Source: Candidatus Cetobacterium colombiensis (GTDB lineage: Bacteria > Fusobacteriota > Fusobacteriia > Fusobacteriales > Fusobacteriaceae). From it: a stretch of 64,000 nucleotides of DNA. Every line of letters begins with the position of its first letter. Positions within the stretch are counted from its first letter, which is position 1. The position numbers and the translations under genes were made by a program. The notes under the pieces are model-generated. The model did not search any database. It was not told the origin of the DNA and saw nothing but the letters and a program-made list of their open reading frames with translations. The DNA is taken from NCBI RefSeq assembly GCF_033962415.1, contig NZ_JAVIKH010000002.1:62001-126000 (forward strand), given 5' to 3'. Shown in pieces: positions 1 to 64,000 of the stretch.

Positions 1-467
1 AATTTCACATTATCGTTTCCTCTAAGTTCTCCCTCTTGTAAAATTTTCTGCATAAAGGTAACCTCTTTTTCTTGAGCTTTTATTATCCTATTTGCAAGAT
101 TTTTTACTTTTTGATTTTGTGTGTAATTTAAAACTCCTAAACTTGCTATAATAGCTGCTTCATGGTGTGGTATCATATAAATTACAAAATTATTTCCCAC
201 ATCTTTTGTTAAAAATGGCTGTGAACTATTAGACATCATTAAGCTATGTGCATATTCATCATATTCTTTATAACCTTTTAAATTTTTAGGAATAACCTCT
301 TCTAAAGGTGTGAGAACTGTGTAAACTTTATTGTCTGACTTTATAATTTCATAATTATTGGAATTTTTCATTTTATTTTCATTTAAATCACTACTATAAG
401 AGTTTAATGAAACACTTGAAAAAAGCGCTGCAATTCCTACCATTATATTTATATTTTTAAAATCCAT
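1..467 (-). CDS. DUF305 family exported protein, C-terminus cut by window edge
   Basis: The reading frame starts at an ATG at 467, preceded on the minus strand by GGAGG and an 8-base spacer, and runs open for 155 codons off the left edge, so it is partial. The first 25 or so residues form a hydrophobic export signal. Residues 98-106 read MIPHHEAAI, the hallmark of the DUF305 ferritin-like helical family, which elsewhere is often found beside copper-resistance genes. The helix after it is rich in charged residues, as in the family. Its neighbours on the right are two small exported proteins, one of them Met-rich, which fits a periplasmic metal-handling group. The biochemical role of DUF305 is not firmly known; the metal link here is inference. 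Confidence 0.8.
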   Translation of the reverse strand, partial: MDFKNINIMVGIAALFSSVSLNSYSSDLNENKMKNSNNYEIIKSDNKVYTVLTPLEEVIPKNLKGYKEYDEYAHSLMMSNSSQPFLTKDVGNNFVIYMIPHHEAAIIASLGVLNYTQNQKVKNLANRIIKAQEKEVTFMQKILQEGELRGNDNVK

Positions 468-553
468 ATTATATGCCTCCTATATCAAAGTGTGTTGTGC
501 TTTATTATTAAAAGTAATTAATCAACTTCCTTTTATTTTTAGAAGGTTTTTAT

Positions 554-1195
554 TTACTCTTCACTTTTATTTCTATTTTTTTCTACTTTCATTATTATTA
601 CAGTTACTTTATTTGTGTATCTTGATAACTCATTGTAATCTTTTTCTACTTGATCCCAATCTGGTTTTGGTCTTTCAATCTCTGTAGCTATTTTAGAACT
701 TAAATATTCCATTCTTTCTAAATCTCTATCTGGCATTTCTTTTCTTATGGCATCCATTATTTCTTTTTCTTCTAAAGAATTTGTAGGAATATCTTGGTCT
801 AAATTCATATCAGACATAAGTTCAGAATTTATCTCTTCTTCTATGTTTGGCTCAGTTTTTTCTACTCCTTCCTCTTTTAACGTTCTCATCATACTTACTG
901 CCAATTTATTTGTATAAATAGATAATTCGTTATAAAGTTGCTCTACCTTATTCCAATCTGGTTTTGGTTTTTGTACTTCTGCATCAACTAATTCTCCAAT
1001 TTCATCCATTTTAGTTGTTATTTCAGAATCAGTGTCTATGTTTCCCATTACATTTTGAATAAATTGTTCATTAGACAAATTTGTTACTGATATGTTTTCA
1101 ATAGTTGGAGTCTTAGTTTCTGTTTCACTAGCAACTTCTGTTGAAAAAGATGTCACAGATAAAATAAATGATAAAATAATAAAAATCTTCTTCAT
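554..1195 (-). CDS. Exported protein with two copies of a DW-x-x-VE helical module
   Basis: This 213-residue protein starts with a Sec-type signal (MKKIFIILSF and a hydrophobic stretch to about residue 18). It then carries two copies of one module about 99 residues apart: PKPDWnkVEqlYNELSiYTNK at 78-97 and PKPDWdqVEkdYNELSrYTNK at 177-196, each preceded by an acidic helix. The same DW-x-KVE-x-L-x-x-EI pattern occurs once in the divergent gene at 1357. The pattern resembles the last helices of Spy/CpxP and zinc-resistance-associated periplasmic proteins, where it has the form D-W-x-K-V-x-x-L-x-x-E-I. A periplasmic helical chaperone or metal-sensing role is inferred, not shown. It is acidic and has no cysteine. 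It lies 86 bases upstream of the DUF305 gene on the same strand and may be cotranscribed. Confidence 0.75.
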   Translation of the reverse strand: MKKIFIILSFILSVTSFSTEVASETETKTPTIENISVTNLSNEQFIQNVMGNIDTDSEITTKMDEIGELVDAEVQKPKPDWNKVEQLYNELSIYTNKLAVSMMRTLKEEGVEKTEPNIEEEINSELMSDMNLDQDIPTNSLEEKEIMDAIRKEMPDRDLERMEYLSSKIATEIERPKPDWDQVEKDYNELSRYTNKVTVIIMKVEKNRNKSEE

Positions 1196-1356
1196 CGTCT
1201 CTTCTCCCTTTAAATTATAATATTTAATTTATTAATACGGTAACCATTTATAATTTCTTTGAATTTTTATAAATAATAATTTTTAAAGGAATTACTTTCT
1301 TTTTTTTTAATAATAAAATATAAATTTGTTATTAATTTATTTTAGGAGGTATTGTA

Positions 1357-1782
1357 ATGAAAAAATATGTTTTAATTTGTTCTTTAATTTTATCTGCCTT
1401 AACTTTTGGTGCAACAAATAGTGATTATGAGGATTCTGTTGATGGAAGTTCAGGAAATAATATGCCTATGATGCAAACACATCACAACAATTCATCACCT
1501 TGTAATATGATGCAGCAAATGCCTGGATGGAAAGCTGACAAGAAAATGATGAAAAGTAGAATGATGTACATGACACCTGAAATGCAAAAAAATATGATTG
1601 ATATTGAACAAAAAGAATTAGATATAAGAAAAGCTATGTTAGATGATAAGGTTGACTGGAATAAAGTTGAAAAACTGAATAAAGAAATTGGAGAAATTAG
1701 AGCTAAAATGCAAACTGACATGATGAAAAAAAATTATGAATCAATGAAAGCTGCTCCTACCGATCCTGCAAATAAACAATAA
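1357..1782 (+). CDS. Met- and His-rich exported Spy/CpxP-like protein
   Basis: This 141-residue protein has a good AGGAGGT ribosome binding site and a Sec signal in residues 1-19. Residues 36-80 are remarkably rich in methionine (M at 36, 38, 39, 51, 52, 55, 64, 65, 69, 70, 72, 76 and 80) with HH at 42-43 and one Cys at 49, a composition typical of periplasmic Cu(I)/Ag(I)-binding regions. Residues 72-123 follow the Spy/CpxP plan: a helix with I-x-x-x-Q-x-E-x-x-I-R, then VDWNKVEKLNKEIGEIRAKM at 99-118. It is divergent from the gene at 554-1195, which carries two copies of the latter motif. It probably binds metal or shields unfolded envelope proteins; both are inferences from composition and family resemblance. 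Confidence 0.75.
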   Translation: MKKYVLICSLILSALTFGATNSDYEDSVDGSSGNNMPMMQTHHNNSSPCNMMQQMPGWKADKKMMKSRMMYMTPEMQKNMIDIEQKELDIRKAMLDDKVDWNKVEKLNKEIGEIRAKMQTDMMKKNYESMKAAPTDPANKQ

Positions 1783-1793
1783 TTTTATAAAAA

Positions 1794-1822
1794 AAGAGAG
1801 CTAAATTTTTTTTAGCTCTCTT
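1794..1822. terminator. Bidirectional hairpin terminator
   Basis: A perfect 12-bp stem (AAGAGAGCTAAA, 1794-1805, pairing with 1811-1822) closes a five-T loop and has an A-run on its left. It sits between the convergent Met-rich protein and patatin genes; the patatin stop codon (1812-1814) lies inside the right arm. Confidence 0.85.
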
Positions 1823-2678
1823 CAATATTTAACCATTCTACTAAACGCTTGTAATTTTGTCTTGCATCCTCTATTCCTAGATTATAAAGTGCTTTTATCT
1901 TACTAAGATCTTTTTCTAATCTATCTACAACTACAACTTTACTTGGTCTAAATACAAAAACATCTCCTTTTTCTTCAAGCATTTTTATATCTTTTAAAGT
2001 TCTATTATAAACTAAGTGTCTTCTCAATAAAGCGTCTGCCACCTTAGGATATTTTCTGTAATATAACTTTATCAACGGTTGAAGTTTTAATGGTTCTTTT
2101 TTATATCCCTCATCTTCAGTTAATATAATTACATTTTTACTATTTCCATCTAAAATTGATTGACTTAAAGGAATTGGATCTGCTATTCCTCCATCTAAAT
2201 AAGCTTTTTCATTTATATAAGTCTCTTTTGAAAAGAATGGTAAACTTCCTGACGCAACTAAAGTTTCTAATAAATCATTTACACTTTTAAAATCTTTTTT
2301 TGAAAAAAAATCAGTTTTTCCTCTTGTACAATTAAAAGCACCCACTTTAAACTCTAAATTACACTGATTAAAAGTTTCAAAATCAAAAGGTGATAGTTCA
2401 TAGGTCATCTTTTTATATGCAAAATCTATATTTATATAGCTTCCTTTTTTTACTAAATATTTGTATCCCATATACCTTTCATCATTTATATATTTTAAAA
2501 CTACATCAATATTTCTTCTCTTTTGTCTTGAAGCATATGATGCTGAGTATATAGCTCCTGCTGAAACTCCAATGGTATAATTAAAATACAATCCTTTTGA
2601 TAAGAAATAATCCAAAACTCCTGAAGTATAGATCCCTCGTAGTCCTCCTCCTTCTAATACTAATCCTACATTGTCCAT
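1812..2678 (-). CDS. Patatin-like phospholipase (YjjU/RssA type)
   Basis: This 288-residue serine lipase has the full patatin signature: an oxyanion-hole glycine loop GGGLRG at 10-15, the nucleophile elbow GVSAG at 37-41 (Ser39), and the catalytic Asp in DGG at 162-164. The Ser-Asp dyad hydrolyses acyl esters of phospholipids. No signal peptide or transmembrane segment is seen, and length and order match the cytoplasmic bacterial YjjU family rather than the exported autotransporter-type patatins of fusobacteria. The start at 2678 follows AGGAGG with a six-base spacer. It is a single-gene unit. The true substrate cannot be told from sequence. Confidence 0.88.
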   Translation of the reverse strand: MDNVGLVLEGGGLRGIYTSGVLDYFLSKGLYFNYTIGVSAGAIYSASYASRQKRRNIDVVLKYINDERYMGYKYLVKKGSYINIDFAYKKMTYELSPFDFETFNQCNLEFKVGAFNCTRGKTDFFSKKDFKSVNDLLETLVASGSLPFFSKETYINEKAYLDGGIADPIPLSQSILDGNSKNVIILTEDEGYKKEPLKLQPLIKLYYRKYPKVADALLRRHLVYNRTLKDIKMLEEKGDVFVFRPSKVVVVDRLEKDLSKIKALYNLGIEDARQNYKRLVEWLNIEES

Positions 2679-2747
2679 ACAAATCCTCCTAAAGCAATAT
2701 TTTCTATCAATATTGTACTTTTTACTAAAGGATTTTCTTTTTTTTAT

Positions 2748-4136
2748 CTATTTTAAATTATTTAAAACATCTTGGAAAACTCTTTTTTCTAATACATCAT
2801 TTATTAGTAACTTATCAAAAAAATCTATTTTTATAACATTTTCGTCATAAAAATCATTACTTAATATATAGTTATATCTTTTTTTATATGTTTCTATTTT
2901 ATCTTTACACTCTAAATTAGTTTGAAAATCAAAGGTTATATGTGGTAAAACTCTCTTTAAACTATTTTTAAAGAAATTTCTTTCTACTAAAGCTAACTCA
3001 TTAAAAATTATTAGCACCTTTTTTACTTCTAAAATTTTCTTTGTAACAACAACATCTCTTAATATATTTATTATTAAATATTTGTCATAGTGATAAATTT
3101 CAGTATCTAGCTCTTTTAATATTGAATTTAAAACTTTTAACACTTTCTTTTTATTACTATTGAAATCAACTTGATTTATTCTTAATATTTTATTTTCATA
3201 TTTAAAAAGTGCAATATATATTTTAAAGAAAAGAACTTCTTCTAATTCATTTTCAAAATGATCTATATTAAAAAACAATTTTAACTTTTCTATTATTAAA
3301 TTAGTTTTATCTTTTAAATTAGGTTCTAAAGACTGTTTAAATACATAATTTTTTAAACATCTTGTAATTTGTTCAGAATACTTCAAATCAAAATCTTTTC
3401 CAACTTCTTGAACTATATTTATAATATGCTTAAATTCTTCGTCTTTTTCTCCCTCTTTTTCATAATATTTTTCAAAACCATTAAAAACTTTAATACACGA
3501 TTCTAAAGATATCAAAAATGCTATAAATGGATAAGTCGTAATAATATTTAATCTCTCTAAGATAGTACTAACTTTAATAACTCTATCTTCTACTTTTGCC
3601 CCTCTAATCTCTTCTATTAAATCTCTTAATGGAGAAGACATATAACTATTTTCTATAAAATATTTTATTAATTTTTTACAAAAATATGCCTTTTCTTTTT
3701 CGCCTATATTATTTAATTTTAATCCCTTACTATAAATATAATCATAATTTGACCCATTTTTATCTAATGTTTCTTTTACGTCTTTAAAACACCTTAAAAC
3801 TGTACTTCTTGAGATATCTAAAATCTCCTTTTCTTTTTCTAAATTAAGAAATCCCTTATAGATAAACTTTAAATAGAGATAATCTATTTTTTCATCTGTT
3901 GTTAAAAATTTCATATTAGAATATAAATACTCTAAATCTTTTTTTTGTAATTTTAAAATATAGTGATCTTTTTCTTTTTTTATGGTATTTAAATTTAATG
4001 TTTCTAAAAGTTCATTCAATTGGTTAACACTTTTTTGAATTGCACTTTTTTCCACATCAACATAATACATAATATCTTCTGCACTCATTTTAGATTGAGC
4101 TAAAAGTTTTAAAATATTGGTAACCGTTGTATTCAT
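2748..4136 (-). CDS. Mga/BglG-like transcriptional regulator
   Basis: This 462-residue protein has two N-terminal helix-turn-helix blocks, at about residues 5-45 and 98-125 (the second reads EKEILDISRSTVLRCFKDV). A long all-helical middle and a C-terminal alpha/beta segment (around VLIIFNELALVERNFF) resembling an EIIB fold follow. This is the layout of Mga/BglG-type PRD regulators. It diverges from a second regulator of the same plan at 4326, and the two look like distant paralogues. No phosphorylatable PRD histidine could be assigned with confidence, so control by the PTS is not claimed. The start at 4136 follows AAAGGAAAG. It probably controls the divergent ABC transporter group; that is inference from position. 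Confidence 0.72.
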   Translation of the reverse strand: MNTTVTNILKLLAQSKMSAEDIMYYVDVEKSAIQKSVNQLNELLETLNLNTIKKEKDHYILKLQKKDLEYLYSNMKFLTTDEKIDYLYLKFIYKGFLNLEKEKEILDISRSTVLRCFKDVKETLDKNGSNYDYIYSKGLKLNNIGEKEKAYFCKKLIKYFIENSYMSSPLRDLIEEIRGAKVEDRVIKVSTILERLNIITTYPFIAFLISLESCIKVFNGFEKYYEKEGEKDEEFKHIINIVQEVGKDFDLKYSEQITRCLKNYVFKQSLEPNLKDKTNLIIEKLKLFFNIDHFENELEEVLFFKIYIALFKYENKILRINQVDFNSNKKKVLKVLNSILKELDTEIYHYDKYLIINILRDVVVTKKILEVKKVLIIFNELALVERNFFKNSLKRVLPHITFDFQTNLECKDKIETYKKRYNYILSNDFYDENVIKIDFFDKLLINDVLEKRVFQDVLNNLK

Positions 4137-4256
4137 TTCTTTCCTTTCAAATTTTTTTCTTCGGATATTAATTATACTATTTTTGAATAACTCATGACAT
4201 TTATAATTTTATTTTATTTTTTTTAAATTTTTTTATACATATAAACTTAATAACCT

Positions 4257-4285
4257 TTGACTTTTAACTTATTTTCTTTTAAAAT
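4257..4285 (+). promoter_or_regulatory. Promoter for the 4326 regulator
   Basis: TTGACT (4257-4262), a 17-base spacer and TAAAAT (4280-4285) form a close sigma-70 match about 40 bases upstream of the start codon. No equally good match was found for the divergent gene, where only a TATAAT at 4171-4176 stands out. Confidence 0.7.
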
Positions 4286-4325
4286 TAACTGATTAATCAA
4301 AATGATGCAACTTAGGGGAGGAAAT

Positions 4326-5798
4326 ATGGATGTATTTTTAAAGGATAATGATTTAAAAATTTTAAGATATATTCTTTATAATAACAATAGTACAATTAAA
4401 AAAATTTCAGAGTTTGTTAACTTAAGTGATGTCTATGTTCGAGAATCAATAAAAAAAATTAATAAGTATTTAAAGTTAAATTTTGATTTTGAAATTGTAA
4501 AAATTGGAAAGGAGTTGCATTTTCCTATTGAAAAAAAAGAACTTTTTTCTCAACAATTTCCTAAAAATATTTCTGGTGGTTTTTCATCCAAAAAAATCAG
4601 AGTAGATTATATCATATTAACTCTCATTTTTCAAAATAAAATTAAATTAACTGAAATTGCAGAATTTTTTAATGTCACTCGCTTAACTATTAGCAACGAT
4701 TTAAAAGAGGTTAAAAGTATTTTAAAATCTTTTAATTTGAACTTAGAAAGTAAAAAATGGGAGGGTATTTCTTTAAGTACTGAAAGTGATAGATTTAGTT
4801 TTTTTTCAATAGAATATCTAACGAAAATTTTATTTGAACAAGGACTTACTCTTAATATTACAACTCAATACTCTATTACTAATTCTCATTTTTCAAAATA
4901 TTTAAATTCTTTTATTAATTTAGAAACACAAAAATCAATATTAAATTTTCTTCAAAATCTTGTTAAAGATCTTAATTTAAATTTAGATATTTTTAACTTT
5001 CAAAGTTTTTATGCAGCAATAATTTTTTCATATATCCATAAAGAATTTAATCTTTCTAAAGTTTTTTTCATAAAAAGAAAATACCTAAAAGAAAGCTCAG
5101 ATAAACATATTGATTATTTTAAACATATTCCTGGATATGATTCTATAAAACATATTAATTTAGAACTTTTATCCATATTAATAGTTGGAAATACAATTGA
5201 TGCTCTAGACACACCTAAATTTTTTCCTCATTCTATCTTCGAATTTATAATTAAATTAGAAGGATTTTTCAAATTTAATTTTTTATATAATGATAAACTT
5301 GTTATTAAAAATATGCTAAAAACATATCTTTTTAAGAAAAAATATGAACTTACTAGATTTACTGTGCCTATAAAAAATATTCCTAGCGACAATTTAATTT
5401 TTATCTCTAAAATGAACTCACTTATAAATAAAGACAAGGAATATATTTATTATGACGACATTGTTGAATTATCTTTCTTTTTAAAATCTTTAAAGAAAAA
5501 ATATTTTTGTGAAAAAGGAAAAAATAAATCTATTCTTTTAGTCGACTCTGAATATAATCTTTGGCTTAGTGAAAATTTAAAGGATTTTATTTCTTTAAAC
5601 TATTGTATTGGTCAAATTGATCTATTAAGTATTTTTAATAATATTAATTGGAATTCATTAGAAAAAAAATATGATGCTATATTTTTTATAAATTTAAAAA
5701 AACCAATTGACGTTATATCTTTTAATAACTGTTTTGAAATATCTTATTTTGGAAATAATCAATTCTTTCTTGAAGAATATATAAACTTTGGAGGTTAA
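4326..5798 (+). CDS. Mga/BglG-like transcriptional regulator, first gene of ABC transporter operon
   Basis: An upstream ATG at 4302 is in frame, but the AGGGGAGG ribosome binding site (4314-4321) lies after it and directly before the ATG at 4326, so 4326 is taken as the start, giving 490 residues. Two helix-turn-helix blocks are visible at about residues 22-48 (IKKISEFVNLSDVYVRESI) and 105-132 (LTEIAEFFNVTRLTISNDL). The rest is very Ile/Leu/Lys/Asn-rich and helical, and a C-terminal segment starting SILLVDSEYNLW has an EIIB-like alpha/beta pattern. The ABC exporter start codon follows the stop by one base, so the two are translationally coupled. It likely regulates that operon in response to a cargo or sugar-phosphate signal, which the sequence does not reveal. 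Confidence 0.72.
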   Translation: MDVFLKDNDLKILRYILYNNNSTIKKISEFVNLSDVYVRESIKKINKYLKLNFDFEIVKIGKELHFPIEKKELFSQQFPKNISGGFSSKKIRVDYIILTLIFQNKIKLTEIAEFFNVTRLTISNDLKEVKSILKSFNLNLESKKWEGISLSTESDRFSFFSIEYLTKILFEQGLTLNITTQYSITNSHFSKYLNSFINLETQKSILNFLQNLVKDLNLNLDIFNFQSFYAAIIFSYIHKEFNLSKVFFIKRKYLKESSDKHIDYFKHIPGYDSIKHINLELLSILIVGNTIDALDTPKFFPHSIFEFIIKLEGFFKFNFLYNDKLVIKNMLKTYLFKKKYELTRFTVPIKNIPSDNLIFISKMNSLINKDKEYIYYDDIVELSFFLKSLKKKYFCEKGKNKSILLVDSEYNLWLSENLKDFISLNYCIGQIDLLSIFNNINWNSLEKKYDAIFFINLKKPIDVISFNNCFEISYFGNNQFFLEEYINFGG

Positions 5799-5799
5799 T

Positions 5800-7506
5800 A
5801 TGGTTAAAAAATTTATAAGTTATTACAAACCTTATAAGAAATTATTTTTTTTAGATTTATTAGCTGCTATAACTGTTTCTGCGTGTGATTTAATTTATCC
5901 AATGTTAAGTAGAGTTGCTGTTAATAATTTTATTCCAAATAAAAATTATAAAAGTATTATTACACTTGGTATTTTTCTTTTTGGAATATATATAATTAAA
6001 CTATTTTGTAACTATTTCATGAACTATTGGGGTCATGTTGTTGGTGTTAGAATGCAAAGTGATATGAGAAAAGATATTTATGTTAAATTACAAAATTTCC
6101 CAATTAAATATTTTGATAATACTCAGACTGGAAGTATTATGTCACGAATTGTAAATGACTTACAAGAAGTTTCTGAGCTGGCTCACCATGGCCCTGAAGA
6201 CCTTTTTATATCTATAATTATGATATTAGGATCATTTTTTCTATTATTAAATATAAATATTCCATTAACTTTAATAATTTTTTCAGTAATTCCTTTCACC
6301 ATATGGTTTACTATCAATAGAAGACAAAAAATGTCTGATGCATTTTTAGAAACTCGTGAAAAAATAGGTACCATTAACTCTACTTTACAAAATAGTATTA
6401 GTGGAATAAGAGTTTCCAAAGCTTTTGTCAATAAAGATGAAGAGTTAGAAAAATTTAAGGTTAGTAATTCCCAATTTAAAAAGGCTCGTGAAAGTGCTTA
6501 TAAAGTAATGGCTGAATATATTTCAGGTATGACTTTCTTTACTGATATGTTAGATTATTTAGTTTTAGTTTTTGGAGCTATATTTACTTATCAAGGGAAA
6601 ATCAATTTTGGTGACTTCTTAGCTTATCTTCTGTATATAAGAATTTTTAGTCAACCTATAAAAAGACTTGTAGGTTTTGTTGAACAATATCAAAATGGTA
6701 TGAGCGGTTTTAAAAGATTTAAAGATATGCTTGATCAAGATATTGAAAAAGATTCCCCTAATGCTATTAACTTAACAAATGTAAAAGGAAATATCACTTT
6801 AGAAAATGTTTATTTTAGTCATGATAAAAAAATTATTTTAAAGAATTTTACTCTTAATATTAAAGCTGGAGAAACATTAGCTTTAGTTGGCCCATCAGGT
6901 GGTGGAAAAACAACAATTTGCAATTTAATTCCTCGTTTTTATGATATTGATAGTGGAGATATTAAAATTGACTCTCAAAGCATCTATAATTTTAAAATCG
7001 ATTCTCTTAGACAAAATATTGGAATTGTTCAACAAGATCCATTTTTATTTACAGGAACTATTAAAGATAATCTAACAATTGGAAAACCTGACGCATCTGA
7101 TGAAGAAATTATAGAAGCTGCAACAAAAGCTAATATACATGATTTTATTGAAACTTTACCAAAGGGTTATAATACTGAAGTGGGTGAAAGAGGAGTTAAA
7201 CTTTCTGGAGGTCAAAAACAAAGAATTGCCATTGGTAGAATTTTCTTAAAAAATCCTCCAATTTTAATTTTAGACGAAGCAACTTCTGCTCTAGACAATA
7301 TCACTGAGCAACTTATCCAAGAATCTTTAGATGAACTTTCTAAAAATCGTACTACAATCGTTGTAGCTCATAGATTATCTACCGTTAAAAATGCAGATAC
7401 AATAGTTGTTATCACTGATGATGGTATTGTTGAAAAAGGCACTCATGAAGAATTAATAAATAACAAAGGTTTTTATTACAATTTACATTTAGGAATATTA
7501 CAATAG
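5800..7506 (+). CDS. ABC exporter, fused membrane and ATPase domains (MsbA/MDR-like)
   Basis: The frame is open from a TTG at 5788, but GGAGG (5790-5794) precedes the ATG at 5800, so that start is used; the protein has 568 residues. The N-terminal half has six membrane helices of the type I exporter fold, including the coupling segment FDNTQTGSIMSRI. The ATPase domain has Walker A GPSGGGKT at 364-371, a Q-loop QQDPFLF, signature LSGGQ at 468-472, Walker B LILDEA near 488-495 and an AHRLST H-loop. A single half-transporter like this works as a homodimer. It is coupled to the regulator upstream and followed 17 bases on by a peptide-type binding protein. Substrate is unknown; drug, peptide or lipid export are all possible. 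Confidence 0.85.
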   Translation: MVKKFISYYKPYKKLFFLDLLAAITVSACDLIYPMLSRVAVNNFIPNKNYKSIITLGIFLFGIYIIKLFCNYFMNYWGHVVGVRMQSDMRKDIYVKLQNFPIKYFDNTQTGSIMSRIVNDLQEVSELAHHGPEDLFISIIMILGSFFLLLNINIPLTLIIFSVIPFTIWFTINRRQKMSDAFLETREKIGTINSTLQNSISGIRVSKAFVNKDEELEKFKVSNSQFKKARESAYKVMAEYISGMTFFTDMLDYLVLVFGAIFTYQGKINFGDFLAYLLYIRIFSQPIKRLVGFVEQYQNGMSGFKRFKDMLDQDIEKDSPNAINLTNVKGNITLENVYFSHDKKIILKNFTLNIKAGETLALVGPSGGGKTTICNLIPRFYDIDSGDIKIDSQSIYNFKIDSLRQNIGIVQQDPFLFTGTIKDNLTIGKPDASDEEIIEAATKANIHDFIETLPKGYNTEVGERGVKLSGGQKQRIAIGRIFLKNPPILILDEATSALDNITEQLIQESLDELSKNRTTIVVAHRLSTVKNADTIVVITDDGIVEKGTHEELINNKGFYYNLHLGILQ

Positions 7507-7523
7507 TTTTATTTAGGAGGAAC

Positions 7524-9041
7524 ATGAACAGAAATTTTTTTCACAAATATTTTACAATCTTTTTTATTTTAAATTTATTATTTATAACAAATCACTCTTT
7601 TTGTAAAGAGAATAATTACATTGTTGTAGCTCAAGGATCAAAACCTAAATCTTTAGATCCACATACTTTCAATGAATTTCCAACTTTAGGTATCACAGAG
7701 CATATTTTTAACACTTTAGTTACACTTGATGAAAATGGAACTCCTGTTCCTGAATTAGCTAAAGATTTTAAATATCTTTCACCTACAGAAATTTTATTTA
7801 CAATAAGAGAAAATGTTAAATTTCATAATGGAGATATTTTAACTTCTGATGATGTTATTTTCAGTTTAGAAAGAATGATAGAGAAACCTGGAAGCAGAAT
7901 TATTTTAAAAGATATAAAATCTGTTTCTAAAACTTCTAGTAATGATGTTTTAATAACTTTAAAGGAGCCTTCAGCTCCCTTTCTGGCAAATTTAACATTG
8001 CCTATTGCAGCAATTATGAATAAAAAATATATTCAAGATGGTAATAATGTTGCATTAAATCCTATGGGAACTGGTCCTTATATGGTTAAAAATTGGGGCA
8101 ATGGAGACAAAATTATTCTTAAAAGTTTTAAAGATTACTTTAAAGGTTCTCCTCAAAATGAAGGATTAATTTTTAAAATTATAACTGAAAATACAAGTCG
8201 TTTAGCTGCTTTAGAAACTGGAGAGGTAGATATAATATATGCTATATCACCTATTGATTTTCAAACTGTTGAAAAAAATCCAAATTTAAATCTTTTAAAT
8301 AAAACTACAACTACAACTGAGTTAATGGTTTTAAACGTTGAAAAAGAGGGGTTAAATGATAAAAATGTTAGAAAAGCAATTCATATGGCCGTAGATAAAG
8401 AGGGAATTTTAGAAGCTATCTTTTTAAGTAAAGGTTCTATTGCTACTTCTCCTATAAATCCAAATATATTTGGTAGTTATCAAAGACTTAAACCTCTAAA
8501 TCACAATATTGAAGAGGCTAAAAAGTTAATACGAGATAAAGGTAAACTTCCTTCACTTAAAATTTGGACTAGCGAAAATATTGTGAGAGTTCAAATTGCA
8601 CAAATTATCCAAGCTAATTTAAAAGAGATTGGAATAGATTCTACAATTGAAATAGTTGAATGGGGAACATTTTTAAAAAGAACTTCAGAAGGAGCCCACG
8701 ATATTCTTTTAACTACATGGATTTTAGGTGTTAGTGATATTGATACTGTTGTTACAACTCTTTTTCATTCGGCCTCTATTGGAGCAGAAGGAAATCGTTC
8801 TTTTTATAATAATCCTAATTTAGACAAAGAGATTGATTTAGCTCGTTCTACAACTGATAGTGAAAAACGTAAAGAACATTACAAAACTGTTCAAGAAATT
8901 ATACTAGATGAAAATCCTATTATTCCATTGGTTTATAAAATTGATGGAATTGGAATAAATAAAAGAATTAAAAATTTTGATTACAACAAAGCAAGTATGA
9001 GAAACTATTATGAAAATATGAAAAAAGTAGATGTTAAATAA
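7524..9041 (+). CDS. Oligopeptide/dipeptide-type ABC substrate-binding protein (SBP_bac_5)
   Basis: The AGGAGG before the ATG at 7524 is strong. The 505-residue product begins with an export signal ending near ITNHSFC. That Cys lacks a standard lipobox (residue -1 is Phe), so it is probably a soluble periplasmic protein. The mature part follows the DppA/OppA plan: GSKPKSLDPHTFNE near the start, then VPELAKDFK, and NPMGTGPYMVKNW in the middle. Such proteins bind peptides, nickel chelates or small glycosides and deliver them to a permease. No matching DppB/C permease or DppD/F ATPase is in the window; the only transporter beside it is an exporter-type ABC protein, which is an odd pairing. The gene ends in a terminator. 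Confidence 0.85.
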   Translation: MNRNFFHKYFTIFFILNLLFITNHSFCKENNYIVVAQGSKPKSLDPHTFNEFPTLGITEHIFNTLVTLDENGTPVPELAKDFKYLSPTEILFTIRENVKFHNGDILTSDDVIFSLERMIEKPGSRIILKDIKSVSKTSSNDVLITLKEPSAPFLANLTLPIAAIMNKKYIQDGNNVALNPMGTGPYMVKNWGNGDKIILKSFKDYFKGSPQNEGLIFKIITENTSRLAALETGEVDIIYAISPIDFQTVEKNPNLNLLNKTTTTTELMVLNVEKEGLNDKNVRKAIHMAVDKEGILEAIFLSKGSIATSPINPNIFGSYQRLKPLNHNIEEAKKLIRDKGKLPSLKIWTSENIVRVQIAQIIQANLKEIGIDSTIEIVEWGTFLKRTSEGAHDILLTTWILGVSDIDTVVTTLFHSASIGAEGNRSFYNNPNLDKEIDLARSTTDSEKRKEHYKTVQEIILDENPIIPLVYKIDGIGINKRIKNFDYNKASMRNYYENMKKVDVK

Positions 9042-9053
9042 CATCTACTTTTT
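9022..9053. terminator. Bidirectional hairpin terminator
   Basis: A 13-bp stem (AAAAAGTAGATGT, 9022-9034, with 9041-9053) around a six-base loop lies between convergent genes. It includes the stop codons of both the binding-protein gene and the thioredoxin-like gene. Confidence 0.85.
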
Positions 9054-9536
9054 TGTAATCATCTCTATTAAATCTTTTACTGTCTCATTTAAGTATTGAC
9101 CTTTTAAATACTCCATTTTTACATCTTCATAAACAAACTTTTTAATCTCTTTTGGTCTTTCTACAAAGATATCTCCACAAACTTCATAATTCTCTGATAA
9201 AGGCACAATAAAAGGAACTTTAAACTCTTCAACTTCCATTAAAGGCTTTAAAAATTTTTCTCCTCTAGCTTTAGTTATAATTGCCATATCAAAGTTTGGA
9301 TTTAATTCACAAAACTTTTTTAAAACAGTTACATTTACTTGAAAGTCCATACACCAAGGTTCTCCAGAAACCAGAAAGTTTATTTTCTGCTCAATATTTT
9401 TAACTATATTTATTTCATCTTCAGTCATTACTATTCTTGAATAATTTTTTGGAATTCTATCTCTTTCACTTTTTATTCCTGTTCCCATAAAAGCATCAAA
9501 GTTCATTCCAGCTGAATAAAGAGTTTTCATATCCAT
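9045..9536 (-). CDS. Thioredoxin-like protein with single active-site Cys
   Basis: This 163-residue cytoplasmic protein resembles the Thioredoxin_9 group: a helical N-terminus, then NFLVSGEPWCMDFQ, where the usual WCxxC has kept its first Cys and lost the second (Phe instead). A beta-alpha pattern and the cis-Pro-like VPFIVPL follow. It may act as a monothiol reductase or bind a thiol; a full dithiol mechanism with this site is unlikely. The start at 9536 follows GAGGTGA. The next gene upstream, a four-Cys protein, ends 19 bases away, so they are probably cotranscribed. The family assignment is good; the function is not known. Confidence 0.7.
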   Translation of the reverse strand: MDMKTLYSAGMNFDAFMGTGIKSERDRIPKNYSRIVMTEDEINIVKNIEQKINFLVSGEPWCMDFQVNVTVLKKFCELNPNFDMAIITKARGEKFLKPLMEVEEFKVPFIVPLSENYEVCGDIFVERPKEIKKFVYEDVKMEYLKGQYLNETVKDLIEMITKK

Positions 9537-9555
9537 TTAATTCACCTCGTTTTTA

Positions 9556-9753
9556 CTATTTATTTAATAGTTTGCAATTTTTATATTCATTTTTTTGACC
9601 TAATCTATATGTACAAGTTCCTGATAATACTTTACATTTTATTGACATATAATCTTCATCAATCATCATTCCAATAGAGTTTTCACATTCTAAAGTTGGA
9701 TATTTTTCAATAACCTCTTTTTTTTCCTCTACTGTTATAAAATATCTTTCCAT
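9556..9753 (-). CDS. Small four-cysteine protein of unknown function
   Basis: The frame can also start at a GTG at 9759, but GGAGAA lies only two bases before that codon and eight bases before the ATG at 9753, so the ATG is preferred; the product has 65 residues. It is soluble and contains four cysteines in the contexts ECE, KCK, TCT and NCK, spread over the second half. The pattern could bind a metal or form disulfides, but it matches no family I recognise. It sits between the thioredoxin-like gene and a YoaK-like membrane gene on the same strand with gaps of 11-19 bases, so a link to thiol chemistry is a reasonable guess only. Confidence 0.6.
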   Translation of the reverse strand: MERYFITVEEKKEVIEKYPTLECENSIGMMIDEDYMSIKCKVLSGTCTYRLGQKNEYKNCKLLNK

Positions 9754-9764
9754 TTTCACTTCTC

Positions 9765-10430
9765 CTACCTTTTCATTTTATAATATCTATCTCTCAATAA
9801 GAAATAATAAGCTCCACTTAAAATATATGCCACAGACATATAATTCAAAACACCTCTACCTAAATATTTAAGTCCTAGTCCTACTAAAAGTCCGCCAGTT
9901 ATAAAAGATAGTATATTTATAGCATAATACTTCATTTTCCACGTTATCTCTCTATTTCCTCTTAAATAATGTCCTATCACAACTCCTAAATCTGTTACAG
10001 TTCCTGTCATATGAGTTGTTCTAATTACCATACCTCTATAACGTATGAATAAACCATTTTGTAATCCCAATGAAAAAGCAAGAATAAATACAAATAAAAC
10101 TTGTGTATCTAAATATATGTCTACTATTTTCAATAGTATTCCAATAAATATAAATGTATCTCCATATCTTTTTCGAAGTTCAAAATCTCTTCCTGATCCT
10201 ACAATAATTCCTGAAACTATAGCTCCAAAGAAGAATGAAGTTACTAACCCTAACATTATCTTTAAATGTGGTATATTAAAATATGCTAAATCCGTAGAGA
10301 TTCTTGTGACACTTCCTGTTATATGGCTAGCCGTTAAAGAAAATTGAAGTATAGCAAAGGCGTTCATTCCTCCTCCTAAAAGAGCTAATAAACTTATCCA
10401 TAAAAACAGTTTTTTATTAATTTGTTCCAT
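9765..10430 (-). CDS. YoaK/DUF1275 family membrane protein
   Basis: This 221-residue protein has six or so hydrophobic segments and the conserved features of the DUF1275 (YoaK) family: GGGMNAFAILQFSLTASHITG near the N-terminus and RTTHMTGTVTDLG in the second half, the two similar T-H-(I/M)-T-G motifs marking an internal repeat. Family members sit in the cytoplasmic membrane and are often small-molecule permease-like, but no substrate is established. It is part of the minus-strand cluster 9045-10899: the YhcH gene ends 13 bases before its start, and the four-Cys gene starts 11 bases after its stop. Confidence 0.85.
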   Translation of the reverse strand: MEQINKKLFLWISLLALLGGGMNAFAILQFSLTASHITGSVTRISTDLAYFNIPHLKIMLGLVTSFFFGAIVSGIIVGSGRDFELRKRYGDTFIFIGILLKIVDIYLDTQVLFVFILAFSLGLQNGLFIRYRGMVIRTTHMTGTVTDLGVVIGHYLRGNREITWKMKYYAINILSFITGGLLVGLGLKYLGRGVLNYMSVAYILSGAYYFLLRDRYYKMKR

Positions 10431-10443
10431 CTCTACCTTCTTC

Positions 10444-10899
10444 TTAATACTTTATTTTAAATACTGCTTTTTTTAATTCTTTTGGTTCATCATTTTTAGC
10501 AATTAATGGCATATGAGGCTCATCTGGGAAAACTATTAAAAAGTTATCCTTTGTCATATTCATTCTATACTCTTCTGTACCTTCTAAAACTTGAAAGTCT
10601 GATTCTTCATTATAATCTGTTTTCTCTTTTAAAGAATCTTTTAAAGAGTAACCAATTCCCTCTTCTCCATCTATTACAATATGGATATCAATATATTTTT
10701 TATGTCCTTCAAAAAAACACTCTTCTAAAACTTTTGTTTTACACTCTTGAATGTTAAAAAATACATTGTCTCCATCAATTTCATTTTTTCCTACAACACC
10801 ATTTTTAAAACTCCCATTTTCTATAGCTTCTATTGCCATATCTAAACCTTTAGAAATACCTTTGTAAAACTTTAATTCATTTGTTTGTCCAAAAATCAT
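10444..10899 (-). CDS. YhcH/YjgK/YiaL family protein (DUF386)
   Basis: This 151-residue protein has the cupin-like YhcH/YjgK/YiaL pattern: VVGKNEIDGDNVFFNIQE, then the metal-site region FEGHKKYIDIHIVIDGEE, and FLIVFPDEPHMP near the end, with the conserved His and Glu residues present. Relatives include the EbgC beta-galactosidase subunit and proteins near sialic-acid catabolic genes; they are thought to act on sugars as anomerases or isomerases. No sugar operon is present here. It is the first gene of the minus-strand cluster, with a promoter at 10932-10961 arranged back to back with that of lepA. Confidence 0.85.
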   Translation of the reverse strand: MIFGQTNELKFYKGISKGLDMAIEAIENGSFKNGVVGKNEIDGDNVFFNIQECKTKVLEECFFEGHKKYIDIHIVIDGEEGIGYSLKDSLKEKTDYNEESDFQVLEGTEEYRMNMTKDNFLIVFPDEPHMPLIAKNDEPKELKKAVFKIKY

Positions 10900-10931
10900 T
10901 TTATGCCCCCTTAATTTTAATCGTCAATCTA

Positions 10932-10961
10932 ATAATATTCTAAAAACCTTCATAAAGTCAA
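10932..10961 (-). promoter_or_regulatory. Promoter for the yhcH-like cluster
   Basis: On the minus strand TTGACT (10961-10956), an 18-base spacer and TATTAT (10937-10932) form a good sigma-70 promoter. It is back to back with the lepA promoter, the two -35 boxes being 18 bases apart. Confidence 0.6.
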
Positions 10962-10979
10962 GCTATAATTTAATTTAGA

Positions 10980-11008
10980 TTGATTTTTTTTGATAATTCT
11001 TTTATAAT
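10980..11008 (+). promoter_or_regulatory. Promoter for lepA
   Basis: TTGATT (10980-10985), a 17-base spacer and a perfect TATAAT (11003-11008) lie 35 bases before the lepA start. Confidence 0.75.
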
Positions 11009-11042
11009 ATAGTGTGAAGAAATATATTTAGAGGAGGATATT

Positions 11043-12845
11043 GTGTTACAAAAATTTAAAAGAAACTTTTCGATTATAGCACATATAGATCACGGTAAAT
11101 CAACTGTAGCTGATAGATTACTTCAAGCTACTGGAACTGTTACTGAAAGAGAAATGAAAGAGCAGCTACTTGACTCAATGGAGCTAGAAAGAGAAAAAGG
11201 AATTACTATAAAAGCTCAAGCAGTTACTTTAAAATATAAAGCTAACGATGGAAATGAATATGAATTAAATCTTATTGATACTCCTGGACACGTTGACTTT
11301 ATATATGAGGTTTCGCGTTCTCTATCAGCATGTGAAGGAGCTCTTTTAGTTGTTGATGCAGCTCAAGGTGTTGAAGCTCAAACTCTTGCTAATGTTTATT
11401 TAGCACTTGAAAACAGCCTTGAAATAGTTCCTGTTATCAATAAGATTGACTTACCTGCTGCAGATGTTGATAAAGTTAAAAATGAAATTGAGGATATTAT
11501 TGGATTACCTGCTGATGATGCAGTTTTAGTTTCAGCTAAAGCTGGTATTGGAATTCCTGAGCTTTTAGAAGCTATTGTTGAGAGAGTTCCTGCTCCAACT
11601 TTTGATGAAGAAGCACCTTTAAAAGCTATGATTTTTGACTCTTTATTTGATGACTATCGTGGAGTTATAACTTATGTTAAAGTTCTTGATGGTTCTATTA
11701 AAAAAGGAGACAAAATCAAAATTTGGTCAACTGGAAAAGAGTTTGACGTACTTGAGTGTGGAATTTTCGCTCCTACAAAAAAAGAACAACCTGAATTAAG
11801 TTCAGGATCTGTTGGATATATTATAACTGGTATTAAAACAATCCAAGATACACAGGTTGGAGATACAATAACTCATGCTAAAAGACCTTGTGCTGAGCCG
11901 TTAGATGGATTTAGACCTGCTCAATCAATGGTATTTGCTGGATTATACCCTATATCTACAGATGACTATGAAGATTTAAGAGAAGCTTTAGAAAAACTTC
12001 AATTAAACGATGCATCTTTAACATTTATTCCTGAGACATCTCTTGCTTTAGGATTTGGATTTAGATGTGGATTCCTTGGATTATTACACATGGAAATTAT
12101 AGTTGAAAGACTTAGAAGAGAATATGATATTGACTTAATTTCTACTTCTCCATCAGTTGAGTATAGAATTACAATGGAAGGAAAAGAAACTTACGTTATT
12201 GATAACCCTTGTGATTTCCCTGAAGGTGGAAGAGCTAAGTTTAGTGTTGAAGAACCTTATATTAAAGGAAGTATACTAACTCCAAAAGATTATGTTGGAA
12301 ATGTTATGGAACTTTGCCAAGAAAAAAGAGGAACTTACATAGATATGAAGTACATAGATGATAACAGAACAATGGTAATATATGAGTTACCTCTTGCAGA
12401 AATTGTTATCGACTTCTATGATAAATTAAAATCAAGAACTAAAGGATATGCTTCTTTCGAGTATGAGATGATTGGTTACAAAGAATCTACACTTGTTAAA
12501 GTTGATATCTTAGTTTCTGGAAATGTTGTGGATGCATTCTCATTTATAGCTCACAATGATCATGCTGCTTCTAGAGGAAGAGCTATTTGTGAAAAATTAA
12601 AAGAGATTATCCCAAGACAACAATTCGAAGTACCTATACAAGCTGCATTAGGAGCTAAAATAATAGCTAGAGAGACTATCAAAGCATATAGAAAGAACGT
12701 TCTTGCTAAATGTTATGGTGGAGATATCTCAAGAAAGAAAAAACTTCTAGAAAAGCAAAAAGAAGGAAAGAAGAGAATGAAACAAATTGGAAACGTAGAG
12801 ATTCCACAAGAAGCATTCGTATCAGTTCTTAAACTTAATGATTAA
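11043..12845 (+). CDS. lepA: Elongation factor 4 (LepA), ribosome back-translocating GTPase
   Basis: The 600-residue product has the normal LepA length. It starts with GTG, five bases after a strong AGGAGG. The GTPase motifs are intact: AHIDHGKST (G1) at 13-21, DTPGHVDF (G3), NKID (G4) and SAK (G5). The order then follows LepA: domain II, the EF-G-like domains ([13 protein letters not shown] is diagnostic), and the unique C-terminal domain rich in lysine ([19 protein letters not shown]). LepA binds the ribosome and helps translation or subunit assembly under stress. It is monocistronic, with its own promoter and terminator. Confidence 0.98.
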
Positions 12846-12854
12846 TAAAATTTT

Positions 12855-12880
12855 AGGTGAGCATATGCTCACCTTTTATT
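12855..12880 (+). terminator. lepA terminator
   Basis: The perfect palindrome AGGTGAGCATATGCTCACCT (12855-12874) is followed by TTTATT, ten bases after the lepA stop codon. Confidence 0.8.
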
Positions 12881-12902
12881 ATATGGGAGGGATTTTATAT
12901 CT

Positions 12903-14516
12903 ATGAAAAATTTACATTTTATTATTAAAAAAATATTCCCAGATATTTTAAGTATTCTAATTTTTTTATCTGGAACTATGATTATGTTTTCAAATTCTTC
13001 AAAATTTGACTTAAGGTACATTAAATTTATCTACTCCGTTCTTCCTGGAGATATTATAACTCTTTCTCACGTTTCTTCTAATATAATTGGAACTTTTCTT
13101 CTTATTCTTGCTTATGGTATTTATAGACGATTAGATAGTGCTTATTATCTTTCTATAGTGGCTTTTATCTTTTCTATTTTCTTTAGTTTTTTCAAAGGTT
13201 TTAATTACTTAGAAGCTGCCTTTTTTAGCTTTATACTACTTTTATTAATTCCTTCAAAAGACCGTTTTTATAGAAAATCATCTATTTTAAAAGATAAACT
13301 TTCATTAAAATGGGTTTTCTTTACTCTATTTATTATATTACTTAGTATTTTCTTTGGATTTTATTCTTTTAGGACAGTGGAATATAAAAAAGAAGTTTGG
13401 TGGCATTTAGCTTTAAATAAACACTACTCAATTTTTCTAAGAAATAGTTTCATATCTCTATCTATTTTCTGTATTTTTTTAGTTTTTAATTTTTTTAATA
13501 CTGTTTTAAGTGTTGAAAAAATTCCTAGTTCCAAAGTTCTAAGCGAAATAAAAAAAATAATTAGTACTAGTGATAATAGTTATGCTGCTTTAGCTTTACT
13601 TCCTGATAAATCAATTCTTTTTAATAAATGTAAAGACGCTTTTATTATGTATGGAAATACTAGTGGAAATTTAATATCTATGGGAGATCCCATTGGAAAC
13701 AAAACTCATTTTCATGAAATTATCCAAAATTTTTATAGAATAGGAAGACAAAGTGGTAAAAATATTGCATTTTATGAAATTTCAAAAGAACATCTATCTG
13801 ATTATTTGGAACTTGGTTTAAAAATAATTAAAATTGGAGAGGAAGCTATTATTAATTTAAAAAATTATGATATTTCAACTCCACTTTATAAAAAAATTAG
13901 ATATACTTTTAATAAATTTGAAAAATTGGAGTTTACTTTTAAAATTGTTGACTCTATTGCAGGAATTGAAGATCAATTAGAAAATGTTTCTAACGATTGG
14001 TTAAAAAATAAAAAAGCTAAAGAAAAAGAATTTTCTCTTGGTAAATTTAATTTAGATTATCTTAGAAATTTTAAAATTGCACTTTTATACAATGAAAAAA
14101 ACGAATTAATTGCTTTTTCAAATTTACTAACTACAGATGATAAAAGTGAAGTATCTATTGATTTAATGAGATATGTTAATTCTGCTCCTTCTGGTACTAT
14201 GGAATATTTATTTATCAAAATAATAAACTGGTCTAAGGAAAATGAATATAACCGTTTTAGTTTAGGTATGGCTCCTCTTTCTGGAATATATGGTGGAGAT
14301 TTAGCTCCTTTATGGAATAGGTTAAGTGTATTTTTATTTAATCATGGTGGTAACTTTTATAATTTTGAAGGATTAAAGCAATTTAAAGATAAATTTGCTC
14401 CTCAGTGGGAATCTAAATATCTCGCTTACTCTGGGCACTTTAATTTAGCTTCATTATTAAAAGATATTGCTATTTTAATATCTGGTGGAATTTTTGGTAT
14501 TTTTAGTAAAAAATAA
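12903..14516 (+). CDS. Short MprF-like phosphatidylglycerol aminoacyltransferase
   Basis: This 537-residue protein has about six membrane helices in its first 200 residues, followed by a cytoplasmic DUF2156 (GNAT-like) domain from about residue 215 to 520. Key stretches are MYGNTSGNLISMGDPIGN, EISKEHLSDYLELGL, IKIGEEAIINL and YNRFSLGMAPLSGI, all matching the catalytic half of MprF. MprF moves lysine or alanine from charged tRNA to phosphatidylglycerol. Full-length MprF is about 840 residues with an extra flippase; that part is missing here, as in the short form of the family. The aminoacyl specificity cannot be read. Spacing from GGGAGGG to the ATG is long (about 12 bases). It ends in a bidirectional terminator shared with rpmA. 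Confidence 0.8.
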   Translation: MKNLHFIIKKIFPDILSILIFLSGTMIMFSNSSKFDLRYIKFIYSVLPGDIITLSHVSSNIIGTFLLILAYGIYRRLDSAYYLSIVAFIFSIFFSFFKGFNYLEAAFFSFILLLLIPSKDRFYRKSSILKDKLSLKWVFFTLFIILLSIFFGFYSFRTVEYKKEVWWHLALNKHYSIFLRNSFISLSIFCIFLVFNFFNTVLSVEKIPSSKVLSEIKKIISTSDNSYAALALLPDKSILFNKCKDAFIMYGNTSGNLISMGDPIGNKTHFHEIIQNFYRIGRQSGKNIAFYEISKEHLSDYLELGLKIIKIGEEAIINLKNYDISTPLYKKIRYTFNKFEKLEFTFKIVDSIAGIEDQLENVSNDWLKNKKAKEKEFSLGKFNLDYLRNFKIALLYNEKNELIAFSNLLTTDDKSEVSIDLMRYVNSAPSGTMEYLFIKIINWSKENEYNRFSLGMAPLSGIYGGDLAPLWNRLSVFLFNHGGNFYNFEGLKQFKDKFAPQWESKYLAYSGHFNLASLLKDIAILISGGIFGIFSKK

Positions 14517-14532
14517 AATCTATAGAACGAAA

Positions 14533-14561
14533 AAAAGGAGAGATTAACAATCTCTCCTTTT
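14533..14561. terminator. Bidirectional hairpin terminator
   Basis: A 13-bp perfect stem (AAAAGGAGAGATT, 14533-14545, with 14549-14561) with a three-base loop serves the convergent MprF-like and rpmA genes, with A-runs and T-runs on either side. Confidence 0.88.
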
Positions 14562-14567
14562 AAAATC

Positions 14568-14858
14568 TTAGTTAGCTTTCTCAGCGTAAACTGAAACTTG
14601 CTTCTTGTCTCTTCCTAATCTCTCGAACTTTACGTATCCATCGATTAATGCGAATAGAGTATGATCTTTTCCACATCCCATGTTGTTTCCAGCGTGGAAT
14701 TTGTTTCCTCTTTGTCTAACGATGATGTTTCCAGCTTTTACAACCTCTCCATCATACTTCTTAACTCCAAGGTAATTTGGATTAGAATCTCTTCCGTTCT
14801 TAACAGAACCTTGTCCTTTTTTCTTCGCAAATAATTGTATATTTAATGTAAATAGCAT
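14568..14858 (-). CDS. rpmA: 50S ribosomal protein L27 with Prp-cleaved N-terminal extension
   Basis: This 96-residue protein starts [15 protein letters not shown], the short N-terminal extension known from Firmicutes and Fusobacteria; the Prp protease cuts after the LFA to expose the functional AKKK/KKK terminus. The rest is standard L27: [20 protein letters not shown], then [15 protein letters not shown] and [12 protein letters not shown]27 reaches into the peptidyl transferase centre of the 50S subunit. The Prp gene lies directly upstream (adjacent, no gap) and rplU before that. Confidence 0.98.
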
Positions 14859-15194
14859 CTAAATTTCCTCCTTCTCTACAAGCTTTATGTGTTTAGGATA
14901 ACCCTTAGATAGTTCTTTCAACATTAATACCATTGTATCTAATAATACATGAACTTCTTTTTCTTTATTAGAAAAATTCATTCCCCTCATATCAACGTCT
15001 AAGTACCCATCGGAGTCAATTTCAAATTTTGGCGTTATATCCAAAATCTCTTGCAATCCTCCTAACGGAAATTGCATTGCCATGGAAATTGCAGCACAAA
15101 CAATATCTTGCCCGTACTCAGCATATTCAGCATGACCATTGGCTCTGTATCTAACTACTTTACCATTTTTTTTAAATACTTCAATCTCTGTCAT
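14859..15194 (-). CDS. prp: Ribosomal-processing cysteine protease Prp
   Basis: This 111-residue protein (YsxB family) has the catalytic His21 and Cys33 in GHAEYAEYGQDIVCAAIS, the normal 12-residue separation in Prp. It removes the N-terminal extension of L27, whose substrate motif is visible in the next gene. The placement between rplU and rpmA is the standard one. It ends one base before the rpmA start and starts seven bases after the rplU stop, so the three genes are one operon and Prp is made in step with its substrate. Confidence 0.95.
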   Translation of the reverse strand: MTEIEVFKKNGKVVRYRANGHAEYAEYGQDIVCAAISMAMQFPLGGLQEILDITPKFEIDSDGYLDVDMRGMNFSNKEKEVHVLLDTMVLMLKELSKGYPKHIKLVEKEEI

Positions 15195-15201
15195 AAATTA
15201 A

Positions 15202-15513
15202 TTATGCGTTGATTGCTGTAACTTTGATCTCAGTGAAAAGTTGTCTGTGACCTTTCTTTCTGTGATATCCAGTCTTTGGCTTGTATTTGAAGTTAACAAC
15301 TTTAGCTCCTTTACCTTGAGCAACAACCTCTGCAACTACTTTAGCACCTTCAACAACAGGAGTTCCAACTTTAACCTCTCCATTGTTTGATACTAAAAGA
15401 ACCTCTGTTAATTCTACAGTTGTGTTAACCTCAGCATTTAGTTTTTCAACTCTTAATACTTCACCTACTGCAACTTTGTACTGTTTTCCTCCAGTTTTTA
15501 TAACTGCGTACAT
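15202..15513 (-). CDS. rplU: 50S ribosomal protein L21
   Basis: This 103-residue protein is a full-length L21: [20 protein letters not shown] at the start and [19 protein letters not shown] near the end, the conserved rRNA-binding signature. L21 binds 23S rRNA together with L20. It is the first gene of the rplU-prp-rpmA operon, with GGAGGTG before the ATG, a structured leader at 15537-15579 and a strong promoter upstream. Confidence 0.98.
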
Positions 15514-15536
15514 TCTAACACCTCCAAAAGTATAAA

Positions 15537-15579
15537 GATCGCTGGATTCGGTTGCTGACGACCTTATCCAAGCTTAATC
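15537..15579 (-). ncRNA. Candidate structured leader of the rplU-prp-rpmA mRNA
   Basis: Between the rplU promoter and its ribosome binding site the minus-strand RNA can fold into an elongated hairpin with stacked short helices: GAU/AUC (77-79 with 37-39), GCU/AGC, GGAU/AUCC, then GGU/ACC around an eight-base loop (last digits refer to 15500+). L21 leaders with autoregulatory function are known in Firmicutes; whether this is the same motif is not established. The stop-gap position, conserved-looking helices and short leader make a ribosomal-protein control element likely, but this is inference. Confidence 0.5.
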
Positions 15580-15587
15580 TACCAATT

Positions 15588-15616
15588 ATCTTATCATTTT
15601 ATTCATGTTTTGTCAA
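15588..15616 (-). promoter_or_regulatory. Strong promoter of rplU-prp-rpmA
   Basis: A consensus TTGACA (15616-15611), a 17-base spacer and TAAGAT (15593-15588) predict a start near 15581 and a leader of about 67 bases. The strength suits a ribosomal protein operon. Confidence 0.85.
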
Positions 15617-15621
15617 CTATT

Positions 15622-16383
15622 TTATTTCAACCACTCTTGAGAAATAGGAGATCCATTTCTATAAACTGTTATTTTTTCTACGTCACCTTTTTGAGTATAA
15701 TGTCTCCATTCACCATTTGGTAATCCGTTAGATAATCTACCCTTCTCTCTTATTTTCCCATTGTCCCAGTAAGCTACCCATTCACCATTTCCACCTTTAA
15801 AGTCTTCTTGATGTAATATTTTTCCTGAGTTATCGTACCATGTTGCAGGACCAGAAATTCTTCCACCTGAATAGTTTATTCTAGAACGAATATTTCCTGT
15901 ATTTCTATAATAAGTTTCTTGAACTCCATTTTTTCTTCCATCCACATATGGTTCTCTCATTCCAACTCTACCTGCTTCTGAGTACCATGTTTTATTACCA
16001 TTTAATTTTCCATTTTTATATTCTTCTGTATAATGTTTATGCACACCTACAACTGCAGCAAAAGTTCCAGTATATGGTGTTGTAGAATTTCCATTATAAG
16101 CTATTCCACCTCTAATTTGCTTATTACCTATACTAACTTGATCTATTCCATTTAACTTTATCTGTGTTATCCCAGTATCAGCTAAAGATACATTTTGCCC
16201 AGTGTGAATTATATCCGTCTGTGGTATAAATTCTCCACCTATATTACTCACTCCTTCTTCAACTTCACCTTTTGGAACCGTTGGAAGTAATATAAGGTTT
16301 TCATTAGTTTCATTTCTTTCTAAAGGAGTACATCCTATTAAAGTTAATAATATTACACCTACAACTATTTTCATTTTTTTCAT
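15622..16383 (-). CDS. MORN-repeat lipoprotein (YwqK-like)
   Basis: This 253-residue protein has a lipoprotein signal, MKKMKIVVGVILLTLIGC, with lipobox LIGC and the lipidated Cys at 18. From about residue 118 to the end there are tandem MORN_2 repeats of the form Y-x-x-x-G-K-x-x-G-x-x-x-x-Y (for example EEYKNGKLNGNKTWY, YRNTGNIRSRINY, WDNGKIREKGRL). Such repeats form a beta-sheet surface and occur in YwqK-type proteins; a binding or scaffold role is likely, but no activity can be named. It lies downstream of the rnpB terminator and has AGGAGA before the start. Confidence 0.75.
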   Translation of the reverse strand: MKKMKIVVGVILLTLIGCTPLERNETNENLILLPTVPKGEVEEGVSNIGGEFIPQTDIIHTGQNVSLADTGITQIKLNGIDQVSIGNKQIRGGIAYNGNSTTPYTGTFAAVVGVHKHYTEEYKNGKLNGNKTWYSEAGRVGMREPYVDGRKNGVQETYYRNTGNIRSRINYSGGRISGPATWYDNSGKILHQEDFKGGNGEWVAYWDNGKIREKGRLSNGLPNGEWRHYTQKGDVEKITVYRNGSPISQEWLK

Positions 16384-16414
16384 AATTTATATTCTCCTAA
16401 TATTATTTTATTTA

Positions 16415-16457
16415 TATAAAAAATAAAGCCAAGGAATTTTTTTAAAATTTCTTGACT
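16415..16457 (-). terminator. rnpB terminator
   Basis: On the minus strand AGTCAAGAAATTTT pairs with AAAATTCCTTGGCT (16457-16427, two mismatches), followed by TTATTTTTTATA, 17 bases after the predicted rnpB 3' end. Confidence 0.75.
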
Positions 16458-16473
16458 AAATTATTTTTTATTA

Positions 16474-16814
16474 GATAGGCACCAAATAAGCCGGGTTTTG
16501 TATTTGTCAATCATTTATCTAGAGCTATAATTGCTTATAGCTTCAAGCAACTTACCCTGAGAGAGGACGAGCAACCCCTATTTCTCTCCTATTTAGTCTT
16601 GCTCCAAAGGGGGTTTACCTAGCTTCTTTAGTCTCCTAAAGAACTGGTGGTCTCTTACACCACCTTTTCACCCTTACTATATAAAATAGCGGTCTATTTT
16701 CTGTGGCACTTTCCTTAAAGTTTCCTTTAGTAGCCGTTAGCTACCCTTTTGCTCTATGGAGCCCGGACTTTCCTCTTGTATTAAAAATACAAGCGATTAA
16801 CTCTGATACCTATC
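16474..16814 (-). ncRNA. rnpB: RNase P RNA (M1 RNA)
   Basis: The minus strand contains the diagnostic RNase P core: GAGGAAAGUCCGGGCUCC (P4 region, about 16756-16776) near the 5' end and AAACCCGGCUUAUUUGG at the 3' end. The two ends close a P1 helix of 13 pairs with a few G-U pairs, GAUAGGUAUCAGA with UUUGGUGCCUAUC, giving ends at about 16814 and 16474 and a length near 341 nt, normal for bacteria. It cleaves the 5' leader from pre-tRNA with protein RnpA. Its 5' end overlaps the last codons of the TPM-like gene by about 18 bases. Ends are set from P1 pairing, so they may be off by a few bases. Confidence 0.95.
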
Positions 16815-17372
16815 TTTTTGAAACTTATATTTTTTCTTTTTCTGTTTTACCTGTATTATTCTAATAGATAATACTAAAAATGTCAACAAAATTCCTAAAA
16901 AAACTTTAGTTCCTAGAGACATTTCTTCTAAATCTTCATTGTTTTCTTGAGATTCAGACGTATTAACCAATATTTCTTGTAAACCTTCTACTAAATTTAT
17001 AGCAACTAAACCTTCGTCTTTTTCTCCTACATATTCTTCAACATTTGTAAGCAGTAATGATAAATCTGAAGTCATGTCCTCTGGATTTAAATCTTGAGAA
17101 ATTTTCAATTGAACTTTTAGTAAACTATTTTCATTCTCTTTATTTCTTATTAAATTTACAATTACAGTTTTTTCCTGTTCTTGTACTTCAAAACCTTCGT
17201 TTTCTTCTAAAGTATTTAAATATAACTTTTCACCTGTTTTACTCTGAAAAGTTTTCACTGCTGTTTCTAACTTTTCTTTTGTTTCCTCTGAGAAAACACC
17301 TCTATAATCATTTATTTTTCCAAGGACCAAAGTAGAAATAATCAATGTACCTAATGTTACTTTTTTTAGCAT
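16797..17372 (-). CDS. TPM-domain-like exported membrane-anchored protein
   Basis: This 191-residue protein has a signal peptide (1-18), then DYRGVFSEETKEKLETAV, which matches the start of TPM (YgcG/repair-of-PSII type) domains, with a beta-alpha domain to about residue 130, a low-complexity acidic linker and one membrane helix at about 150-170 (GTKVFLGILLTFLVLSIRI). The C-terminal tail is very basic (KQKKKKYKFQKDRYQS). It lies 12 bases after nif3. The last five codons and stop lie within the 5' end of rnpB, and the rnpB promoter is inside the coding region. TPM proteins are poorly understood; the phosphatase activity seen in plants is not assumed here. Confidence 0.65.
   Translation of the reverse strand: MLKKVTLGTLIISTLVLGKINDYRGVFSEETKEKLETAVKTFQSKTGEKLYLNTLEENEGFEVQEQEKTVIVNLIRNKENENSLLKVQLKISQDLNPEDMTSDLSLLLTNVEEYVGEKDEGLVAINLVEGLQEILVNTSESQENNEDLEEMSLGTKVFLGILLTFLVLSIRIIQVKQKKKKYKFQKDRYQS
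16858..16886 (-). promoter_or_regulatory. rnpB promoter inside the TPM-like gene
   Basis: A perfect TTGACA (16886-16881), a 17-base spacer and TAGAAT (16863-16858) point towards rnpB and predict a start near 16851, about 37 bases before the mature 5' end. A second -10-like TATAAG at 16829-16824 would start at the mature end but has no -35. Confidence 0.7.
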
Positions 17373-17384
17373 TTTATGTTCTCC

Positions 17385-18173
17385 TTACATTTTTTCGAAT
17401 ACTGGGCCATCGTTAAATATTTTTATATCTATTTCAAACTCTTTTTTTATTAAATCTTCTAATAGATTTGAAAATATCCACTCACTTTCAAAATGACCTA
17501 TATCAATTAGACTAAAGTTTTCCTCTTTTGCGTCCATTGCCTCATGATATTTTACATCTCCTGTAATTAGAACTTGTGCTCCTAATTTTTTAGCTTTTCT
17601 CCAATAAGATGCTCCTGCTCCACTAATTAAAGCCACTTTTTTAATTTCTTTTTCTTCATTAGATTTCACTATATTTATACTGTTTAATTTTAACTTTTCT
17701 TTTAGCAGTTGAGATAAATTTTCTATAGTTAAAATATTTTCTAATTTATAAACTCTTCCAATTCCAAACTCTCTACCATTCTTTTCAATTGAATCTAATA
17801 TTTTCCCATTTTTAAACCCCAATATATTTTCACCTAAAAAATCATTTAATCCATTTTTTCCAGAATCTAAATTAGTGTGCATTGAATATACTGAAATTCC
17901 ATTTTCAATTAATCTTATAATTTTTTTTCCAGTTAAGCTATCTGTTGTTATATTTTTCATAGGTTTAAATATCATTGGATGATGAGTTATAATTAAGTTT
18001 GCACCACATTCAATTGCCTTATCAATAACTTTTTCTGTTATATCCAAAGACAATAGTATTCCATTTATTTTTAAATCTCTTTTTCCTACTAACAAACCAA
18101 CGTTATCCCACTCTTCTGATAAAAAAGCAGGAAATTTATCTTCTAAAAAACTTATAAGTTTACTTAGTTTCAT
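17385..18173 (-). CDS. Nif3-like dinuclear metal centre protein (YqfO family)
   Basis: This 262-residue protein has the Nif3/YqfO ligands in order: EEWDNVGLLVG at the start, ITHHPMIF with HH at 64-65, SVYSMHTNLD near 95-103 and IDIGHFESEW near 225. These bind two metal ions in a hexameric ring. It may act as a GTP cyclohydrolase-I-like or NIF3 hydrolase; the substrate is uncertain throughout the family. The gene overlaps the end of the sigma-like gene by four bases (18170-18173), a typical coupled arrangement, and precedes the TPM-like gene by 12 bases. Confidence 0.92.
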   Translation of the reverse strand: MKLSKLISFLEDKFPAFLSEEWDNVGLLVGKRDLKINGILLSLDITEKVIDKAIECGANLIITHHPMIFKPMKNITTDSLTGKKIIRLIENGISVYSMHTNLDSGKNGLNDFLGENILGFKNGKILDSIEKNGREFGIGRVYKLENILTIENLSQLLKEKLKLNSINIVKSNEEKEIKKVALISGAGASYWRKAKKLGAQVLITGDVKYHEAMDAKEENFSLIDIGHFESEWIFSNLLEDLIKKEFEIDIKIFNDGPVFEKM

Positions 18174-19003
18174 ATCTTTAAACTTCTTCCTCCTCCTAAA
18201 GATATTTTTGTTAGAGCTTCTTCAAAAATTTGCTCTCCCTCTCCTCTTTTTAAATCTAAAGCGTTTTCAATTTCAAATAATGATTCTCTCTTTTCTCCAA
18301 CTAATCCATAGTATCTTTTTAATACTTCTTCCTCTAGATGAGATATTTTTTTATATACTGAAGTATAATCAAGTTTTTCAACTTCATTCATTTTTTCTTC
18401 TATTACTTCTGATTTTTCTTCTAAAGAAACTTCCTCTTCTGTTTCATCTTCTAGCTCTGCTACAATTTCATGCTCAAGAAGTTCTTCTCTTCTTTTTGAG
18501 AAATAACCTTTATACATATATTTTTCTGTTTCAACTTTTTCGTCTACAAAAAATACCATCTCTCTTCTTGCCCATAATTTAATATAGTCTAACACATCAC
18601 CATTAGATGGTCTATACTCTTCTAAAGCTTTTATAATACCTATATTTCCCTCTTGAATCAAATCTAAGTAGTCAATTCCAGCCACTAGATAATCGAAAGC
18701 TATATTTGCAACTTCTCTTAAATTAGCTTCTACTAATTTATGAGAACTTTCCTCCTCATCTAGCGTTTCTAAAATATTTTCAATCTCTTCTTTTGAAAGT
18801 GGTTGAATATAAGAAATCTCTTCTAAATATTCTCCTACTATACTTTCAACAACATAGTTATTTTCCTCAACTTTTTCTTCTTTTCTTATATCTACATTTT
18901 CAACATCCAATTTTAAATCTTTATTATTCTTTAAAAAATTTACAAAATCTTTATCTTCAATACAATTTTTTAATATTTCTTTTTCAAACTCTCTTACTTT
19001 CAT
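18170..19003 (-). CDS. Divergent RpoD-like sigma factor paralogue
   Basis: The frame is open from 19021, but the AGGGGA that can serve as ribosome binding site precedes the ATG at 19003, giving 277 residues. Region 2.1-2.2 is well kept: LVEANLREVANIAFDYL and [17 protein letters not shown] (114-130) match RpoD's core-binding helices. In contrast region 2.4 reads LWARREMVFF in place of [11 protein letters not shown], the linker is acidic and longer, and region 4 (VYKKISHLEEEVLKRYYGL, then an ending SLFEIENALDLKRGEGEQIFEEAL) lacks the RERIRQIE helix that reads the -35 box. It looks like a duplicated, much altered sigma-70 that could still bind RNA polymerase but would not read ordinary promoters. 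It lies 60 bases after rpoD. Confidence 0.78.
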   Translation of the reverse strand: MKVREFEKEILKNCIEDKDFVNFLKNNKDLKLDVENVDIRKEEKVEENNYVVESIVGEYLEEISYIQPLSKEEIENILETLDEEESSHKLVEANLREVANIAFDYLVAGIDYLDLIQEGNIGIIKALEEYRPSNGDVLDYIKLWARREMVFFVDEKVETEKYMYKGYFSKRREELLEHEIVAELEDETEEEVSLEEKSEVIEEKMNEVEKLDYTSVYKKISHLEEEVLKRYYGLVGEKRESLFEIENALDLKRGEGEQIFEEALTKISLGGGRSLKI

Positions 19004-19026
19004 TCTTTTCCCCTTTTTCATATTAA

Positions 19027-19055
19027 TATAAAATGGGGGCTATACAAACCCCCAT
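19027..19055 (-). terminator. Possible weak terminator between rpoD and the sigma-like gene
   Basis: ATGGGGG (minus strand, 19055-19049) pairs with CCCCCAT (19039-19033) around a nine-base loop, followed by TTTATATTA. The T-run is short, so it may only attenuate readthrough from rpoD into the sigma-like gene. Confidence 0.5.
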
Positions 19056-19062
19056 ATTTGTT

Positions 19063-20304
19063 CTATACTTTAAAATCTTCTAACTTCTTTCTTCTACTTG
19101 GATGTCTTAACTTTCTAAGTGCTTTTACCTCTATTTGTCTGATTCTCTCTCTTGTTACTTTAAAAATCTTTCCAACTTCCTCTAGAGTTTTAGGAGCACC
19201 ATCGTTTAATCCGTATCTAAAGATTAAAACTTGTTCCTCTCTACTACTTAAAGTTTTTAAAACATCATTTAATTGCTCTCTTAATAAAGTTCTATTTGTT
19301 AGTTCATAAGGATTTTGCATTTTATTATCTTCTACGAAATCTCCTAATTCACTATCTTCTTCACTTCCTACTGGAGTCTCTAAAGATATAGGATCTTGAT
19401 TCATCTCTTGAATGCTCTTTATCTTTTCAACTTCCATTCCTAATCTATCAGCTAAAACTTCTGGGGTAGCATCTTTTCCTGTTTCTTGAAGATAAATTCT
19501 AGCTTCTTTTTTAATTTTATTTATTGTTTCAATCATGTGAACTGGAATACGTATTGTTCTTCCCTGATCTGCTATAGCTCTTGTTATAGCTTGTCTTATC
19601 CACCATGTAGCATATGTTGAAAATTTATATCCTTTACTATATTCAAACTTTTCTACGGCTTTCATTAGACCTATGTTTCCTTCTTGAATTAAATCTAATA
19701 ATTTTAAACCTCTATTTGTATGTTTTTTAGCGATACTTACAACTAGTCTAAGGTTTGCTTCAATCAGTTGCTGTTGAGAATACTCGTCCCCTTCTAAAGC
19801 AGCTTTAGCATAACCTAACTCTTCTTCATGAGTTAATAATGGAATTTGACCTATTTCTCTTAAATACATTTTTATAGGTTCATCAACTTCCATATCTCCA
19901 GTAATACTAAAAAGATCATCATTTACTAAATCATCTTCAGTTACTTCTTCTATTTCATCTGGATTAAAATCAAACTCATCTGAATATTCACGAGTAGCTG
20001 TTTTATCCTCTTCATCATCTTCATCTTCTAATTCAACAACAGGTCTTTTTACTATCGGAGTTATAATTTTTTTTACGTCTTTTTTTCCTTCGTCTTTTTT
20101 CTTTATGTTTTCCTGTTTTTTTACATCTTCTTGAGAAATTATTTTAATTCCCTGCTCTGTCATACCATTTATTAAAAACTCTATTCTTTCTGGTGGAAAG
20201 TCCGAACTTAATTGGCTATTAATCTCTTCATAGCTTATTACTTTATTTTCCATTGCCTTTCTTAATAAAGCTAAAACCTTTTCATTTTTTATAAACTCCT
20301 TCAT
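19063..20304 (-). CDS. rpoD: Primary sigma factor RpoD (SigA)
   Basis: This 413-residue protein is a group 1 sigma-70. After an acidic N-terminus (residues 70-130) come region 1.2 ([16 protein letters not shown]), region 2 ([56 protein letters not shown]), region 3 and region 4 with [18 protein letters not shown]. It directs the bulk of transcription; the TTGACA/TATAAT promoters found in this window suit it. It is short for RpoD, like the SigA of Firmicutes. It lies 42 bases after dnaG in the classical dnaG-rpoD pair and is followed by a divergent sigma paralogue. Confidence 0.98.
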
Positions 20305-20346
20305 TAGTTGAAGCCTCCTCTATTGAATAAAATTATCTTTCAAAAT

Positions 20347-22128
20347 TTAAGCATTTATAGTTTTAAATTCACTATATAATGCGCGAAGGTCATTGAACTC
20401 TATATGTTGTTTCAATTTGTCCTCTATTTTCTTTAACTGAATATGTTTTAATAAGTTACTTCTTTCTTTTAAAGCTTCTTTTAACTCTAATATAAACCAT
20501 GACATATAAATAATTTGGAATCCTTTTTCAATTTCCAATTTACTTGAATAATCGTCTATTGAAATTAAAGATATGTTTACTAATTCCTTTTCCTCTTCTT
20601 GAGTAAGATTTCCTGTTAAAATTATATCTCTTATTATATTATTGCTTCTTTCTTGGTTCTCTTGTAAAAACTCTATATATTGAAGTATTTTCTTACCTAA
20701 ACTACTTGTAATACCTTTATCTTTAAAATCATTTATATAATCATTTTCTGAAAGAACTAATGCCAATGTCAATTTCTCAAGATTACATAGTCCTTTTTCG
20801 TCTAAATCTTTGCTTTCCTCTTTTTTTTCGTAAGTATTTTTTATTCTTTTCTTGTTATTAGTTATTAATATTGATTTCAAAACATCAGAATCGACATTTA
20901 AAGACTTACTCAATTTATCAATATATAAACTTTTTTCAAGATCACTTTCTAAACATTGGAAAAAATCTTTAAATCTATTTATAAAGTTTTGTTTAGACAT
21001 GTGATCCTCTAAGCTATACTCTGAAGAATATCTCAAGTACAGATAATCAAAAGCCTCTAAAGATTCTTTTACAACTTTTAAAAATGCTTCTTTTCCATAT
21101 TTTTTAAGATAATCATCTGGATCTTTTGCATCTTTATAAGATAAAACCCTTATATTAAATCCTTCTGCTTTTAAAATTAATATAGATCTTTCTGTAGCTT
21201 TTTGTCCTGCTTCATCCATATCAAAAGATAATATAACATTATTCGTATATTTTTTTAATAGTTGTGCTTGTTCATCTGTTAAAGCTGTTCCTAATGGAGC
21301 TAAAGCTACATCAAAACCATATGAATGAGCTGATAATACATCCATATACCCTTCCATTAAAATTGAATAATTTTTCTTTTTTATATTACTTCCCTTTTGA
21401 ATAAATCCATACAGGTTTCTTCCTTTAGTAAAAATTGGGGTTTCTTGAGAGTTTATATATTTTGGAATATCTTTACTGTCCTCTAATGACCTTCCTCCAA
21501 AAGCAATAACCTTTCCACCTACTGAGTAAATTGGAAAAATTATTCTATTTCTAAAGGCATCATATATTCCCTTCTCATTTTCCTTAGCCAAACCTAAATC
21601 GAATATCTTTTTCTTTTCAAATCCCTTTTTTATTAGGTAGTCATAAAGACCTGTCCATTCATTTGGAGCATAACCTATCTCATTTTCTTTTATTAACTTT
21701 GGATTTATTTTTCTTTTTGAAAGATATTCTAAAGCATACCTAGCTGTATTTTTAAATATTTCTTCTTTGTAATAATTATGAGCATGTTCCATAATTTCGT
21801 AGTACTCTTTATTCGAATCAATTTTATTATTTCCTACTTTTTTTATTGGAATATTATATTTTTTTGCTAACTCTTCTACTGCTTCAACAAAAGATATTTT
21901 TTTATACTCTGAATAGAATTTTATAGGATTCCCACCAGCACCACAAACAAAACACTTACAAATATTTTTGTTTGGACTCACTACAAATGATGGATTATTA
22001 TCTTGATGAAATGGACATAAGCCTTTATAGTTAGCCCCTGTTTTTTTCAAATCAACAAATTCTCCTACAACATCTTCAATATGTAATTGTTGTAACAATA
22101 AATCAATATCTTCTGATTTATACTTCAT
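20347..22128 (-). CDS. dnaG: DNA primase DnaG
   Basis: This 593-residue primase has the N-terminal CHC2 zinc motif (GLCPFHQDNNPSF then CKCFVCGAGG, residues 36-66), the RNA polymerase domain with Toprim EGYMDVLSAH and LSFDMDEAGQKA, and a helical C-terminal helicase-binding part. It makes RNA primers for replication. The start at 22128 follows GGGAGA. It is the first gene of the dnaG-rpoD cluster, with a strong promoter at 22196-22224. Confidence 0.98.
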   Translation of the reverse strand: MKYKSEDIDLLLQQLHIEDVVGEFVDLKKTGANYKGLCPFHQDNNPSFVVSPNKNICKCFVCGAGGNPIKFYSEYKKISFVEAVEELAKKYNIPIKKVGNNKIDSNKEYYEIMEHAHNYYKEEIFKNTARYALEYLSKRKINPKLIKENEIGYAPNEWTGLYDYLIKKGFEKKKIFDLGLAKENEKGIYDAFRNRIIFPIYSVGGKVIAFGGRSLEDSKDIPKYINSQETPIFTKGRNLYGFIQKGSNIKKKNYSILMEGYMDVLSAHSYGFDVALAPLGTALTDEQAQLLKKYTNNVILSFDMDEAGQKATERSILILKAEGFNIRVLSYKDAKDPDDYLKKYGKEAFLKVVKESLEAFDYLYLRYSSEYSLEDHMSKQNFINRFKDFFQCLESDLEKSLYIDKLSKSLNVDSDVLKSILITNNKKRIKNTYEKKEESKDLDEKGLCNLEKLTLALVLSENDYINDFKDKGITSSLGKKILQYIEFLQENQERSNNIIRDIILTGNLTQEEEKELVNISLISIDDYSSKLEIEKGFQIIYMSWFILELKEALKERSNLLKHIQLKKIEDKLKQHIEFNDLRALYSEFKTINA

Positions 22129-22195
22129 TAATATTCTCCCAATCTTTAAGATTTTTTAAGTAAAAAATATTTAAGAGCAAAGCGCTCTATCCTAA

Positions 22196-22224
22196 ATTAT
22201 ATTATATTTCTAGTAAATATGCAA
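22196..22224 (-). promoter_or_regulatory. Promoter of dnaG-rpoD
   Basis: TTGCAT (22224-22219), a 17-base spacer and a perfect TATAAT (22201-22196) on the minus strand, 68 bases before the dnaG start. A small AGAGC/GCTCT hairpin just downstream of the start is probably incidental. Confidence 0.75.
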
Positions 22225-22229
22225 TTTTT

Positions 22230-22268
22230 TTTTAAAATAAAAAGAAGGATTTAAAAAATCCCTCTTTT
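22230..22268 (-). terminator. Terminator of the parvulin gene
   Basis: On the minus strand AAAAGAGGGATTT pairs with AAATCCTTCTTTT (22268-22240; one G-U pair) and runs into TTTTATTTTAAAA. It separates the parvulin gene from the dnaG promoter. Confidence 0.75.
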
Positions 22269-22274
22269 TTACTT

Positions 22275-24023
22275 TTAGTTTTCAGTATTTTGTGTGCTTA
22301 ACTCAATTTCTTTTAATGCTTCTTGAGCTTTTGCATTAATGTAATCAGCTTTCACTTGATTTTCAAATTCTTGGAAATCTGCTTTCTTTTCTTCAACTTG
22401 AGAATCTTTTTTATAAATTATATAATCTTTTTGATCTTTTATAAATCCAACTTCTCCTATTTTTGAAGTGTAGATAGCTTTAGCTAATTCTTCATTGTAT
22501 CCTAATCCTGGAATAAATCCTTCTTCTGTTATTCCGTCTATTTTTTCAGAGAAAACAATATTTTTATCATTTTTTAAATCTTCAAAAGTTATTGTTTTAT
22601 CAGTTAAATCCTTTACAATCTGAGAAACTTCTTCATTCTTAGAATTTAGTGTTTCTTCTGATGGCTCTGGAATTATTAAAATATGGCTTGCTGTTACTGT
22701 TTCATTTTTTTCATCTTTATCTTGAACAAAAATTATATGGTATCCAAATTGAGTTTTTACTACTTCTGGATATACTTCTCCAGACACTCCAGAGAAAGCT
22801 GCATCTTCAAAAGGTTTTACCATATCTCCTTTTTTAAACGTTCCTAAAGATCCTCCATTTGGTCCACTTGGTCCTTCTGAATATTTTTTAGCCATTTCAG
22901 CAAAATTTTCTTTAGTAACTTCTTTTAAAATTTGGTCAGCTTTATCTTTTGCTTTTTGATCATCAGCTTCTGTTGGTTGAACTTTTAAAATTGCAATATT
23001 AGCGTCTGCACTCTTCATTACATCATAATTTAATTGATTTTCTTCGAAAAATGCTTTTAAGTCTTCTTGAGTAAATTTAACTTCTGACTTTAATTTTCCA
23101 TAAAGTTCTTTAACTGCATTTGCAACTTGAAGATCTAAAGGTAAAACAGAATCTACTTTAATACCTTGAGCTTCTGCAGCTTTTAAAAGTTTTATTTCAG
23201 ATTCAATTGATGATTTTGCCATCTCTTTTGCTTCTTCTAAATTCCCCTTAGTCATAGCTAAAGTATTTAATACTCTTTTAGCATACTCAACATTTGTTAC
23301 TTTCATTCCATCAAATTCAAAATCTTCTTTTTCCATATAAGCATCAAAGTTTTTATCTAAATCTTCTAACTTCATTTTAGCTCTTGCTTCTGAAATATCT
23401 TTAGTATAAATCTCTGTACCTTTTTGTAATTTTAAAGCTTCTTCAATTTGAGCTTTTACATCTTCTAAAGGCTTCCCTTGGAACATTGTGTATTTATATT
23501 CTTGATAGTAATCATTTATTTCTTCTGAAGTTAAGCTCACTCCTTTAGTTATCTCATCTGAAACTTTTTGTAAAATAAGATTATCTTCAATCTCTTTTTC
23601 TAAGCTTTTTGTTGTATAACCTTGACTTAAAAGAGCTTTTTTAAATTGCTCTTTATCAGGGAATGCTGCTTTTATTTGGTCCATTTGAGCTTTTATTTCT
23701 GAGCTAGAAACTTTTATTTTTAGCTTATCTGCCATTTCTAGTAAAAGGTTTCTGTTGATTAACTCATTAAAAGATACTGTATTCATAAGCTCTGGGTCTA
23801 TACTTGGTCCTAAGTATCTCTTGTAATTTTCTGCCATTATCGCCATTGATCTATGAGCTTCTACCATCGAAACTTTTTTCCCATTTAACTTAAACGCCAG
23901 TTGAGTATTTGATGAATGACTCTTAAATGACATTGCATAACCAGCTATCAAACTTATTAAAAAGAATATTGTTATTACCCATATAACTGGTTTCATATTT
24001 CTTCTAAACTTTCTAATTGCCAT
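22275..24023 (-). CDS. PpiD/SurA-like membrane-anchored peptidyl-prolyl isomerase
   Basis: This 582-residue protein has a short cytoplasmic tail, one membrane helix (about 12-32) and a long periplasmic part. Residues about 55-200 form a SurA_N-like helical chaperone domain (FNELINRNLLLEMADKLKI). A parvulin domain follows at about 345-440 with KKYSEGPSGPNGGSLGTFKK and FGYHIIFVQD, the usual active-site pattern, and a second, degenerate parvulin-like unit starts at ASHILIIPEP and lacks the glycine-rich loop. It assists folding of exported proteins, as PpiD does at the Sec exit. It is probably cotranscribed with the AAA+ regulator upstream (30-base gap). Confidence 0.85.
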   Translation of the reverse strand: MAIRKFRRNMKPVIWVITIFFLISLIAGYAMSFKSHSSNTQLAFKLNGKKVSMVEAHRSMAIMAENYKRYLGPSIDPELMNTVSFNELINRNLLLEMADKLKIKVSSSEIKAQMDQIKAAFPDKEQFKKALLSQGYTTKSLEKEIEDNLILQKVSDEITKGVSLTSEEINDYYQEYKYTMFQGKPLEDVKAQIEEALKLQKGTEIYTKDISEARAKMKLEDLDKNFDAYMEKEDFEFDGMKVTNVEYAKRVLNTLAMTKGNLEEAKEMAKSSIESEIKLLKAAEAQGIKVDSVLPLDLQVANAVKELYGKLKSEVKFTQEDLKAFFEENQLNYDVMKSADANIAILKVQPTEADDQKAKDKADQILKEVTKENFAEMAKKYSEGPSGPNGGSLGTFKKGDMVKPFEDAAFSGVSGEVYPEVVKTQFGYHIIFVQDKDEKNETVTASHILIIPEPSEETLNSKNEEVSQIVKDLTDKTITFEDLKNDKNIVFSEKIDGITEEGFIPGLGYNEELAKAIYTSKIGEVGFIKDQKDYIIYKKDSQVEEKKADFQEFENQVKADYINAKAQEALKEIELSTQNTEN

Positions 24024-24053
24024 GTTTTAACCCCTCCGAAAATTTTGTAATTA

Positions 24054-25439
24054 TTATTTTGTGTCTAATCCGTATTTTCTTATTTTCTCATAAAGAGTTG
24101 TTCTTCCGATTCCTAAAAGCTTAGAAGTCTCTTGCTTGTTCCATCTTGTTTTTTGTAACGCCATAGCTATTACAACTTTCTCAACTTCATCTAAAGCATA
24201 GATTTCTTGCTCTAATATATTTTTTAAAGGTCCTACTCCAATAACAGTTTTATTCTCAACTGTATCAGATTTCATTTTAATTTCAAGTGGTAAATCTTCT
24301 ACATCAATAGTTCTATCGTTACATAAAATTACCATTCTTTCAATCATATTTTTTAATTCTCTTATATTTCCAGGATATGAATACTCCATTAAGTATTTCA
24401 TTGCATCTCCAGAAATTACAGGAATTTCTGTTCTTAAATCTTTTACTATTTTATTTAAGAAGTAGTTTGCTAACATTGGGATATCATCTTTTCTATCTCT
24501 TAAAGGTGGAACCTCAATTGGGAAAGCAGTTAGTCTATGATATAGATCTTTTCTGAATTTTCCTTTTTCTGTTTCCTCTTTTAAATCTTTATTAGTTGAA
24601 ACAATAAATCTTACATCTACTCTTCTTGATTTATTTCCTCCAACTCTTCTAAACTCTCCATACTCAATAACTCTTAAAACTTTAGATTGAGCTTTTAAAT
24701 CCATTGCAGATATTTCATCTAAGAAAACTGTTCCTCCATCTGCTTCTTCTAAGATTCCTTTTTTACTTGTTGTAGCTCCTAAGAAAGCTCCTCTTTCGTA
24801 ACCAAATAACTCTCTTTCAATTAAATCTTCTGGTAATGAAGCACAAGAAATAGTTATATAGTTCTCTTTTCTTCTATCACTCTTCTTGAATATTTCTTTA
24901 GCAATTAACTCTTTACCTACACCGTTTTCACCAGTTATTAAAACAGTTAAGTCACTCTCTGCAACTTTATCAATTAAGTTTTTAACTTCTTTTACTCTAG
25001 CTGATTGTCCGATGATTTCATTTTCATCCTCTGTATCAGAAAGTTTCTCTTCTAACTTTCTTTTTTCTTTTACTATTTCTAAACTTCTTAATGCAGGAAT
25101 CATTATTCTGTTCATTTCTTTTACATCTACTGGTTTTAATAAGTAGTTATAAATATCTGCATCTTTCATTTCTTGAATTAATGTCTCGTTTTCCTCATCT
25201 AATAAACCAATTACAACGAAATCCTTTCCAATTCCGTTTAATTTTCTTTTTGCTTCTGAAAAGTTAAACCAAGTTAAATACTCATCTAGTAAAACTACAT
25301 CAAAATCACTCTCTCTTAACATATCTAATGCATCTAATAAGTTATTAAATGTTATTATTTCATAAACTTCTGATAAAGATTTTCTTACTTGTTTTAATGT
25401 TTCTTTTCTTTCTGAAACCACTAATATCGATTTTTTCAT
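24054..25439 (-). CDS. NtrC-family AAA+ response regulator with GAFLGA in place of GAFTGA
   Basis: The frame is open from a TTG at 25472, but AGGAGG precedes the ATG at 25439, giving 461 residues. The receiver domain keeps the phosphorylatable Asp52 (VVLLDEYL) and Lys102 (LLKPVD), but the acidic pair near the N-terminus is replaced (VVSERKE). The AAA+ domain has Walker A GENGVGKE at 170-177, Walker B TVFLDEI near 237-243 and arginine-finger region FRKDLYHRL. The sigma-54-contacting loop at 217-222 is GAFLGA, with Leu for the conserved Thr. A Fis-type helix-turn-helix (SKLLGIGRTTLYEKIRKYG) ends the protein. The loop change makes normal sigma-54 activation doubtful; it may be a sigma-54-independent regulator like TyrR. 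No cognate kinase is nearby. Confidence 0.88.
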   Translation of the reverse strand: MKKSILVVSERKETLKQVRKSLSEVYEIITFNNLLDALDMLRESDFDVVLLDEYLTWFNFSEAKRKLNGIGKDFVVIGLLDEENETLIQEMKDADIYNYLLKPVDVKEMNRIMIPALRSLEIVKEKRKLEEKLSDTEDENEIIGQSARVKEVKNLIDKVAESDLTVLITGENGVGKELIAKEIFKKSDRRKENYITISCASLPEDLIERELFGYERGAFLGATTSKKGILEEADGGTVFLDEISAMDLKAQSKVLRVIEYGEFRRVGGNKSRRVDVRFIVSTNKDLKEETEKGKFRKDLYHRLTAFPIEVPPLRDRKDDIPMLANYFLNKIVKDLRTEIPVISGDAMKYLMEYSYPGNIRELKNMIERMVILCNDRTIDVEDLPLEIKMKSDTVENKTVIGVGPLKNILEQEIYALDEVEKVVIAMALQKTRWNKQETSKLLGIGRTTLYEKIRKYGLDTK

Positions 25440-25475
25440 CTTTTTCCTCCTATTTTCTATTTTCGTTAACAATGT

Positions 25476-25504
25476 ATTATAATTGATATTTTGTTATTTT
25501 TCAA
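25476..25504 (-). promoter_or_regulatory. Promoter of the AAA+ regulator and parvulin genes
   Basis: TTGAAA (25504-25499), a 17-base spacer and a perfect TATAAT (25481-25476) on the minus strand, 36 bases before the regulator start codon. The sigma-70 type is notable given the gene's own family. Confidence 0.8.
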
Positions 25505-25611
25505 GACTTTTTTAAATTTTTCTGTTCTAGATTATTTCAAACAGTTTCACTCTAAACATAATTCTATTTTTTCAGCTTTTTTCCTTTTTATTTTGTCTTT
25601 TTTTATATCAA

Positions 25612-26220
25612 TTATTTTATCATTGATTTTAAATAGAGATTATAAAACATTTCAACCTCTCTATTTATATCTAATGTAGAATATTTTTGGATCATTTCTT
25701 TATAACTTTCCTCATCTGTGACAGTTACTCCTGTTTGAGCAATTAAGTATAATAATAAAACAGTTAAAGAAGTACTTAAAATTGCTCTTATTTTTTCAAT
25801 TTCATCTCTATATTCATCTTTTATATGTTCTTTATTCTTTTTTAAAAATTCACTAAATATAATATCTCTTTTCATGTAATCATCTTGTGTTAAACTTATT
25901 TCCCCATTTTCAAAAATTTTAGCAAATAAGAATAGATTATATCTATCATCTCTTAAACTTAATCTTCTTGTTACAATCATTTTTAACTTATCTTCAAAAG
26001 AGATGTTTAAATCTCCAACCTCTTTTAAAAACTCTTTTCTACTTATAACAGAGTTATCCATTATCTCATGTAATAATTCCTCTTTACTTTTAAAATAATA
26101 ATAAAATCCACCCTTTGCCATTTCCAAAACATTGGCAATATCTTCTATTTTTGTATTTCTAATCCCATTTGCTGCAAATAAAATTGTTGCAGTTCTTTTT
26201 ATACGATCTCTTTTCGTCAT
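25612..26220 (-). CDS. TetR/AcrR-type transcriptional regulator
   Basis: This 202-residue protein has a TetR N-terminal DNA-binding domain: ATILFAANGIRNTKIEDIA and MAKGGFYYYFKSKEELLHEI (residues 10-50), then a helical ligand-binding part without recognisable specificity. TetR proteins usually repress a nearby gene or their own. It starts 22 bases downstream of rseP, in the same direction, with no transporter next to it, so its target is unclear; the rseP envelope operon is one candidate. Confidence 0.9.
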   Translation of the reverse strand: MTKRDRIKRTATILFAANGIRNTKIEDIANVLEMAKGGFYYYFKSKEELLHEIMDNSVISRKEFLKEVGDLNISFEDKLKMIVTRRLSLRDDRYNLFLFAKIFENGEISLTQDDYMKRDIIFSEFLKKNKEHIKDEYRDEIEKIRAILSTSLTVLLLYLIAQTGVTVTDEESYKEMIQKYSTLDINREVEMFYNLYLKSMIK

Positions 26221-26242
26221 ACTTACACTTCCTTAATTTTTA

Positions 26243-27271
26243 TTAAAATTTAAAAATATTAAATATATCATTAGCAGTGGCAAATATAATTAGTCCAAAT
26301 AATAGTATCATTCCTGCAGTATGAACTCTTTCTTCTAATTTTTTATCCACTTTTATTCCCACTAGCTCCAATATTACAAATAATATTCTTCCCCCATCTA
26401 AAGCTGGAAAAGGTAAAAGATTAAATATTCCAACATTTATTGATAAAATAGCTAACAACCATAATAAAATTCCTGAACTTCCACTTTTACTTGCTTCTCC
26501 AACAACTTTTACAATTCCAACTGGTCCACTTATATCTTTAGCCTTTACTTTTCCAGTTACAAGCATCTTTACACCGCTTAAAGTGTCTTTAAAAATTCCT
26601 GTAAAAGTCTTAAACGACTGAGATAATCCCTCTCCAATACCATATTTTTCAAATTTATATTCTGGAACAATTCCCATCATAGGTGGTCTATCTGCTGCCA
26701 TTTTTGTTAGTGGAACCTCTAAAGTTAAATCTTTTCCATCTCTTTCAACAACTACATCTAAAACATCTCTTTCTTTTGAGTCTTTAGCAATTGTCTCTCC
26801 TATTTCAGACCAGTTTGTTATTTTTGTTCCATCTATTTCTTTTATTATATCATTGCTTTTCAAAACGTTTGAAGCTTTTGCTTCTTTTATTATATTTCCA
26901 ATAACTGGATTAGTATTTTGAATAGCTTTTCCACTTGCAAACGTAATTCCTAAAATTACTATTAAAGCTAATATAAAGTTCATAAATACTCCAGCAAATA
27001 GAACAACAAATCTAGCTAACGGAGGCTTGCTATTAAAACCATTCTCCACTTTACTTTCAACTTCCATCCCATCTATATTTACAAATCCACCCATTGGTAT
27101 AATTCTTATAGAATAAAGAGTTCTTCCTGTATAATAAGAGTATAATTCTGGACCCATTCCTATTGCGAATTCTGAAACAGGCATTCTGAAAAGTCTAGCC
27201 GCTAAAAAATGTCCTAATTCATGTATAAATATTATTACTCCAAGTAGTAATAACGCTATTATTATATTCAT
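26243..27271 (-). CDS. rseP: Site-2 intramembrane zinc metalloprotease RseP
   Basis: Two adjacent ATGs are possible; AGGAGG is one base before the first and four bases before the second (27271), so the second is preferred, giving 342 residues. HELGH lies in the first membrane helix at about 17-21 and supplies the zinc ligands; the second ligand motif is ALDGGRI near the C-terminus. A PDZ domain lies between (about 115-200). RseP-type enzymes cut membrane-bound anti-sigma factors and clear leftover signal peptides. It is nine bases after the tmk stop, in the tmk-rseP run. Confidence 0.95.
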   Translation of the reverse strand: MNIIIALLLLGVIIFIHELGHFLAARLFRMPVSEFAIGMGPELYSYYTGRTLYSIRIIPMGGFVNIDGMEVESKVENGFNSKPPLARFVVLFAGVFMNFILALIVILGITFASGKAIQNTNPVIGNIIKEAKASNVLKSNDIIKEIDGTKITNWSEIGETIAKDSKERDVLDVVVERDGKDLTLEVPLTKMAADRPPMMGIVPEYKFEKYGIGEGLSQSFKTFTGIFKDTLSGVKMLVTGKVKAKDISGPVGIVKVVGEASKSGSSGILLWLLAILSINVGIFNLLPFPALDGGRILFVILELVGIKVDKKLEERVHTAGMILLFGLIIFATANDIFNIFKF

Positions 27272-27282
27272 CATTCCTCCTA

Positions 27283-27978
27283 TTATAAAATTTTAGTAAC
27301 TAATTGAAATACCTCATCCGAAATATCTTCTATTGTTTTCAGTTTGTTATTTTCTACACATTTTATTTCTGCCCATAAATATTTTTTAGATATTTCACAT
27401 GCGTTTTCATGTGACTTTTTTAAATACTCAACATTTTTTTCATGTATATCTTTTTTAGCTTCTCCTGTTATCTTATTTTTTCTTTCAGCCATTAACTTTT
27501 GAGCTGTCTCTGTTGGCATGTTTAAAAAAATAACTAAATCCGGTTTAGGAATTCCCATTTTATTATATTCTAAATCCTCTAACCACGATAAATACTCTTG
27601 CTTTTCTTCTTTATTCTGAATTTTTGAAGCTTGATGCACCATATTTGATGTTGTATATCTATCTGTTACAATAATACCCCCTTCATTATAAAATTTCCCC
27701 CACTCTTTTTTATAAGAAGCATATCTATCAATTGCATACATTGTTGATGCAGGATAGGGATTAACTTTTTCCGCATCTGTTCCAAATTCTCCTGCTAAAT
27801 ACATTTTTACTGGTTCGCATGCAGGACTTTCATAATTTGGAAATGATATCTTTCTAATATTTTTTACTACCTCTGATAATTTTTCAAATAAAAGAGCTGT
27901 TTGAGTTTCTTTTCCACTTGAATCTGTTCCTTCTATAACGATTAATTTTCCTTTTTTAATTTGTTCCATAATTATCAT
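27283..27978 (-). CDS. tmk: Thymidylate kinase
   Basis: This 231-residue protein has the P-loop [10 protein letters not shown] and the DRY-type motif TDRYTTSN ([10 protein letters not shown] nearby), with lid residues in the [12 protein letters not shown] region, all typical of dTMP kinase. It turns dTMP into dTDP for DNA synthesis. The start at 27978 lies inside the end of dxr (overlap 27956-27978). No clear ribosome binding site precedes it, so translation may depend on coupling to dxr. A later ATG at 27969 is possible. Confidence 0.9.
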
Positions 27979-29110
27979 AAACCCACTTTCTTGTATTTGT
28001 ATCTACTTTTTTTATTATATCTAAAGAATCAATCTCTTCTGCACAATGCTTATTCATTGCATTCTCTATAATTTCATATATCTCTAAAAATTTTATTTTT
28101 CCCTTTAAAAATAACTCCACTGCAACTTCATTGGCTGAATTAAATACACATGGCATTGTTTTTCCTATTTTTCCAGCTTTAAAAGCTAACTCTACACCTT
28201 TAAATACTTTATTATCAACTTGATCAAATGTAAGCTCTTTTAACGTTCTTAAGTTCAATCTTTCTAGCTCTGGACTTTCCTCTCTTCTAGGATATGTAAA
28301 TGCATATTGAATTGGTAATTTCATATCAGGCACTCCAAGTTGAGCTATTATTGAGGTGTCTTTAAATTCAACCATCGAGTGAATTATACTTTGAGGATGA
28401 ACTAAAACCTCTATATTTTCATAAGCTATATTAAATAACATATGAGCTTCTATAACCTCTAAACCTTTATTAACTAATGTTGATGAATCTATCGTTATTT
28501 TCTTTCCCATAGACCAATTTGGATGTTTTAGAGCTTGTTCTACAGTAACATCTTTTAAATCCTCTAAAGTCTTTCCTCTAAAAGTTCCACCGCTAGCTGT
28601 TATAATTAAAGTTTTCACTTCATTTTCCTTGCTTCCTTGCATACTTTGAAATAAAGCTGAATGCTCACTATCCACTGGTATAATCTCCGCTTTTGGATAT
28701 TCCTTTAAAAGTCTATTTATATATTCTCCTGCAGCTACCATCGTTTCTTTATTTGCTAGAGCTATTCTTTTTTCTTTTTTTATTGCTTCTACAGTAGCTT
28801 CAATTCCAACAGATCCACTAATTGCAGTTAAAACTATGTCTGCTTCATCTAAAGCTCCCATAGTTTTTAATCCTTCATCACCTGAATATATTATTTTATT
28901 TGGATATAATTCTTTTAATATTTCTGCCTTTTCTTCAGAACCTATACATATATATTTTGGATTAAATTTTTCTATTTGTTCTTTTAATAAATCAAAATTT
29001 GAATAACCAGATAAACCTAAAACTTGGAACTCATCTCTTTTTGCATCAATTACTTTTAATGCATTAGTTCCAATACTTCCTGTAGAGCCTAAAATAGTTA
29101 TACTTTTCAT
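27956..29110 (-). CDS. dxr: 1-deoxy-D-xylulose 5-phosphate reductoisomerase
   Basis: This 384-residue enzyme starts [18 protein letters not shown], the NADPH-binding GSTGSIG, and has the catalytic motifs [12 protein letters not shown] and ASGGTFRGK, and the metal- and substrate-binding [18 protein letters not shown]. It carries out the first committed step of the MEP isoprenoid pathway, using Mg2+ or Mn2+ and NADPH. Its product feeds UppS, encoded in the same cluster. AAGGAGA precedes the ATG. A terminator lies between it and cdsA. Confidence 0.98.
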
Positions 29111-29144
29111 AATTTTCTCCTTAAAATTTAGATATTTTATTTCT

Positions 29145-29172
29145 AAAAAAATGGTAGCTTTTTTAAGCTACC
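29145..29172 (-). terminator. Terminator between cdsA and dxr
   Basis: Minus-strand GGTAGCTT pairs with AAGCTACC (29172-29153), followed by ATTTTTTTA; it follows the cdsA stop by six bases. Confidence 0.8.
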
Positions 29173-29178
29173 CTTTCT

Positions 29179-29991
29179 CTAAATAAACTTTAATAAATAA
29201 TAAACAACGGGAACAACAAATAACATACTATCAAAACGATCTAGTATCCCGCCGTGTTCTCCTAATAATTTTCCTGAATCTTTAACTTTAAACTCTCTTT
29301 TAAACATTGATTCTCCAAGGTCACCTATTTGAGCTACAATACTAATTAAAAATCCAAATAATAAAACTACTAACGTATTTACTTCTCCACCAAATATATT
29401 AAAATATTTATTTATTAAATAAATAGTTAACATTGTAAATACCGTTCCACCAATAGATCCTTCTATTGATTTTTTAGGACTTATTGAACTAAAACCTCTT
29501 TTAAAGATTTTTCTTCCAATACCCATTCCTACAAAATATGCAAAAGAATCACATACCCATACTAATACTTGAATCGTTAATAACCATTTCCCACCATTAG
29601 GAAGATAGTTCATCAACAATAGATGTGTAAATAATCCTGATATATATATTACTCCTAATAGTGTAACACCTATATCTCTACTTGAATTTTCAACTTTATT
29701 TTGTAAAACTTTTTTTCCTATTAATGCCATTGTTAATAAAGTTATTGGCATAAGTATTAATGTTGAATTATCAACATTAGCAAAATATATTATATTTGGT
29801 ATTGCCAATCCTGCTATATAACCTAAGTTTACATCTGGTTTTTTTCCACCTATCTCAGCCATCTTATAAAATTCAAAAAGTCCTACTAAAATGACAAAGT
29901 TTACAAACAATAATAGTAAAAATCCTCCTTTTAAAAGTACAGTCATTAAAAGTGGTATTCCTATTAAAGCTACTAATATTCTATTTAACAT
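29179..29991 (-). CDS. cdsA: Phosphatidate cytidylyltransferase (CDP-diglyceride synthase)
   Basis: This 270-residue membrane protein (about eight helices) has the CTP-transferase signature at its C-terminus: GFSSISPKKSIEGSIGG and later GEHGGILDRFDSMLFVVP. It makes CDP-diacylglycerol from phosphatidate and CTP, the substrate of PssA, also in this window. Its ATG follows the uppS stop with no gap, so the two are tightly coupled. Confidence 0.97.
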   Translation of the reverse strand: MLNRILVALIGIPLLMTVLLKGGFLLLLFVNFVILVGLFEFYKMAEIGGKKPDVNLGYIAGLAIPNIIYFANVDNSTLILMPITLLTMALIGKKVLQNKVENSSRDIGVTLLGVIYISGLFTHLLLMNYLPNGGKWLLTIQVLVWVCDSFAYFVGMGIGRKIFKRGFSSISPKKSIEGSIGGTVFTMLTIYLINKYFNIFGGEVNTLVVLLFGFLISIVAQIGDLGESMFKREFKVKDSGKLLGEHGGILDRFDSMLFVVPVVYYLLKFI

Positions 29992-30678
29992 CTATTTTAC
30001 TCCTCCAAAACGCCTATCTCTTTTTTGGTAACTCTCTATTGCTTTTATTAGTTCATCTTTATTGAAGTCTGGCCAATAAGTATCTGTTACATATATTTCA
30101 GAATAGGCTATCTGCCACAATAAAAAATTAGAAATTCTCATTTCTCCACTTGTTCTTATTAGTAACTCTGGATCAGGTAACTGATTATATAAATACTTTT
30201 CTACAGTTTCTTCTGTTATTTCTTTCTCTCCATTTTGAACAATCTGTTTTATAGCATCAACTAGTTCAGCTCTTCCTCCATAGTTAAAAGCTATATTCAA
30301 AGTTATTCCAGTGTTTCCTTTTGTTACCTCTTCTAGCTTTTCAATTTCATTTAAAAGATCTTGGCTCACACCATCTTTTCTTCCTGAAACTATAAATCTA
30401 ACATTATTTTTCATTAATGTCTTTTTTTCATTTCTTAAATAAGTTTTGAAAAGAAACATTAATGTATCTACTTCTTCTTTGGCTCTTTTCCAATTTTCAG
30501 TTGAAAAAGCATAAACTGTCAAATACTTTACACCTAACTCTGCACAAGAAGTAAGTGTTTTTCTTAAAGTGTCTGCTCCAGCTTTATGTCCATATGTTCT
30601 AGGCATTCCTTTCTTTTTTGCCCAACGACCATTTCCATCCATAATTATTGCTATATGATTTGGTACCACTAAATTCAT
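29992..30678 (-). CDS. uppS: Undecaprenyl diphosphate synthase
   Basis: This 228-residue cis-prenyltransferase has MDGNGRWAKKKGMPRTYGH (residues 13-31), AFSTENWKRAKEE and the terminal ELLIRTSGEMRISNFLLWQ region followed by YWPDF. It adds isopentenyl units to farnesyl diphosphate to build undecaprenyl diphosphate, the carrier of peptidoglycan and O-antigen units. It starts the uppS-cdsA unit with its own promoter (30707-30735) and AGAGGAG before the ATG. Confidence 0.98.
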   Translation of the reverse strand: MNLVVPNHIAIIMDGNGRWAKKKGMPRTYGHKAGADTLRKTLTSCAELGVKYLTVYAFSTENWKRAKEEVDTLMFLFKTYLRNEKKTLMKNNVRFIVSGRKDGVSQDLLNEIEKLEEVTKGNTGITLNIAFNYGGRAELVDAIKQIVQNGEKEITEETVEKYLYNQLPDPELLIRTSGEMRISNFLLWQIAYSEIYVTDTYWPDFNKDELIKAIESYQKRDRRFGGVK

Positions 30679-30706
30679 TATTTTTCTCCTCTCAATAAAT
30701 CACTAA

Positions 30707-30735
30707 ATTCTACCATATTTAGAACGTTTTTTCCA
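30707..30735 (-). promoter_or_regulatory. uppS promoter
   Basis: Minus-strand TGGAAA (30735-30730), a 17-base spacer and TAGAAT (30712-30707), with an extended-10 TG just before it. Confidence 0.6.
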
Positions 30736-30759
30736 TAAAAAAATGATCTTTAAGTGAAC

Positions 30760-30789
30760 AAAAGAGGTAGTTTTTATGCTACCTCTTTT
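30760..30789 (-). terminator. nadD terminator
   Basis: AAAAGAGGTAG (30760-30770) pairs with 30779-30789 around an eight-base loop; the nadD stop codon begins here and the hairpin marks the end of the smc-nadD unit. The T-run is interrupted. Confidence 0.65.
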
Positions 30790-31355
30790 TATTTTTTGTA
30801 TAATTTATTAACTTTTATGAACTCATCTATCTCTTTCGGAACCATATTTTCTATTGTTTCTTCCTTAGAAATAGACTCTCTTATCCTAGTAGAGGAAAAA
30901 TTCAAAAATGGATTTTTTATTTGTAAAAGATTCGAATCTTTTATAGCAGTTGTATAACCTTCCCTTTGTAAAACAACAACTTTTGCTAATTTTAAAATTT
31001 CTTTATAGTTTTTCCATTTGTGAAAGTATGCTCCCGAATCTTCTCCAATAATTTCAAAATATTCATTTTCAGGATAAAGATTTCTAATTTTTAAAAGCGT
31101 ATCATAAGTATATGATAACTCATTTGAATTAATTTCAATATCTGAAACTTCTATTTTTTCTTCATTCTTAAAGGCTATCTTACACATTTCTAATCTTAGT
31201 TTTCCATCAATTAATATATTTTCTCTATGTGATGGATTCCCTACAGGAATTATAATCAACTTATCTAATCCTAAATTTTCCACAATAAATTTTGCTATAT
31301 ATATATGCCCATTGTGAATAGGATTAAAACTACCACCATATATACCTATTTTCAT
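30789..31355 (-). CDS. nadD: Nicotinate-nucleotide adenylyltransferase
   Basis: The frame extends to a TTG at 31376, but homology begins at the ATG at 31355 (MKIGIYGGSFNPIHNGHI), giving 188 residues. The GGSFNPIHNGH nucleotidyl-transferase signature and the SSTRIRE motif near 165 are intact. It joins ATP to nicotinate mononucleotide to make deamido-NAD. The ribosome binding site is weak, but the start lies four bases after the EIIA stop, so it is probably coupled. pncB at 56685 makes its substrate. Confidence 0.95.
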   Translation of the reverse strand: MKIGIYGGSFNPIHNGHIYIAKFIVENLGLDKLIIIPVGNPSHRENILIDGKLRLEMCKIAFKNEEKIEVSDIEINSNELSYTYDTLLKIRNLYPENEYFEIIGEDSGAYFHKWKNYKEILKLAKVVVLQREGYTTAIKDSNLLQIKNPFLNFSSTRIRESISKEETIENMVPKEIDEFIKVNKLYKK

Positions 31356-31359
31356 CTCT

Positions 31360-31812
31360 TTAACCAATCTCCGCAACAGCTTCTATCAAACATTCAGTAG
31401 TTCTACTCTCTAAAATACTTTCTCTTATTTTTTTATTTCTAAAAGTTTTAGACAATAAAGACAACAGTTCTAAATATTTTTTACTTTCGTTTTTAGGTGC
31501 TCCAACTAGTATAATTATTTTTACTTTTTCTTCATCTAAAGAGTTAAAATCTACAGCTTCTTTTAAAAGTCCAACTGAAACAACTATATCTTTTATCGCT
31601 TCTGTTCTTGCATGAGGAATAGCTACTCCCATTCCAATTCCTGTTGTTCCTATTTTTTCTCTTTCTAAAACTTCTTTATAAAAAACCTCTTCATCAATAA
31701 CCGAATTACTATGTTTATACATATTCGATACCATTAATTTTAGTACCTTATCTTTTGATATAGATGTATTTTCTAAAATGTTAATCATTTTTATGTTAAA
31801 ATAATTTAACAC
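31360..31812 (-). CDS. PTS EIIA domain protein of the fructose/PtsN family
   Basis: This 150-residue single-domain protein begins with a GTG preceded by GGGGGA. The phospho-acceptor His is in GVAIPHARTEAI (His67). VDFNSLDEEKVKIIILVGAP and the C-terminal ESRTTECLIEAV fit PTS EIIA of the fructose/mannitol/nitrogen (PtsN) class. With no EIIB/EIIC partner next to it, a regulatory PtsN-like role (carrying phosphate from HPr or NPr) is likely. It is between an unknown gene and nadD in the smc-lpxK operon; this linkage to envelope and NAD genes is inferred from position. Confidence 0.85.
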   Translation of the reverse strand: MLNYFNIKMINILENTSISKDKVLKLMVSNMYKHSNSVIDEEVFYKEVLEREKIGTTGIGMGVAIPHARTEAIKDIVVSVGLLKEAVDFNSLDEEKVKIIILVGAPKNESKKYLELLSLLSKTFRNKKIRESILESRTTECLIEAVAEIG

Positions 31813-31827
31813 TTATTATCCCCCTTT

Positions 31828-32538
31828 TTAAAATTTTAGACTTGCTAAAATTTCATTTTCGATTTCATTATGTGATATCTCTTTATTTTTTTTAATCTCT
31901 TCTAACAATATTGCTTTATATTTTTTTTCCTTTGTATATTTATAGCTATCTAAAACTTTTTTATAAGCTATTAATTTTAACGACTCTGGCACATTTAAAA
32001 CTTCTTCTTCTGTTTCTTTTAAATTTTCTAATAAATTTAAATCAAATCTTTGTTTAGTGAAATAACTTATTACAAGATAACCTACTTCATCTTTCCAACC
32101 TATAGTGTTTAAAATCTCTTTCATTGCTAGAGCCATTAAAGGTTTATTGAAATTTATATTATCCATCAGTGATAAATTAAATAATGTTTTTAAAAACTCC
32201 TCTTTATCTCTTAAAGCTAATTCTTTTCCATATTTTTTAGCAAACTCTAATTCACCTTTTATTACTAATTTTACAAAATTTGTTTTTAATGTTTCAACCT
32301 CTACATTTGATAATCTATCTATTTTCTTTTGATTCTCTCTTTCAATTTTATTACATTCTTTTTGTAAATTTTCATTAAAAAGTTCATCATTTTTACAAAA
32401 TACCATTGCTGGAATTGTATAATTCATTTCTTTTCTCTTTATGCTCCCTTCACAGTCAACTGTAAAATAAGCTCTTTTATCAAGAATATCAGCATTTTCT
32501 ATAACTTTTGCCACTCTTTCTTGTATTCTATTTTCCAT
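31828..32538 (-). CDS. Unknown helical protein between lpxK and the EIIA gene
   Basis: This 236-residue soluble protein is predicted to be mostly helical and highly charged. A region around VDCEGSIKRKEMNYTIPAMV may be a small beta unit near the N-terminus, and the rest contains repeats of helices. I recognise no family. It overlaps the end of lpxK by 11 bases (32528-32538) and lies 15 bases upstream of the EIIA gene, so it is part of the smc-lpxK-EIIA-nadD operon. Conserved placement in Fusobacteriota would suggest a role in envelope or phosphate-relay control, but I cannot check that. Confidence 0.7.
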   Translation of the reverse strand: MENRIQERVAKVIENADILDKRAYFTVDCEGSIKRKEMNYTIPAMVFCKNDELFNENLQKECNKIERENQKKIDRLSNVEVETLKTNFVKLVIKGELEFAKKYGKELALRDKEEFLKTLFNLSLMDNINFNKPLMALAMKEILNTIGWKDEVGYLVISYFTKQRFDLNLLENLKETEEEVLNVPESLKLIAYKKVLDSYKYTKEKKYKAILLEEIKKNKEISHNEIENEILASLKF

Positions 32539-33544
32539 CTATTTCACCAAACCCTTTTAAACTATTATCTTCTAACATTGTGAACTCTATTTTAAGAACA
32601 AATAAATTGTCCATATTTAAATTCTTTGGAAGTTTTACTAAATCTTTTTCTGTTGTTATTATAAAATCTGCATCCATAGCCTTTGCTCTCTTTTTTATAA
32701 CATCAAAGTCTTTTTCTTTAAAATCATGATGATCCATAAAATCTACTCTTTCTATGTATTCTGGATTTAAAGAAATCACTGTTTTTTCAAAGTTAAGTGG
32801 ATTTGCAAGACCTGAAAAAAGAAGAACTCTTTTTCCTGCCACCCAAAATAAAGGTTTTGCATTTCCTTTTATATCACATAAAGATGTAACTCCATGTTTT
32901 GCCACAGAAACTTGTTTCTTAAATTTTACTTTTAAAAATCTTTTTAATGTTTCTAAATCACTATCTGAAATCAAATCTGATTTTGTAATTATAAACTCAC
33001 TAGCTCTCTCTCCACCTTTTTGAAAATCCTCTCTTAGAGTTCCTTTAGGTAGTAACGCACCCCAACCAAATGGGTTTGTTGCGTCTATCAATACAATATC
33101 TCTATCTCTTTTTAATTTTCTGTGTTGAAATCCATCGTCTAGTATTATAGTATCTACTCCAAATTTCTCAACAGCTAACTTACAAGCTGTATATCTATCT
33201 CGACCTACTATTACAGGTACTTTTAAATTTAAAGCATGAATATATGGTTCATCTCCACTTTCTTTTGATGTAACCACAATTTTTTTACCATCACTTACAA
33301 TTAAAGGATCAACTTTTCTTTTTCCTCTATATCCTCTTGATACTATTGCAACTTTTCTTCCCATTTTTAGAAGTTTCTTTGCAAAGAATTGTACTGCTGG
33401 AGTTTTCCCAGTTCCTCCAACAGTTATATTCCCTATACATAAAATATCAACATCTGGTATCTCATTTATTTTAAGATACCTTTTATCGTAAAGCCAATTT
33501 CGTATTGAGGTTATTAAAAAATATATATACGATAAAAGTTTCAT
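32528..33544 (-). CDS. lpxK: Tetraacyldisaccharide 4'-kinase LpxK
   Basis: This 338-residue protein has the N-terminal membrane-associated helix, then the P-loop GGTGKTPAV (43-51), the substrate-binding AIVSRGYRGK, LDDGFQHRKL (the catalytic DDGFQH) and SGLANPLNF. It phosphorylates the 4' position of the lipid A disaccharide, completing lipid IVA. It is 15 bases after smc. Together with the lpx operon it shows the organism makes LPS or lipooligosaccharide. Confidence 0.97.
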   Translation of the reverse strand: MKLLSYIYFLITSIRNWLYDKRYLKINEIPDVDILCIGNITVGGTGKTPAVQFFAKKLLKMGRKVAIVSRGYRGKRKVDPLIVSDGKKIVVTSKESGDEPYIHALNLKVPVIVGRDRYTACKLAVEKFGVDTIILDDGFQHRKLKRDRDIVLIDATNPFGWGALLPKGTLREDFQKGGERASEFIITKSDLISDSDLETLKRFLKVKFKKQVSVAKHGVTSLCDIKGNAKPLFWVAGKRVLLFSGLANPLNFEKTVISLNPEYIERVDFMDHHDFKEKDFDVIKKRAKAMDADFIITTEKDLVKLPKNLNMDNLFVLKIEFTMLEDNSLKGFGEIDGK

Positions 33545-33559
33545 GTTTTCCTCTCTTTA

Positions 33560-36500
33560 TTAAATTTTTACTTGAACTAATTTTGAAATTCCTATTTTCT
33601 TGTTCATTGTTACACCATACAGAGAATCTGAAGCTTTCATAGTTTCTTTATTATGCGTTATCAAAATAAATTGAGATCTATCTGTAAACTCTTTTAATTT
33701 TCCAATTAATTTTCTAGTATTTTTTTCATCAAGAGCAGCTTCAATCTCATCTAAGAATGTAAATGGACTTGGCTTATACATAAATATTGCCATTATAAAT
33801 GCTATTGCAACCATTGATTTTTCTCCACCAGAAAGTAAAGAAAGAGCTTGTCTTTTCTTATTTTTGTATTTTACAGATATTTCAACTCCACAGTTGACAA
33901 AATCTTCACCATTATGAAGAGATAACTTTCCTTCTGAATTGTCCAATGTTTCTATACACATTTCATTGAAATTTTTATTAATTTCTTCATATGCTTCGTA
34001 AAACTTTTCTTCAATTGTTTCATCAATCTCTTTTATTAATAATGATAAACTTTTTTCACCTTTTACTAAATCTTCCCTTTGTAAATCAATAAACTTATAT
34101 TTATTATCTAACTCTTTAAACTCTTCTATAGATAATAAGTTTACAGATTCAAAGCCTCTTAGTTTTAATTCTAGTTCTCTAACTTTAGTTCTTGAAACTT
34201 TTATATCCTCTTCATTTAAAAGGTAAGTTTCAACTTCTAAAAGTTCTTCTAATTGTAGTAAAATCTCTTGAATCTCTTTTGAAATTCTCTCTTTTCTTTC
34301 TAACTCTCTATTTAAAATCTCTTTTTCTTTAAATAAAGTTGATTCAATTTCTCTAGAACTTTTTATTAACTCTTTAGATTTCTCTTCTAAACTATGATCT
34401 TCTTTTTTCATTTCTTTTAGTTCTTGGTTCTCATTTTCAAATTTTATATTTTTATTTTTTATTTCATCTGCTATAGTATGAGCCTTTTCTTCTAATTTTT
34501 CAAGCTCTTTTTTTATTTCTAGTAAAATATTTGAAATTTTTTCTTTCTTTTCTATAATTTCCGACTGATTAATTCTTTCTTTTTCCTCTTCTTTTTCAAT
34601 TTGAATAAATCTGTCTTTACTATTTAAATATAAAATTCTTATGTCTGAAAATTGATTTTTTAAAGCATTTATACTTTCATTTAAACTTTGGATTAATAAA
34701 TTTTCTTTATCCAACTCATTTTTCAACTCTTCAACCATTTTTTCAGCAATTTCTTTTTCACCTTGAGAGTTTTCAACTCTCTTTGCATATTCTCTACTGT
34801 AATTCTCTTCTTCTTTTATTTCAATATCTACTACTCTTTTTTCTTTTTCTAATTTTTCAGCTCTAGATTTTAAATCTAAATATAGTTCTTCTGCTAACTT
34901 ACTTTGCTTTCTAAGAGAGTCTTCTAAAGAATCAATTCCAGCTATTTCGTCTTCATATTTTTCTAATTTTCCGTTCATTAAATGAACTTTTTCATTCCAC
35001 TCTTTTAATTTAGAAGACGTTTCTTTTAAATTCTCTTCTAAACTTTTTATCTCTTTTTTTCTTTCAAAAATTTGACTTACAATTGAATTTGAGTTTTCTC
35101 CACCAGTAATTCTTCCTCTAGAACTTAAAAGTTCTCCTGAAAGTGTAACTATATTTCCAGAGTAGCCATTTTCTTTTAATATTTTTAAAGCTATATCTGT
35201 TTCTTTTACAACTAAAATATTTCCTAAAAGCATATCTAATATTTTTTTATATTTTCCATCACTACTTACTAAATCTGAAGCTCTTCCTATAACTCCATCT
35301 TTTTTAGGTATCTCTTTTATTGATCCTACTTTTATTGTATCTAATGCTAAAAACGAAGCTCTTCCTGCTTTTTTCTCTTTTAAAACTTCTATTCCTTTTT
35401 TAGCAACTAAACTTGTTGTTACAACTATATCCTGTAAGTTTCCAGGGATTGCAGCTTCTATAGCTTTTTGATACTCTTCTGGAACTGTAATTAATGATAT
35501 TACTGCTCCTTCTACTCCTGGTATCTTAGCATTTAAAACTTCTTTTACTCCTTTATAAAACCCCTCATTACTTTCTTGAACTCTATAAAGACCCTGAAGT
35601 CTTGCTGATGCTCTTTTCTCTTCAAATTCAGCATTTCTTATTAGTTCTGCAGCTTTATTCATATCTTTACTTAAACTGCTTATCTCTTGCTCTAATTGTA
35701 TTTGTCTTTCTTCTGTTTCTTTTAGTTCTTTTAATTTTAAGTCTCTATTTTTTAAAGCTTTCTCTAACTCTTGTCTATTTTCATCTATTTTCTTATGGAA
35801 TCCTTCTTTTTCCTCTTTTAATGAAGTAATTTTAAACTCGCTACCCTTCATTCTTCTTGTAGAACTTTCAATTTCATTTAAAAGTTTTAGCTTCTCAACT
35901 TCTAAATCCATAATTTTTCTCTTTTTTAATTCAATGCTGATCTCTTTATCTTTTTTAGAGTTTTCTTGTTCTTCGATATTTTTTTCAAACTCTCTATTTT
36001 TCCCTTCAATATCAATAACTCTTTCTTGAACTCTTTCTTTTTCTTCTTTTAATTTTTCTATAATTTCTTTTTTAGATTCTAATATTTTTTCTAAAGATAC
36101 TGCTTCTTCCTCTTTTTGTTTAAATTCTCTTGAATAAGAAGTAATTCTTTCTCTTGTTCTAATCTCTTCTTTTTCTAAAGTTTCTATTTCTGATTTTAAT
36201 TGAACATTACTTTCAGAAAAATTTTCTATTTTTTCATATAATTCTTTTCTTCTGTTTTCTATTTCATTTAAATCTAATTCTGATTTTTTTAACTCCTCTT
36301 CTAAAGATGATGTTATTGATACTAATCTTTCTTGCTCTTTTTCTCCTGAGTTCAAAATCTCCTCTTTTGAATTTAAATCAAAAGTTAAAACTCCTTTTTG
36401 TAAAAGATTTTTTTCATCCTTAATAGCTAAGTACTCTATTGCTTTTTTTGATTGTTTTTCAACTCTAGTTCTATTTTCTCCAATTTCTGATAAAACTAAC

Positions 36501-37075
36501 TCTATTTTTTCCAATTCATTTTGAACTTTTTCCAATCTCTTTTCAGATTCTAGTTTTTTCTGTTGAAACTTTTTAACTCCTGCAGCTTCTTCTATTATAC
36601 TTTTTATCTCTTTATTAGAAGAAGAAATTATTCTCTCTACCTTTCCTTGACCAATAACAGAATAAGCACTTTTTCCAACACCAGTATCTAAAAATAGTTC
36701 TCCTATATCTTTTAATCTAACTTTTTTATCATTTATTAAATAATCGTTATCTCCATTTTGAGACATCTTTCTTGTTATCTTTATATTTTCAGCTTCAATT
36801 GGAAAAAAATTGTCTCTATTATCTATAAAAAGTGAAACTTCAGCATAATTCGCTGGTTTCTTTCCCTCTCCACCAGAAAATATAATATCTTTACTTTCTT
36901 TTGCTCTTATATTTTTATAAGATTGCTCTCCTAAAACCCATAATATTCCATCTAATATGTTTGATTTTCCACTTCCATTTGGTCCTACTATAGAAGTTAT
37001 TCCTCCATCAAAGTCTATTCTTATTCTCTCTCCAAAGGATTTAAATCCATAAATCTCTACACCTTTTAAGTACAT
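33560..37075 (-). CDS. smc: Chromosome partition protein SMC
   Basis: This 1171-residue protein has the full SMC layout: N-terminal Walker A GPNGSGKSNILDG (about 32-44), a first coiled coil (about 170-500), a hinge (about 510-670, including VEGAVISLI and ITGGENSNS), a second coiled coil, and the C-terminal signature LSGGEKSM and Walker B FTFLDEIEAALD. It dimerises and, with ScpAB, compacts and separates chromosomes. It begins the smc-lpxK operon; ATG at 37075 follows GGGAGAGA. Confidence 0.98.
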   Translation of the reverse strand: MYLKGVEIYGFKSFGERIRIDFDGGITSIVGPNGSGKSNILDGILWVLGEQSYKNIRAKESKDIIFSGGEGKKPANYAEVSLFIDNRDNFFPIEAENIKITRKMSQNGDNDYLINDKKVRLKDIGELFLDTGVGKSAYSVIGQGKVERIISSSNKEIKSIIEEAAGVKKFQQKKLESEKRLEKVQNELEKIELVLSEIGENRTRVEKQSKKAIEYLAIKDEKNLLQKGVLTFDLNSKEEILNSGEKEQERLVSITSSLEEELKKSELDLNEIENRRKELYEKIENFSESNVQLKSEIETLEKEEIRTRERITSYSREFKQKEEEAVSLEKILESKKEIIEKLKEEKERVQERVIDIEGKNREFEKNIEEQENSKKDKEISIELKKRKIMDLEVEKLKLLNEIESSTRRMKGSEFKITSLKEEKEGFHKKIDENRQELEKALKNRDLKLKELKETEERQIQLEQEISSLSKDMNKAAELIRNAEFEEKRASARLQGLYRVQESNEGFYKGVKEVLNAKIPGVEGAVISLITVPEEYQKAIEAAIPGNLQDIVVTTSLVAKKGIEVLKEKKAGRASFLALDTIKVGSIKEIPKKDGVIGRASDLVSSDGKYKKILDMLLGNILVVKETDIALKILKENGYSGNIVTLSGELLSSRGRITGGENSNSIVSQIFERKKEIKSLEENLKETSSKLKEWNEKVHLMNGKLEKYEDEIAGIDSLEDSLRKQSKLAEELYLDLKSRAEKLEKEKRVVDIEIKEEENYSREYAKRVENSQGEKEIAEKMVEELKNELDKENLLIQSLNESINALKNQFSDIRILYLNSKDRFIQIEKEEEKERINQSEIIEKKEKISNILLEIKKELEKLEEKAHTIADEIKNKNIKFENENQELKEMKKEDHSLEEKSKELIKSSREIESTLFKEKEILNRELERKERISKEIQEILLQLEELLEVETYLLNEEDIKVSRTKVRELELKLRGFESVNLLSIEEFKELDNKYKFIDLQREDLVKGEKSLSLLIKEIDETIEEKFYEAYEEINKNFNEMCIETLDNSEGKLSLHNGEDFVNCGVEISVKYKNKKRQALSLLSGGEKSMVAIAFIMAIFMYKPSPFTFLDEIEAALDEKNTRKLIGKLKEFTDRSQFILITHNKETMKASDSLYGVTMNKKIGISKLVQVKI

Positions 37076-37101
37076 TTTCTCTCCCTAATAACTTTTCTCT
37101 T

Positions 37102-37128
37102 AAAAAAAGCTAACCTAATCAGGTTAGC
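37102..37128 (-). terminator. Terminator of the lipid A operon
   Basis: Minus-strand AGGCTAACCTGATTAGGTTAGC forms an eight-base-pair hairpin followed by TTTTTTTAA (37128-37102). It overlaps the rdgB stop and separates rdgB from smc. Confidence 0.85.
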
Positions 37129-37714
37129 CTATATTTAATATTTTATCAATTCCATTTTTTAAAGCTTCTAAAGCTTTTGCTCTATGGCTAATTTGATTTT
37201 TTATTTCAGGCATTTCTGCAAATGTTTTTTCATATTCTGGTAAATAGAAGTGAGGATCATATCCGAATCCCTCTTTTCCTCTAGCTTCATCTACAATTAT
37301 CCCTTCAATCTCTCCTCTAAATGAATATGATTCACCATTTGGTTTTCCTAAAGTTATAACTGTAACAAATTTAGCTTTTCTGTTTTCTATACCTTTTAAA
37401 TTTTCTATTAATTTCTTATTATTTGCAGTATCATTCCCATCTTCTCCTGCGTATCTAGCTGAGTAAACTCCCGGTTCACCATTTAAAGCTTCTACACAAA
37501 GACCTGAATCATCAGAAATTGTAATCATATTTGTAAACTTTGCAATTTCCAATGCCTTTTTTTTAGAATTTTCCTCAAAAGTAGTTCCATCTTCTATAAC
37601 CTCAGGAATTTCAATTCCATCTTTTATAGAAAGTATCTCAAAATTAGAACCTGATAAAATCTTTGACATTTCGTCTATTTTCTTTTTATTTCCTGTGGCC
37701 AAAAATATCTTCAT
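37124..37714 (-). CDS. rdgB: dITP/XTP pyrophosphatase (RdgB/HAM1)
   Basis: This 196-residue protein begins [16 protein letters not shown] and has the SDDSGLCVEALNGEPGVYSA motif and GYDPHFYLP, all diagnostic of RdgB/HAM1. It removes damaged purine nucleotides (dITP, XTP) from the pool. It overlaps the end of rph by one base (TAATG) and ends the long lipid A operon. Confidence 0.97.
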   Translation of the reverse strand: MKIFLATGNKKKIDEMSKILSGSNFEILSIKDGIEIPEVIEDGTTFEENSKKKALEIAKFTNMITISDDSGLCVEALNGEPGVYSARYAGEDGNDTANNKKLIENLKGIENRKAKFVTVITLGKPNGESYSFRGEIEGIIVDEARGKEGFGYDPHFYLPEYEKTFAEMPEIKNQISHRAKALEALKNGIDKILNIG

Positions 37715-38445
37715 TACTTAGAAAACTCCTCCTCAATCTCTTTTCTTTGAATGTCTATTAACTCATAGATTCCTTTTTCTGCTAAATCTAATAAAGTATT
37801 TAATTCTTTTCTACTAAAAGTTGCTTCTTCTCCAGTTCCTTGTATCTCTACAAACTCCCCTTTATCATTCATAATAACATTCATATCAACTTCAGCTTCA
37901 GAGTCCTCTGTGTACATTAAGTCAAGTATAGGTGTCCCTTTTACTGTTCCTACTGAAATAGCCGCTATATTAGAAGTTATTGGATTTTCCTTTAAAACTC
38001 CTTTTTCCATTAATCTTCTCATTGCCATTTCTAAAGCTATGAATCCACCAGTTATTGATGTTGTTCTTGTTCCACCATCAGCTTGAATTACATCGCAATC
38101 TATTGTTATTGTTCTTTCTCCTAGTTTCTCTAAATCAATACAAGCTCTTAATGCTCTTCCTATTAACCTTTGAATTTCCATTGTTCTTCCACCAAGTTTT
38201 CCCTTAGCGGCTTCTCTCTGGTTTCTTTCTCCTGTTGCTCTTGGTAACATAGAGTATTCAGCTGTTATCCAACCTTTTCCTTGATTTTTTAAAAATGGAG
38301 GTACTTTCTCCACAACTGTTGCTGTACAGATTACTTTTGTATTACCAATCTCTATTAAAACACATCCCTCAGCATACATAGTATAATTTCTAGTAACTCT
38401 CACTTCTCTTTTTTCGTCTACTTTTCTTCCATCTAATCTTATCAT
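37714..38445 (-). CDS. rph: Ribonuclease PH
   Basis: This 243-residue phosphorolytic exoribonuclease begins [14 protein letters not shown] and has [29 protein letters not shown] and [15 protein letters not shown] in the right places. It trims tRNA 3' ends. It lies 12 bases after the ABC exporter and is coupled to rdgB. Confidence 0.98.
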
Positions 38446-38457
38446 TTCTCTTCCTTT

Positions 38458-40302
38458 CTATATATACTGTTCTAGCTCTTCAAGTTTTTGACTTTCAATT
38501 AAGTCCACTGTTTCCACAGGTTCTATTTTTCCAAATTGAATTTCGTAAAGCTTTCTGTATATTCCGTTATTTTGTAGTAATTCCTGATGATTTCCAACCT
38601 CTTTTATCTCTCCGTTTTCCATTACAACTATTTTATCCGCATTTATTATCGTTGATAATCTATGAGCTATTACAAAAGTTGTTCTTCCCTTCATAAGAGT
38701 GTCTAAGGCTTCTTGAACTAATCTCTCTGATTCTGTATCTAAAGCTGATGTTGCCTCATCCAATATCATTATACTGGGATTTTGAATAAGAGCTCTCGCT
38801 ATTGCAATTCTCTGTTTTTGTCCACCTGATAAAAGAATTCCTCTTTCTCCAACTTCAGTTTCAAACTTATTAGGTAATTCCATTATAAAATTATATGCAT
38901 TTGCCATTTTAGCAGCATTTATTATCTCTTCTTGAGAAACATTGTCTCTTCCAAATCCTATATTCTCTCCAATAGTTCCACTGAATAAAAATGTTTCTTG
39001 AGGAACAATTCCAATGTGATTTCTATATTTTTCTAAAGACATTTCTCTTATATCTATATTATTTATTTTTATATTTCCAGATGTTATATCATAATATCTT
39101 GGTAATAAATTTACAAGCGTAGTTTTTCCACTTCCACTTTTTCCAACTAAGGCAACTACTTCTCCAGCTTTTACATTTAAATTGAAGTTTTTAAGAACTT
39201 TTTCATCCCCATCATCATATTGAAAATCAACTTTTTCAAAATCAATTGTTTGGATTACTTCTGGTACTTCTTTCGCTTCTTCTCCAATGTGATCAACTTC
39301 TAGTTCTACATCTAAAATTTCAATTACTCTATCTGCAGATGGTAATGCCTCTTGTAACTCACTATTTCTTTTTATTAAAGTTTTTAATGGTTGTTGCATA
39401 AGTCCAATTGCTGTTATAAAAGAGATTAAATCTCCTGGTGTCATTGTTTCAACAACAATTATCTGATATCCACCGTAACCTGCAACTAAAAGTATCATTA
39501 TTGTTGCTAGAACTTCGTTTATAGGAGATATCTTTGATTTAATCTTTGTAGTTTTATATATCTTGTCAAACTCCTCTTGAGTTACATCTCTATATTTATC
39601 AATTATCTTATCACTTCTATTAAATCCCTTTATTACTGAAATTCCAGATAGTGATTCCTGTACAAAAGCTGTTACATCTCCAACAGTATCTTGTCTAACT
39701 CTTCCAGATTTTCTAATTTTTTTCGTATACTTTTTTACCATTGAAAGTATTGCTGGTAAAACAGTTAACGAAATAAGGGCTAAAACAAAATCCACTTGAA
39801 ACATTCTAAATAGTAACGCTAAAACAGTTACAAACTCTTTTAGCATATCAAATAGCATGAATCCTATTCTTCCTAAAGTTGTTGAATCTCCAGAAAGTCT
39901 TGCCATTAAATCTCCTAATTTATTTTGCTTAAAATAGGTAATAGGCAATTTTTGTAAATGTGAAAATACATCTATTTTTATATCTCTTCTTATTTTCTCT
40001 GTAATATATCCTGATGATATATCTGCAAAATAATTTGTTATAACTTTTACAATTGTTGATACAAAAATAGCACCTATTACAACCATCATCATCTTTGCAT
40101 TTTTCTTAACTAAAACATCATCTATTAAATATTTACTTAACCAAGCTGGAACAGCACTCATCAATGAAGTTACTGTAGATAATAAAACTACTCCTATCAT
40201 GGCCATTTTATATTTTAAACTATATTTTAAGAAAGTTTTTAAAGATTTATTTTTAAAAAACTCCATTATTTTCTTGTCTAATTTATTAATTTTTTCCATC
40301 AT
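38458..40302 (-). CDS. msbA: Lipid A exporter-type ABC transporter (MsbA-like)
   Basis: This 614-residue half-transporter has six membrane helices in its first 320 residues and an ATPase domain with VGKSGSGKTTLV, PQETFLFS, LSGGQKQRI, IMILDEATSALD and an AHRLST H-loop. Its place between lpxB and rph in the lipid A operon strongly suggests MsbA, which flips lipid A core across the inner membrane. It overlaps lpxB by 17 bases. The other exporter in the window (5800) has no such context. Confidence 0.85.
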   Translation of the reverse strand: MMEKINKLDKKIMEFFKNKSLKTFLKYSLKYKMAMIGVVLLSTVTSLMSAVPAWLSKYLIDDVLVKKNAKMMMVVIGAIFVSTIVKVITNYFADISSGYITEKIRRDIKIDVFSHLQKLPITYFKQNKLGDLMARLSGDSTTLGRIGFMLFDMLKEFVTVLALLFRMFQVDFVLALISLTVLPAILSMVKKYTKKIRKSGRVRQDTVGDVTAFVQESLSGISVIKGFNRSDKIIDKYRDVTQEEFDKIYKTTKIKSKISPINEVLATIMILLVAGYGGYQIIVVETMTPGDLISFITAIGLMQQPLKTLIKRNSELQEALPSADRVIEILDVELEVDHIGEEAKEVPEVIQTIDFEKVDFQYDDGDEKVLKNFNLNVKAGEVVALVGKSGSGKTTLVNLLPRYYDITSGNIKINNIDIREMSLEKYRNHIGIVPQETFLFSGTIGENIGFGRDNVSQEEIINAAKMANAYNFIMELPNKFETEVGERGILLSGGQKQRIAIARALIQNPSIMILDEATSALDTESERLVQEALDTLMKGRTTFVIAHRLSTIINADKIVVMENGEIKEVGNHQELLQNNGIYRKLYEIQFGKIEPVETVDLIESQKLEELEQYI

Positions 40303-41371
40303 CTCTTCCTTTCAATAAAAATTCAGCATACTTTTTTGTAATGTCTACCCCAGAAAGCTTCTCTCTTATCCTTTGAATTTTTTCTTGAACAGAGTTTAAA
40401 TTTTCTAAAACAGTTTTTATACTTTTATCTATTTCATCAGGAGTACATTTTTTTTGAAGTAACTCTGGAAAAACCTCTTCATTTAAAGTTAAATTTGGCA
40501 AAGAAACAAAACCAACTTTTAAAATATATTTAGCAATAAAATAATTTATAAAACTTGTTTTATAAACTACTATTGTAGGTATTCCTAATAAAGCTAATTC
40601 TAATGTCACTGTTCCTGATGCAGCAATAGCTATTTTACTTTCTTTTACACCTTTATTCAAAGAGAGATCATAACTTATTTCTAAATTTTTATAAACAGAA
40701 ACGTCCTCATCAATCCATTTCAAATGATCTTTAGAAGAAAGTTTTAAAAGATATTTCTCTTCTGGATTTCTTCTTATTAGCTCTATAAAATCAGGCATCA
40801 AAGATTTTATTTCCTGTTTTCTACTTCCTGGAAGTAAAAGAATTTTATCTCCAGTTCTTTCTATACTTTGGTATCTTTCAGTAAAAGGATTTCCATAGTA
40901 AATAGCTTCTACACCATGTTTTTTATAAAAATCAATTTCCCAAGGAAATATAACCATAATATGATCAGCTAACTTTAACTTATCAATTCTTTTTTCTCCC
41001 CAAATCCATAATTTTGGAGGTATATAATAGTAAACTTCAATATCTTTAATCTCTTTCTTTAGTAGTTCTAAAAATTTTAAATTAAATCCTCCGTAGTCCA
41101 CCATAATTACTTTTTTTATATTTTCTTTTTTTATAAACTCTAAGTATTCTTCAGCTTTTTTCTTTAAATAACTATACTTCTTTATAGCCTCTGTAAATCC
41201 CATAATTGCTAATTCGTCAATGTCTTGTATTATATTAACTCCAACGCTTTTTGAATGTTTTCCAGCTACTCCAAAGAACTCTACATTTTTATTTAATTCT
41301 CTAGCTTCTTTTACCAAATAGGATAGGTGTAAGTCTCCTGATACCTCTCCTGTTGAAACAAATATTTTCAT
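40286..41371 (-). CDS. lpxB: Lipid A disaccharide synthase
   Basis: This 361-residue glycosyltransferase begins MKIFVSTGEVSGDLHLSYLV and has YYIPPKLWIWGEKR, LLPGSRKQEIKSLMP and ALLGIPTIVVYK, all conserved in LpxB. It joins UDP-diacylglucosamine and lipid X. It overlaps lpxI by four bases and the MsbA-like gene by 17. Confidence 0.97.
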   Translation of the reverse strand: MKIFVSTGEVSGDLHLSYLVKEARELNKNVEFFGVAGKHSKSVGVNIIQDIDELAIMGFTEAIKKYSYLKKKAEEYLEFIKKENIKKVIMVDYGGFNLKFLELLKKEIKDIEVYYYIPPKLWIWGEKRIDKLKLADHIMVIFPWEIDFYKKHGVEAIYYGNPFTERYQSIERTGDKILLLPGSRKQEIKSLMPDFIELIRRNPEEKYLLKLSSKDHLKWIDEDVSVYKNLEISYDLSLNKGVKESKIAIAASGTVTLELALLGIPTIVVYKTSFINYFIAKYILKVGFVSLPNLTLNEEVFPELLQKKCTPDEIDKSIKTVLENLNSVQEKIQRIREKLSGVDITKKYAEFLLKGRDDGKN

Positions 41372-42171
41372 ATTTTCACTCCAATAATAAAGATATTATT
41401 TTTTTCAGCCAATTCAACACATTCTTTTATATCTAAAAAAAGCATTCTATTGGCTTCAGCTACTATCCCTTTAGCTTTTATTTGCACAGCTCTTTTTATT
41501 GTTTCAATTCCTACTGCTGGAATATCCACTCTCATATCTTGTTGAGGTCTTGCCATTTTTATAATTATACAATCCTCACCTGCATATTTCCCAGCTCTTT
41601 CTATCGTTTTATCAGTTCCTTCAATCCCTTCTAGAGCTACAACTGATGAATCTTTACAAACAACTGTTTGCCCTGCATCTACTTCACTTAAAGCTTTTGC
41701 AGCTTCAACACCTATTTTTATTGTTTTGTAATCTTCTTGAGATGGAATGTTTTTTGTATAACATTTCTCTCTGAACATCATCTCTCCTAATAAGTGATTT
41801 TGAGGTAAAACTTTAATTTTATTTAATCTTAAAAATGATATAACTCCAAATAATAATGTTTCATCTTTTCTATCTGGCAGTTTCTCCATTAATCTTTCAC
41901 CAAAATAATCTAATTTCATCTCTTGAAATAAAATAGATTTTTCTACTTTTCCAAGCATTACAACTTCTCTTATATCATTCAGTAATAAATATTTAGTTAT
42001 TTCTCCTATCTCTCCAATATTAAAGCTTCGATAATTTTTGTGCTGTTTTATCTTTTCTTCAATTGTATCAAAAAGACCAATTAAGTATACCTCTATCCCT
42101 TTAGCTTCCGCTTCATTAAGGAAATATAGAGGTAACTTTCCGTTACCTACTATTATTCCAACCTTTTTCAT
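41368..42171 (-). CDS. lpxI: UDP-2,3-diacylglucosamine pyrophosphatase LpxI
   Basis: This 267-residue protein has the LpxI (DUF1009) signature: VGIIVGNGKLPLYFLNEAEA at the start, then AGQTVVCKDSSVVALEGIEG and RPQQDMRVDIPAVG near the end, where the catalytic Asp lies. It hydrolyses UDP-diacylglucosamine to lipid X and UMP. LpxI is the alternative to LpxH of Escherichia coli; no lpxH is seen. It overlaps lpxA by one base and lpxB by four. Confidence 0.96.
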   Translation of the reverse strand: MKKVGIIVGNGKLPLYFLNEAEAKGIEVYLIGLFDTIEEKIKQHKNYRSFNIGEIGEITKYLLLNDIREVVMLGKVEKSILFQEMKLDYFGERLMEKLPDRKDETLLFGVISFLRLNKIKVLPQNHLLGEMMFREKCYTKNIPSQEDYKTIKIGVEAAKALSEVDAGQTVVCKDSSVVALEGIEGTDKTIERAGKYAGEDCIIIKMARPQQDMRVDIPAVGIETIKRAVQIKAKGIVAEANRMLFLDIKECVELAEKNNIFIIGVKI

Positions 42172-42944
42172 TATCTTGTAATCCCCCTATTACTAGTTTT
42201 TATAAATTCTACAAGATATTTTATATTTTTATCGTTAGGGAATTCATTTTCAAGTTCAACTAAAGCATCTTTTAATGGATTTCCATTTCTAAATATAATT
42301 CTATATGCTTTCTTTAAGTTTGAACGATCTTCCTCTGTAAATCCTTTTCTTCTTAATCCAACTGTATTCAATCCCCTTATAACAGCTTTATTTCCTTCTG
42401 CCATAACAAATGGACAAATATCCTGATTAATCGCACTCCCTCCACCGGTCATCGAATAAGCTCCAATTCTACAGAACTGGTGAACAGGTGTTAGTCCTCC
42501 TATTATAGCAAAATCATCTACTACCACATGTCCTGCTAAGGTAACTCCATTTGCCAAAATACAATTATCTCCAACTATAACATCGTGTGCCACATGAACA
42601 TAGGCCATTAATAAATTGTTACTTCCTATTCTTGTTTCCCATCTATCATCTGTTCCTCTGTGTATTGTCACAAACTCTCTAATGCTATTGTTATCTCCTA
42701 TTATAGTTTTAGTTGCCTCTCCTCTATATTTTAAATCTTGCGAGACTTTTCCAATAGAAACAAAAGAATAAATTGTATTATTTTCTCCTATTTCAGTTAT
42801 TCCTTCAACTACAACATGAGATTGTAATACTGTATTTTTACCTATTTTTACGTCTTTTCCCACTATACAGAAAGGACCTATTTTAACTCCTGGCTCCAGT
42901 ATTGCTCCATTCTCAACTATAGCAGTGCTATGAATTTCAATCAC
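42171..42944 (-). CDS. lpxA: UDP-N-acetylglucosamine acyltransferase
   Basis: This 257-residue protein is a left-handed beta helix with hexapeptide repeats and the LpxA motifs NSIREFVTIHRGT, LMAYVHVAHDVIVG (catalytic His) and ILANGVTLAGHV. It moves a hydroxyacyl chain from ACP to the 3-OH of UDP-GlcNAc, the first step of lipid A synthesis. It follows fabZ by 19 bases, the usual pairing. Confidence 0.98.
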   Translation of the reverse strand: MIEIHSTAIVENGAILEPGVKIGPFCIVGKDVKIGKNTVLQSHVVVEGITEIGENNTIYSFVSIGKVSQDLKYRGEATKTIIGDNNSIREFVTIHRGTDDRWETRIGSNNLLMAYVHVAHDVIVGDNCILANGVTLAGHVVVDDFAIIGGLTPVHQFCRIGAYSMTGGGSAINQDICPFVMAEGNKAVIRGLNTVGLRRKGFTEEDRSNLKKAYRIIFRNGNPLKDALVELENEFPNDKNIKYLVEFIKTSNRGITR

Positions 42945-42963
42945 TATTTTTTCACCCTACTCT

Positions 42964-43389
42964 CTATTTTTCCATAATAGTAAATGTAAACGATGCTTCA
43001 GTCACCACTTTATCATCCACTTTTGCTACTCCTGTAGCCTTTACTATGTTTCTTCTTATTTTATTAACGTGTACCTCATATATTACTTGATCTCCTGGTC
43101 TAACTGGAGCCTTAAATTTTACGTTTTCAATTGCTGCAAAATAAGGTACCTTTCCTTCTGTATCGTCTAATACTAAAACTCCTAAACACTGAGCCATTCC
43201 TTCTACAATTAAAACTCCTGGCATAATTGGATGTCCTGGAAAGTGACCATTAAAAAACTCCTCATTTATTGTTACGTTTTTTAATCCTCTTATTTTTTGC
43301 TCTTCCTTATCCATCTCTAAAATTCTATCAACCAATAAAAACGGATATCTGTGTGGTATTCTCTTCATTATCTCCATAACATCTAACAT
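42964..43389 (-). CDS. fabZ: 3-hydroxyacyl-ACP dehydratase FabZ
   Basis: This 141-residue hot-dog protein has PHRYPFLLVDRI (catalytic His) and GHFPGHPIMPGVLIVEGMAQ with the catalytic Glu. It dehydrates 3-hydroxyacyl-ACP in fatty acid synthesis and competes with LpxA for 3-hydroxyacyl-ACP, which explains the pairing. It overlaps the end of lpxC by seven bases. Confidence 0.98.
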   Translation of the reverse strand: MLDVMEIMKRIPHRYPFLLVDRILEMDKEEQKIRGLKNVTINEEFFNGHFPGHPIMPGVLIVEGMAQCLGVLVLDDTEGKVPYFAAIENVKFKAPVRPGDQVIYEVHVNKIRRNIVKATGVAKVDDKVVTEASFTFTIMEK

Positions 43390-44225
43390 AATTTTTCCTC
43401 CTGCTTTTTAAGTAATTTTGCAAATTCTATATCTAAAGCATGCCCTGCTTTGATAGCTATTATATGACCTTTTATAGGTCTATTTAACACTTTTAAATCT
43501 CCTATTAAATCCAAAATTTTGTGTCTTACAAATTCATCATCATATCTTAATCCACTCGGGTTTAAAACTCCATCATTTTTTATAACAATAGCATTATCTA
43601 GTGTTCCACCTAATGCTAAGTTATTTTTCTTTAAGTACTCAACTTCATAATCAAAGCCAAAAGTTCTAGCGTTTGCTATTTCAGTTTTGTAAGAATCCAT
43701 ATCCAAAACTATTTCTAACATTTGACTTTTCAAAAATGAATGATCAAATTTAATTGTATAAGTTATTTTGTAACCATCATAAGGCAATGCAACTATGTGT
43801 TTGTCTCCCACTGTTAAATTCAATGGTTGCTCGATTTTAATCTCTTTAACTTCATCGCTTAACTCTTTTATTCCTGCTTCTTCAAGAATTTCAAGAAAAA
43901 CTTTTGCACTTCCATCTCCAATAGGAAGCTCATTTCCATCTAATTCTACAATTAAATCTGTTATTCCAGCTATATAAAGTGCTGATAAAAAGTGCTCAAT
44001 TGTGTAAATGGCAGCTCCAAATTCATTTTTTAAATTTGTTCCTCTAGTTAAGTCAAATGTATTTTCTATATCCATTAAAATTACATTTTTTCCATCTTCT
44101 AAATCCACTCTTTTAAAAATTATTCCACCATTTTCAGTTGGAATTAATTTCATTTTTATTTCCTCACCTTTGTGAAGACCAATTCCATTATACTGAACTT
44201 CTTTATTAAGAGTTTTTCTCTTCAT
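43383..44225 (-). CDS. lpxC: UDP-3-O-acyl-N-acetylglucosamine deacetylase
   Basis: This 280-residue zinc amidase has the LpxC order: VQYNGIGLHKGEE, then YTIEHFLSALYIAGI with a zinc His, ELPIGDGSAKVF, and RHKILDLIGDL with the remaining zinc ligands (His and Asp). It is the committed step of lipid A synthesis and a known antibiotic target. It starts 21 bases after pcrA. Confidence 0.98.
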   Translation of the reverse strand: MKRKTLNKEVQYNGIGLHKGEEIKMKLIPTENGGIIFKRVDLEDGKNVILMDIENTFDLTRGTNLKNEFGAAIYTIEHFLSALYIAGITDLIVELDGNELPIGDGSAKVFLEILEEAGIKELSDEVKEIKIEQPLNLTVGDKHIVALPYDGYKITYTIKFDHSFLKSQMLEIVLDMDSYKTEIANARTFGFDYEVEYLKKNNLALGGTLDNAIVIKNDGVLNPSGLRYDDEFVRHKILDLIGDLKVLNRPIKGHIIAIKAGHALDIEFAKLLKKQEEKLC

Positions 44226-44246
44226 AAAACTTTCTCTCCTTCTACC

Positions 44247-46436
44247 TTATGCCTTTGTTAAAAACTTAGTTGCTAAAGCTAAGGCTATATCTTTTTTCCC
44301 ATCTACAAATTGTACTCCAATTTTTTTCTCTGATATTTCAATTACTTTTCCTAATCCAAATTTTGTATGAATTACTTTTTCTCCCATTGCAAAAGGTGAG
44401 TTAGAAATATTTTTCATTTTTTTCAAGTCTTCACCTGTTATAATATTTTTAAATCCAGAGATTTTTTTATCTTGTGTTGAAATTCTTGATTTTGGTAGAG
44501 TATCTTGAACTCTTTCACTTCTTTCTAAAACTTCACTTGGTAATTCATCTATAAATCTTGACTTCATCTTTGTCAAAAATTCTCCATATACAAATCTGCT
44601 TCTCGCATAAGTTAAATATAATTTTTCTTCAGCTCTTGTAATAGCTACGTAACAAAGTCTTCTCTCTTCTTCTAATTCTTCAGGATTAAATAATACCTTT
44701 TTTGAACCAGGGAAGATATCATCTTCAACACCTGTTAAAAACACTACTGGAAACTCTAATCCTTTAGAGTTATGAATTGTCATTAATTTTATATAATCTG
44801 ACTCTCCTTCTAAATCATCTGTAGCACTTACTAAAGAGATATTTTCTAAGTACTCTCTAAGTGTTAAAAAATCCACTGTTTTTTCAAGTTCTACTATCGA
44901 GTTTTTTAACTCCTCTACGTTCTCTATTCTACCTTCAGCTTCAACACCATAAGTTGAATTTAAATATGAAAAATAACCTACTCTTCTTATTAGTTCATCA
45001 AATACTTCACTTACACTACCTTCATTTGTTAAATCTATTAAATCTTTTAACATTGCATGGAGTTCATCTAAAGCTATTTTTACTCCTGATGTTAATCCTG
45101 GAATTTCCATTCCTTTACCAAGAGCTTCAAACATAGATATTCCTTTTTCATTAGCAAAATCTCTTATTTTTTCTATACTTTTATCTCCAATTTTTCGCTT
45201 TGGAACATTTATTATTCTATTTAGATTTATTGTATCTTGTGGATTATTAATAACTGTTAAATATGCTACAATATCCTTAATCTCTGCTCTTTGGTAGAAT
45301 TGCATTCCTCCAAAAACCTTATAAGGAATATTATATTTTAATAACCCTTCTTCAAAAAGTCTTGACTGAGCATTTGTTCTATAAAGAATTGTAAACTCTT
45401 TATAACTTCTTCCACTATTTTTTCTTTTTATAATTTCTTCAATTATATAGTTTACTTCTTCTCTTCCATCAGAACACTCTTTTATAGTTATTAATTCACC
45501 TTGAGGTTTTTTTGTCCACAGATTCTTATCTTTTGAAGTTTTATTATTTTTTATTACCTCATTTGCAGCTGTTAAAATTGCTGAAGTAGAACGATAATTT
45601 TCCTCTAATTTTACAACTAAAGCATCTTTATAATCTTTTTCAAAATCAAGTATATTTTTTATATTAGCACCTCTAAATCCATATATACTTTGATTTTCAT
45701 CTCCAACCACACATATATTTCTATATTTAGCCGCTATTTTAGTTATAATATTATACTGAATATTATTTGTATCTTGATACTCATCTACCATTATATATTG
45801 AAATTTCTCTTGTAATTTTTCTAAAACTTCTTGAATATCCAATAATTTATGTAAATTTACAAGAATGTCAGAAAAATCCATACCGTTATTTTGTTTTAAA
45901 GTTCCATTATATCTTCTATAGCATTCTAATATTATTTTATAATTAGCATCAAATCTATTTTCTTTTTCATAATCTGATACACTTACACTATTTTCTTTTA
46001 ATTTTGAAATTATAGAAACTATTGCACCTTCAGTTAATGATTTATCAGTAACCACTAACTCTTTCATAATACCTCTTATAACTCTTTTTTGGTCATCTGT
46101 ATCATAAATTGTGAAGTTTGCACTATACCCTAATTTGTCTCCATACACTCTTAATAGTCTAACTCCAAAAGAGTGAAATGTAGATATCATAGCTTTATGT
46201 GCATCTTCTCCTATTAAACTTTCAACTCTTTCCCTCATTTCTTTAGCTGCTTTATTTGTAAATGTTACTGCTAATATTTTATAAGGAGAAATTCCTTTTT
46301 CGTTTATCATATGTGCAATTCTATAGGTAATTGTTCTTGTTTTTCCTGAACCAGCTCCCGCTAAAATCAAAAGAGGTCCTTGAATTTTTTGAGCTGCTTC
46401 TCTTTGTTTTTCATTTAATTTATCTAATATACTCAT
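44247..46436 (-). CDS. pcrA: ATP-dependent DNA helicase PcrA/UvrD
   Basis: This 729-residue superfamily 1A helicase has the motifs in order: Q motif and AGAGSGKTRTI (I), TFTNKAAKEM (Ia), DEYQDTNNIQY (II), VGDENQSIYGFRGAN (III), LEENYRST (IV), LMTIHNSKGLEFPVVFL (V) and CYVAITRAEEKLYL (VI), plus a short basic C-terminus. It unwinds DNA in repair and replication restart. It is the first gene of the lipid A operon, an arrangement that puts a repair enzyme under the same promoter. Confidence 0.96.
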   Translation of the reverse strand: MSILDKLNEKQREAAQKIQGPLLILAGAGSGKTRTITYRIAHMINEKGISPYKILAVTFTNKAAKEMRERVESLIGEDAHKAMISTFHSFGVRLLRVYGDKLGYSANFTIYDTDDQKRVIRGIMKELVVTDKSLTEGAIVSIISKLKENSVSVSDYEKENRFDANYKIILECYRRYNGTLKQNNGMDFSDILVNLHKLLDIQEVLEKLQEKFQYIMVDEYQDTNNIQYNIITKIAAKYRNICVVGDENQSIYGFRGANIKNILDFEKDYKDALVVKLEENYRSTSAILTAANEVIKNNKTSKDKNLWTKKPQGELITIKECSDGREEVNYIIEEIIKRKNSGRSYKEFTILYRTNAQSRLFEEGLLKYNIPYKVFGGMQFYQRAEIKDIVAYLTVINNPQDTINLNRIINVPKRKIGDKSIEKIRDFANEKGISMFEALGKGMEIPGLTSGVKIALDELHAMLKDLIDLTNEGSVSEVFDELIRRVGYFSYLNSTYGVEAEGRIENVEELKNSIVELEKTVDFLTLREYLENISLVSATDDLEGESDYIKLMTIHNSKGLEFPVVFLTGVEDDIFPGSKKVLFNPEELEEERRLCYVAITRAEEKLYLTYARSRFVYGEFLTKMKSRFIDELPSEVLERSERVQDTLPKSRISTQDKKISGFKNIITGEDLKKMKNISNSPFAMGEKVIHTKFGLGKVIEISEKKIGVQFVDGKKDIALALATKFLTKA

Positions 46437-46452
46437 ATTTTACTCCTTTAAA

Positions 46453-46482
46453 ATTATACCATATAATTATATTACTATTCAA
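46453..46482 (-). promoter_or_regulatory. Promoter of the pcrA-lpx-rdgB operon
   Basis: Minus-strand TTGAAT (46482-46477), an 18-base spacer and a perfect TATAAT (46458-46453) with an extended TG-G before it, 17 bases upstream of the pcrA start; the very short leader leaves room only for the ribosome binding site. Confidence 0.7.
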
Positions 46483-46529
46483 ATAAAATACCCGATTTTC
46501 CAATAGTTTTTTTGGATTTTATCGGGTAT
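46480..46529 (-). terminator. pssA terminator
   Basis: ATACCCGAT (46488-46496) pairs with 46521-46529, with a further TCCAA/TTGGA inner stem; minus-strand readout ends TATTTTATTTG. It lies just upstream of the pcrA promoter. Confidence 0.75.
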
Positions 46530-46544
46530 CATAACAATTATTTT

Positions 46545-47255
46545 TTATTCTGTTGCTTCTTTCGATCTGTCTGTAAAAAACTTCGTTAAATTAACTAAAA
46601 CATAGTAACACGTTACAACAAACATACTATACTTTAATGTTGCTAAAATTAAAATAACAAATGGTATAGTTAATTTCTTAGGAACAAATCCAAAAACTTT
46701 ATCTGGAGTTTTAAACGGTATTGTACTTACCATTAAAATTGCTGCTAGTAATGTTAATCCTACGAAAACTTCATTTGAAAACAGATCCATTCCAAAGTTT
46801 GTTTTAACAACTTCAACAAACAATAAGTAAGAACAAACTACAGATGCTCCAGAAGGAATTGGCATTCCACTAAAGTCATCTTTTTCACTTGATGCTGTTG
46901 TCACTATGTTAAATTTTACCAATCTCATTACTCCACATAGAGCATATATAAAAGAAATTGGAATAACAAAAGATTTCATACTATCTGAGCTTTTTAGAAC
47001 CGAGTAAACAAGTATTCCTGGAGCTAATCCAAAAGATATTGCATCACAGAAAGAATCAAACTCCTTTCCAAATTCACTAAATGCATCTAGTTTTCTCGCT
47101 GTTTTTCCATCTAATCCATCACAAACCATAGCTAAAATTATAAACCATATAGCTTTTGAAAAGTCCCCCGCTATAGAAGCTGTGATACTAAGATATCCTA
47201 AAAACATGTTTGCTGCTGTAATTGCATTAGGTGCAATATACTTTCTTTCTACCAT
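46545..47255 (-). CDS. pssA: CDP-diacylglycerol-serine O-phosphatidyltransferase
   Basis: This 236-residue membrane protein has the CDP-alcohol phosphotransferase motif DG-x2-AR-x8-G-x3-D-x3-D in CDGLDGKTARKLDAF then EFGKEFDSFCD (about 42-73). About seven hydrophobic helices follow. It makes phosphatidylserine from CDP-diacylglycerol and serine, which Psd (55317) decarboxylates to phosphatidylethanolamine. It diverges from ylmH over a symmetric promoter and ends in a terminator, so it is monocistronic. Confidence 0.96.
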   Translation of the reverse strand: MVERKYIAPNAITAANMFLGYLSITASIAGDFSKAIWFIILAMVCDGLDGKTARKLDAFSEFGKEFDSFCDAISFGLAPGILVYSVLKSSDSMKSFVIPISFIYALCGVMRLVKFNIVTTASSEKDDFSGMPIPSGASVVCSYLLFVEVVKTNFGMDLFSNEVFVGLTLLAAILMVSTIPFKTPDKVFGFVPKKLTIPFVILILATLKYSMFVVTCYYVLVNLTKFFTDRSKEATE

Positions 47256-47287
47256 TTTTAATCATCTCCCTATTTTTACAAATCTAT

Positions 47288-47319
47288 TTGATTTTATCAC
47301 ATATATAATATAAAATCAA
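47288..47319. promoter_or_regulatory. Symmetric bidirectional promoter between pssA and ylmH
   Basis: The same 32 bases hold a complete promoter on each strand: plus TTGATT (47288-47293), 17 bases, TAAAAT (47311-47316); minus TTGATT (47319-47314), 17 bases, TAAAAT (47296-47291). The two are superimposed, so polymerase can use only one at a time. Confidence 0.65.
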
Positions 47320-47363
47320 TATATCTGTATTTTTGAAAATATTGTAATGAAAGAGAGTTGATT

Positions 47364-48140
47364 ATGAATAAAAATTATTTTTTCAATTTATTTCCAAAAG
47401 AAGATGAGTTTCTCATAGCATCTATTTGGGAAGATATTTGTTTATGCTTAGATATTGATTACCCTGTCTACGGAAATATTTTTTTACCACCTCAAATTTG
47501 GATGAAAGTTCGTGATTTTTGTAACTCAATTAATATAAACATTTTTTGTTATGGATTAACATCTGAAAGTGAAAAAAAACTAGTTATTTTTGCTCCAGCA
47601 CATTTTAAAATTGAAGATTTAAACCCTGAAATTACATTTTTTAAAATAGATGGTTCAAATAAATTTAAAAACTTACAACATAAAGATTTTTTAGGTTCTA
47701 TTATGAGTTTAGGTCTAAAAAGAGAAGCTCTTGGAGATATTTTAGTTAAAAACAATATAGCTTATTGTATTTCTTCTAATGATATATTCAATATTATAAA
47801 AAATAATCTTAATCAAATAAATACCATCCCTGTTAAAATAGATGTTACTGATAGCGAGATAATCCCTGAATTAGAATTTAAGGAATTTACAGATACAGTA
47901 GTTTCTTTTAGATTAGATTCTATAATAGCTTCTATATCTAATCTTTCTCGAAATATTAGTGTTAATTTAATAGAAAGTGGTGATGTTTTAGTAAATTATA
48001 ATGTTGAAAAAAGTAAAAGTAAAGTTATAGAAATTGGTTCTATTATAACAATACGAAAAAAAGGAAAATTTATAATCGATAAATGCTTAGGTGAAAATAA
48101 AAAAGGAAAATTTAAAATCCTTATCAAACAATATATTTAG
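47364..48140 (+). CDS. ylmH: YlmH-type S4 domain RNA-binding protein
   Basis: The TTG at 47358 is in frame, but AGAGAG is better spaced for the ATG at 47364, giving 258 residues. The YlmH features are present: FLGSIMSLGLKREALGDILV in the middle and, from about residue 180, an S4 RNA-binding domain reading VSFRLDSIIASISNLSRN, LIESGDVLVNY, then IEIGSIITIRKKGKFII. YlmH proteins bind stalled large ribosomal subunits carrying peptidyl-tRNA or take part in ribosome rescue and, in cocci, in division. Here it is not next to ftsZ or divIVA; it precedes the molybdopterin-binding-like gene by nine bases. Confidence 0.88.
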   Translation: MNKNYFFNLFPKEDEFLIASIWEDICLCLDIDYPVYGNIFLPPQIWMKVRDFCNSININIFCYGLTSESEKKLVIFAPAHFKIEDLNPEITFFKIDGSNKFKNLQHKDFLGSIMSLGLKREALGDILVKNNIAYCISSNDIFNIIKNNLNQINTIPVKIDVTDSEIIPELEFKEFTDTVVSFRLDSIIASISNLSRNISVNLIESGDVLVNYNVEKSKSKVIEIGSIITIRKKGKFIIDKCLGENKKGKFKILIKQYI

Positions 48141-48149
48141 GGAGGTTTT

Positions 48150-49163
48150 ATGAAAACTGTTAAAACTATAGACGCTACTGGCATGATTCTTTGTCATGAT
48201 ATTACAAAAATTGTCCCTGGCGAATTTAAAGGTGTAGCTTTTAAAAAAGGACATATTATAAAAGAGGAAGATATACCCGAGCTTTTAAAGTTAGGAAAGG
48301 ACAATCTTTATGTTTGGGAACATAAAGAAGGGTTTTTACATGAAAATGATGCAGCTATAAGAATTAAAAATCATACAGCTGGGGAAGGGTTAATTTTCTC
48401 CTCTATAAAAGAGGGAAAAATCGATTTTATTGCAGATATTGATGGTCTTTTAAAAATAGATACAGAAGAACTATTTAAAATAAATAGTTTAGGAGAGATT
48501 ATTGTTGCAACGCTTCATAACAATACTCCTGTTAAAAAAGGAACAAAAATTGCTGGTACTAGAGTTATTCCTTTAATTATTGACGAAAATAAAATAATTC
48601 AAATGGAAGATAGTGTAAAGAAAAATATTATAAAAGTTTTACCTATAAAACCAAAAAAAGTTGCTATTATAACAACTGGCAATGAAGTTTTTTATGGAAG
48701 AATCCAAGATAAGTTTGGTCCTATTTTATCTAAAAAAGTTGAGGAATATGGTTGTGAAATTGTTTATCATACTTTTTCTTCTGATGATAAAGAGATGATA
48801 AAAGAAAAAATTCAAGAAGCGTTAAATAGTGAGGCAGAGCTTATTCTTTGTACTGGTGGTATGTCTGTTGATCCAGATGATCGAACTCCTCTTGCTATAA
48901 AAGAAATGGGAGGAGAGTTAATAAGTTATGGTTCTCCTGTTTTACCTGGTGCAATGTTACTTTTAGCTTACCATGGAGAAAAGGCTATTTTAGGGCTTCC
49001 TGGATGTGTTATGCATTCTAAAAAAACTGCCTTTGATTTAGTTTTACCTAGAATCTTAGCTGGAGAAAAAATAACATTTAAAGATATTGCAGCATATGGT
49101 CATGGTGGACTATGTTTAGATTGTCCAATCTGCACTTTCCCCCATTGCTCTTTCGGTAAATAA
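48150..49163 (+). CDS. MoeA/CinA-like molybdopterin-binding protein with C-terminal Cys cluster
   Basis: This 337-residue protein has a MoCF_biosynth domain at about 165-300 (KVAIITTGNEVFYGRIQDK, then ELILCTGGMSVDPDDRTP and AILGLPGCVMHSKKTAFD), the fold that binds molybdopterin. The N-terminal half is not that of MoeA. The extreme C-terminus has four cysteines as C-x2-C-x2-C-x5-C in GGLCLDCPICTFPHCSFGK, which could hold an iron-sulfur cluster or zinc. Relatives in anaerobes are annotated only as molybdopterin-binding. No other molybdenum cofactor genes are in the window. It is coupled to ylmH and ends in a bidirectional terminator. Confidence 0.8.
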   Translation: MKTVKTIDATGMILCHDITKIVPGEFKGVAFKKGHIIKEEDIPELLKLGKDNLYVWEHKEGFLHENDAAIRIKNHTAGEGLIFSSIKEGKIDFIADIDGLLKIDTEELFKINSLGEIIVATLHNNTPVKKGTKIAGTRVIPLIIDENKIIQMEDSVKKNIIKVLPIKPKKVAIITTGNEVFYGRIQDKFGPILSKKVEEYGCEIVYHTFSSDDKEMIKEKIQEALNSEAELILCTGGMSVDPDDRTPLAIKEMGGELISYGSPVLPGAMLLLAYHGEKAILGLPGCVMHSKKTAFDLVLPRILAGEKITFKDIAAYGHGGLCLDCPICTFPHCSFGK

Positions 49164-49172
49164 AAAATTTAA

Positions 49173-49211
49173 AAAGGTCGATTTAAAGAATTCTCTTTAA
49201 ACCGACCTTTA
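49173..49211. terminator. Bidirectional hairpin terminator
   Basis: A long stem (AAAGGTCGATTTAAAGA pairing with TCTTTAAACCGACCTTT, one mismatch or G-U) lies between two convergent genes, with A- and T-runs on both sides. Confidence 0.85.
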
Positions 49212-49214
49212 TTT

Positions 49215-50102
49215 TTAATAAAATTTCATAATTTGTGAATATTTTTTTTGTTCATTTGTATTTAATTTCTGAATCTCTTTTTTATCTTCAACTTTGTTTG
49301 TTCCATTTGTAAAATCAGTTATTCCTGCCCAAGGTTCCAAACATATAAACTCACTTGAATCTGTGTTCGTCCATAAAGTAAGAACTGGTAAATTCTCAAA
49401 TGTAAACTCCACTCCGTGATTAGATTTTGAATGCTTTAATTTTATTGTTGTATTTTTTAATCCATCAAATACTAAAGCATCTTTAGCAAACATCTCTTTA
49501 GATAATACTATTTTTTTTGAAACAGTAATATTCTCTGGGACATCTGCCAAAAAAGAGTTATTTTCTTCATCTATTTTATACATTTTACAAGATTCCTCTT
49601 TAAACTCTAAATAATAATCTTCAAAGTTTTTATCACCGTTATAATTACAATAGAAAGCTGTATGTCCTCCTATATGATAATACATTTCAACTACATCATT
49701 ATTTTTCACTAAATAATTATGATGTAACGCATCTTCATCTATTATATATTCGACGATTAAAGAGAAATTATAAGGATATCTTTCTTTTGTATAGTGATTT
49801 GGTTTTAATTCAAATTTTGCTGTAGTTTCTGTAACCTCTAGTATCTCATAATCTAAATCTCTAGCAAATCCATGTTTTGTCATTGGCAAAACCACTCTTT
49901 CATTTTTGCCAAGAGGATAATCAATCTCTCCCTTTAAAATATTTCCTATGAAAGGAAATAAATTAGGAGCACTTTTTTTGAAACTTCCCTCTAGCCCTGG
50001 CCAAATATACTCGATACCACTTTCTTTATTCACTACACTTTTTAATTCTGCACCAAATTTGTTTATTAATACAACTAATTTCTTACTCTCTATTTTTACC
50101 AT
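49215..50102 (-). CDS. Aldose 1-epimerase family protein (LacX-like)
   Basis: This 295-residue beta-sandwich protein has PNLFPFIGN and MTKHGFARDLDYEI near the N-terminus and FICLEPWAGITDF near the C-terminus, as in the LacX-like branch of galactose mutarotases, with His in MTKHGF and Glu in CLEPW as the likely catalytic pair. It interconverts sugar anomers. It is the last gene of the psd operon, 24 bases after the cyclophilin gene, and ends at the terminator it shares with the molybdopterin-binding-like gene. The natural sugar is unknown. Confidence 0.85.
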   Translation of the reverse strand: MVKIESKKLVVLINKFGAELKSVVNKESGIEYIWPGLEGSFKKSAPNLFPFIGNILKGEIDYPLGKNERVVLPMTKHGFARDLDYEILEVTETTAKFELKPNHYTKERYPYNFSLIVEYIIDEDALHHNYLVKNNDVVEMYYHIGGHTAFYCNYNGDKNFEDYYLEFKEESCKMYKIDEENNSFLADVPENITVSKKIVLSKEMFAKDALVFDGLKNTTIKLKHSKSNHGVEFTFENLPVLTLWTNTDSSEFICLEPWAGITDFTNGTNKVEDKKEIQKLNTNEQKKYSQIMKFY

Positions 50103-50126
50103 AGGAATCTCCCCCCTAGTTTTTAA

Positions 50127-50789
50127 TTAGTATTGAACTAAATTTGGAAATTGAGAATCTAAAATCTCGTCCATTTGAGCTGTAAACTCAGCATTTTCTT
50201 CATTCTTTAAGAACTCTTCAACATCTCCTGTGATTTCGATTCTTTCAATAATGTCTCCTTGCTTTATTGAATCTACTACTTTTTGGTCAGCTTCAGAAGC
50301 AACTTCACCAAATATTGTATGCTTGTAGTTTAACCATGGAGTTTCTACATGAGTAATAAAGAATTGAGAACCATTTGTTTCTGGACCTGCATTAGCCATA
50401 GCTAAAACTCCTTTTTTATCAAATACTACTCCCTCTTTGAACTCATCAATAAATTGGTATCCTGGTCCACCTGTTCCAGTTCCTGTAGGATCTCCTCCTT
50501 GAATCATAAAGTCTTCAATTACTCTATGGAATTTAATTCCATTATAATACTCTCTCATTGCTAAGTGTGCAAAGTTTAAAACTGTAACTGGAGCTACCTC
50601 TGGGAATAGAATTAAGTTAATCTCTCCTCTTGATGTAACTATTTTAGCGTTTAATTTTACTTCTTTCATTTTTTTTACCTCCATATTTTTTCCTAAAACA
50701 ACTCTTGGTTTTGCAAACATCTTTTTCGAAAGAAAAAAGACAATAAATACTGCCAATAAAATCAAAATTTGTTTGAATCCTTTTTCCAT
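50127..50789 (-). CDS. Membrane-anchored cyclophilin-type peptidyl-prolyl isomerase
   Basis: This 220-residue protein has one N-terminal membrane helix (about 7-26), then a cyclophilin domain with the active-site segment [40 protein letters not shown] and the core FGEV. It catalyses cis-trans isomerisation at proline, probably on the outer side of the inner membrane given the anchor. It is five bases after the coiled-coil protein gene in the psd operon. Confidence 0.92.
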
Positions 50790-50794
50790 TCTTA

Positions 50795-51448
50795 CTAATC
50801 CTCCATTTTAAAAGCTTCTTTATATGTTTCTAAAAGTTCTTCTTCCGAAATAACCCCGTATATCTCATAAGGCCACTTGGATTCTAACTTTTTTTTCAGT
50901 TGATTAATATCTTTTTCTACTACTAAGTACTTATTCTCAACATCTCTAAGTTTTTCTCTTACTGGTTGCAACCTGTAAATTATATCAAATTGTTCCTCTT
51001 CTTGTACAGTATCTTTTAGCAAGTTTTCTAAATTTTGTTCTTCAGTTGCTAAAGAATTATATTTTTCAGCAATTTTGTCTTTTTTATCTAAAAATCTATT
51101 TAAATTGTAATTAAAAAACTTTTTTACAACCATTGCCCCAGATTTATTTTTTAATTTCTCTCTTTTCTCTAAGTCAATTTTTATTTTTTCGATAGATAAA
51201 TTATTTTTTTCTCTAATCTCCTCTACCATCTCTTCAAAAGATTTGAATTCCTCTTCGCTCATCTTATCAATTTTCATTTCTAAAAGAGCACCATAAATTC
51301 TTTCATAAGGAATCAAAACTTTTTCTTCTAAAATTTCTACTCCTGATAAATCTCCCATCTCTTTTAATTTATCTAGTTGTACTAAAGTTATTTTTAAAAC
51401 CGTTAACACAACCTCTTGTGCATATTTTATAAATTGAGTTCTATCCAC
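50795..51448 (-). CDS. Unknown coiled-coil protein
   Basis: The frame opens at 51502 inside the upstream gene, but GGAGAG lies six bases before a GTG at 51448, which is taken as the start, giving 217 residues. It is almost wholly helical and charged, with coiled-coil heptads at about 90-200; no signal peptide or membrane helix is visible. I recognise no family. It lies two bases after the flavoprotein stop and five bases before the cyclophilin gene, so it belongs to the psd operon. A structural role is possible; nothing stronger can be said. Confidence 0.6.
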
Positions 51449-51450
51449 AA

Positions 51451-52680
51451 TTATCTCTCCTTTTTTTTCATAGATTTTCCTGCTAAAACTCCCATTGAAC
51501 AAGCAGCTTGAATATTATAACCACCTGTATCTCCATCTATGTCTAAAATTTCTCCAACTAAATAAAGACCTGAAATCTTTTTAGACTCCATAGTTTTAGG
51601 ATTTACCTCTTCTAAAGCAACTCCTCCTTTTGTAACCATAGCCATTTCAAAATTTCCTACTTTTGTAATCTCCATTCTGTTACTAGTTAAAAGTTTTGAT
51701 AGTTCTTCTCTTTTCTCTTTTGACAGTTCTGCTAATTTTAAATCTTCTTTTATTTCAGCTTTCGATAAAATAATTTTTATAAATCTCTCTGGTAAAAAAT
51801 ATTGATGTAAATATTTTTTCAATATTTTTTTTCCATCTTTATTCGTTTCTTCAATTATATCTTTATTAAATTTTTCATAAGTTTGCCCTATATAATTTAT
51901 TTCTAATTCACTATCATTTTCCACAAACCTTGAATTATCTAATATTCCTGGGCCGCTAAAATTAGTGTGAGTCAATAAAACTGGACCATTTTTTTCTATT
52001 ATTTTTTTATTTTCTTTCCATAAAGTTATTTTTACATTTTGAAAGCTAATTCCAGAAAGTTCTTCAAAAAAATAATCTTTAACAAATATAGGAGACAAAG
52101 CTGGTTTAGGAGGAATAATTTTATGACCTAAACTTTTAGCCATTATATATCCATCTCCTGTTGTTCCTACTCCAGGATAAGATTTTCCTCCTGTTGCCAA
52201 GCTTAAATTTTTACATTTAAAAGTATCCTCTTTTGTAAAAATTAAAAATTCTTCATCTATTTTTTCTATATTTTCTATTTTTATATTTTCTAATATTTGA
52301 ACTTTTAAACTTTCTAATTTCTTTTTTAATAAAGCTACTACATCTAAAGAGCTAAAAGTTTCAGGAAAAAACTTTCCACTGTCCTCAACTAAAACTAATG
52401 GTAATCCATTTTTTCCGAAAAATTCCTTTAACATATCTGGAGAAAACTTATTTAAAGCTTCCTTTAAAAATTTTCCATTTTCTCCATATTTATCTAAAAA
52501 CTCTTTTGATTTTCCTGTATGTGTTAAATTACACTTTCCACTTCCAGCAACTAATATTTTATTTCCAATTCTTTTATTTTTTTCTAATAAAGCTACTTTT
52601 AGTCCATTTTCTGCTGCTGTTATAGCTGTGAATATCCCAGATGGACCTCCACCAACTACAATTAAATCAAACTCTTTCAT
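51451..52680 (-). CDS. HI0933-family FAD-dependent flavoprotein
   Basis: This 409-residue protein has an N-terminal dinucleotide-binding fold (IVVGGGPSGIFTAITAAENG), the GSGKCNLTHTG motif, ATGGKSYPGVGTTGDGY and the terminal GEILDIDGDTGGYNIQAACS typical of HI0933/YhiN flavoproteins (BaiN-like). These bind FAD and reduce unknown substrates; some act on bile acids, but that is not shown here. Its ATG overlaps the methyltransferase stop by one base (TAATG), with GGAG just before, so it is coupled. Confidence 0.92.
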   Translation of the reverse strand: MKEFDLIVVGGGPSGIFTAITAAENGLKVALLEKNKRIGNKILVAGSGKCNLTHTGKSKEFLDKYGENGKFLKEALNKFSPDMLKEFFGKNGLPLVLVEDSGKFFPETFSSLDVVALLKKKLESLKVQILENIKIENIEKIDEEFLIFTKEDTFKCKNLSLATGGKSYPGVGTTGDGYIMAKSLGHKIIPPKPALSPIFVKDYFFEELSGISFQNVKITLWKENKKIIEKNGPVLLTHTNFSGPGILDNSRFVENDSELEINYIGQTYEKFNKDIIEETNKDGKKILKKYLHQYFLPERFIKIILSKAEIKEDLKLAELSKEKREELSKLLTSNRMEITKVGNFEMAMVTKGGVALEEVNPKTMESKKISGLYLVGEILDIDGDTGGYNIQAACSMGVLAGKSMKKKER

Positions 52681-53813
52681 TATCTAGCTCCATAATATTG
52701 ATAATAATGACACTTTATTCCACCATTATATAGCTTTCTATTTTTTGTTGCTTTTTTACCGAATACTTTTTCGAAATTTTCGTAAGATGTTATTATATAA
52801 TAAGACCATTTTGGAAATCTCATTTGGAATATATCTCCCATAAGTCCATATAGTCTTTCTACAGCATCTTCATCTAACAAACGATCTCCATAAGGTGGAT
52901 TTGATATAATACACCCTTTTTCTGCCATTGTTTCTAACTCTAAGAAGTTCATACATTTAAATTCAATTTCTTCTTCTACTCCTGCTCTTATGGCATTTGC
53001 TTTAGCTACTTCTACAGTTTCTGGATCAATATCAGAAGCATATATTTTTACTTCTTTATCGTAATCTTCTCTAGAAAAAGCTTCATCTCTTAAATCTACC
53101 CATAATTTTTCAGGTATTATTCCCCATTTTTCTGAAGCAAAATTTCTATTTACACCTGGAGCAACATTTCTAGCAATCATTGCCCCTTCAATAGCAATAG
53201 TACCTGTTCCACACATCGGATCTACTAGTGGTCTATCTCCACCTTTCCAACGACTTAACAATACTAAGGCTGCTGCCATTGTTTCTTTTAGTGGTGCTTC
53301 ATTTATTAAGTTTCTATAACCTCTTTTATGTAATCCCTCTCCACTTGTATCAATCATAACTAAAAATATATCATTATGCGCTTGAATTTTAACTCTATAT
53401 TGAGCTCCTGTTTCTACAAGCTTATCTGTTTGGTAAGCTACTTTAAGTCTTTCCACAATTGCTTTTTTTACTATTTTTTGAATATCAGACTTAGAAAATA
53501 GTTTACACTTTACTGAACTTACCCAACTTATTGGAAACTCTCCATCTATAGATATTATATTTTCCCAAGGTAATCTCTTTATATTTTCAAATAGGTTATC
53601 AAAAGTTAAAGCTTTAAACTCTCCCATTTTTATAAAAACTCTATCTGCACATCTTAAATGTAGATTCGCTTCTACAATCTCTTTTTCATCTCCATCAAAT
53701 TCTATTCTTCCATTAAATGTTTCAACATTTTCAAATCCTAAATTTTTACACTCATCTTTAACAACGCTTTCTAACCCCATTGTTGATGAAGCTATTAATC
53801 TGTATTTTTTCAT
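52680..53813 (-). CDS. THUMP-domain rRNA (guanine-N2) methyltransferase (RlmL/YpsC-like)
   Basis: This 377-residue protein has an N-terminal THUMP RNA-binding part (about 45-160) and a class I methyltransferase domain with PLVDPMCGTGTIAIEGAM (SAM-binding motif I), SDIDPETVEVAKANA and the catalytic SNPPYGDRLL. The NPPY motif marks an N-methyltransferase. It corresponds to RlmL N-terminal half or YpsC, which methylate guanine in 23S rRNA; the exact site is unconfirmed. Its ATG follows the AI-2E stop with no gap. Confidence 0.93.
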   Translation of the reverse strand: MKKYRLIASSTMGLESVVKDECKNLGFENVETFNGRIEFDGDEKEIVEANLHLRCADRVFIKMGEFKALTFDNLFENIKRLPWENIISIDGEFPISWVSSVKCKLFSKSDIQKIVKKAIVERLKVAYQTDKLVETGAQYRVKIQAHNDIFLVMIDTSGEGLHKRGYRNLINEAPLKETMAAALVLLSRWKGGDRPLVDPMCGTGTIAIEGAMIARNVAPGVNRNFASEKWGIIPEKLWVDLRDEAFSREDYDKEVKIYASDIDPETVEVAKANAIRAGVEEEIEFKCMNFLELETMAEKGCIISNPPYGDRLLDEDAVERLYGLMGDIFQMRFPKWSYYIITSYENFEKVFGKKATKNRKLYNGGIKCHYYQYYGAR

Positions 53814-54893
53814 TTATTCACTCCTTCTTTTTAAACACTCTAAATATATAAATTTTATAACCACAAATAGCGGTACTCCTAAAAACATTCCAAGAGGACC
53901 AAAGAAACTTCCACAGACCATTACTGCTACAATCGTCCAGAAGCTACTCATTCCAACTGACTCCTCCATTATTTTTGGACCTATTACAAATCCATCTACA
54001 GCCTGTCCTATACCTATCGCAACAAATAAATATACAACTTTCAATGGAGCCGCAAGAAGGATTAAAAATGTAGCTATTGTTCCTGCAACTATAGATCCAA
54101 CATAAGGAATCATATTTCCTATTCCTACCATAACTCCACTTAAAAGAGCATACGGTACTTTAGCTATCACTAAAACTAAAAATACTATAAATCCTACAAC
54201 TGCCGATGTTAATATTCTTCCTAGTATATACTTTAAAAATACATCATTTACTTTTCTAACAAAGTCTACTCCATACTCAGCCTTTGATTTTGTAGTAAAT
54301 AATAAAAGAATATTTTCTAAAAATTTCATAAAATATTCTTTACTGTACATTAAATACAATGATATGAAAACTCCTATAAAAAAGTTAACTATAACCATTA
54401 AACTTTTTAAAACTCCAGCACCTACTCCAAAAGCTAAATTTTTAAAATTTCCTAAATTGGTTTTTGTAAATTTTATTAAATTATTTTCAATCTGCTTTGG
54501 ATCAAAAAATAATAAATCTTTTGACCTTAAAAAATCTATTAAATGCTCTGCATTAGAACTTAAACTTGCTAGCATCGCTGGAAATTTATCAACTAGATCA
54601 CTGATACTATTTATTATATTTGGAACAACAATTAAAATTAATCCAGTTATAATTGCAAAAACAATTACCAAACTTAAACCAATTGACCATGACCTTTTCA
54701 TTTTAATTTTATTTTCAAATATTTTCACCAAAGGACTCACTAAAACAGCTATAAAAATAGCGTATATAAACGGTGTTACTGAACTTACCATTTGACCCAT
54801 TATAGCCGTAAAGGAATCATTATACTGAAAAAATGTTTGAATTAAAATTAAAACCACACCAAGTACAAAAATATGTATATATTGTTTTTTCAT
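53814..54893 (-). CDS. AI-2E family membrane transporter
   Basis: This 359-residue protein has about eight membrane helices and the AI-2E family signature near the end: GNMIPYVGSIVAGTIAT and GQAVDGFVIGPKIMEESVGM, with PLGMFLGVPLFVV. Members have been linked to export of autoinducer-2, Na+/H+ exchange or other small molecules; the substrate cannot be read. It lies 22 bases after the NusG-II gene in the psd operon. Confidence 0.9.
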   Translation of the reverse strand: MKKQYIHIFVLGVVLILIQTFFQYNDSFTAIMGQMVSSVTPFIYAIFIAVLVSPLVKIFENKIKMKRSWSIGLSLVIVFAIITGLILIVVPNIINSISDLVDKFPAMLASLSSNAEHLIDFLRSKDLLFFDPKQIENNLIKFTKTNLGNFKNLAFGVGAGVLKSLMVIVNFFIGVFISLYLMYSKEYFMKFLENILLLFTTKSKAEYGVDFVRKVNDVFLKYILGRILTSAVVGFIVFLVLVIAKVPYALLSGVMVGIGNMIPYVGSIVAGTIATFLILLAAPLKVVYLFVAIGIGQAVDGFVIGPKIMEESVGMSSFWTIVAVMVCGSFFGPLGMFLGVPLFVVIKFIYLECLKRRSE

Positions 54894-54915
54894 ACCTCTC
54901 TCCTTTCTTTTATAA

Positions 54916-55308
54916 TTATTTTATTATAAAATCTACGTCTTCTTCTTTTCTTTGCCCTACAACTTTTACTATTAACCTATCTGGAACTCCAATTATAACT
55001 TCACCCGGTTGACTTATCCAACCTTGCTTTACATTTAACTTTAGTGGTGAGTTAGACGTTGTTACTCTTATTTTTTTATCTTTTATTTTTATGTTAACTC
55101 CACCTATATCCGTTGGTACAAAAATATCCTTTTCTTGAACTTCTAAAGGATATACATATTTCAATTGATTATTTACATACACTTCAGCACTAGATGCATC
55201 TACCGATTTAAATTTTGTTATTTGGAATCCAAGTGTAATAAATATTGTTAATATTATAGAATAGATTATTACATCACCTTTTCTAAAGTATCTTCTTTGT
55301 TTTTTCAC
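54916..55308 (-). CDS. NusG domain II-containing exported protein
   Basis: This 130-residue protein has a short basic N-terminus, one membrane helix (about 12-32) and a beta-rich NusG_II domain: VYVNNQLKYVYPL, then INIKIKDKKIRVTTSNSP and GWISQPGEVIIGVPDRLIV. It is not the NusG transcription factor, which has a NGN domain; such short anchored forms are common in anaerobes and have unknown function. It lies eight bases after psd and is cotranscribed with it. Confidence 0.85.
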   Translation of the reverse strand: MKKQRRYFRKGDVIIYSIILTIFITLGFQITKFKSVDASSAEVYVNNQLKYVYPLEVQEKDIFVPTDIGGVNIKIKDKKIRVTTSNSPLKLNVKQGWISQPGEVIIGVPDRLIVKVVGQRKEEDVDFIIK

Positions 55309-55316
55309 AAATTCAC

Positions 55317-56216
55317 CTACTTAGCTTCTCCTATTTTTTCACCCATATATACTTTTGTTTCAATACCCTTTTGACTATTTTCTAAAATATCTTTATCAAA
55401 GTTTACTTTATCTTTTTCAAAAAGTAAAACACATGAAGAGCCTCCAAAAAAGAAATATCCTTTCTCATCTCCTTTTTTCACAAAAGTTTTAGGTGTATAA
55501 GTTTGCTTTATTCCTCCAACCATCGTTGCTCCAATTTCACTTAATACTATTTCTCCAAATTTTTTAGTTTTTAATATTGATACTTCCCTTTTATTTTCAC
55601 AATATATTCTAAAATTCTTTTTTATTGCATAAGGTGAAACTGAATAATAATATCCGTCAATAAGTTTTGATTCTCCAATTTCTCCATCTGCTGGAAAATG
55701 AAATCTATGATAATCAACTGGTGCAAGTCTTATAATAACAATTGTACCACCTTGAAACTTTTTTGCCTCCTCTTTATCCATAAGAAATTCTTCTAAAGTA
55801 AACTCATCTCCTTTTAAAAAAAATTTCGTAGTATCTTTTAAATTTTCAAAAACTAAAATTTTACCATCTGCAGGAGAAACTAATATTTCATCCCCTTGAG
55901 CTATTTCTCTTGCCCCATCTTTTAATTCTCTTACAAAAAAATCATTAAATGATGTAAATTCTTCTATTTTCTTTTTAGATTCTTCCATATTTATGAAATT
56001 TTCATTCACAAAAGGCTTTATTTTTTCTATTGATGACTTACAAGACATCTTTTTCCCATAATATTCTGTTAAAAACTTTTTTCTAACAATTAAATTTAAA
56101 GGCAGTTTTCCTAATGGATTATAATACAAAAACTTTAAAAATCCTTCTCCTGGAGGATTTTCTGTTTTTATTTCTCCAGTTTTTCTCTCAATATAATTAA
56201 TTTTATCAAAATTCAT
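55317..56216 (-). CDS. psd: Phosphatidylserine decarboxylase proenzyme
   Basis: This 299-residue proenzyme has the family motifs: [38 protein letters not shown] and, at the C-terminus, [14 protein letters not shown], where GGSS replaces the more common LGST. Self-cleavage between the second Gly and Ser would give the pyruvoyl group on the small subunit. It converts phosphatidylserine (from PssA) to phosphatidylethanolamine at the inner membrane. It is the first gene of an eight-gene operon running to 49215 with gaps of -1 to 24 bases. Confidence 0.95.
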
Positions 56217-56228
56217 ACACTTACTCCT

Positions 56229-56256
56229 TTTACATATTAATTTTTTGTTGTATAAT
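56229..56256 (+). promoter_or_regulatory. mgsA promoter
   Basis: TTTACA (56229-56234), a 16-base spacer and a perfect TATAAT (56251-56256), 28 bases upstream of the mgsA start. Confidence 0.6.
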
Positions 56257-56284
56257 GTTTATAGTAAAACTTATGGAGGTCAAA

Positions 56285-56653
56285 ATGAAAAAAATAGCAT
56301 TAATCGCTCATGACAACATGAAACCAGAAATGGTTAGCTTTGCAAAAAAATATGAGCATATACTGGCAAAATACCCCCTTGTTTCAACTGGTACTACTGG
56401 ACTTAGAGTTATGGAAGAAACATCTCTACAAATTCAACGCTTTAAATCTGGTCCCATAGGTGGCGACCAACAAATAGGCGCAGAAGTTGCTACTGATCAT
56501 ATAGCAGCTATTTTATTTTTTAGAGATCCTTTAACTTCTCAACCACATGAACCTGATATCTCAGCTCTTATTAGAGTAGCTGATGTTCACAAAGTTCCAA
56601 TTGCTACAAATTTAGCAACTGCTGAACTACTTATTATTGGCTTAGACAAATGA
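56285..56653 (+). CDS. mgsA: Methylglyoxal synthase
   Basis: The frame is open from 56255, but the ribosome binding site GGAGG directly precedes the ATG at 56285, giving 122 residues. It has the full signature: [23 protein letters not shown] and [15 protein letters not shown], with catalytic Asp in GGDQQ, then [10 protein letters not shown]. It turns dihydroxyacetone phosphate into methylglyoxal, a bypass used when phosphate is low. It is monocistronic. Confidence 0.97.
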
Positions 56654-56657
56654 TTAT

Positions 56658-56688
56658 AATAGGCTGAACTATGTCAGCCTATTTTTAA
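56658..56688. terminator. Bidirectional hairpin terminator
   Basis: AATAGGCTGA (56658-56667) pairs with 56674-56683 around a six-base loop and runs into TTTTTAA. It serves mgsA and the convergent pncB. Confidence 0.82.
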
Positions 56689-58193
56689 TTTATTTGACTT
56701 TTTATCTCTTTAATTAAATTATACTTTAACTCAAGCAAATCTTTAGAAAGGTCAACTTTATATTGATGAGGATTTTCTAATCTTTTTCTTTCTTCTGATA
56801 ATTTCGTTAAAGAATTTAAGTAGTACTCTCTTGATTTTACAACATCTTTTAATAAAGAAGCTTGCTCCATTATTTTTCCATCTTTTATAAATTCGCATGT
56901 TAATTTTTTATAGCTATATTCACCTGTTCTTAACAGGCTTGATTTAAACTCATACTTCTCATCTCTTATTACTAAATTTTCACCCTTTAATAACTTTTCT
57001 TTATCTTCATCGTTATAAACAAGAGTTATTAAATCAGCATAAGCTAACCCTTCTTTATCATATATTCTATAAACTTCTTTAAAACCAGGATTAGAAATTT
57101 TTATAACATCTTCTGATAATTTAATAACTGGTTTATAATCTATTTCAACTATTTTATAAACTCCTCCAAAACAAGGATTGGATTTACTAACAGCTATCGC
57201 ATCTCCAACTCCAAAAATATCAACACAAGCTCCTTGCTCTTTTAACGATTTTATTAAAGATTCATTTAATGAATTTGTTAAAAATATTTTAGCTTTTTTT
57301 AATCCTGCCGTATCTAGTTCTTTTCTACATTTTTTAGATAAGTAAGCCAAATCTCCTGAGTCAATTCTTATTCCGTAATTACCTTCATATGAATCATCTA
57401 TTCCATTATCTTTAAAACTTTGAATTGCATTTTTCAATCCTATTCCTAAAGTATTATATGTATCTATCAATAAGATTAGCGAATTCGCTTTTCTCTCTCT
57501 TCTATGTTTTATAAATGTATCAAAAGCTATTTTTTCTGCTGCTGCTCCAACTCCAAAAGCTTGAATATAAGAGTGAGCCATTGTTCCTACACTCGGTACA
57601 CCATATTTAAATTCTGTTACAAGATTAGAATGAGATAAACATCCACCAATTATAGAAGCTTTTGTTCCTGATACAGCACTATCAAATCCATGAGCTCTTC
57701 TACTTCCAAATGAACTTACTGGAACTGGATAAGCTGCTCTTGTTATTCTTGAAGATTTTGTTGCTATAGCTAATTGCATATTCATTAAATTTAAAATTGG
57801 TGTTTCTAAAATTTTAGCTTGAATTAAAGGTGCTTTTATTGAAATTATTGGTTCATTTGGATAAGCAATCTCTCCATCTCTCATAGCGTAAAGATTTCCT
57901 GTAAACTTCATTTTTACAAGATATTCTAATAAATGCTCTTCTTCTATTATTTTTGAAAAGTATTCTCTTTTTTCTTCTTCACTAGTTTTATTTAAAATTT
58001 CAATTAGTTCAATCACCTCTTGAACTCCTGATACAACTGCAAAACCACCATCTTCTGTTTTTCTAAAATACATATCAAAGATAGCTTCTTTTTCTTCCAT
58101 CTTTTCCATTAAAAAAATATCACTTTCAGTATACTGATATCTATCTGAATTAATAACCTTTGCAAAATCTGTTAAAACTCTTTCTCTCCCCAT
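56685..58193 (-). CDS. pncB: Nicotinate phosphoribosyltransferase
   Basis: This 502-residue protein has the NAPRTase signatures: AYPVPVSSFGSRRAHGFDS, VPSVGTMAHSYIQAF, FIKHRRERKANSLILLIDT with the phosphoribosyl-binding Asp, and the terminal GIRIDSGDLAYLSKK region. It makes nicotinate mononucleotide from nicotinate and PRPP, feeding NadD, so the window holds two steps of the NAD salvage pathway. ATG at 58193 follows AGAGGTAC. It diverges from dtd over a palindromic promoter region. Confidence 0.97.
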   Translation of the reverse strand: MGRERVLTDFAKVINSDRYQYTESDIFLMEKMEEKEAIFDMYFRKTEDGGFAVVSGVQEVIELIEILNKTSEEEKREYFSKIIEEEHLLEYLVKMKFTGNLYAMRDGEIAYPNEPIISIKAPLIQAKILETPILNLMNMQLAIATKSSRITRAAYPVPVSSFGSRRAHGFDSAVSGTKASIIGGCLSHSNLVTEFKYGVPSVGTMAHSYIQAFGVGAAAEKIAFDTFIKHRRERKANSLILLIDTYNTLGIGLKNAIQSFKDNGIDDSYEGNYGIRIDSGDLAYLSKKCRKELDTAGLKKAKIFLTNSLNESLIKSLKEQGACVDIFGVGDAIAVSKSNPCFGGVYKIVEIDYKPVIKLSEDVIKISNPGFKEVYRIYDKEGLAYADLITLVYNDEDKEKLLKGENLVIRDEKYEFKSSLLRTGEYSYKKLTCEFIKDGKIMEQASLLKDVVKSREYYLNSLTKLSEERKRLENPHQYKVDLSKDLLELKYNLIKEIKSQIN

Positions 58194-58235
58194 ATTGTAC
58201 CTCTTTTAAATTATTAGTTTTTAATTTTTTCTTAA

Positions 58236-58263
58236 TAATTATATCATTTTTATGATATAATTA
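58236..58263. promoter_or_regulatory. Palindromic divergent promoter region between pncB and dtd
   Basis: A 12-bp perfect inverted repeat (58236-58247 with 58252-58263, four-T centre) holds an extended -10 box on each strand: TGATATAAT ending at 58261 for dtd and TGATATAAT ending at 58238 for pncB. Neither has a clear -35. It could be an operator as well. Confidence 0.55.
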
Positions 58264-58291
58264 CCAATAAAAATAGAAAAGGAGTTGCATT

Positions 58292-58744
58292 ATGAGAGCT
58301 GTTGTACAAAGAGTTAAATACGCCAGTGTTACTGTTGATAAGGAAATTACTGGTAAAATTAACCATGGATTTCTTATTCTTTTGGGTGTTACACATTCAG
58401 ATACTGAAAAAGAGGTTGAATGGTTAGCAAAAAAAATAACAGATTTAAGAGTTTTCAATGATTCTGAAGATAAAATGAATTTAGGTTTAAAGGATGTAGA
58501 TGGAGAACTTCTTGTTATTTCTCAATTTACTCTTTATGGTAATTGTATAAAGGGACGTCGTCCAGCTTTTATAGATGCTGCTAAACCAGATGTGGCAAAT
58601 GAACTTTATGAAAAATTTCTAAAAAAATGTAAAGATCTTGGCTTTAAAACTGAAGCTGGAATTTTTGGAGCTGATATGAAAGTTGAGCTTTTAAATGATG
58701 GTCCTGTTACTTTAATTATCGATACTAAAGATTGTTCTAAATAG
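58292..58744 (+). CDS. dtd: D-aminoacyl-tRNA deacylase
   Basis: This 150-residue protein has the Dtd motifs MRAVVQRVKYASVTV at the start, SQFTLYG in the middle and NDGPVTLIID near the end, the active site that clears D-amino acids (and glycine) from tRNA. Length matches the family. The ATG follows AAAGGAG with a normal spacer. Confidence 0.97.
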   Translation: MRAVVQRVKYASVTVDKEITGKINHGFLILLGVTHSDTEKEVEWLAKKITDLRVFNDSEDKMNLGLKDVDGELLVISQFTLYGNCIKGRRPAFIDAAKPDVANELYEKFLKKCKDLGFKTEAGIFGADMKVELLNDGPVTLIIDTKDCSK

Positions 58745-58782
58745 TACAAAAGAGAGTACAAACTTCTTTTGTACTTTTTTTA
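58743..58782 (+). terminator. dtd terminator
   Basis: AGTACAAAAGA (58743-58753) pairs with 58765-58775, followed by TTTTTTTAT; the stem includes the end of the dtd stop codon. Confidence 0.8.
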
Positions 58783-58853
58783 TATTTTTCTTGATTAGAG
58801 TTTTGGATGAGAATATAATTAACTTAAGGCTTATATTTATTCGAGGAGGAGAA

Positions 58854-59885
58854 ATGGATATAAAAGAGATTAAAAAAAATGCAAAGGAAAGAATGAAGGA
58901 GTTTTGTATATTATGTCCAGAGTGTAATGGTCGTTGGTGTGCAGGCAAAGTCCCAGGAATGGGAGGAGCTTCATCTGGTGGAAGTTTTCAAAGAAGTTTT
59001 GAAAAATTAAAAGAAATTAAAATTGCTATGAGAACTTTACATAAAGTATCAGATCCTAAACTTTCATGCAATATTTTTGGAGTAGATTTATCTTTTCCAG
59101 CCCTAGTAGCTCCCATAACTGGAACTAAATTTAATATGGGTGGATATGTAAGCGACGAAGAATATTCCAATGATGTTGTATTAGGATCAATTGAAGCTGG
59201 TACTATTGCTATGATTGGAGATACTGGGGATCCTAATTGCTTTCAATTTGGTATTAATGCCATAAAAAAAGCCAACGGAAAAGGGATTGCTATAATCAAA
59301 CCTAGAGAAAATTCTGAAATAATTAAAAGAATTAAAATTGCAGAGGAAGCTGGAGCAATAGCTGTAGGAGTTGATGTAGATGGGGCTGGTCTTGTTACTA
59401 TGAAACTTTTTAATCAACCAGTTGGTCCTAAATCTTTAGATGATTTAAAAGAAATTATATCCTCTACTAAACTTCCATTTATAGTTAAAGGAATCTTAAC
59501 TGTTGACGAAGCTAAGCTCTGTGTTGAAGCTGGAGCCAGTGCAATTGTTGTTTCAAATCATGGTGGTCGTTGTTTAAATGAAACTTTTGCACCTGCAGAA
59601 GTTTTAAAGGATATTGCACAAGCTGTCGGTAATGATATTATAATACTAGCTGATGGCGCTGTAAGAGAGGGTGTTGATATTTTAAAATATCTTGCTTTAG
59701 GGGCTAATGCCGTTCTTATAGGTAGACCTATTATTTGGGGATCTATTGGCGGAAGACAAGAAGGAGTTAAAATAACTTTAGATACTTTTAAAGCTCAACT
59801 TTATCAAAGCATGATCCTAAGTGGTGCTGATGATGTTGAAAATTTCAAAAATTTATCTTGCATTTTATATACTAAAAAGGTATAA
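58854..59885 (+). CDS. FMN-dependent alpha-hydroxy acid dehydrogenase/oxidase family protein
   Basis: The frame opens at 58791, but GAGGAGGAG precedes the ATG at 58854, giving 343 residues. The N-terminus carries CILCPECNGRWCAGKVPGMG (C-x2-C-x2-C-x4-C), a cluster typical of the clostridial branch of this family, which could bind a metal centre. The TIM-barrel body has APITGT, then FIVKGILTVDEAKLCVEAGA and ASAIVVSNHGGRCLNETFAP, with the FMN-binding Lys and catalytic His and Arg of lactate oxidase and glycolate oxidase. ILADGAVREGVDILKYLALGA and VLIGRPIIWGSIGGRQEGV bind the flavin. Substrate is unconfirmed; (S)-2-hydroxy acids are likely. Confidence 0.88.
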   Translation: MDIKEIKKNAKERMKEFCILCPECNGRWCAGKVPGMGGASSGGSFQRSFEKLKEIKIAMRTLHKVSDPKLSCNIFGVDLSFPALVAPITGTKFNMGGYVSDEEYSNDVVLGSIEAGTIAMIGDTGDPNCFQFGINAIKKANGKGIAIIKPRENSEIIKRIKIAEEAGAIAVGVDVDGAGLVTMKLFNQPVGPKSLDDLKEIISSTKLPFIVKGILTVDEAKLCVEAGASAIVVSNHGGRCLNETFAPAEVLKDIAQAVGNDIIILADGAVREGVDILKYLALGANAVLIGRPIIWGSIGGRQEGVKITLDTFKAQLYQSMILSGADDVENFKNLSCILYTKKV

Positions 59886-59914
59886 TTTAAATACAAAATT
59901 TAGGAGGTTTTATC

Positions 59915-60421
59915 ATGGAAAGAAAAGATGTTATTACTTTTGGAGGAAATCCTTTAACATTAGTTGGTAAAGAAATTATTGTTGGAGATGTTGCTCCTAA
60001 TTTTACTGTTATAAAAACTGATTTATCACCTCTATCATTAAGTGATTTAAAAGGAAAAACTGTTGTTATCTCAGCTATGCCATCTATTGATACCCCTGTT
60101 TGTGAAATGCAAACAATTAGATTCAATAAAGAAGCGGCTAAATTAGAAGATGTTGTACTTCTAACAATATCTATGGATTTACCATTCGCCTTAAGCAGAT
60201 TCTGTGGTGCTAAAGATATTAAAAATGCAATTACTACTTCTGACTATAAAGATAGAGAATTCTCTCATAACTATGGATTATATATTAAAGAGCTTGGATT
60301 AATTTCTAGAGCTGTTATTATTATAAATAAAGATGGTAAGGTTACTTACACTGAGTATTTAAAAGAGATTACTGAAGAGCCTAATTATGACGCTGCTTTA
60401 GAAGCTTTAAAAACTTTATAA
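59915..60421 (+). CDS. tpx: Thiol peroxidase Tpx
   Basis: This 168-residue atypical 2-Cys peroxiredoxin has the peroxidatic motif SIDTPVCEMQTIRFN and a resolving Cys in SRFCGAKD. It reduces peroxides with thioredoxin as donor. AGGAGG precedes the ATG by the normal distance. It is 29 bases after the FMN oxidase, an enzyme class that makes peroxide when it works with oxygen, so a protective pairing is a fair inference. Confidence 0.97.
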   Translation: MERKDVITFGGNPLTLVGKEIIVGDVAPNFTVIKTDLSPLSLSDLKGKTVVISAMPSIDTPVCEMQTIRFNKEAAKLEDVVLLTISMDLPFALSRFCGAKDIKNAITTSDYKDREFSHNYGLYIKELGLISRAVIIINKDGKVTYTEYLKEITEEPNYDAALEALKTL

Positions 60422-60428
60422 ATAAATT

Positions 60429-60457
60429 ATCCCCCTTATAACAAGGGGGATTTTTTT
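60429..60457. terminator. tpx terminator (bidirectional)
   Basis: ATCCCCCTT (60429-60437) pairs with AAGGGGGAT (60443-60451), then TTTTTTT. The DUF368 gene converges and ends just past it. Confidence 0.9.
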
Positions 60458-61199
60458 ATGAAAATAATGTTTCAGCTATTTGAAATAAAGAAACTATAAT
60501 TATTCCAACTATAAAATTTAAAGTATAACTTCTATATTTTTTCAAAAGTATATTTATTGCTTTAGCAACTAAAACAAGTCCTATTCCTGTTCCTGCTGCA
60601 AAGAACGTAAGTGGTAATATATTAAAACTTTTTATATAACTTAAAATATTATAATACTCTCCTAAAATCATTAATAATAATGATCCAGAAATACCTGGTA
60701 TAACCATAGCACCTGCTGCTACTATTCCGCAGAAAAATAGCTTTATTCCATAAGCTGCTGTAAAAGCTGTTGCTACAGTTCTTGTAACTTCATCCCCTGC
60801 TAAAAGCTTAGTTAAATATATAAAAAGTCCTGTAAATAAAACTCCTCCAAAAAAAGCTATTAAATTATCTTTTTTAAGAAACTTTTCCCCCTTTAAAATA
60901 ACTGGAATAGAAGGCAATATTAATAATAAAAAAGCTATTGTAGTTCCCTTAGGATATAAATCATACATTTTTGAAATTACTCCTGCAAAAACAACTATTC
61001 CAACTACTGCTCCTGCTCCTATTTGAGATAAAAATTTAGCATATTCTATTTTCTTCTCCATTGGAGCTGTAAAAAAATTCCCCACTGCTTCTGTTAACTT
61101 ATCATAAATATTTAAAACTACTGCTAATGTCCCTCCTGAAACCCCTGGTAATACATTGGCAATTCCTATTACAATCCCTTTTAAAAAATTCTTAAACAT
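60456..61199 (-). CDS. DUF368 polyprenyl-phosphate transporter (PopT family)
   Basis: This 247-residue membrane protein has about eight helices and two related motifs, GIANVLPGVSGGTLAVV at 12-28 and VIPGISGSLLLMILGEY at about 166-182, the hallmark of DUF368. Members of this family were shown to return undecaprenyl phosphate across the membrane in several bacteria. It fits with uppS in the same window. It is cotranscribed with the transposase-derived gene, whose stop codon precedes its start by eight bases. Confidence 0.88.
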   Translation of the reverse strand: MFKNFLKGIVIGIANVLPGVSGGTLAVVLNIYDKLTEAVGNFFTAPMEKKIEYAKFLSQIGAGAVVGIVVFAGVISKMYDLYPKGTTIAFLLLILPSIPVILKGEKFLKKDNLIAFFGGVLFTGLFIYLTKLLAGDEVTRTVATAFTAAYGIKLFFCGIVAAGAMVIPGISGSLLLMILGEYYNILSYIKSFNILPLTFFAAGTGIGLVLVAKAINILLKKYRSYTLNFIVGIIIVSLFQIAETLFS

Positions 61200-61207
61200 A
61201 ATCCTCC

Positions 61208-62266
61208 CTAATCTTTTATTAATTTTACTTTATCTATAAATCGTTTCTCTAAATATACTTCGACTATTTTATTAGAAAATTCACTATAGTATACATCTAC
61301 AATTTCTCCTTCTAATTCTTTTAAGAAAGGGCTATTATAAATATTATTTTTTAATCTAATTCCGCCACTGTAAACTTTTCTTTTGTATTTTGTTAAAAAA
61401 TATAAAAGTTGATAATTTTCATTTTGGCTAATTTTCTTTTCTCCATCATTATTTATAAAAAGATATTTTTTTATAAACAATGATATTTCATCAATATTTT
61501 TTGGTTTTTTTCTATTAAACTCTTTTAAAATATCTGTATCAATATATTTCAAAAAAGATACAATATTTTCATCCACTTCTTCTTGAATAAAATTTATTTT
61601 TGTTTGAAAAAAAATATTTCTTAATAAACTTTTTGAAATTCCTTGAATTTTTTCATCCAAAGATATATTTTTAGGATACGATCCTTCTATTATAATACTT
61701 TCTTTTATAAAATTAAATAATTTTTTAAACTCTCTTTTTTCTTCTTCAAAAATAAAATTTGTTATCTTATAATTCTCTTTATTATAAAAAATTGTCAAAT
61801 AAAAAATTTTATTTTTATTATTAAAAAAAGGAATGGGCACAACTTTTTGCAATATAGCGTACTCATAAAGACTTTCTTTTTTCACTGATTTTATAGAGCT
61901 CTGCTTTATATTTTCGTCTAAATTATCTATTATTCTAAAAAAAGTTGGATAACTTATTACACTATTATAAGAATTCAACGTACTTTTAGCTTTTTCATAC
62001 AATTTTGTTACTGGTAAGTTATGGTAATCTTTATATAAACTTTTCAGATAATCTAAAACATCATCATTTACTTTTTTAAAAGTGTTTTTATCTATCCTTT
62101 CTTTTTTTACAAGTCCTTTTTCTCCAGAATTTCGATATTGACTAACCCATCTTTTTAATGTTGCATAAGATATTTTTGTCTCTTTTTCTATGTCTCTTAA
62201 TTTCTTTTCTTTATTAAAAAAAGGTTCAAGTATCTTGTATTTTCTATTCTTTTCCTCTATACTCAC
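61208..62266 (-). CDS. TnsB/MuA-like transposase-derived DNA-binding protein, DDE core eroded
   Basis: This 352-residue protein begins with GTG. Its parts line up with TnsB/Mu-type transposases: a helix-turn-helix at about 22-45 (KLRDIEKETKISYATLKRWV, followed by YRNSGEKGLVKKER), a second helical DNA-binding part at about 66-115, an RNase H-like middle and a C-terminal beta barrel (KVYSGGIRLKNNIYNSPFL at about 297-315, then LEGEIVDVYYSEF at about 318-330) matching Mu-transpos_C. In the middle (135-265) the usual WQxDHT and TDNG acidic motifs are not recognisable, so it is unlikely to cut DNA. No inverted repeats, target duplications or TnsC/MuB partner flank it. It looks domesticated. It is the first gene of a unit with DUF368 and diverges from the PTS gene. 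Confidence 0.72.
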   Translation of the reverse strand: MSIEEKNRKYKILEPFFNKEKKLRDIEKETKISYATLKRWVSQYRNSGEKGLVKKERIDKNTFKKVNDDVLDYLKSLYKDYHNLPVTKLYEKAKSTLNSYNSVISYPTFFRIIDNLDENIKQSSIKSVKKESLYEYAILQKVVPIPFFNNKNKIFYLTIFYNKENYKITNFIFEEEKREFKKLFNFIKESIIIEGSYPKNISLDEKIQGISKSLLRNIFFQTKINFIQEEVDENIVSFLKYIDTDILKEFNRKKPKNIDEISLFIKKYLFINNDGEKKISQNENYQLLYFLTKYKRKVYSGGIRLKNNIYNSPFLKELEGEIVDVYYSEFSNKIVEVYLEKRFIDKVKLIKD

Positions 62267-62301
62267 AGATAATTTTACCCCCTTTTAAACTCTTTTGTTA
62301 A

Positions 62302-62310
62302 ATTATAACA
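62302..62310 (-). promoter_or_regulatory. Extended -10 promoter of the transposase-derived gene
   Basis: TGT-TATAAT on the minus strand (62310-62302) fits an extended -10 promoter about 36 bases before the start codon. No -35 box is evident. Confidence 0.5.
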
Positions 62311-62354
62311 CAAATGATGCGTAAAAAAAAGGCTCATTTATTTTGATAATTTTC

Positions 62355-62383
62355 TTGACTTTTTTTAAAATAAAATGTATTCT
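62355..62383 (+). promoter_or_regulatory. Promoter of the PTS gene
   Basis: TTGACT (62355-62360), a 17-base spacer and TATTCT (62378-62383), about 47 bases upstream of the ATG. The region back to 62310 is shared with the divergent transposase-derived gene and is a natural place for an operator. Confidence 0.6.
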
Positions 62384-62429
62384 TTTAGTGAATTAACTAT
62401 TTATATCAATCTTAATGGAGGAGTTTTTT

Positions 62430-63905
62430 ATGAAAATATTTGCTGAAGTTCAAAAAATCGGTAAAGCACTTATGACGCCGGTTGCAATTTTACCAGCAGC
62501 TGGTATATTCCTTGCAGCTGGAAATAAGTTAGGAATCCCTTTAATGGAGCAAGCAGGAGGAGTAATATTCGGTAATTTACCACTTTTATTCGCTGTTGGT
62601 GCTGCTATTGGTCTTGTTGGAGGAGATGGAATTGCTGCCCTTGCTGCAATTGTTGCGCTTTTAATTATGAATACTACTATGGGATCTCTTACTAATGCTG
62701 CTGATGGTATCGCTGCTGGAAATCCTGCTTTCGCTGAAGTTTTAGGAATTCCTACTCTTCAAACTGGAGTTTTCGGAGGATTAATCGCTGGTATTATAGC
62801 TGCTATTTGTTACAAAAAGTTCTATAAAACTGAGTTACCTGCATTCTTAGGTTTCTTTGCTGGAAAAAGATTAGTTCCTATTATGACAGCTGTTGCTGCT
62901 TTCTTAGTTGGTTTAGCTATGCCTTATATTTGGCAACCAGTTCAAGCTGGACTTGCTCAATTATCTTACTTAGCTAATGAGACAAATACAAATATATCTA
63001 CATTACTATTCGGTATTACAGAAAGAGCTTTAATCCCATTCGGATTACACCATATCTTCTATGCTCCTTTCTGGTTCCAATTTGGAGAGTATACAAACAA
63101 TGCTGGACAAATTGTTAACGGAGACCAAGCTATATGGTTTGCAATGTTAAAAGATGGAGTTCATTCATTCTCATCAGCAACTTATTCTGGTGCTGGTAAA
63201 TTTATGACTGGTAAATTCCCATTCATGATGTTTGGATTACCTGCTGCTGCTCTTGCAATGTATCACGAAGCTAAATCAGAAAACAAGAAGATGGCTGCTG
63301 GAATTTTATTCTCTGCTGCTCTTACTTCTTTCTTAACAGGAATAACTGAACCATTAGAGTTCTCATTCTTATTCGTTGCTCCAGTTTTATACGGAATTCA
63401 CTGTGTTTTTGCTGGATTATCTTTCATGTTAATGAATATGTTTGGTGTTAGAATTGGTATGACATTCTCTGGAGGAGTTATTGACTATATCATGTTCGGT
63501 GTTTTACCTGGAACTGAAGGATTTGAAACTAACTGGCCTATGGTTATAATTGTTGGTTTAGGATTTGCTGTTCTATACTACTTCGGATTCAGATTCTTCA
63601 TTAGAAAGTTTAATCTAGCAACTCCTGGTAGAGAAGATGGTCCTGAGATTGATGATCAACCAAAAGCTCAAGGAAGCGAATTAGCTGCTCTTGTTCTTGC
63701 TGCTTTAGGTGGTAAAGAAAACTTAGTTTCTGTTGATGCTTGTATCACAAGATTAAGACTTGAAGTTAAAGACACTGCTTTAGTTAATGATGCAGAGCTT
63801 AAGAGATTAGGAGCTTCTGGAGTTTTAAAAGTAGGACAAAATGGAGTTCAAGCTATATTTGGTGCTAAAGCACAATTTATTGCTAACGACATTAAAGGAT
63901 TATAA
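62430..63905 (+). CDS. ptsG: PTS EIICB component, glucose/N-acetylglucosamine family
   Basis: The frame is open from 62415, but the GGAGG ribosome binding site lies there and the ATG at 62430 is the start, giving 491 residues. The EIIC part (about 1-390) has ten or so helices with [19 protein letters not shown], the sugar-site [12 protein letters not shown] and the [15 protein letters not shown] motif of the glucose class. A linker leads to the EIIB domain with the phosphocysteine in [11 protein letters not shown] (Cys438). There is no EIIA domain, so a separate glucose-type EIIA is needed; the EIIA at 31360 is of the fructose class. Substrate could be glucose, N-acetylglucosamine or maltose; the ptsG name is a best guess. 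It is monocistronic and divergent from the transposase-derived regulator candidate. Confidence 0.85.
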
Positions 63906-63920
63906 TATATTCTTAAATTA

Positions 63921-63958
63921 ATAAGTGAGGAGTTTAAAACTCCTCACTTATATTTTTT
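63921..63958. terminator. Bidirectional terminator after the PTS gene
   Basis: A 15-bp stem (ATAAGTGAGGAGTTT, 63921-63935, with 63937-63951) is followed by TTTTTTAT. Confidence 0.88.
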
Positions 63959-64000
63959 ATATCCATTATTTTATTAAAATAATTATCAATCTCTATTTGA
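63934..64000 (-). CDS. Possible 3' end of a minus-strand gene cut by the window edge
   Basis: Reading leftward from the right edge, one minus-strand frame is open for 21 codons (ending NKIMDIKNISEEF) and stops with TAA at 63936-63934, inside the terminator, just as the patatin, thioredoxin-like and rdgB genes do in this window. The piece is too short to identify. It could also be non-coding. Confidence 0.4.
   Translation of the reverse strand, partial: QIEIDNYFNKIMDIKNISEEF

Follow-up and report, generated by a model that had tools for sequence, protein, structure and literature searches.

A catalytically dead Tn552/TnsB-type transposase as the probable dedicated transcription factor of divergent glucose-PTS genes in Fusobacteriota

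We analysed a 64,000-nucleotide stretch of DNA from Candidatus Cetobacterium colombiensis (the window) and found that the gene at 61208-62266 encodes a transposase-like protein that has lost its catalytic triad and whose relatives nearly always adjoin divergent PTS genes. We consider it probable, at roughly 80%, that this Tn552/TnsB-type protein was domesticated by its host and, catalytically dead, serves as the dedicated transcription factor of divergent glucose-PTS genes. The sequence-only reading of this locus had suggested that a recruited transposase binds DNA sequence-specifically and acts in the interval 62267-62429. Synteny, a conserved site that tracks the regulator gene and the loss of the triad lend strong support to that suggestion. 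The regulator gene and the parts of its product are as follows.

61208-62266, minus strand: domesticated Tn552/TnsB-type transposase, proposed PTS transcription factor, 352 aa (Pfam, AlphaFold2/Foldseek, family profile)
62111-62260, minus strand: HTH1, residues 3-52 (AlphaFold2 model and relatives' alignment)
61895-62065, minus strand: HTH2, residues 68-124 (AlphaFold2 model)
61511-61864, minus strand: RNase-H-like core, residues 135-252, triad lost (AlphaFold2 model and catalytic column alignment)
61235-61399, minus strand: Mu-type C-terminal beta barrel, residues 290-344 (Pfam and AlphaFold2 model)

The frame of 352 codons is intact, with a GTG start and GGGGG as the Shine-Dalgarno sequence. 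Pfam searches of the window protein revealed HTH_28 at residues 9-57 (E=1.8e-6) and Mu-transpos_C at residues 290-344 (E=1.6e-8), both exceeding the curated cut-offs, and gave no match to rve; a Tn552-type relative matched rve at 1.9e-11. The AlphaFold2 model, for which the input alignment held 28 rows of homologues, showed, from the N to the C terminus, HTH1, HTH2, the RNase-H-like core and the beta barrel (mean pLDDT 82), so that the retention of both HTHs and the Mu-type barrel, claimed before any structure was predicted, was borne out. The top Foldseek matches of the model were ShCAST TnsB, MuA, IstA (IS21) and Tn7 TnsB (7.8e-15 and down). A single-sequence query of solved structures with the window protein found no match and a profile was required; the family profile matched ShCAST TnsB (7svw) by sequence at 3.7e-17, with an HMM alignment over HTH1 and from core to barrel, and ShCAST TnsB is the closest solved relative. 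It has been reported that TnsB reads DNA via two N-terminal HTH-type domains (PMC9527255).

We then compared the gene neighbourhoods of 53 regulator loci. The genes flanking the regulator in the window are listed below.

62430-63905, plus strand: glucose-specific PTS EIICB, proposed target (TIGR02002 665 bits, cut-off 592; PF02378/PF00367)
60456-61199, minus strand: DUF368/PopT-like polyprenyl-phosphate transporter, co-operon gene in Cetobacterium (PF04018, same strand, 8 bp gap)
60429-60451, no strand assigned: bidirectional intrinsic terminator, closing the regulator-DUF368 unit and a convergent gene (sequence)

The adjacent upstream gene was a divergent glucose/GlcNAc-type PTS gene in 51 of the 53 loci, mostly EIICB and otherwise EIIA, HPr or Enzyme I, with types assigned from Pfam directly or from resemblance to genes so typed. 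At the remaining two, L039 and L189, just a spurious frame of 75 or 83 codons intervenes, and beyond it in L039 lies EIIA. The adjacency that a local transcription factor would keep with its target operon is thus conserved, directly so in 51 loci. The partner PTS gene and the other flanks vary among lineages, the flanks being mostly not conserved, while the regulator-PTS pairing holds; inherited gene order is therefore not sufficient to explain it. The identities of regulator and EIICB also co-vary (r=0.63, pairwise identities, 43 loci), which shared ancestry alone could yield. In the window, the EIICB frame is listed from 62415 and most likely starts at ATG 62430, with GGAGGAG at 62417-62423; the glucose-specific assignment agrees with the divergent EIICB originally noted upstream. 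One Haliovirga EIICB is of the GlcNAc type. In two regulator-less genomes another regulator adjoins EIICB, one with a sugar-binding domain (PF04198) in G094 (L211) and one of the RpiR type in G022 (L215), an apparent case of regulator replacement.

The placing of DUF368 in the same unit was also upheld: no terminator lies between it and the regulator before 60451-60429. DUF368 stands beside the regulator in Cetobacterium and one other genus only, and we rejected it as a general target. Of the envelope-lipid and sugar-uptake targets first proposed, the glucose PTS is general and DUF368 is lineage-specific at most.

The intergenic regions of the regulator loci have AAAAAGGCTCATTTnnTTTGAnAAA in common, followed by TTGAC. 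The proposed sites and promoters in the window are as follows.

62326-62359, plus strand: O1, proposed operator AAAAAGGCTCATTTATTTTGATAATTTTCTTGAC, 34 bp, ending in the PTS -35 (footprint and position weight matrix)
62355-62383, plus strand: PTS promoter TTGACT-17-TATTCT (sequence; O1 spacing 22-25 bp in 46 loci)
62302-62330, minus strand: putative regulator promoter with extended -10 TGTTATAAT, -10 at 62302-62307 (consensus match only; relatives' consensus scan)
62216-62237, plus strand: O2, second site on the KILEPFF codons, degenerate in the window (direct repeat of O1; codon constraint in relatives)

The conserved site is clearly present at about 50 of the 53 loci. Leave-one-out matrix scores were mostly 20-43, and shuffled sequences mostly peaked below 12. 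No site could be recognised at L043, and those of L045 and L048 are marginal; the sites of L037 and L198 were missed or underscored because the automatic start lay too far upstream, and their actual scores are 41.7 and 43.0. A candidate site at the target promoter thus co-occurs with the regulator. The EIICB loci of regulator-less genomes scored at most 10.9, including G015, G027 and G036, whose EIICB orthologues are 77-78% identical to that of the window. A stringent pattern with TTGAC was found in 26 of 98 genomes, every one a carrier of the regulator, and the reversed control pattern in none; a looser pattern hit 40 genomes, chiefly at the two sites of the regulator locus, O1 and O2, and otherwise as isolated matches. 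In Fusobacteriota genomes, the A/T-rich stretches of the motif are of low information content. In the genome of the window, O1 was the single match. The originally proposed interval is thereby narrowed to 62326-62359, and a degenerate second copy lies inside the gene at 62216-62237. Extra operator-like copies were seen about 141-143 bp from O1 on the EIIA side, where genus g14 has a long leader ahead of EIIA (L039:7655, L198:6207).

Another factor, such as a global regulator, or an UP element could own O1 while the transposase-like protein has a different job, and A-tract-rich elements can serve as UP elements. We regard this as improbable: the site is absent upstream of EIICB in the regulator-less genomes, and in carriers it is almost entirely restricted to the regulator's own locus.

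O2 in the window is a direct repeat of O1 (82%, 108 bp away). In several other genera it is near-perfect and coincides with the codons for a conserved peptide, K-I-I-E-P-F-L. Glu in this peptide is encoded by GAG in 32 of 40 sequences, compared with 23% elsewhere in the regulator genes; among representatives below 60% identity, GAG encodes Glu in 10 of 13 and CCT encodes Pro in 18 of 21. When synonymous codons were shuffled, p fell as low as 0.001 at single loci, and combining 23 loci by Fisher's method gave 1.6e-9, a value overstated since the loci are related; in the window gene the constraint gave p=0.14. A Tn552-type protein has VIEPFLK encoded with GAA and TTC codons. The peptide is thus ancestral and written with other codons in the Tn552-type gene, indicating that O2 is selected at the DNA level. 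In most loci having both sites, O1 and O2 are direct repeats 107-164 bp apart, and their helical phasing was best at 11.3 bp (R=0.70, random 95% limit 0.52); as the loci are related and the period was scanned, we gave this phasing no weight. An operator-like sequence on the opposite strand was also seen within the regulator gene, on KKLKDIEN-like codons (G014:C35:17420-17442; G035:C1:1229704-1229726).

We propose that the two HTHs of the regulator would read a site in two parts, AAAAAGGCTCATTT-TTTGA-AAA, which lies shortly before the PTS -35, and that the dead core and the barrel are kept as a scaffold. The recognition-helix residues of HTH1, Y34 and T36-W40, are invariant in 28 relatives. In Cetobacterium, the -35 position of the putative regulator promoter (62325-62330) lies inside the A-tract of O1, and in many other loci it lies farther away. 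Binding at O1 in Cetobacterium would therefore overlap the -35 region of the regulator's own promoter and lead to autoregulation, for which, judging from sequence, O1 alone might suffice; the operon arrangement would bring DUF368 under the same control. In other genera, the regulator gene holds a further copy of the site within its first codons.

As to the sign of control, a repressor is slightly favoured, because the PTS promoters are near-consensus in their -35 and -10 elements, with a spacing of 17 in most loci, and because the site pairs bracket the regulator's promoter. Activation has appreciably less than even odds and is the strongest competitor: bound at O1, the regulator would contact RNA polymerase at the adjoining -35 and turn the PTS genes on. 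The distance from RGCTCA to TTGAC, 24 bp in 29 loci, 23 in 14, 25 in two and 22 in one (46 measured), fits this reading, since a spacing held at 22-25 bp and mostly 23-24 across promoters of differing PTS genes is as in class-II activators. Near-consensus promoters with 17-bp spacing, however, are rare among activator-dependent ones, and the intragenic second site reads more readily as repression or a roadblock. A further elaboration, which we think rather unlikely, is that the regulator has kept a habit of transposases and pairs O1 with O2, synapsing the two so that the DNA loops, the regulator's own promoter is silenced and PTS output is set. If this were true, a DNA-end synapsis reaction would have been re-used as a gene switch.

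The signal may be contact with a PTS protein, which is the economical guess. No ligand-binding or PRD-type sensor domain is recognisable in the regulator: Pfam found no ROK-family domain and no PRD in the window protein, and the Mga HTH stayed below threshold (18.4 bits, cut-off 21.1). In E. coli, ptsG is under repression by Mlc, and dephosphorylated EIICB sequesters this repressor (PMC3901232). Mlc belongs to the ROK family and its fold is unrelated to that of the window protein, but the two would work alike if our proposal is right, and the functional parallel is plausible. The ptsHI genes are also under Mlc control. In a deep-branching clade of the family (L043-L048, genera g3, g6, g9 and g16), whose members have about 420 aa and a C-terminal extension, the direct partner is mostly not EIICB but HPr, Enzyme I or EIIA; the ancestral role of the family was possibly general PTS control.

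To place the regulator among transposases, we aligned the catalytic columns of 46 relatives. The nearest intact relatives found were Tn552-type transposases of 480 aa; one from an Enterococcus plasmid, with an AAA+ gene alongside, scored 177 bits against the family profile in a match spanning almost the entire protein. The transposition genes of Tn552 are p480 and p271 (PMC3276174). The window protein resembles the 480-aa p480, which is accompanied by AAA+ p271 and a resolvase, in fold order and in the 'IEPFLK' and 'TL.RW' motifs. Whereas p480 keeps D168/D242/E278, an rve match and a neighbouring ATPase gene, the window protein has no triad, no C-terminal tail and no partner genes. Its D, D and E columns read L139, D204 and V236. 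The acidic motifs had been described as gone, which is right for the triad and for two of its three positions, but D204 is still Asp. The catalytic residues of ShTnsB are D205/D287/E321 (PMC9527255), and D205 and E321 have no counterpart in the window protein. Among the relatives, which collapse to 22 sequences at 60% identity (many of the 53 loci are closely related), the first position is Asp in 0/46, the second Asp in 23/46 and the third Glu in 7/46, and a full D-D-E triad occurs in none.

The tail beyond the barrel, present in Tn552-type proteins, is missing from the window protein; in TnsB, the C-terminal region contacts the AAA+ partner (PMC9527255). No plausible pair of terminal inverted repeats was found around the window gene, and no AAA+ ATPase (p271/TnsC/IstB) or resolvase gene was present among the neighbours examined, which are PTS, DUF368 and housekeeping-type genes. 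The earlier statement that transposon ends and partner genes are missing thus holds, and the window gene lies outside any transposon. In domain order, HTHs, RNase-H-like core and Mu-C barrel, the protein is that of the Tn552/TnsB/MuA superfamily. Taken from sequence, it is a transposase by descent and not an active one.

Relatives at E <= 0.001 were present in 46 of 98 Fusobacteriota genomes, strong in 45 and mostly single-copy. Carriers include 10 of 11 other Cetobacterium genomes, many further genera of the same family, and Haliovirga. Genomes of family f4, which we take to be Leptotrichiaceae, are without the regulator save for one weak partial match, and no full-length member was found in about 290 genomes of other phyla, a thin sampling of mostly one per genus. 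The distribution is vertical, with frames intact at 28-82% identity across the 45 genomes. Phage and plasmid homologues showed N-terminal likeness to Tn552-type transposases only, apart from two plasmid copies, a paralogue on a Cetobacterium somerae plasmid and a copy on a Haliovirga plasmid, both adjoined by PTS genes. On two plasmid loci with Tn552-type transposases, where the true element ends were not located, the operator matrix reached a maximum of 11.6. Several Cetobacterium genomes carry a second, near-identical divergent regulator-EIICB pair (G005:C3, L041; G008:C154, L042), which is plasmid-borne in C. somerae p2 (L186) and degraded in G005:C4 (L049), where the PTS gene is broken too; the pair seems to move and to degenerate as one. 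We rejected an insertion inside the regulator gene in G006 and G008 (L059/L061 and L060/L062, breaks near residue 165) as assembly breaks: in G006 the two contig ends share an overlap of about 30 identical bases, in G008 they abut with a few bases in common, and neither draft has additional sequence at the join.

That the gene is a transposase in decay, or one still mobile, beside a PTS gene by chance is very improbable: clear homology to Tn552-type transposases and a few paralogues, including the degraded copy in G005:C4, speak for it, but the frames are intact in 45 genomes, D1 is lost in all members, terminal repeats and AAA+/resolvase partners are missing, PTS adjacency holds throughout, also for the paralogues, and even the degraded one has its broken PTS gene alongside. 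Neither an alignment of all three catalytic acids nor many recent copies with terminal repeats, either of which would indicate an active transposase, was found. That the protein is an inactive subunit of some heteromeric transposase or recombinase, with its partner protein elsewhere in the genome, is likewise highly doubtful: the DNA-binding parts and the barrel are retained and functions are split between subunits in some transposition systems, yet nearly all Mu-C domains in the phylum belong to the regulator family, the exceptions in 98 genomes being one 618-aa TnsB-like protein of another kind (G072) and one unassigned fragment (G013), and the conserved site lies at PTS promoters, not at element ends.

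We found no matching description of a transposase-derived PTS regulator in the open literature, which misses most subscription papers. In eukaryotes, transposase-derived transcription factors are familiar. In bacteria, TldR, a transposon-encoded dead TnpB-like nuclease, has been domesticated as a transcription factor and linked with genes of the host (PMC13418256). TldR stems from the TnpB nuclease and uses an RNA guide, whereas the window protein derives from a DDE transposase, its HTHs are proposed to read DNA, and no guide RNA is known. If our proposal is true, a DDE-transposase family acting as a lineage-wide regulator of core sugar uptake would be a second route from mobile element to transcription factor in bacteria. 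The Fusobacteriaceae, which include gut and oral species, would also gain a candidate glucose-PTS regulator, together with an exact 34-bp site for testing.
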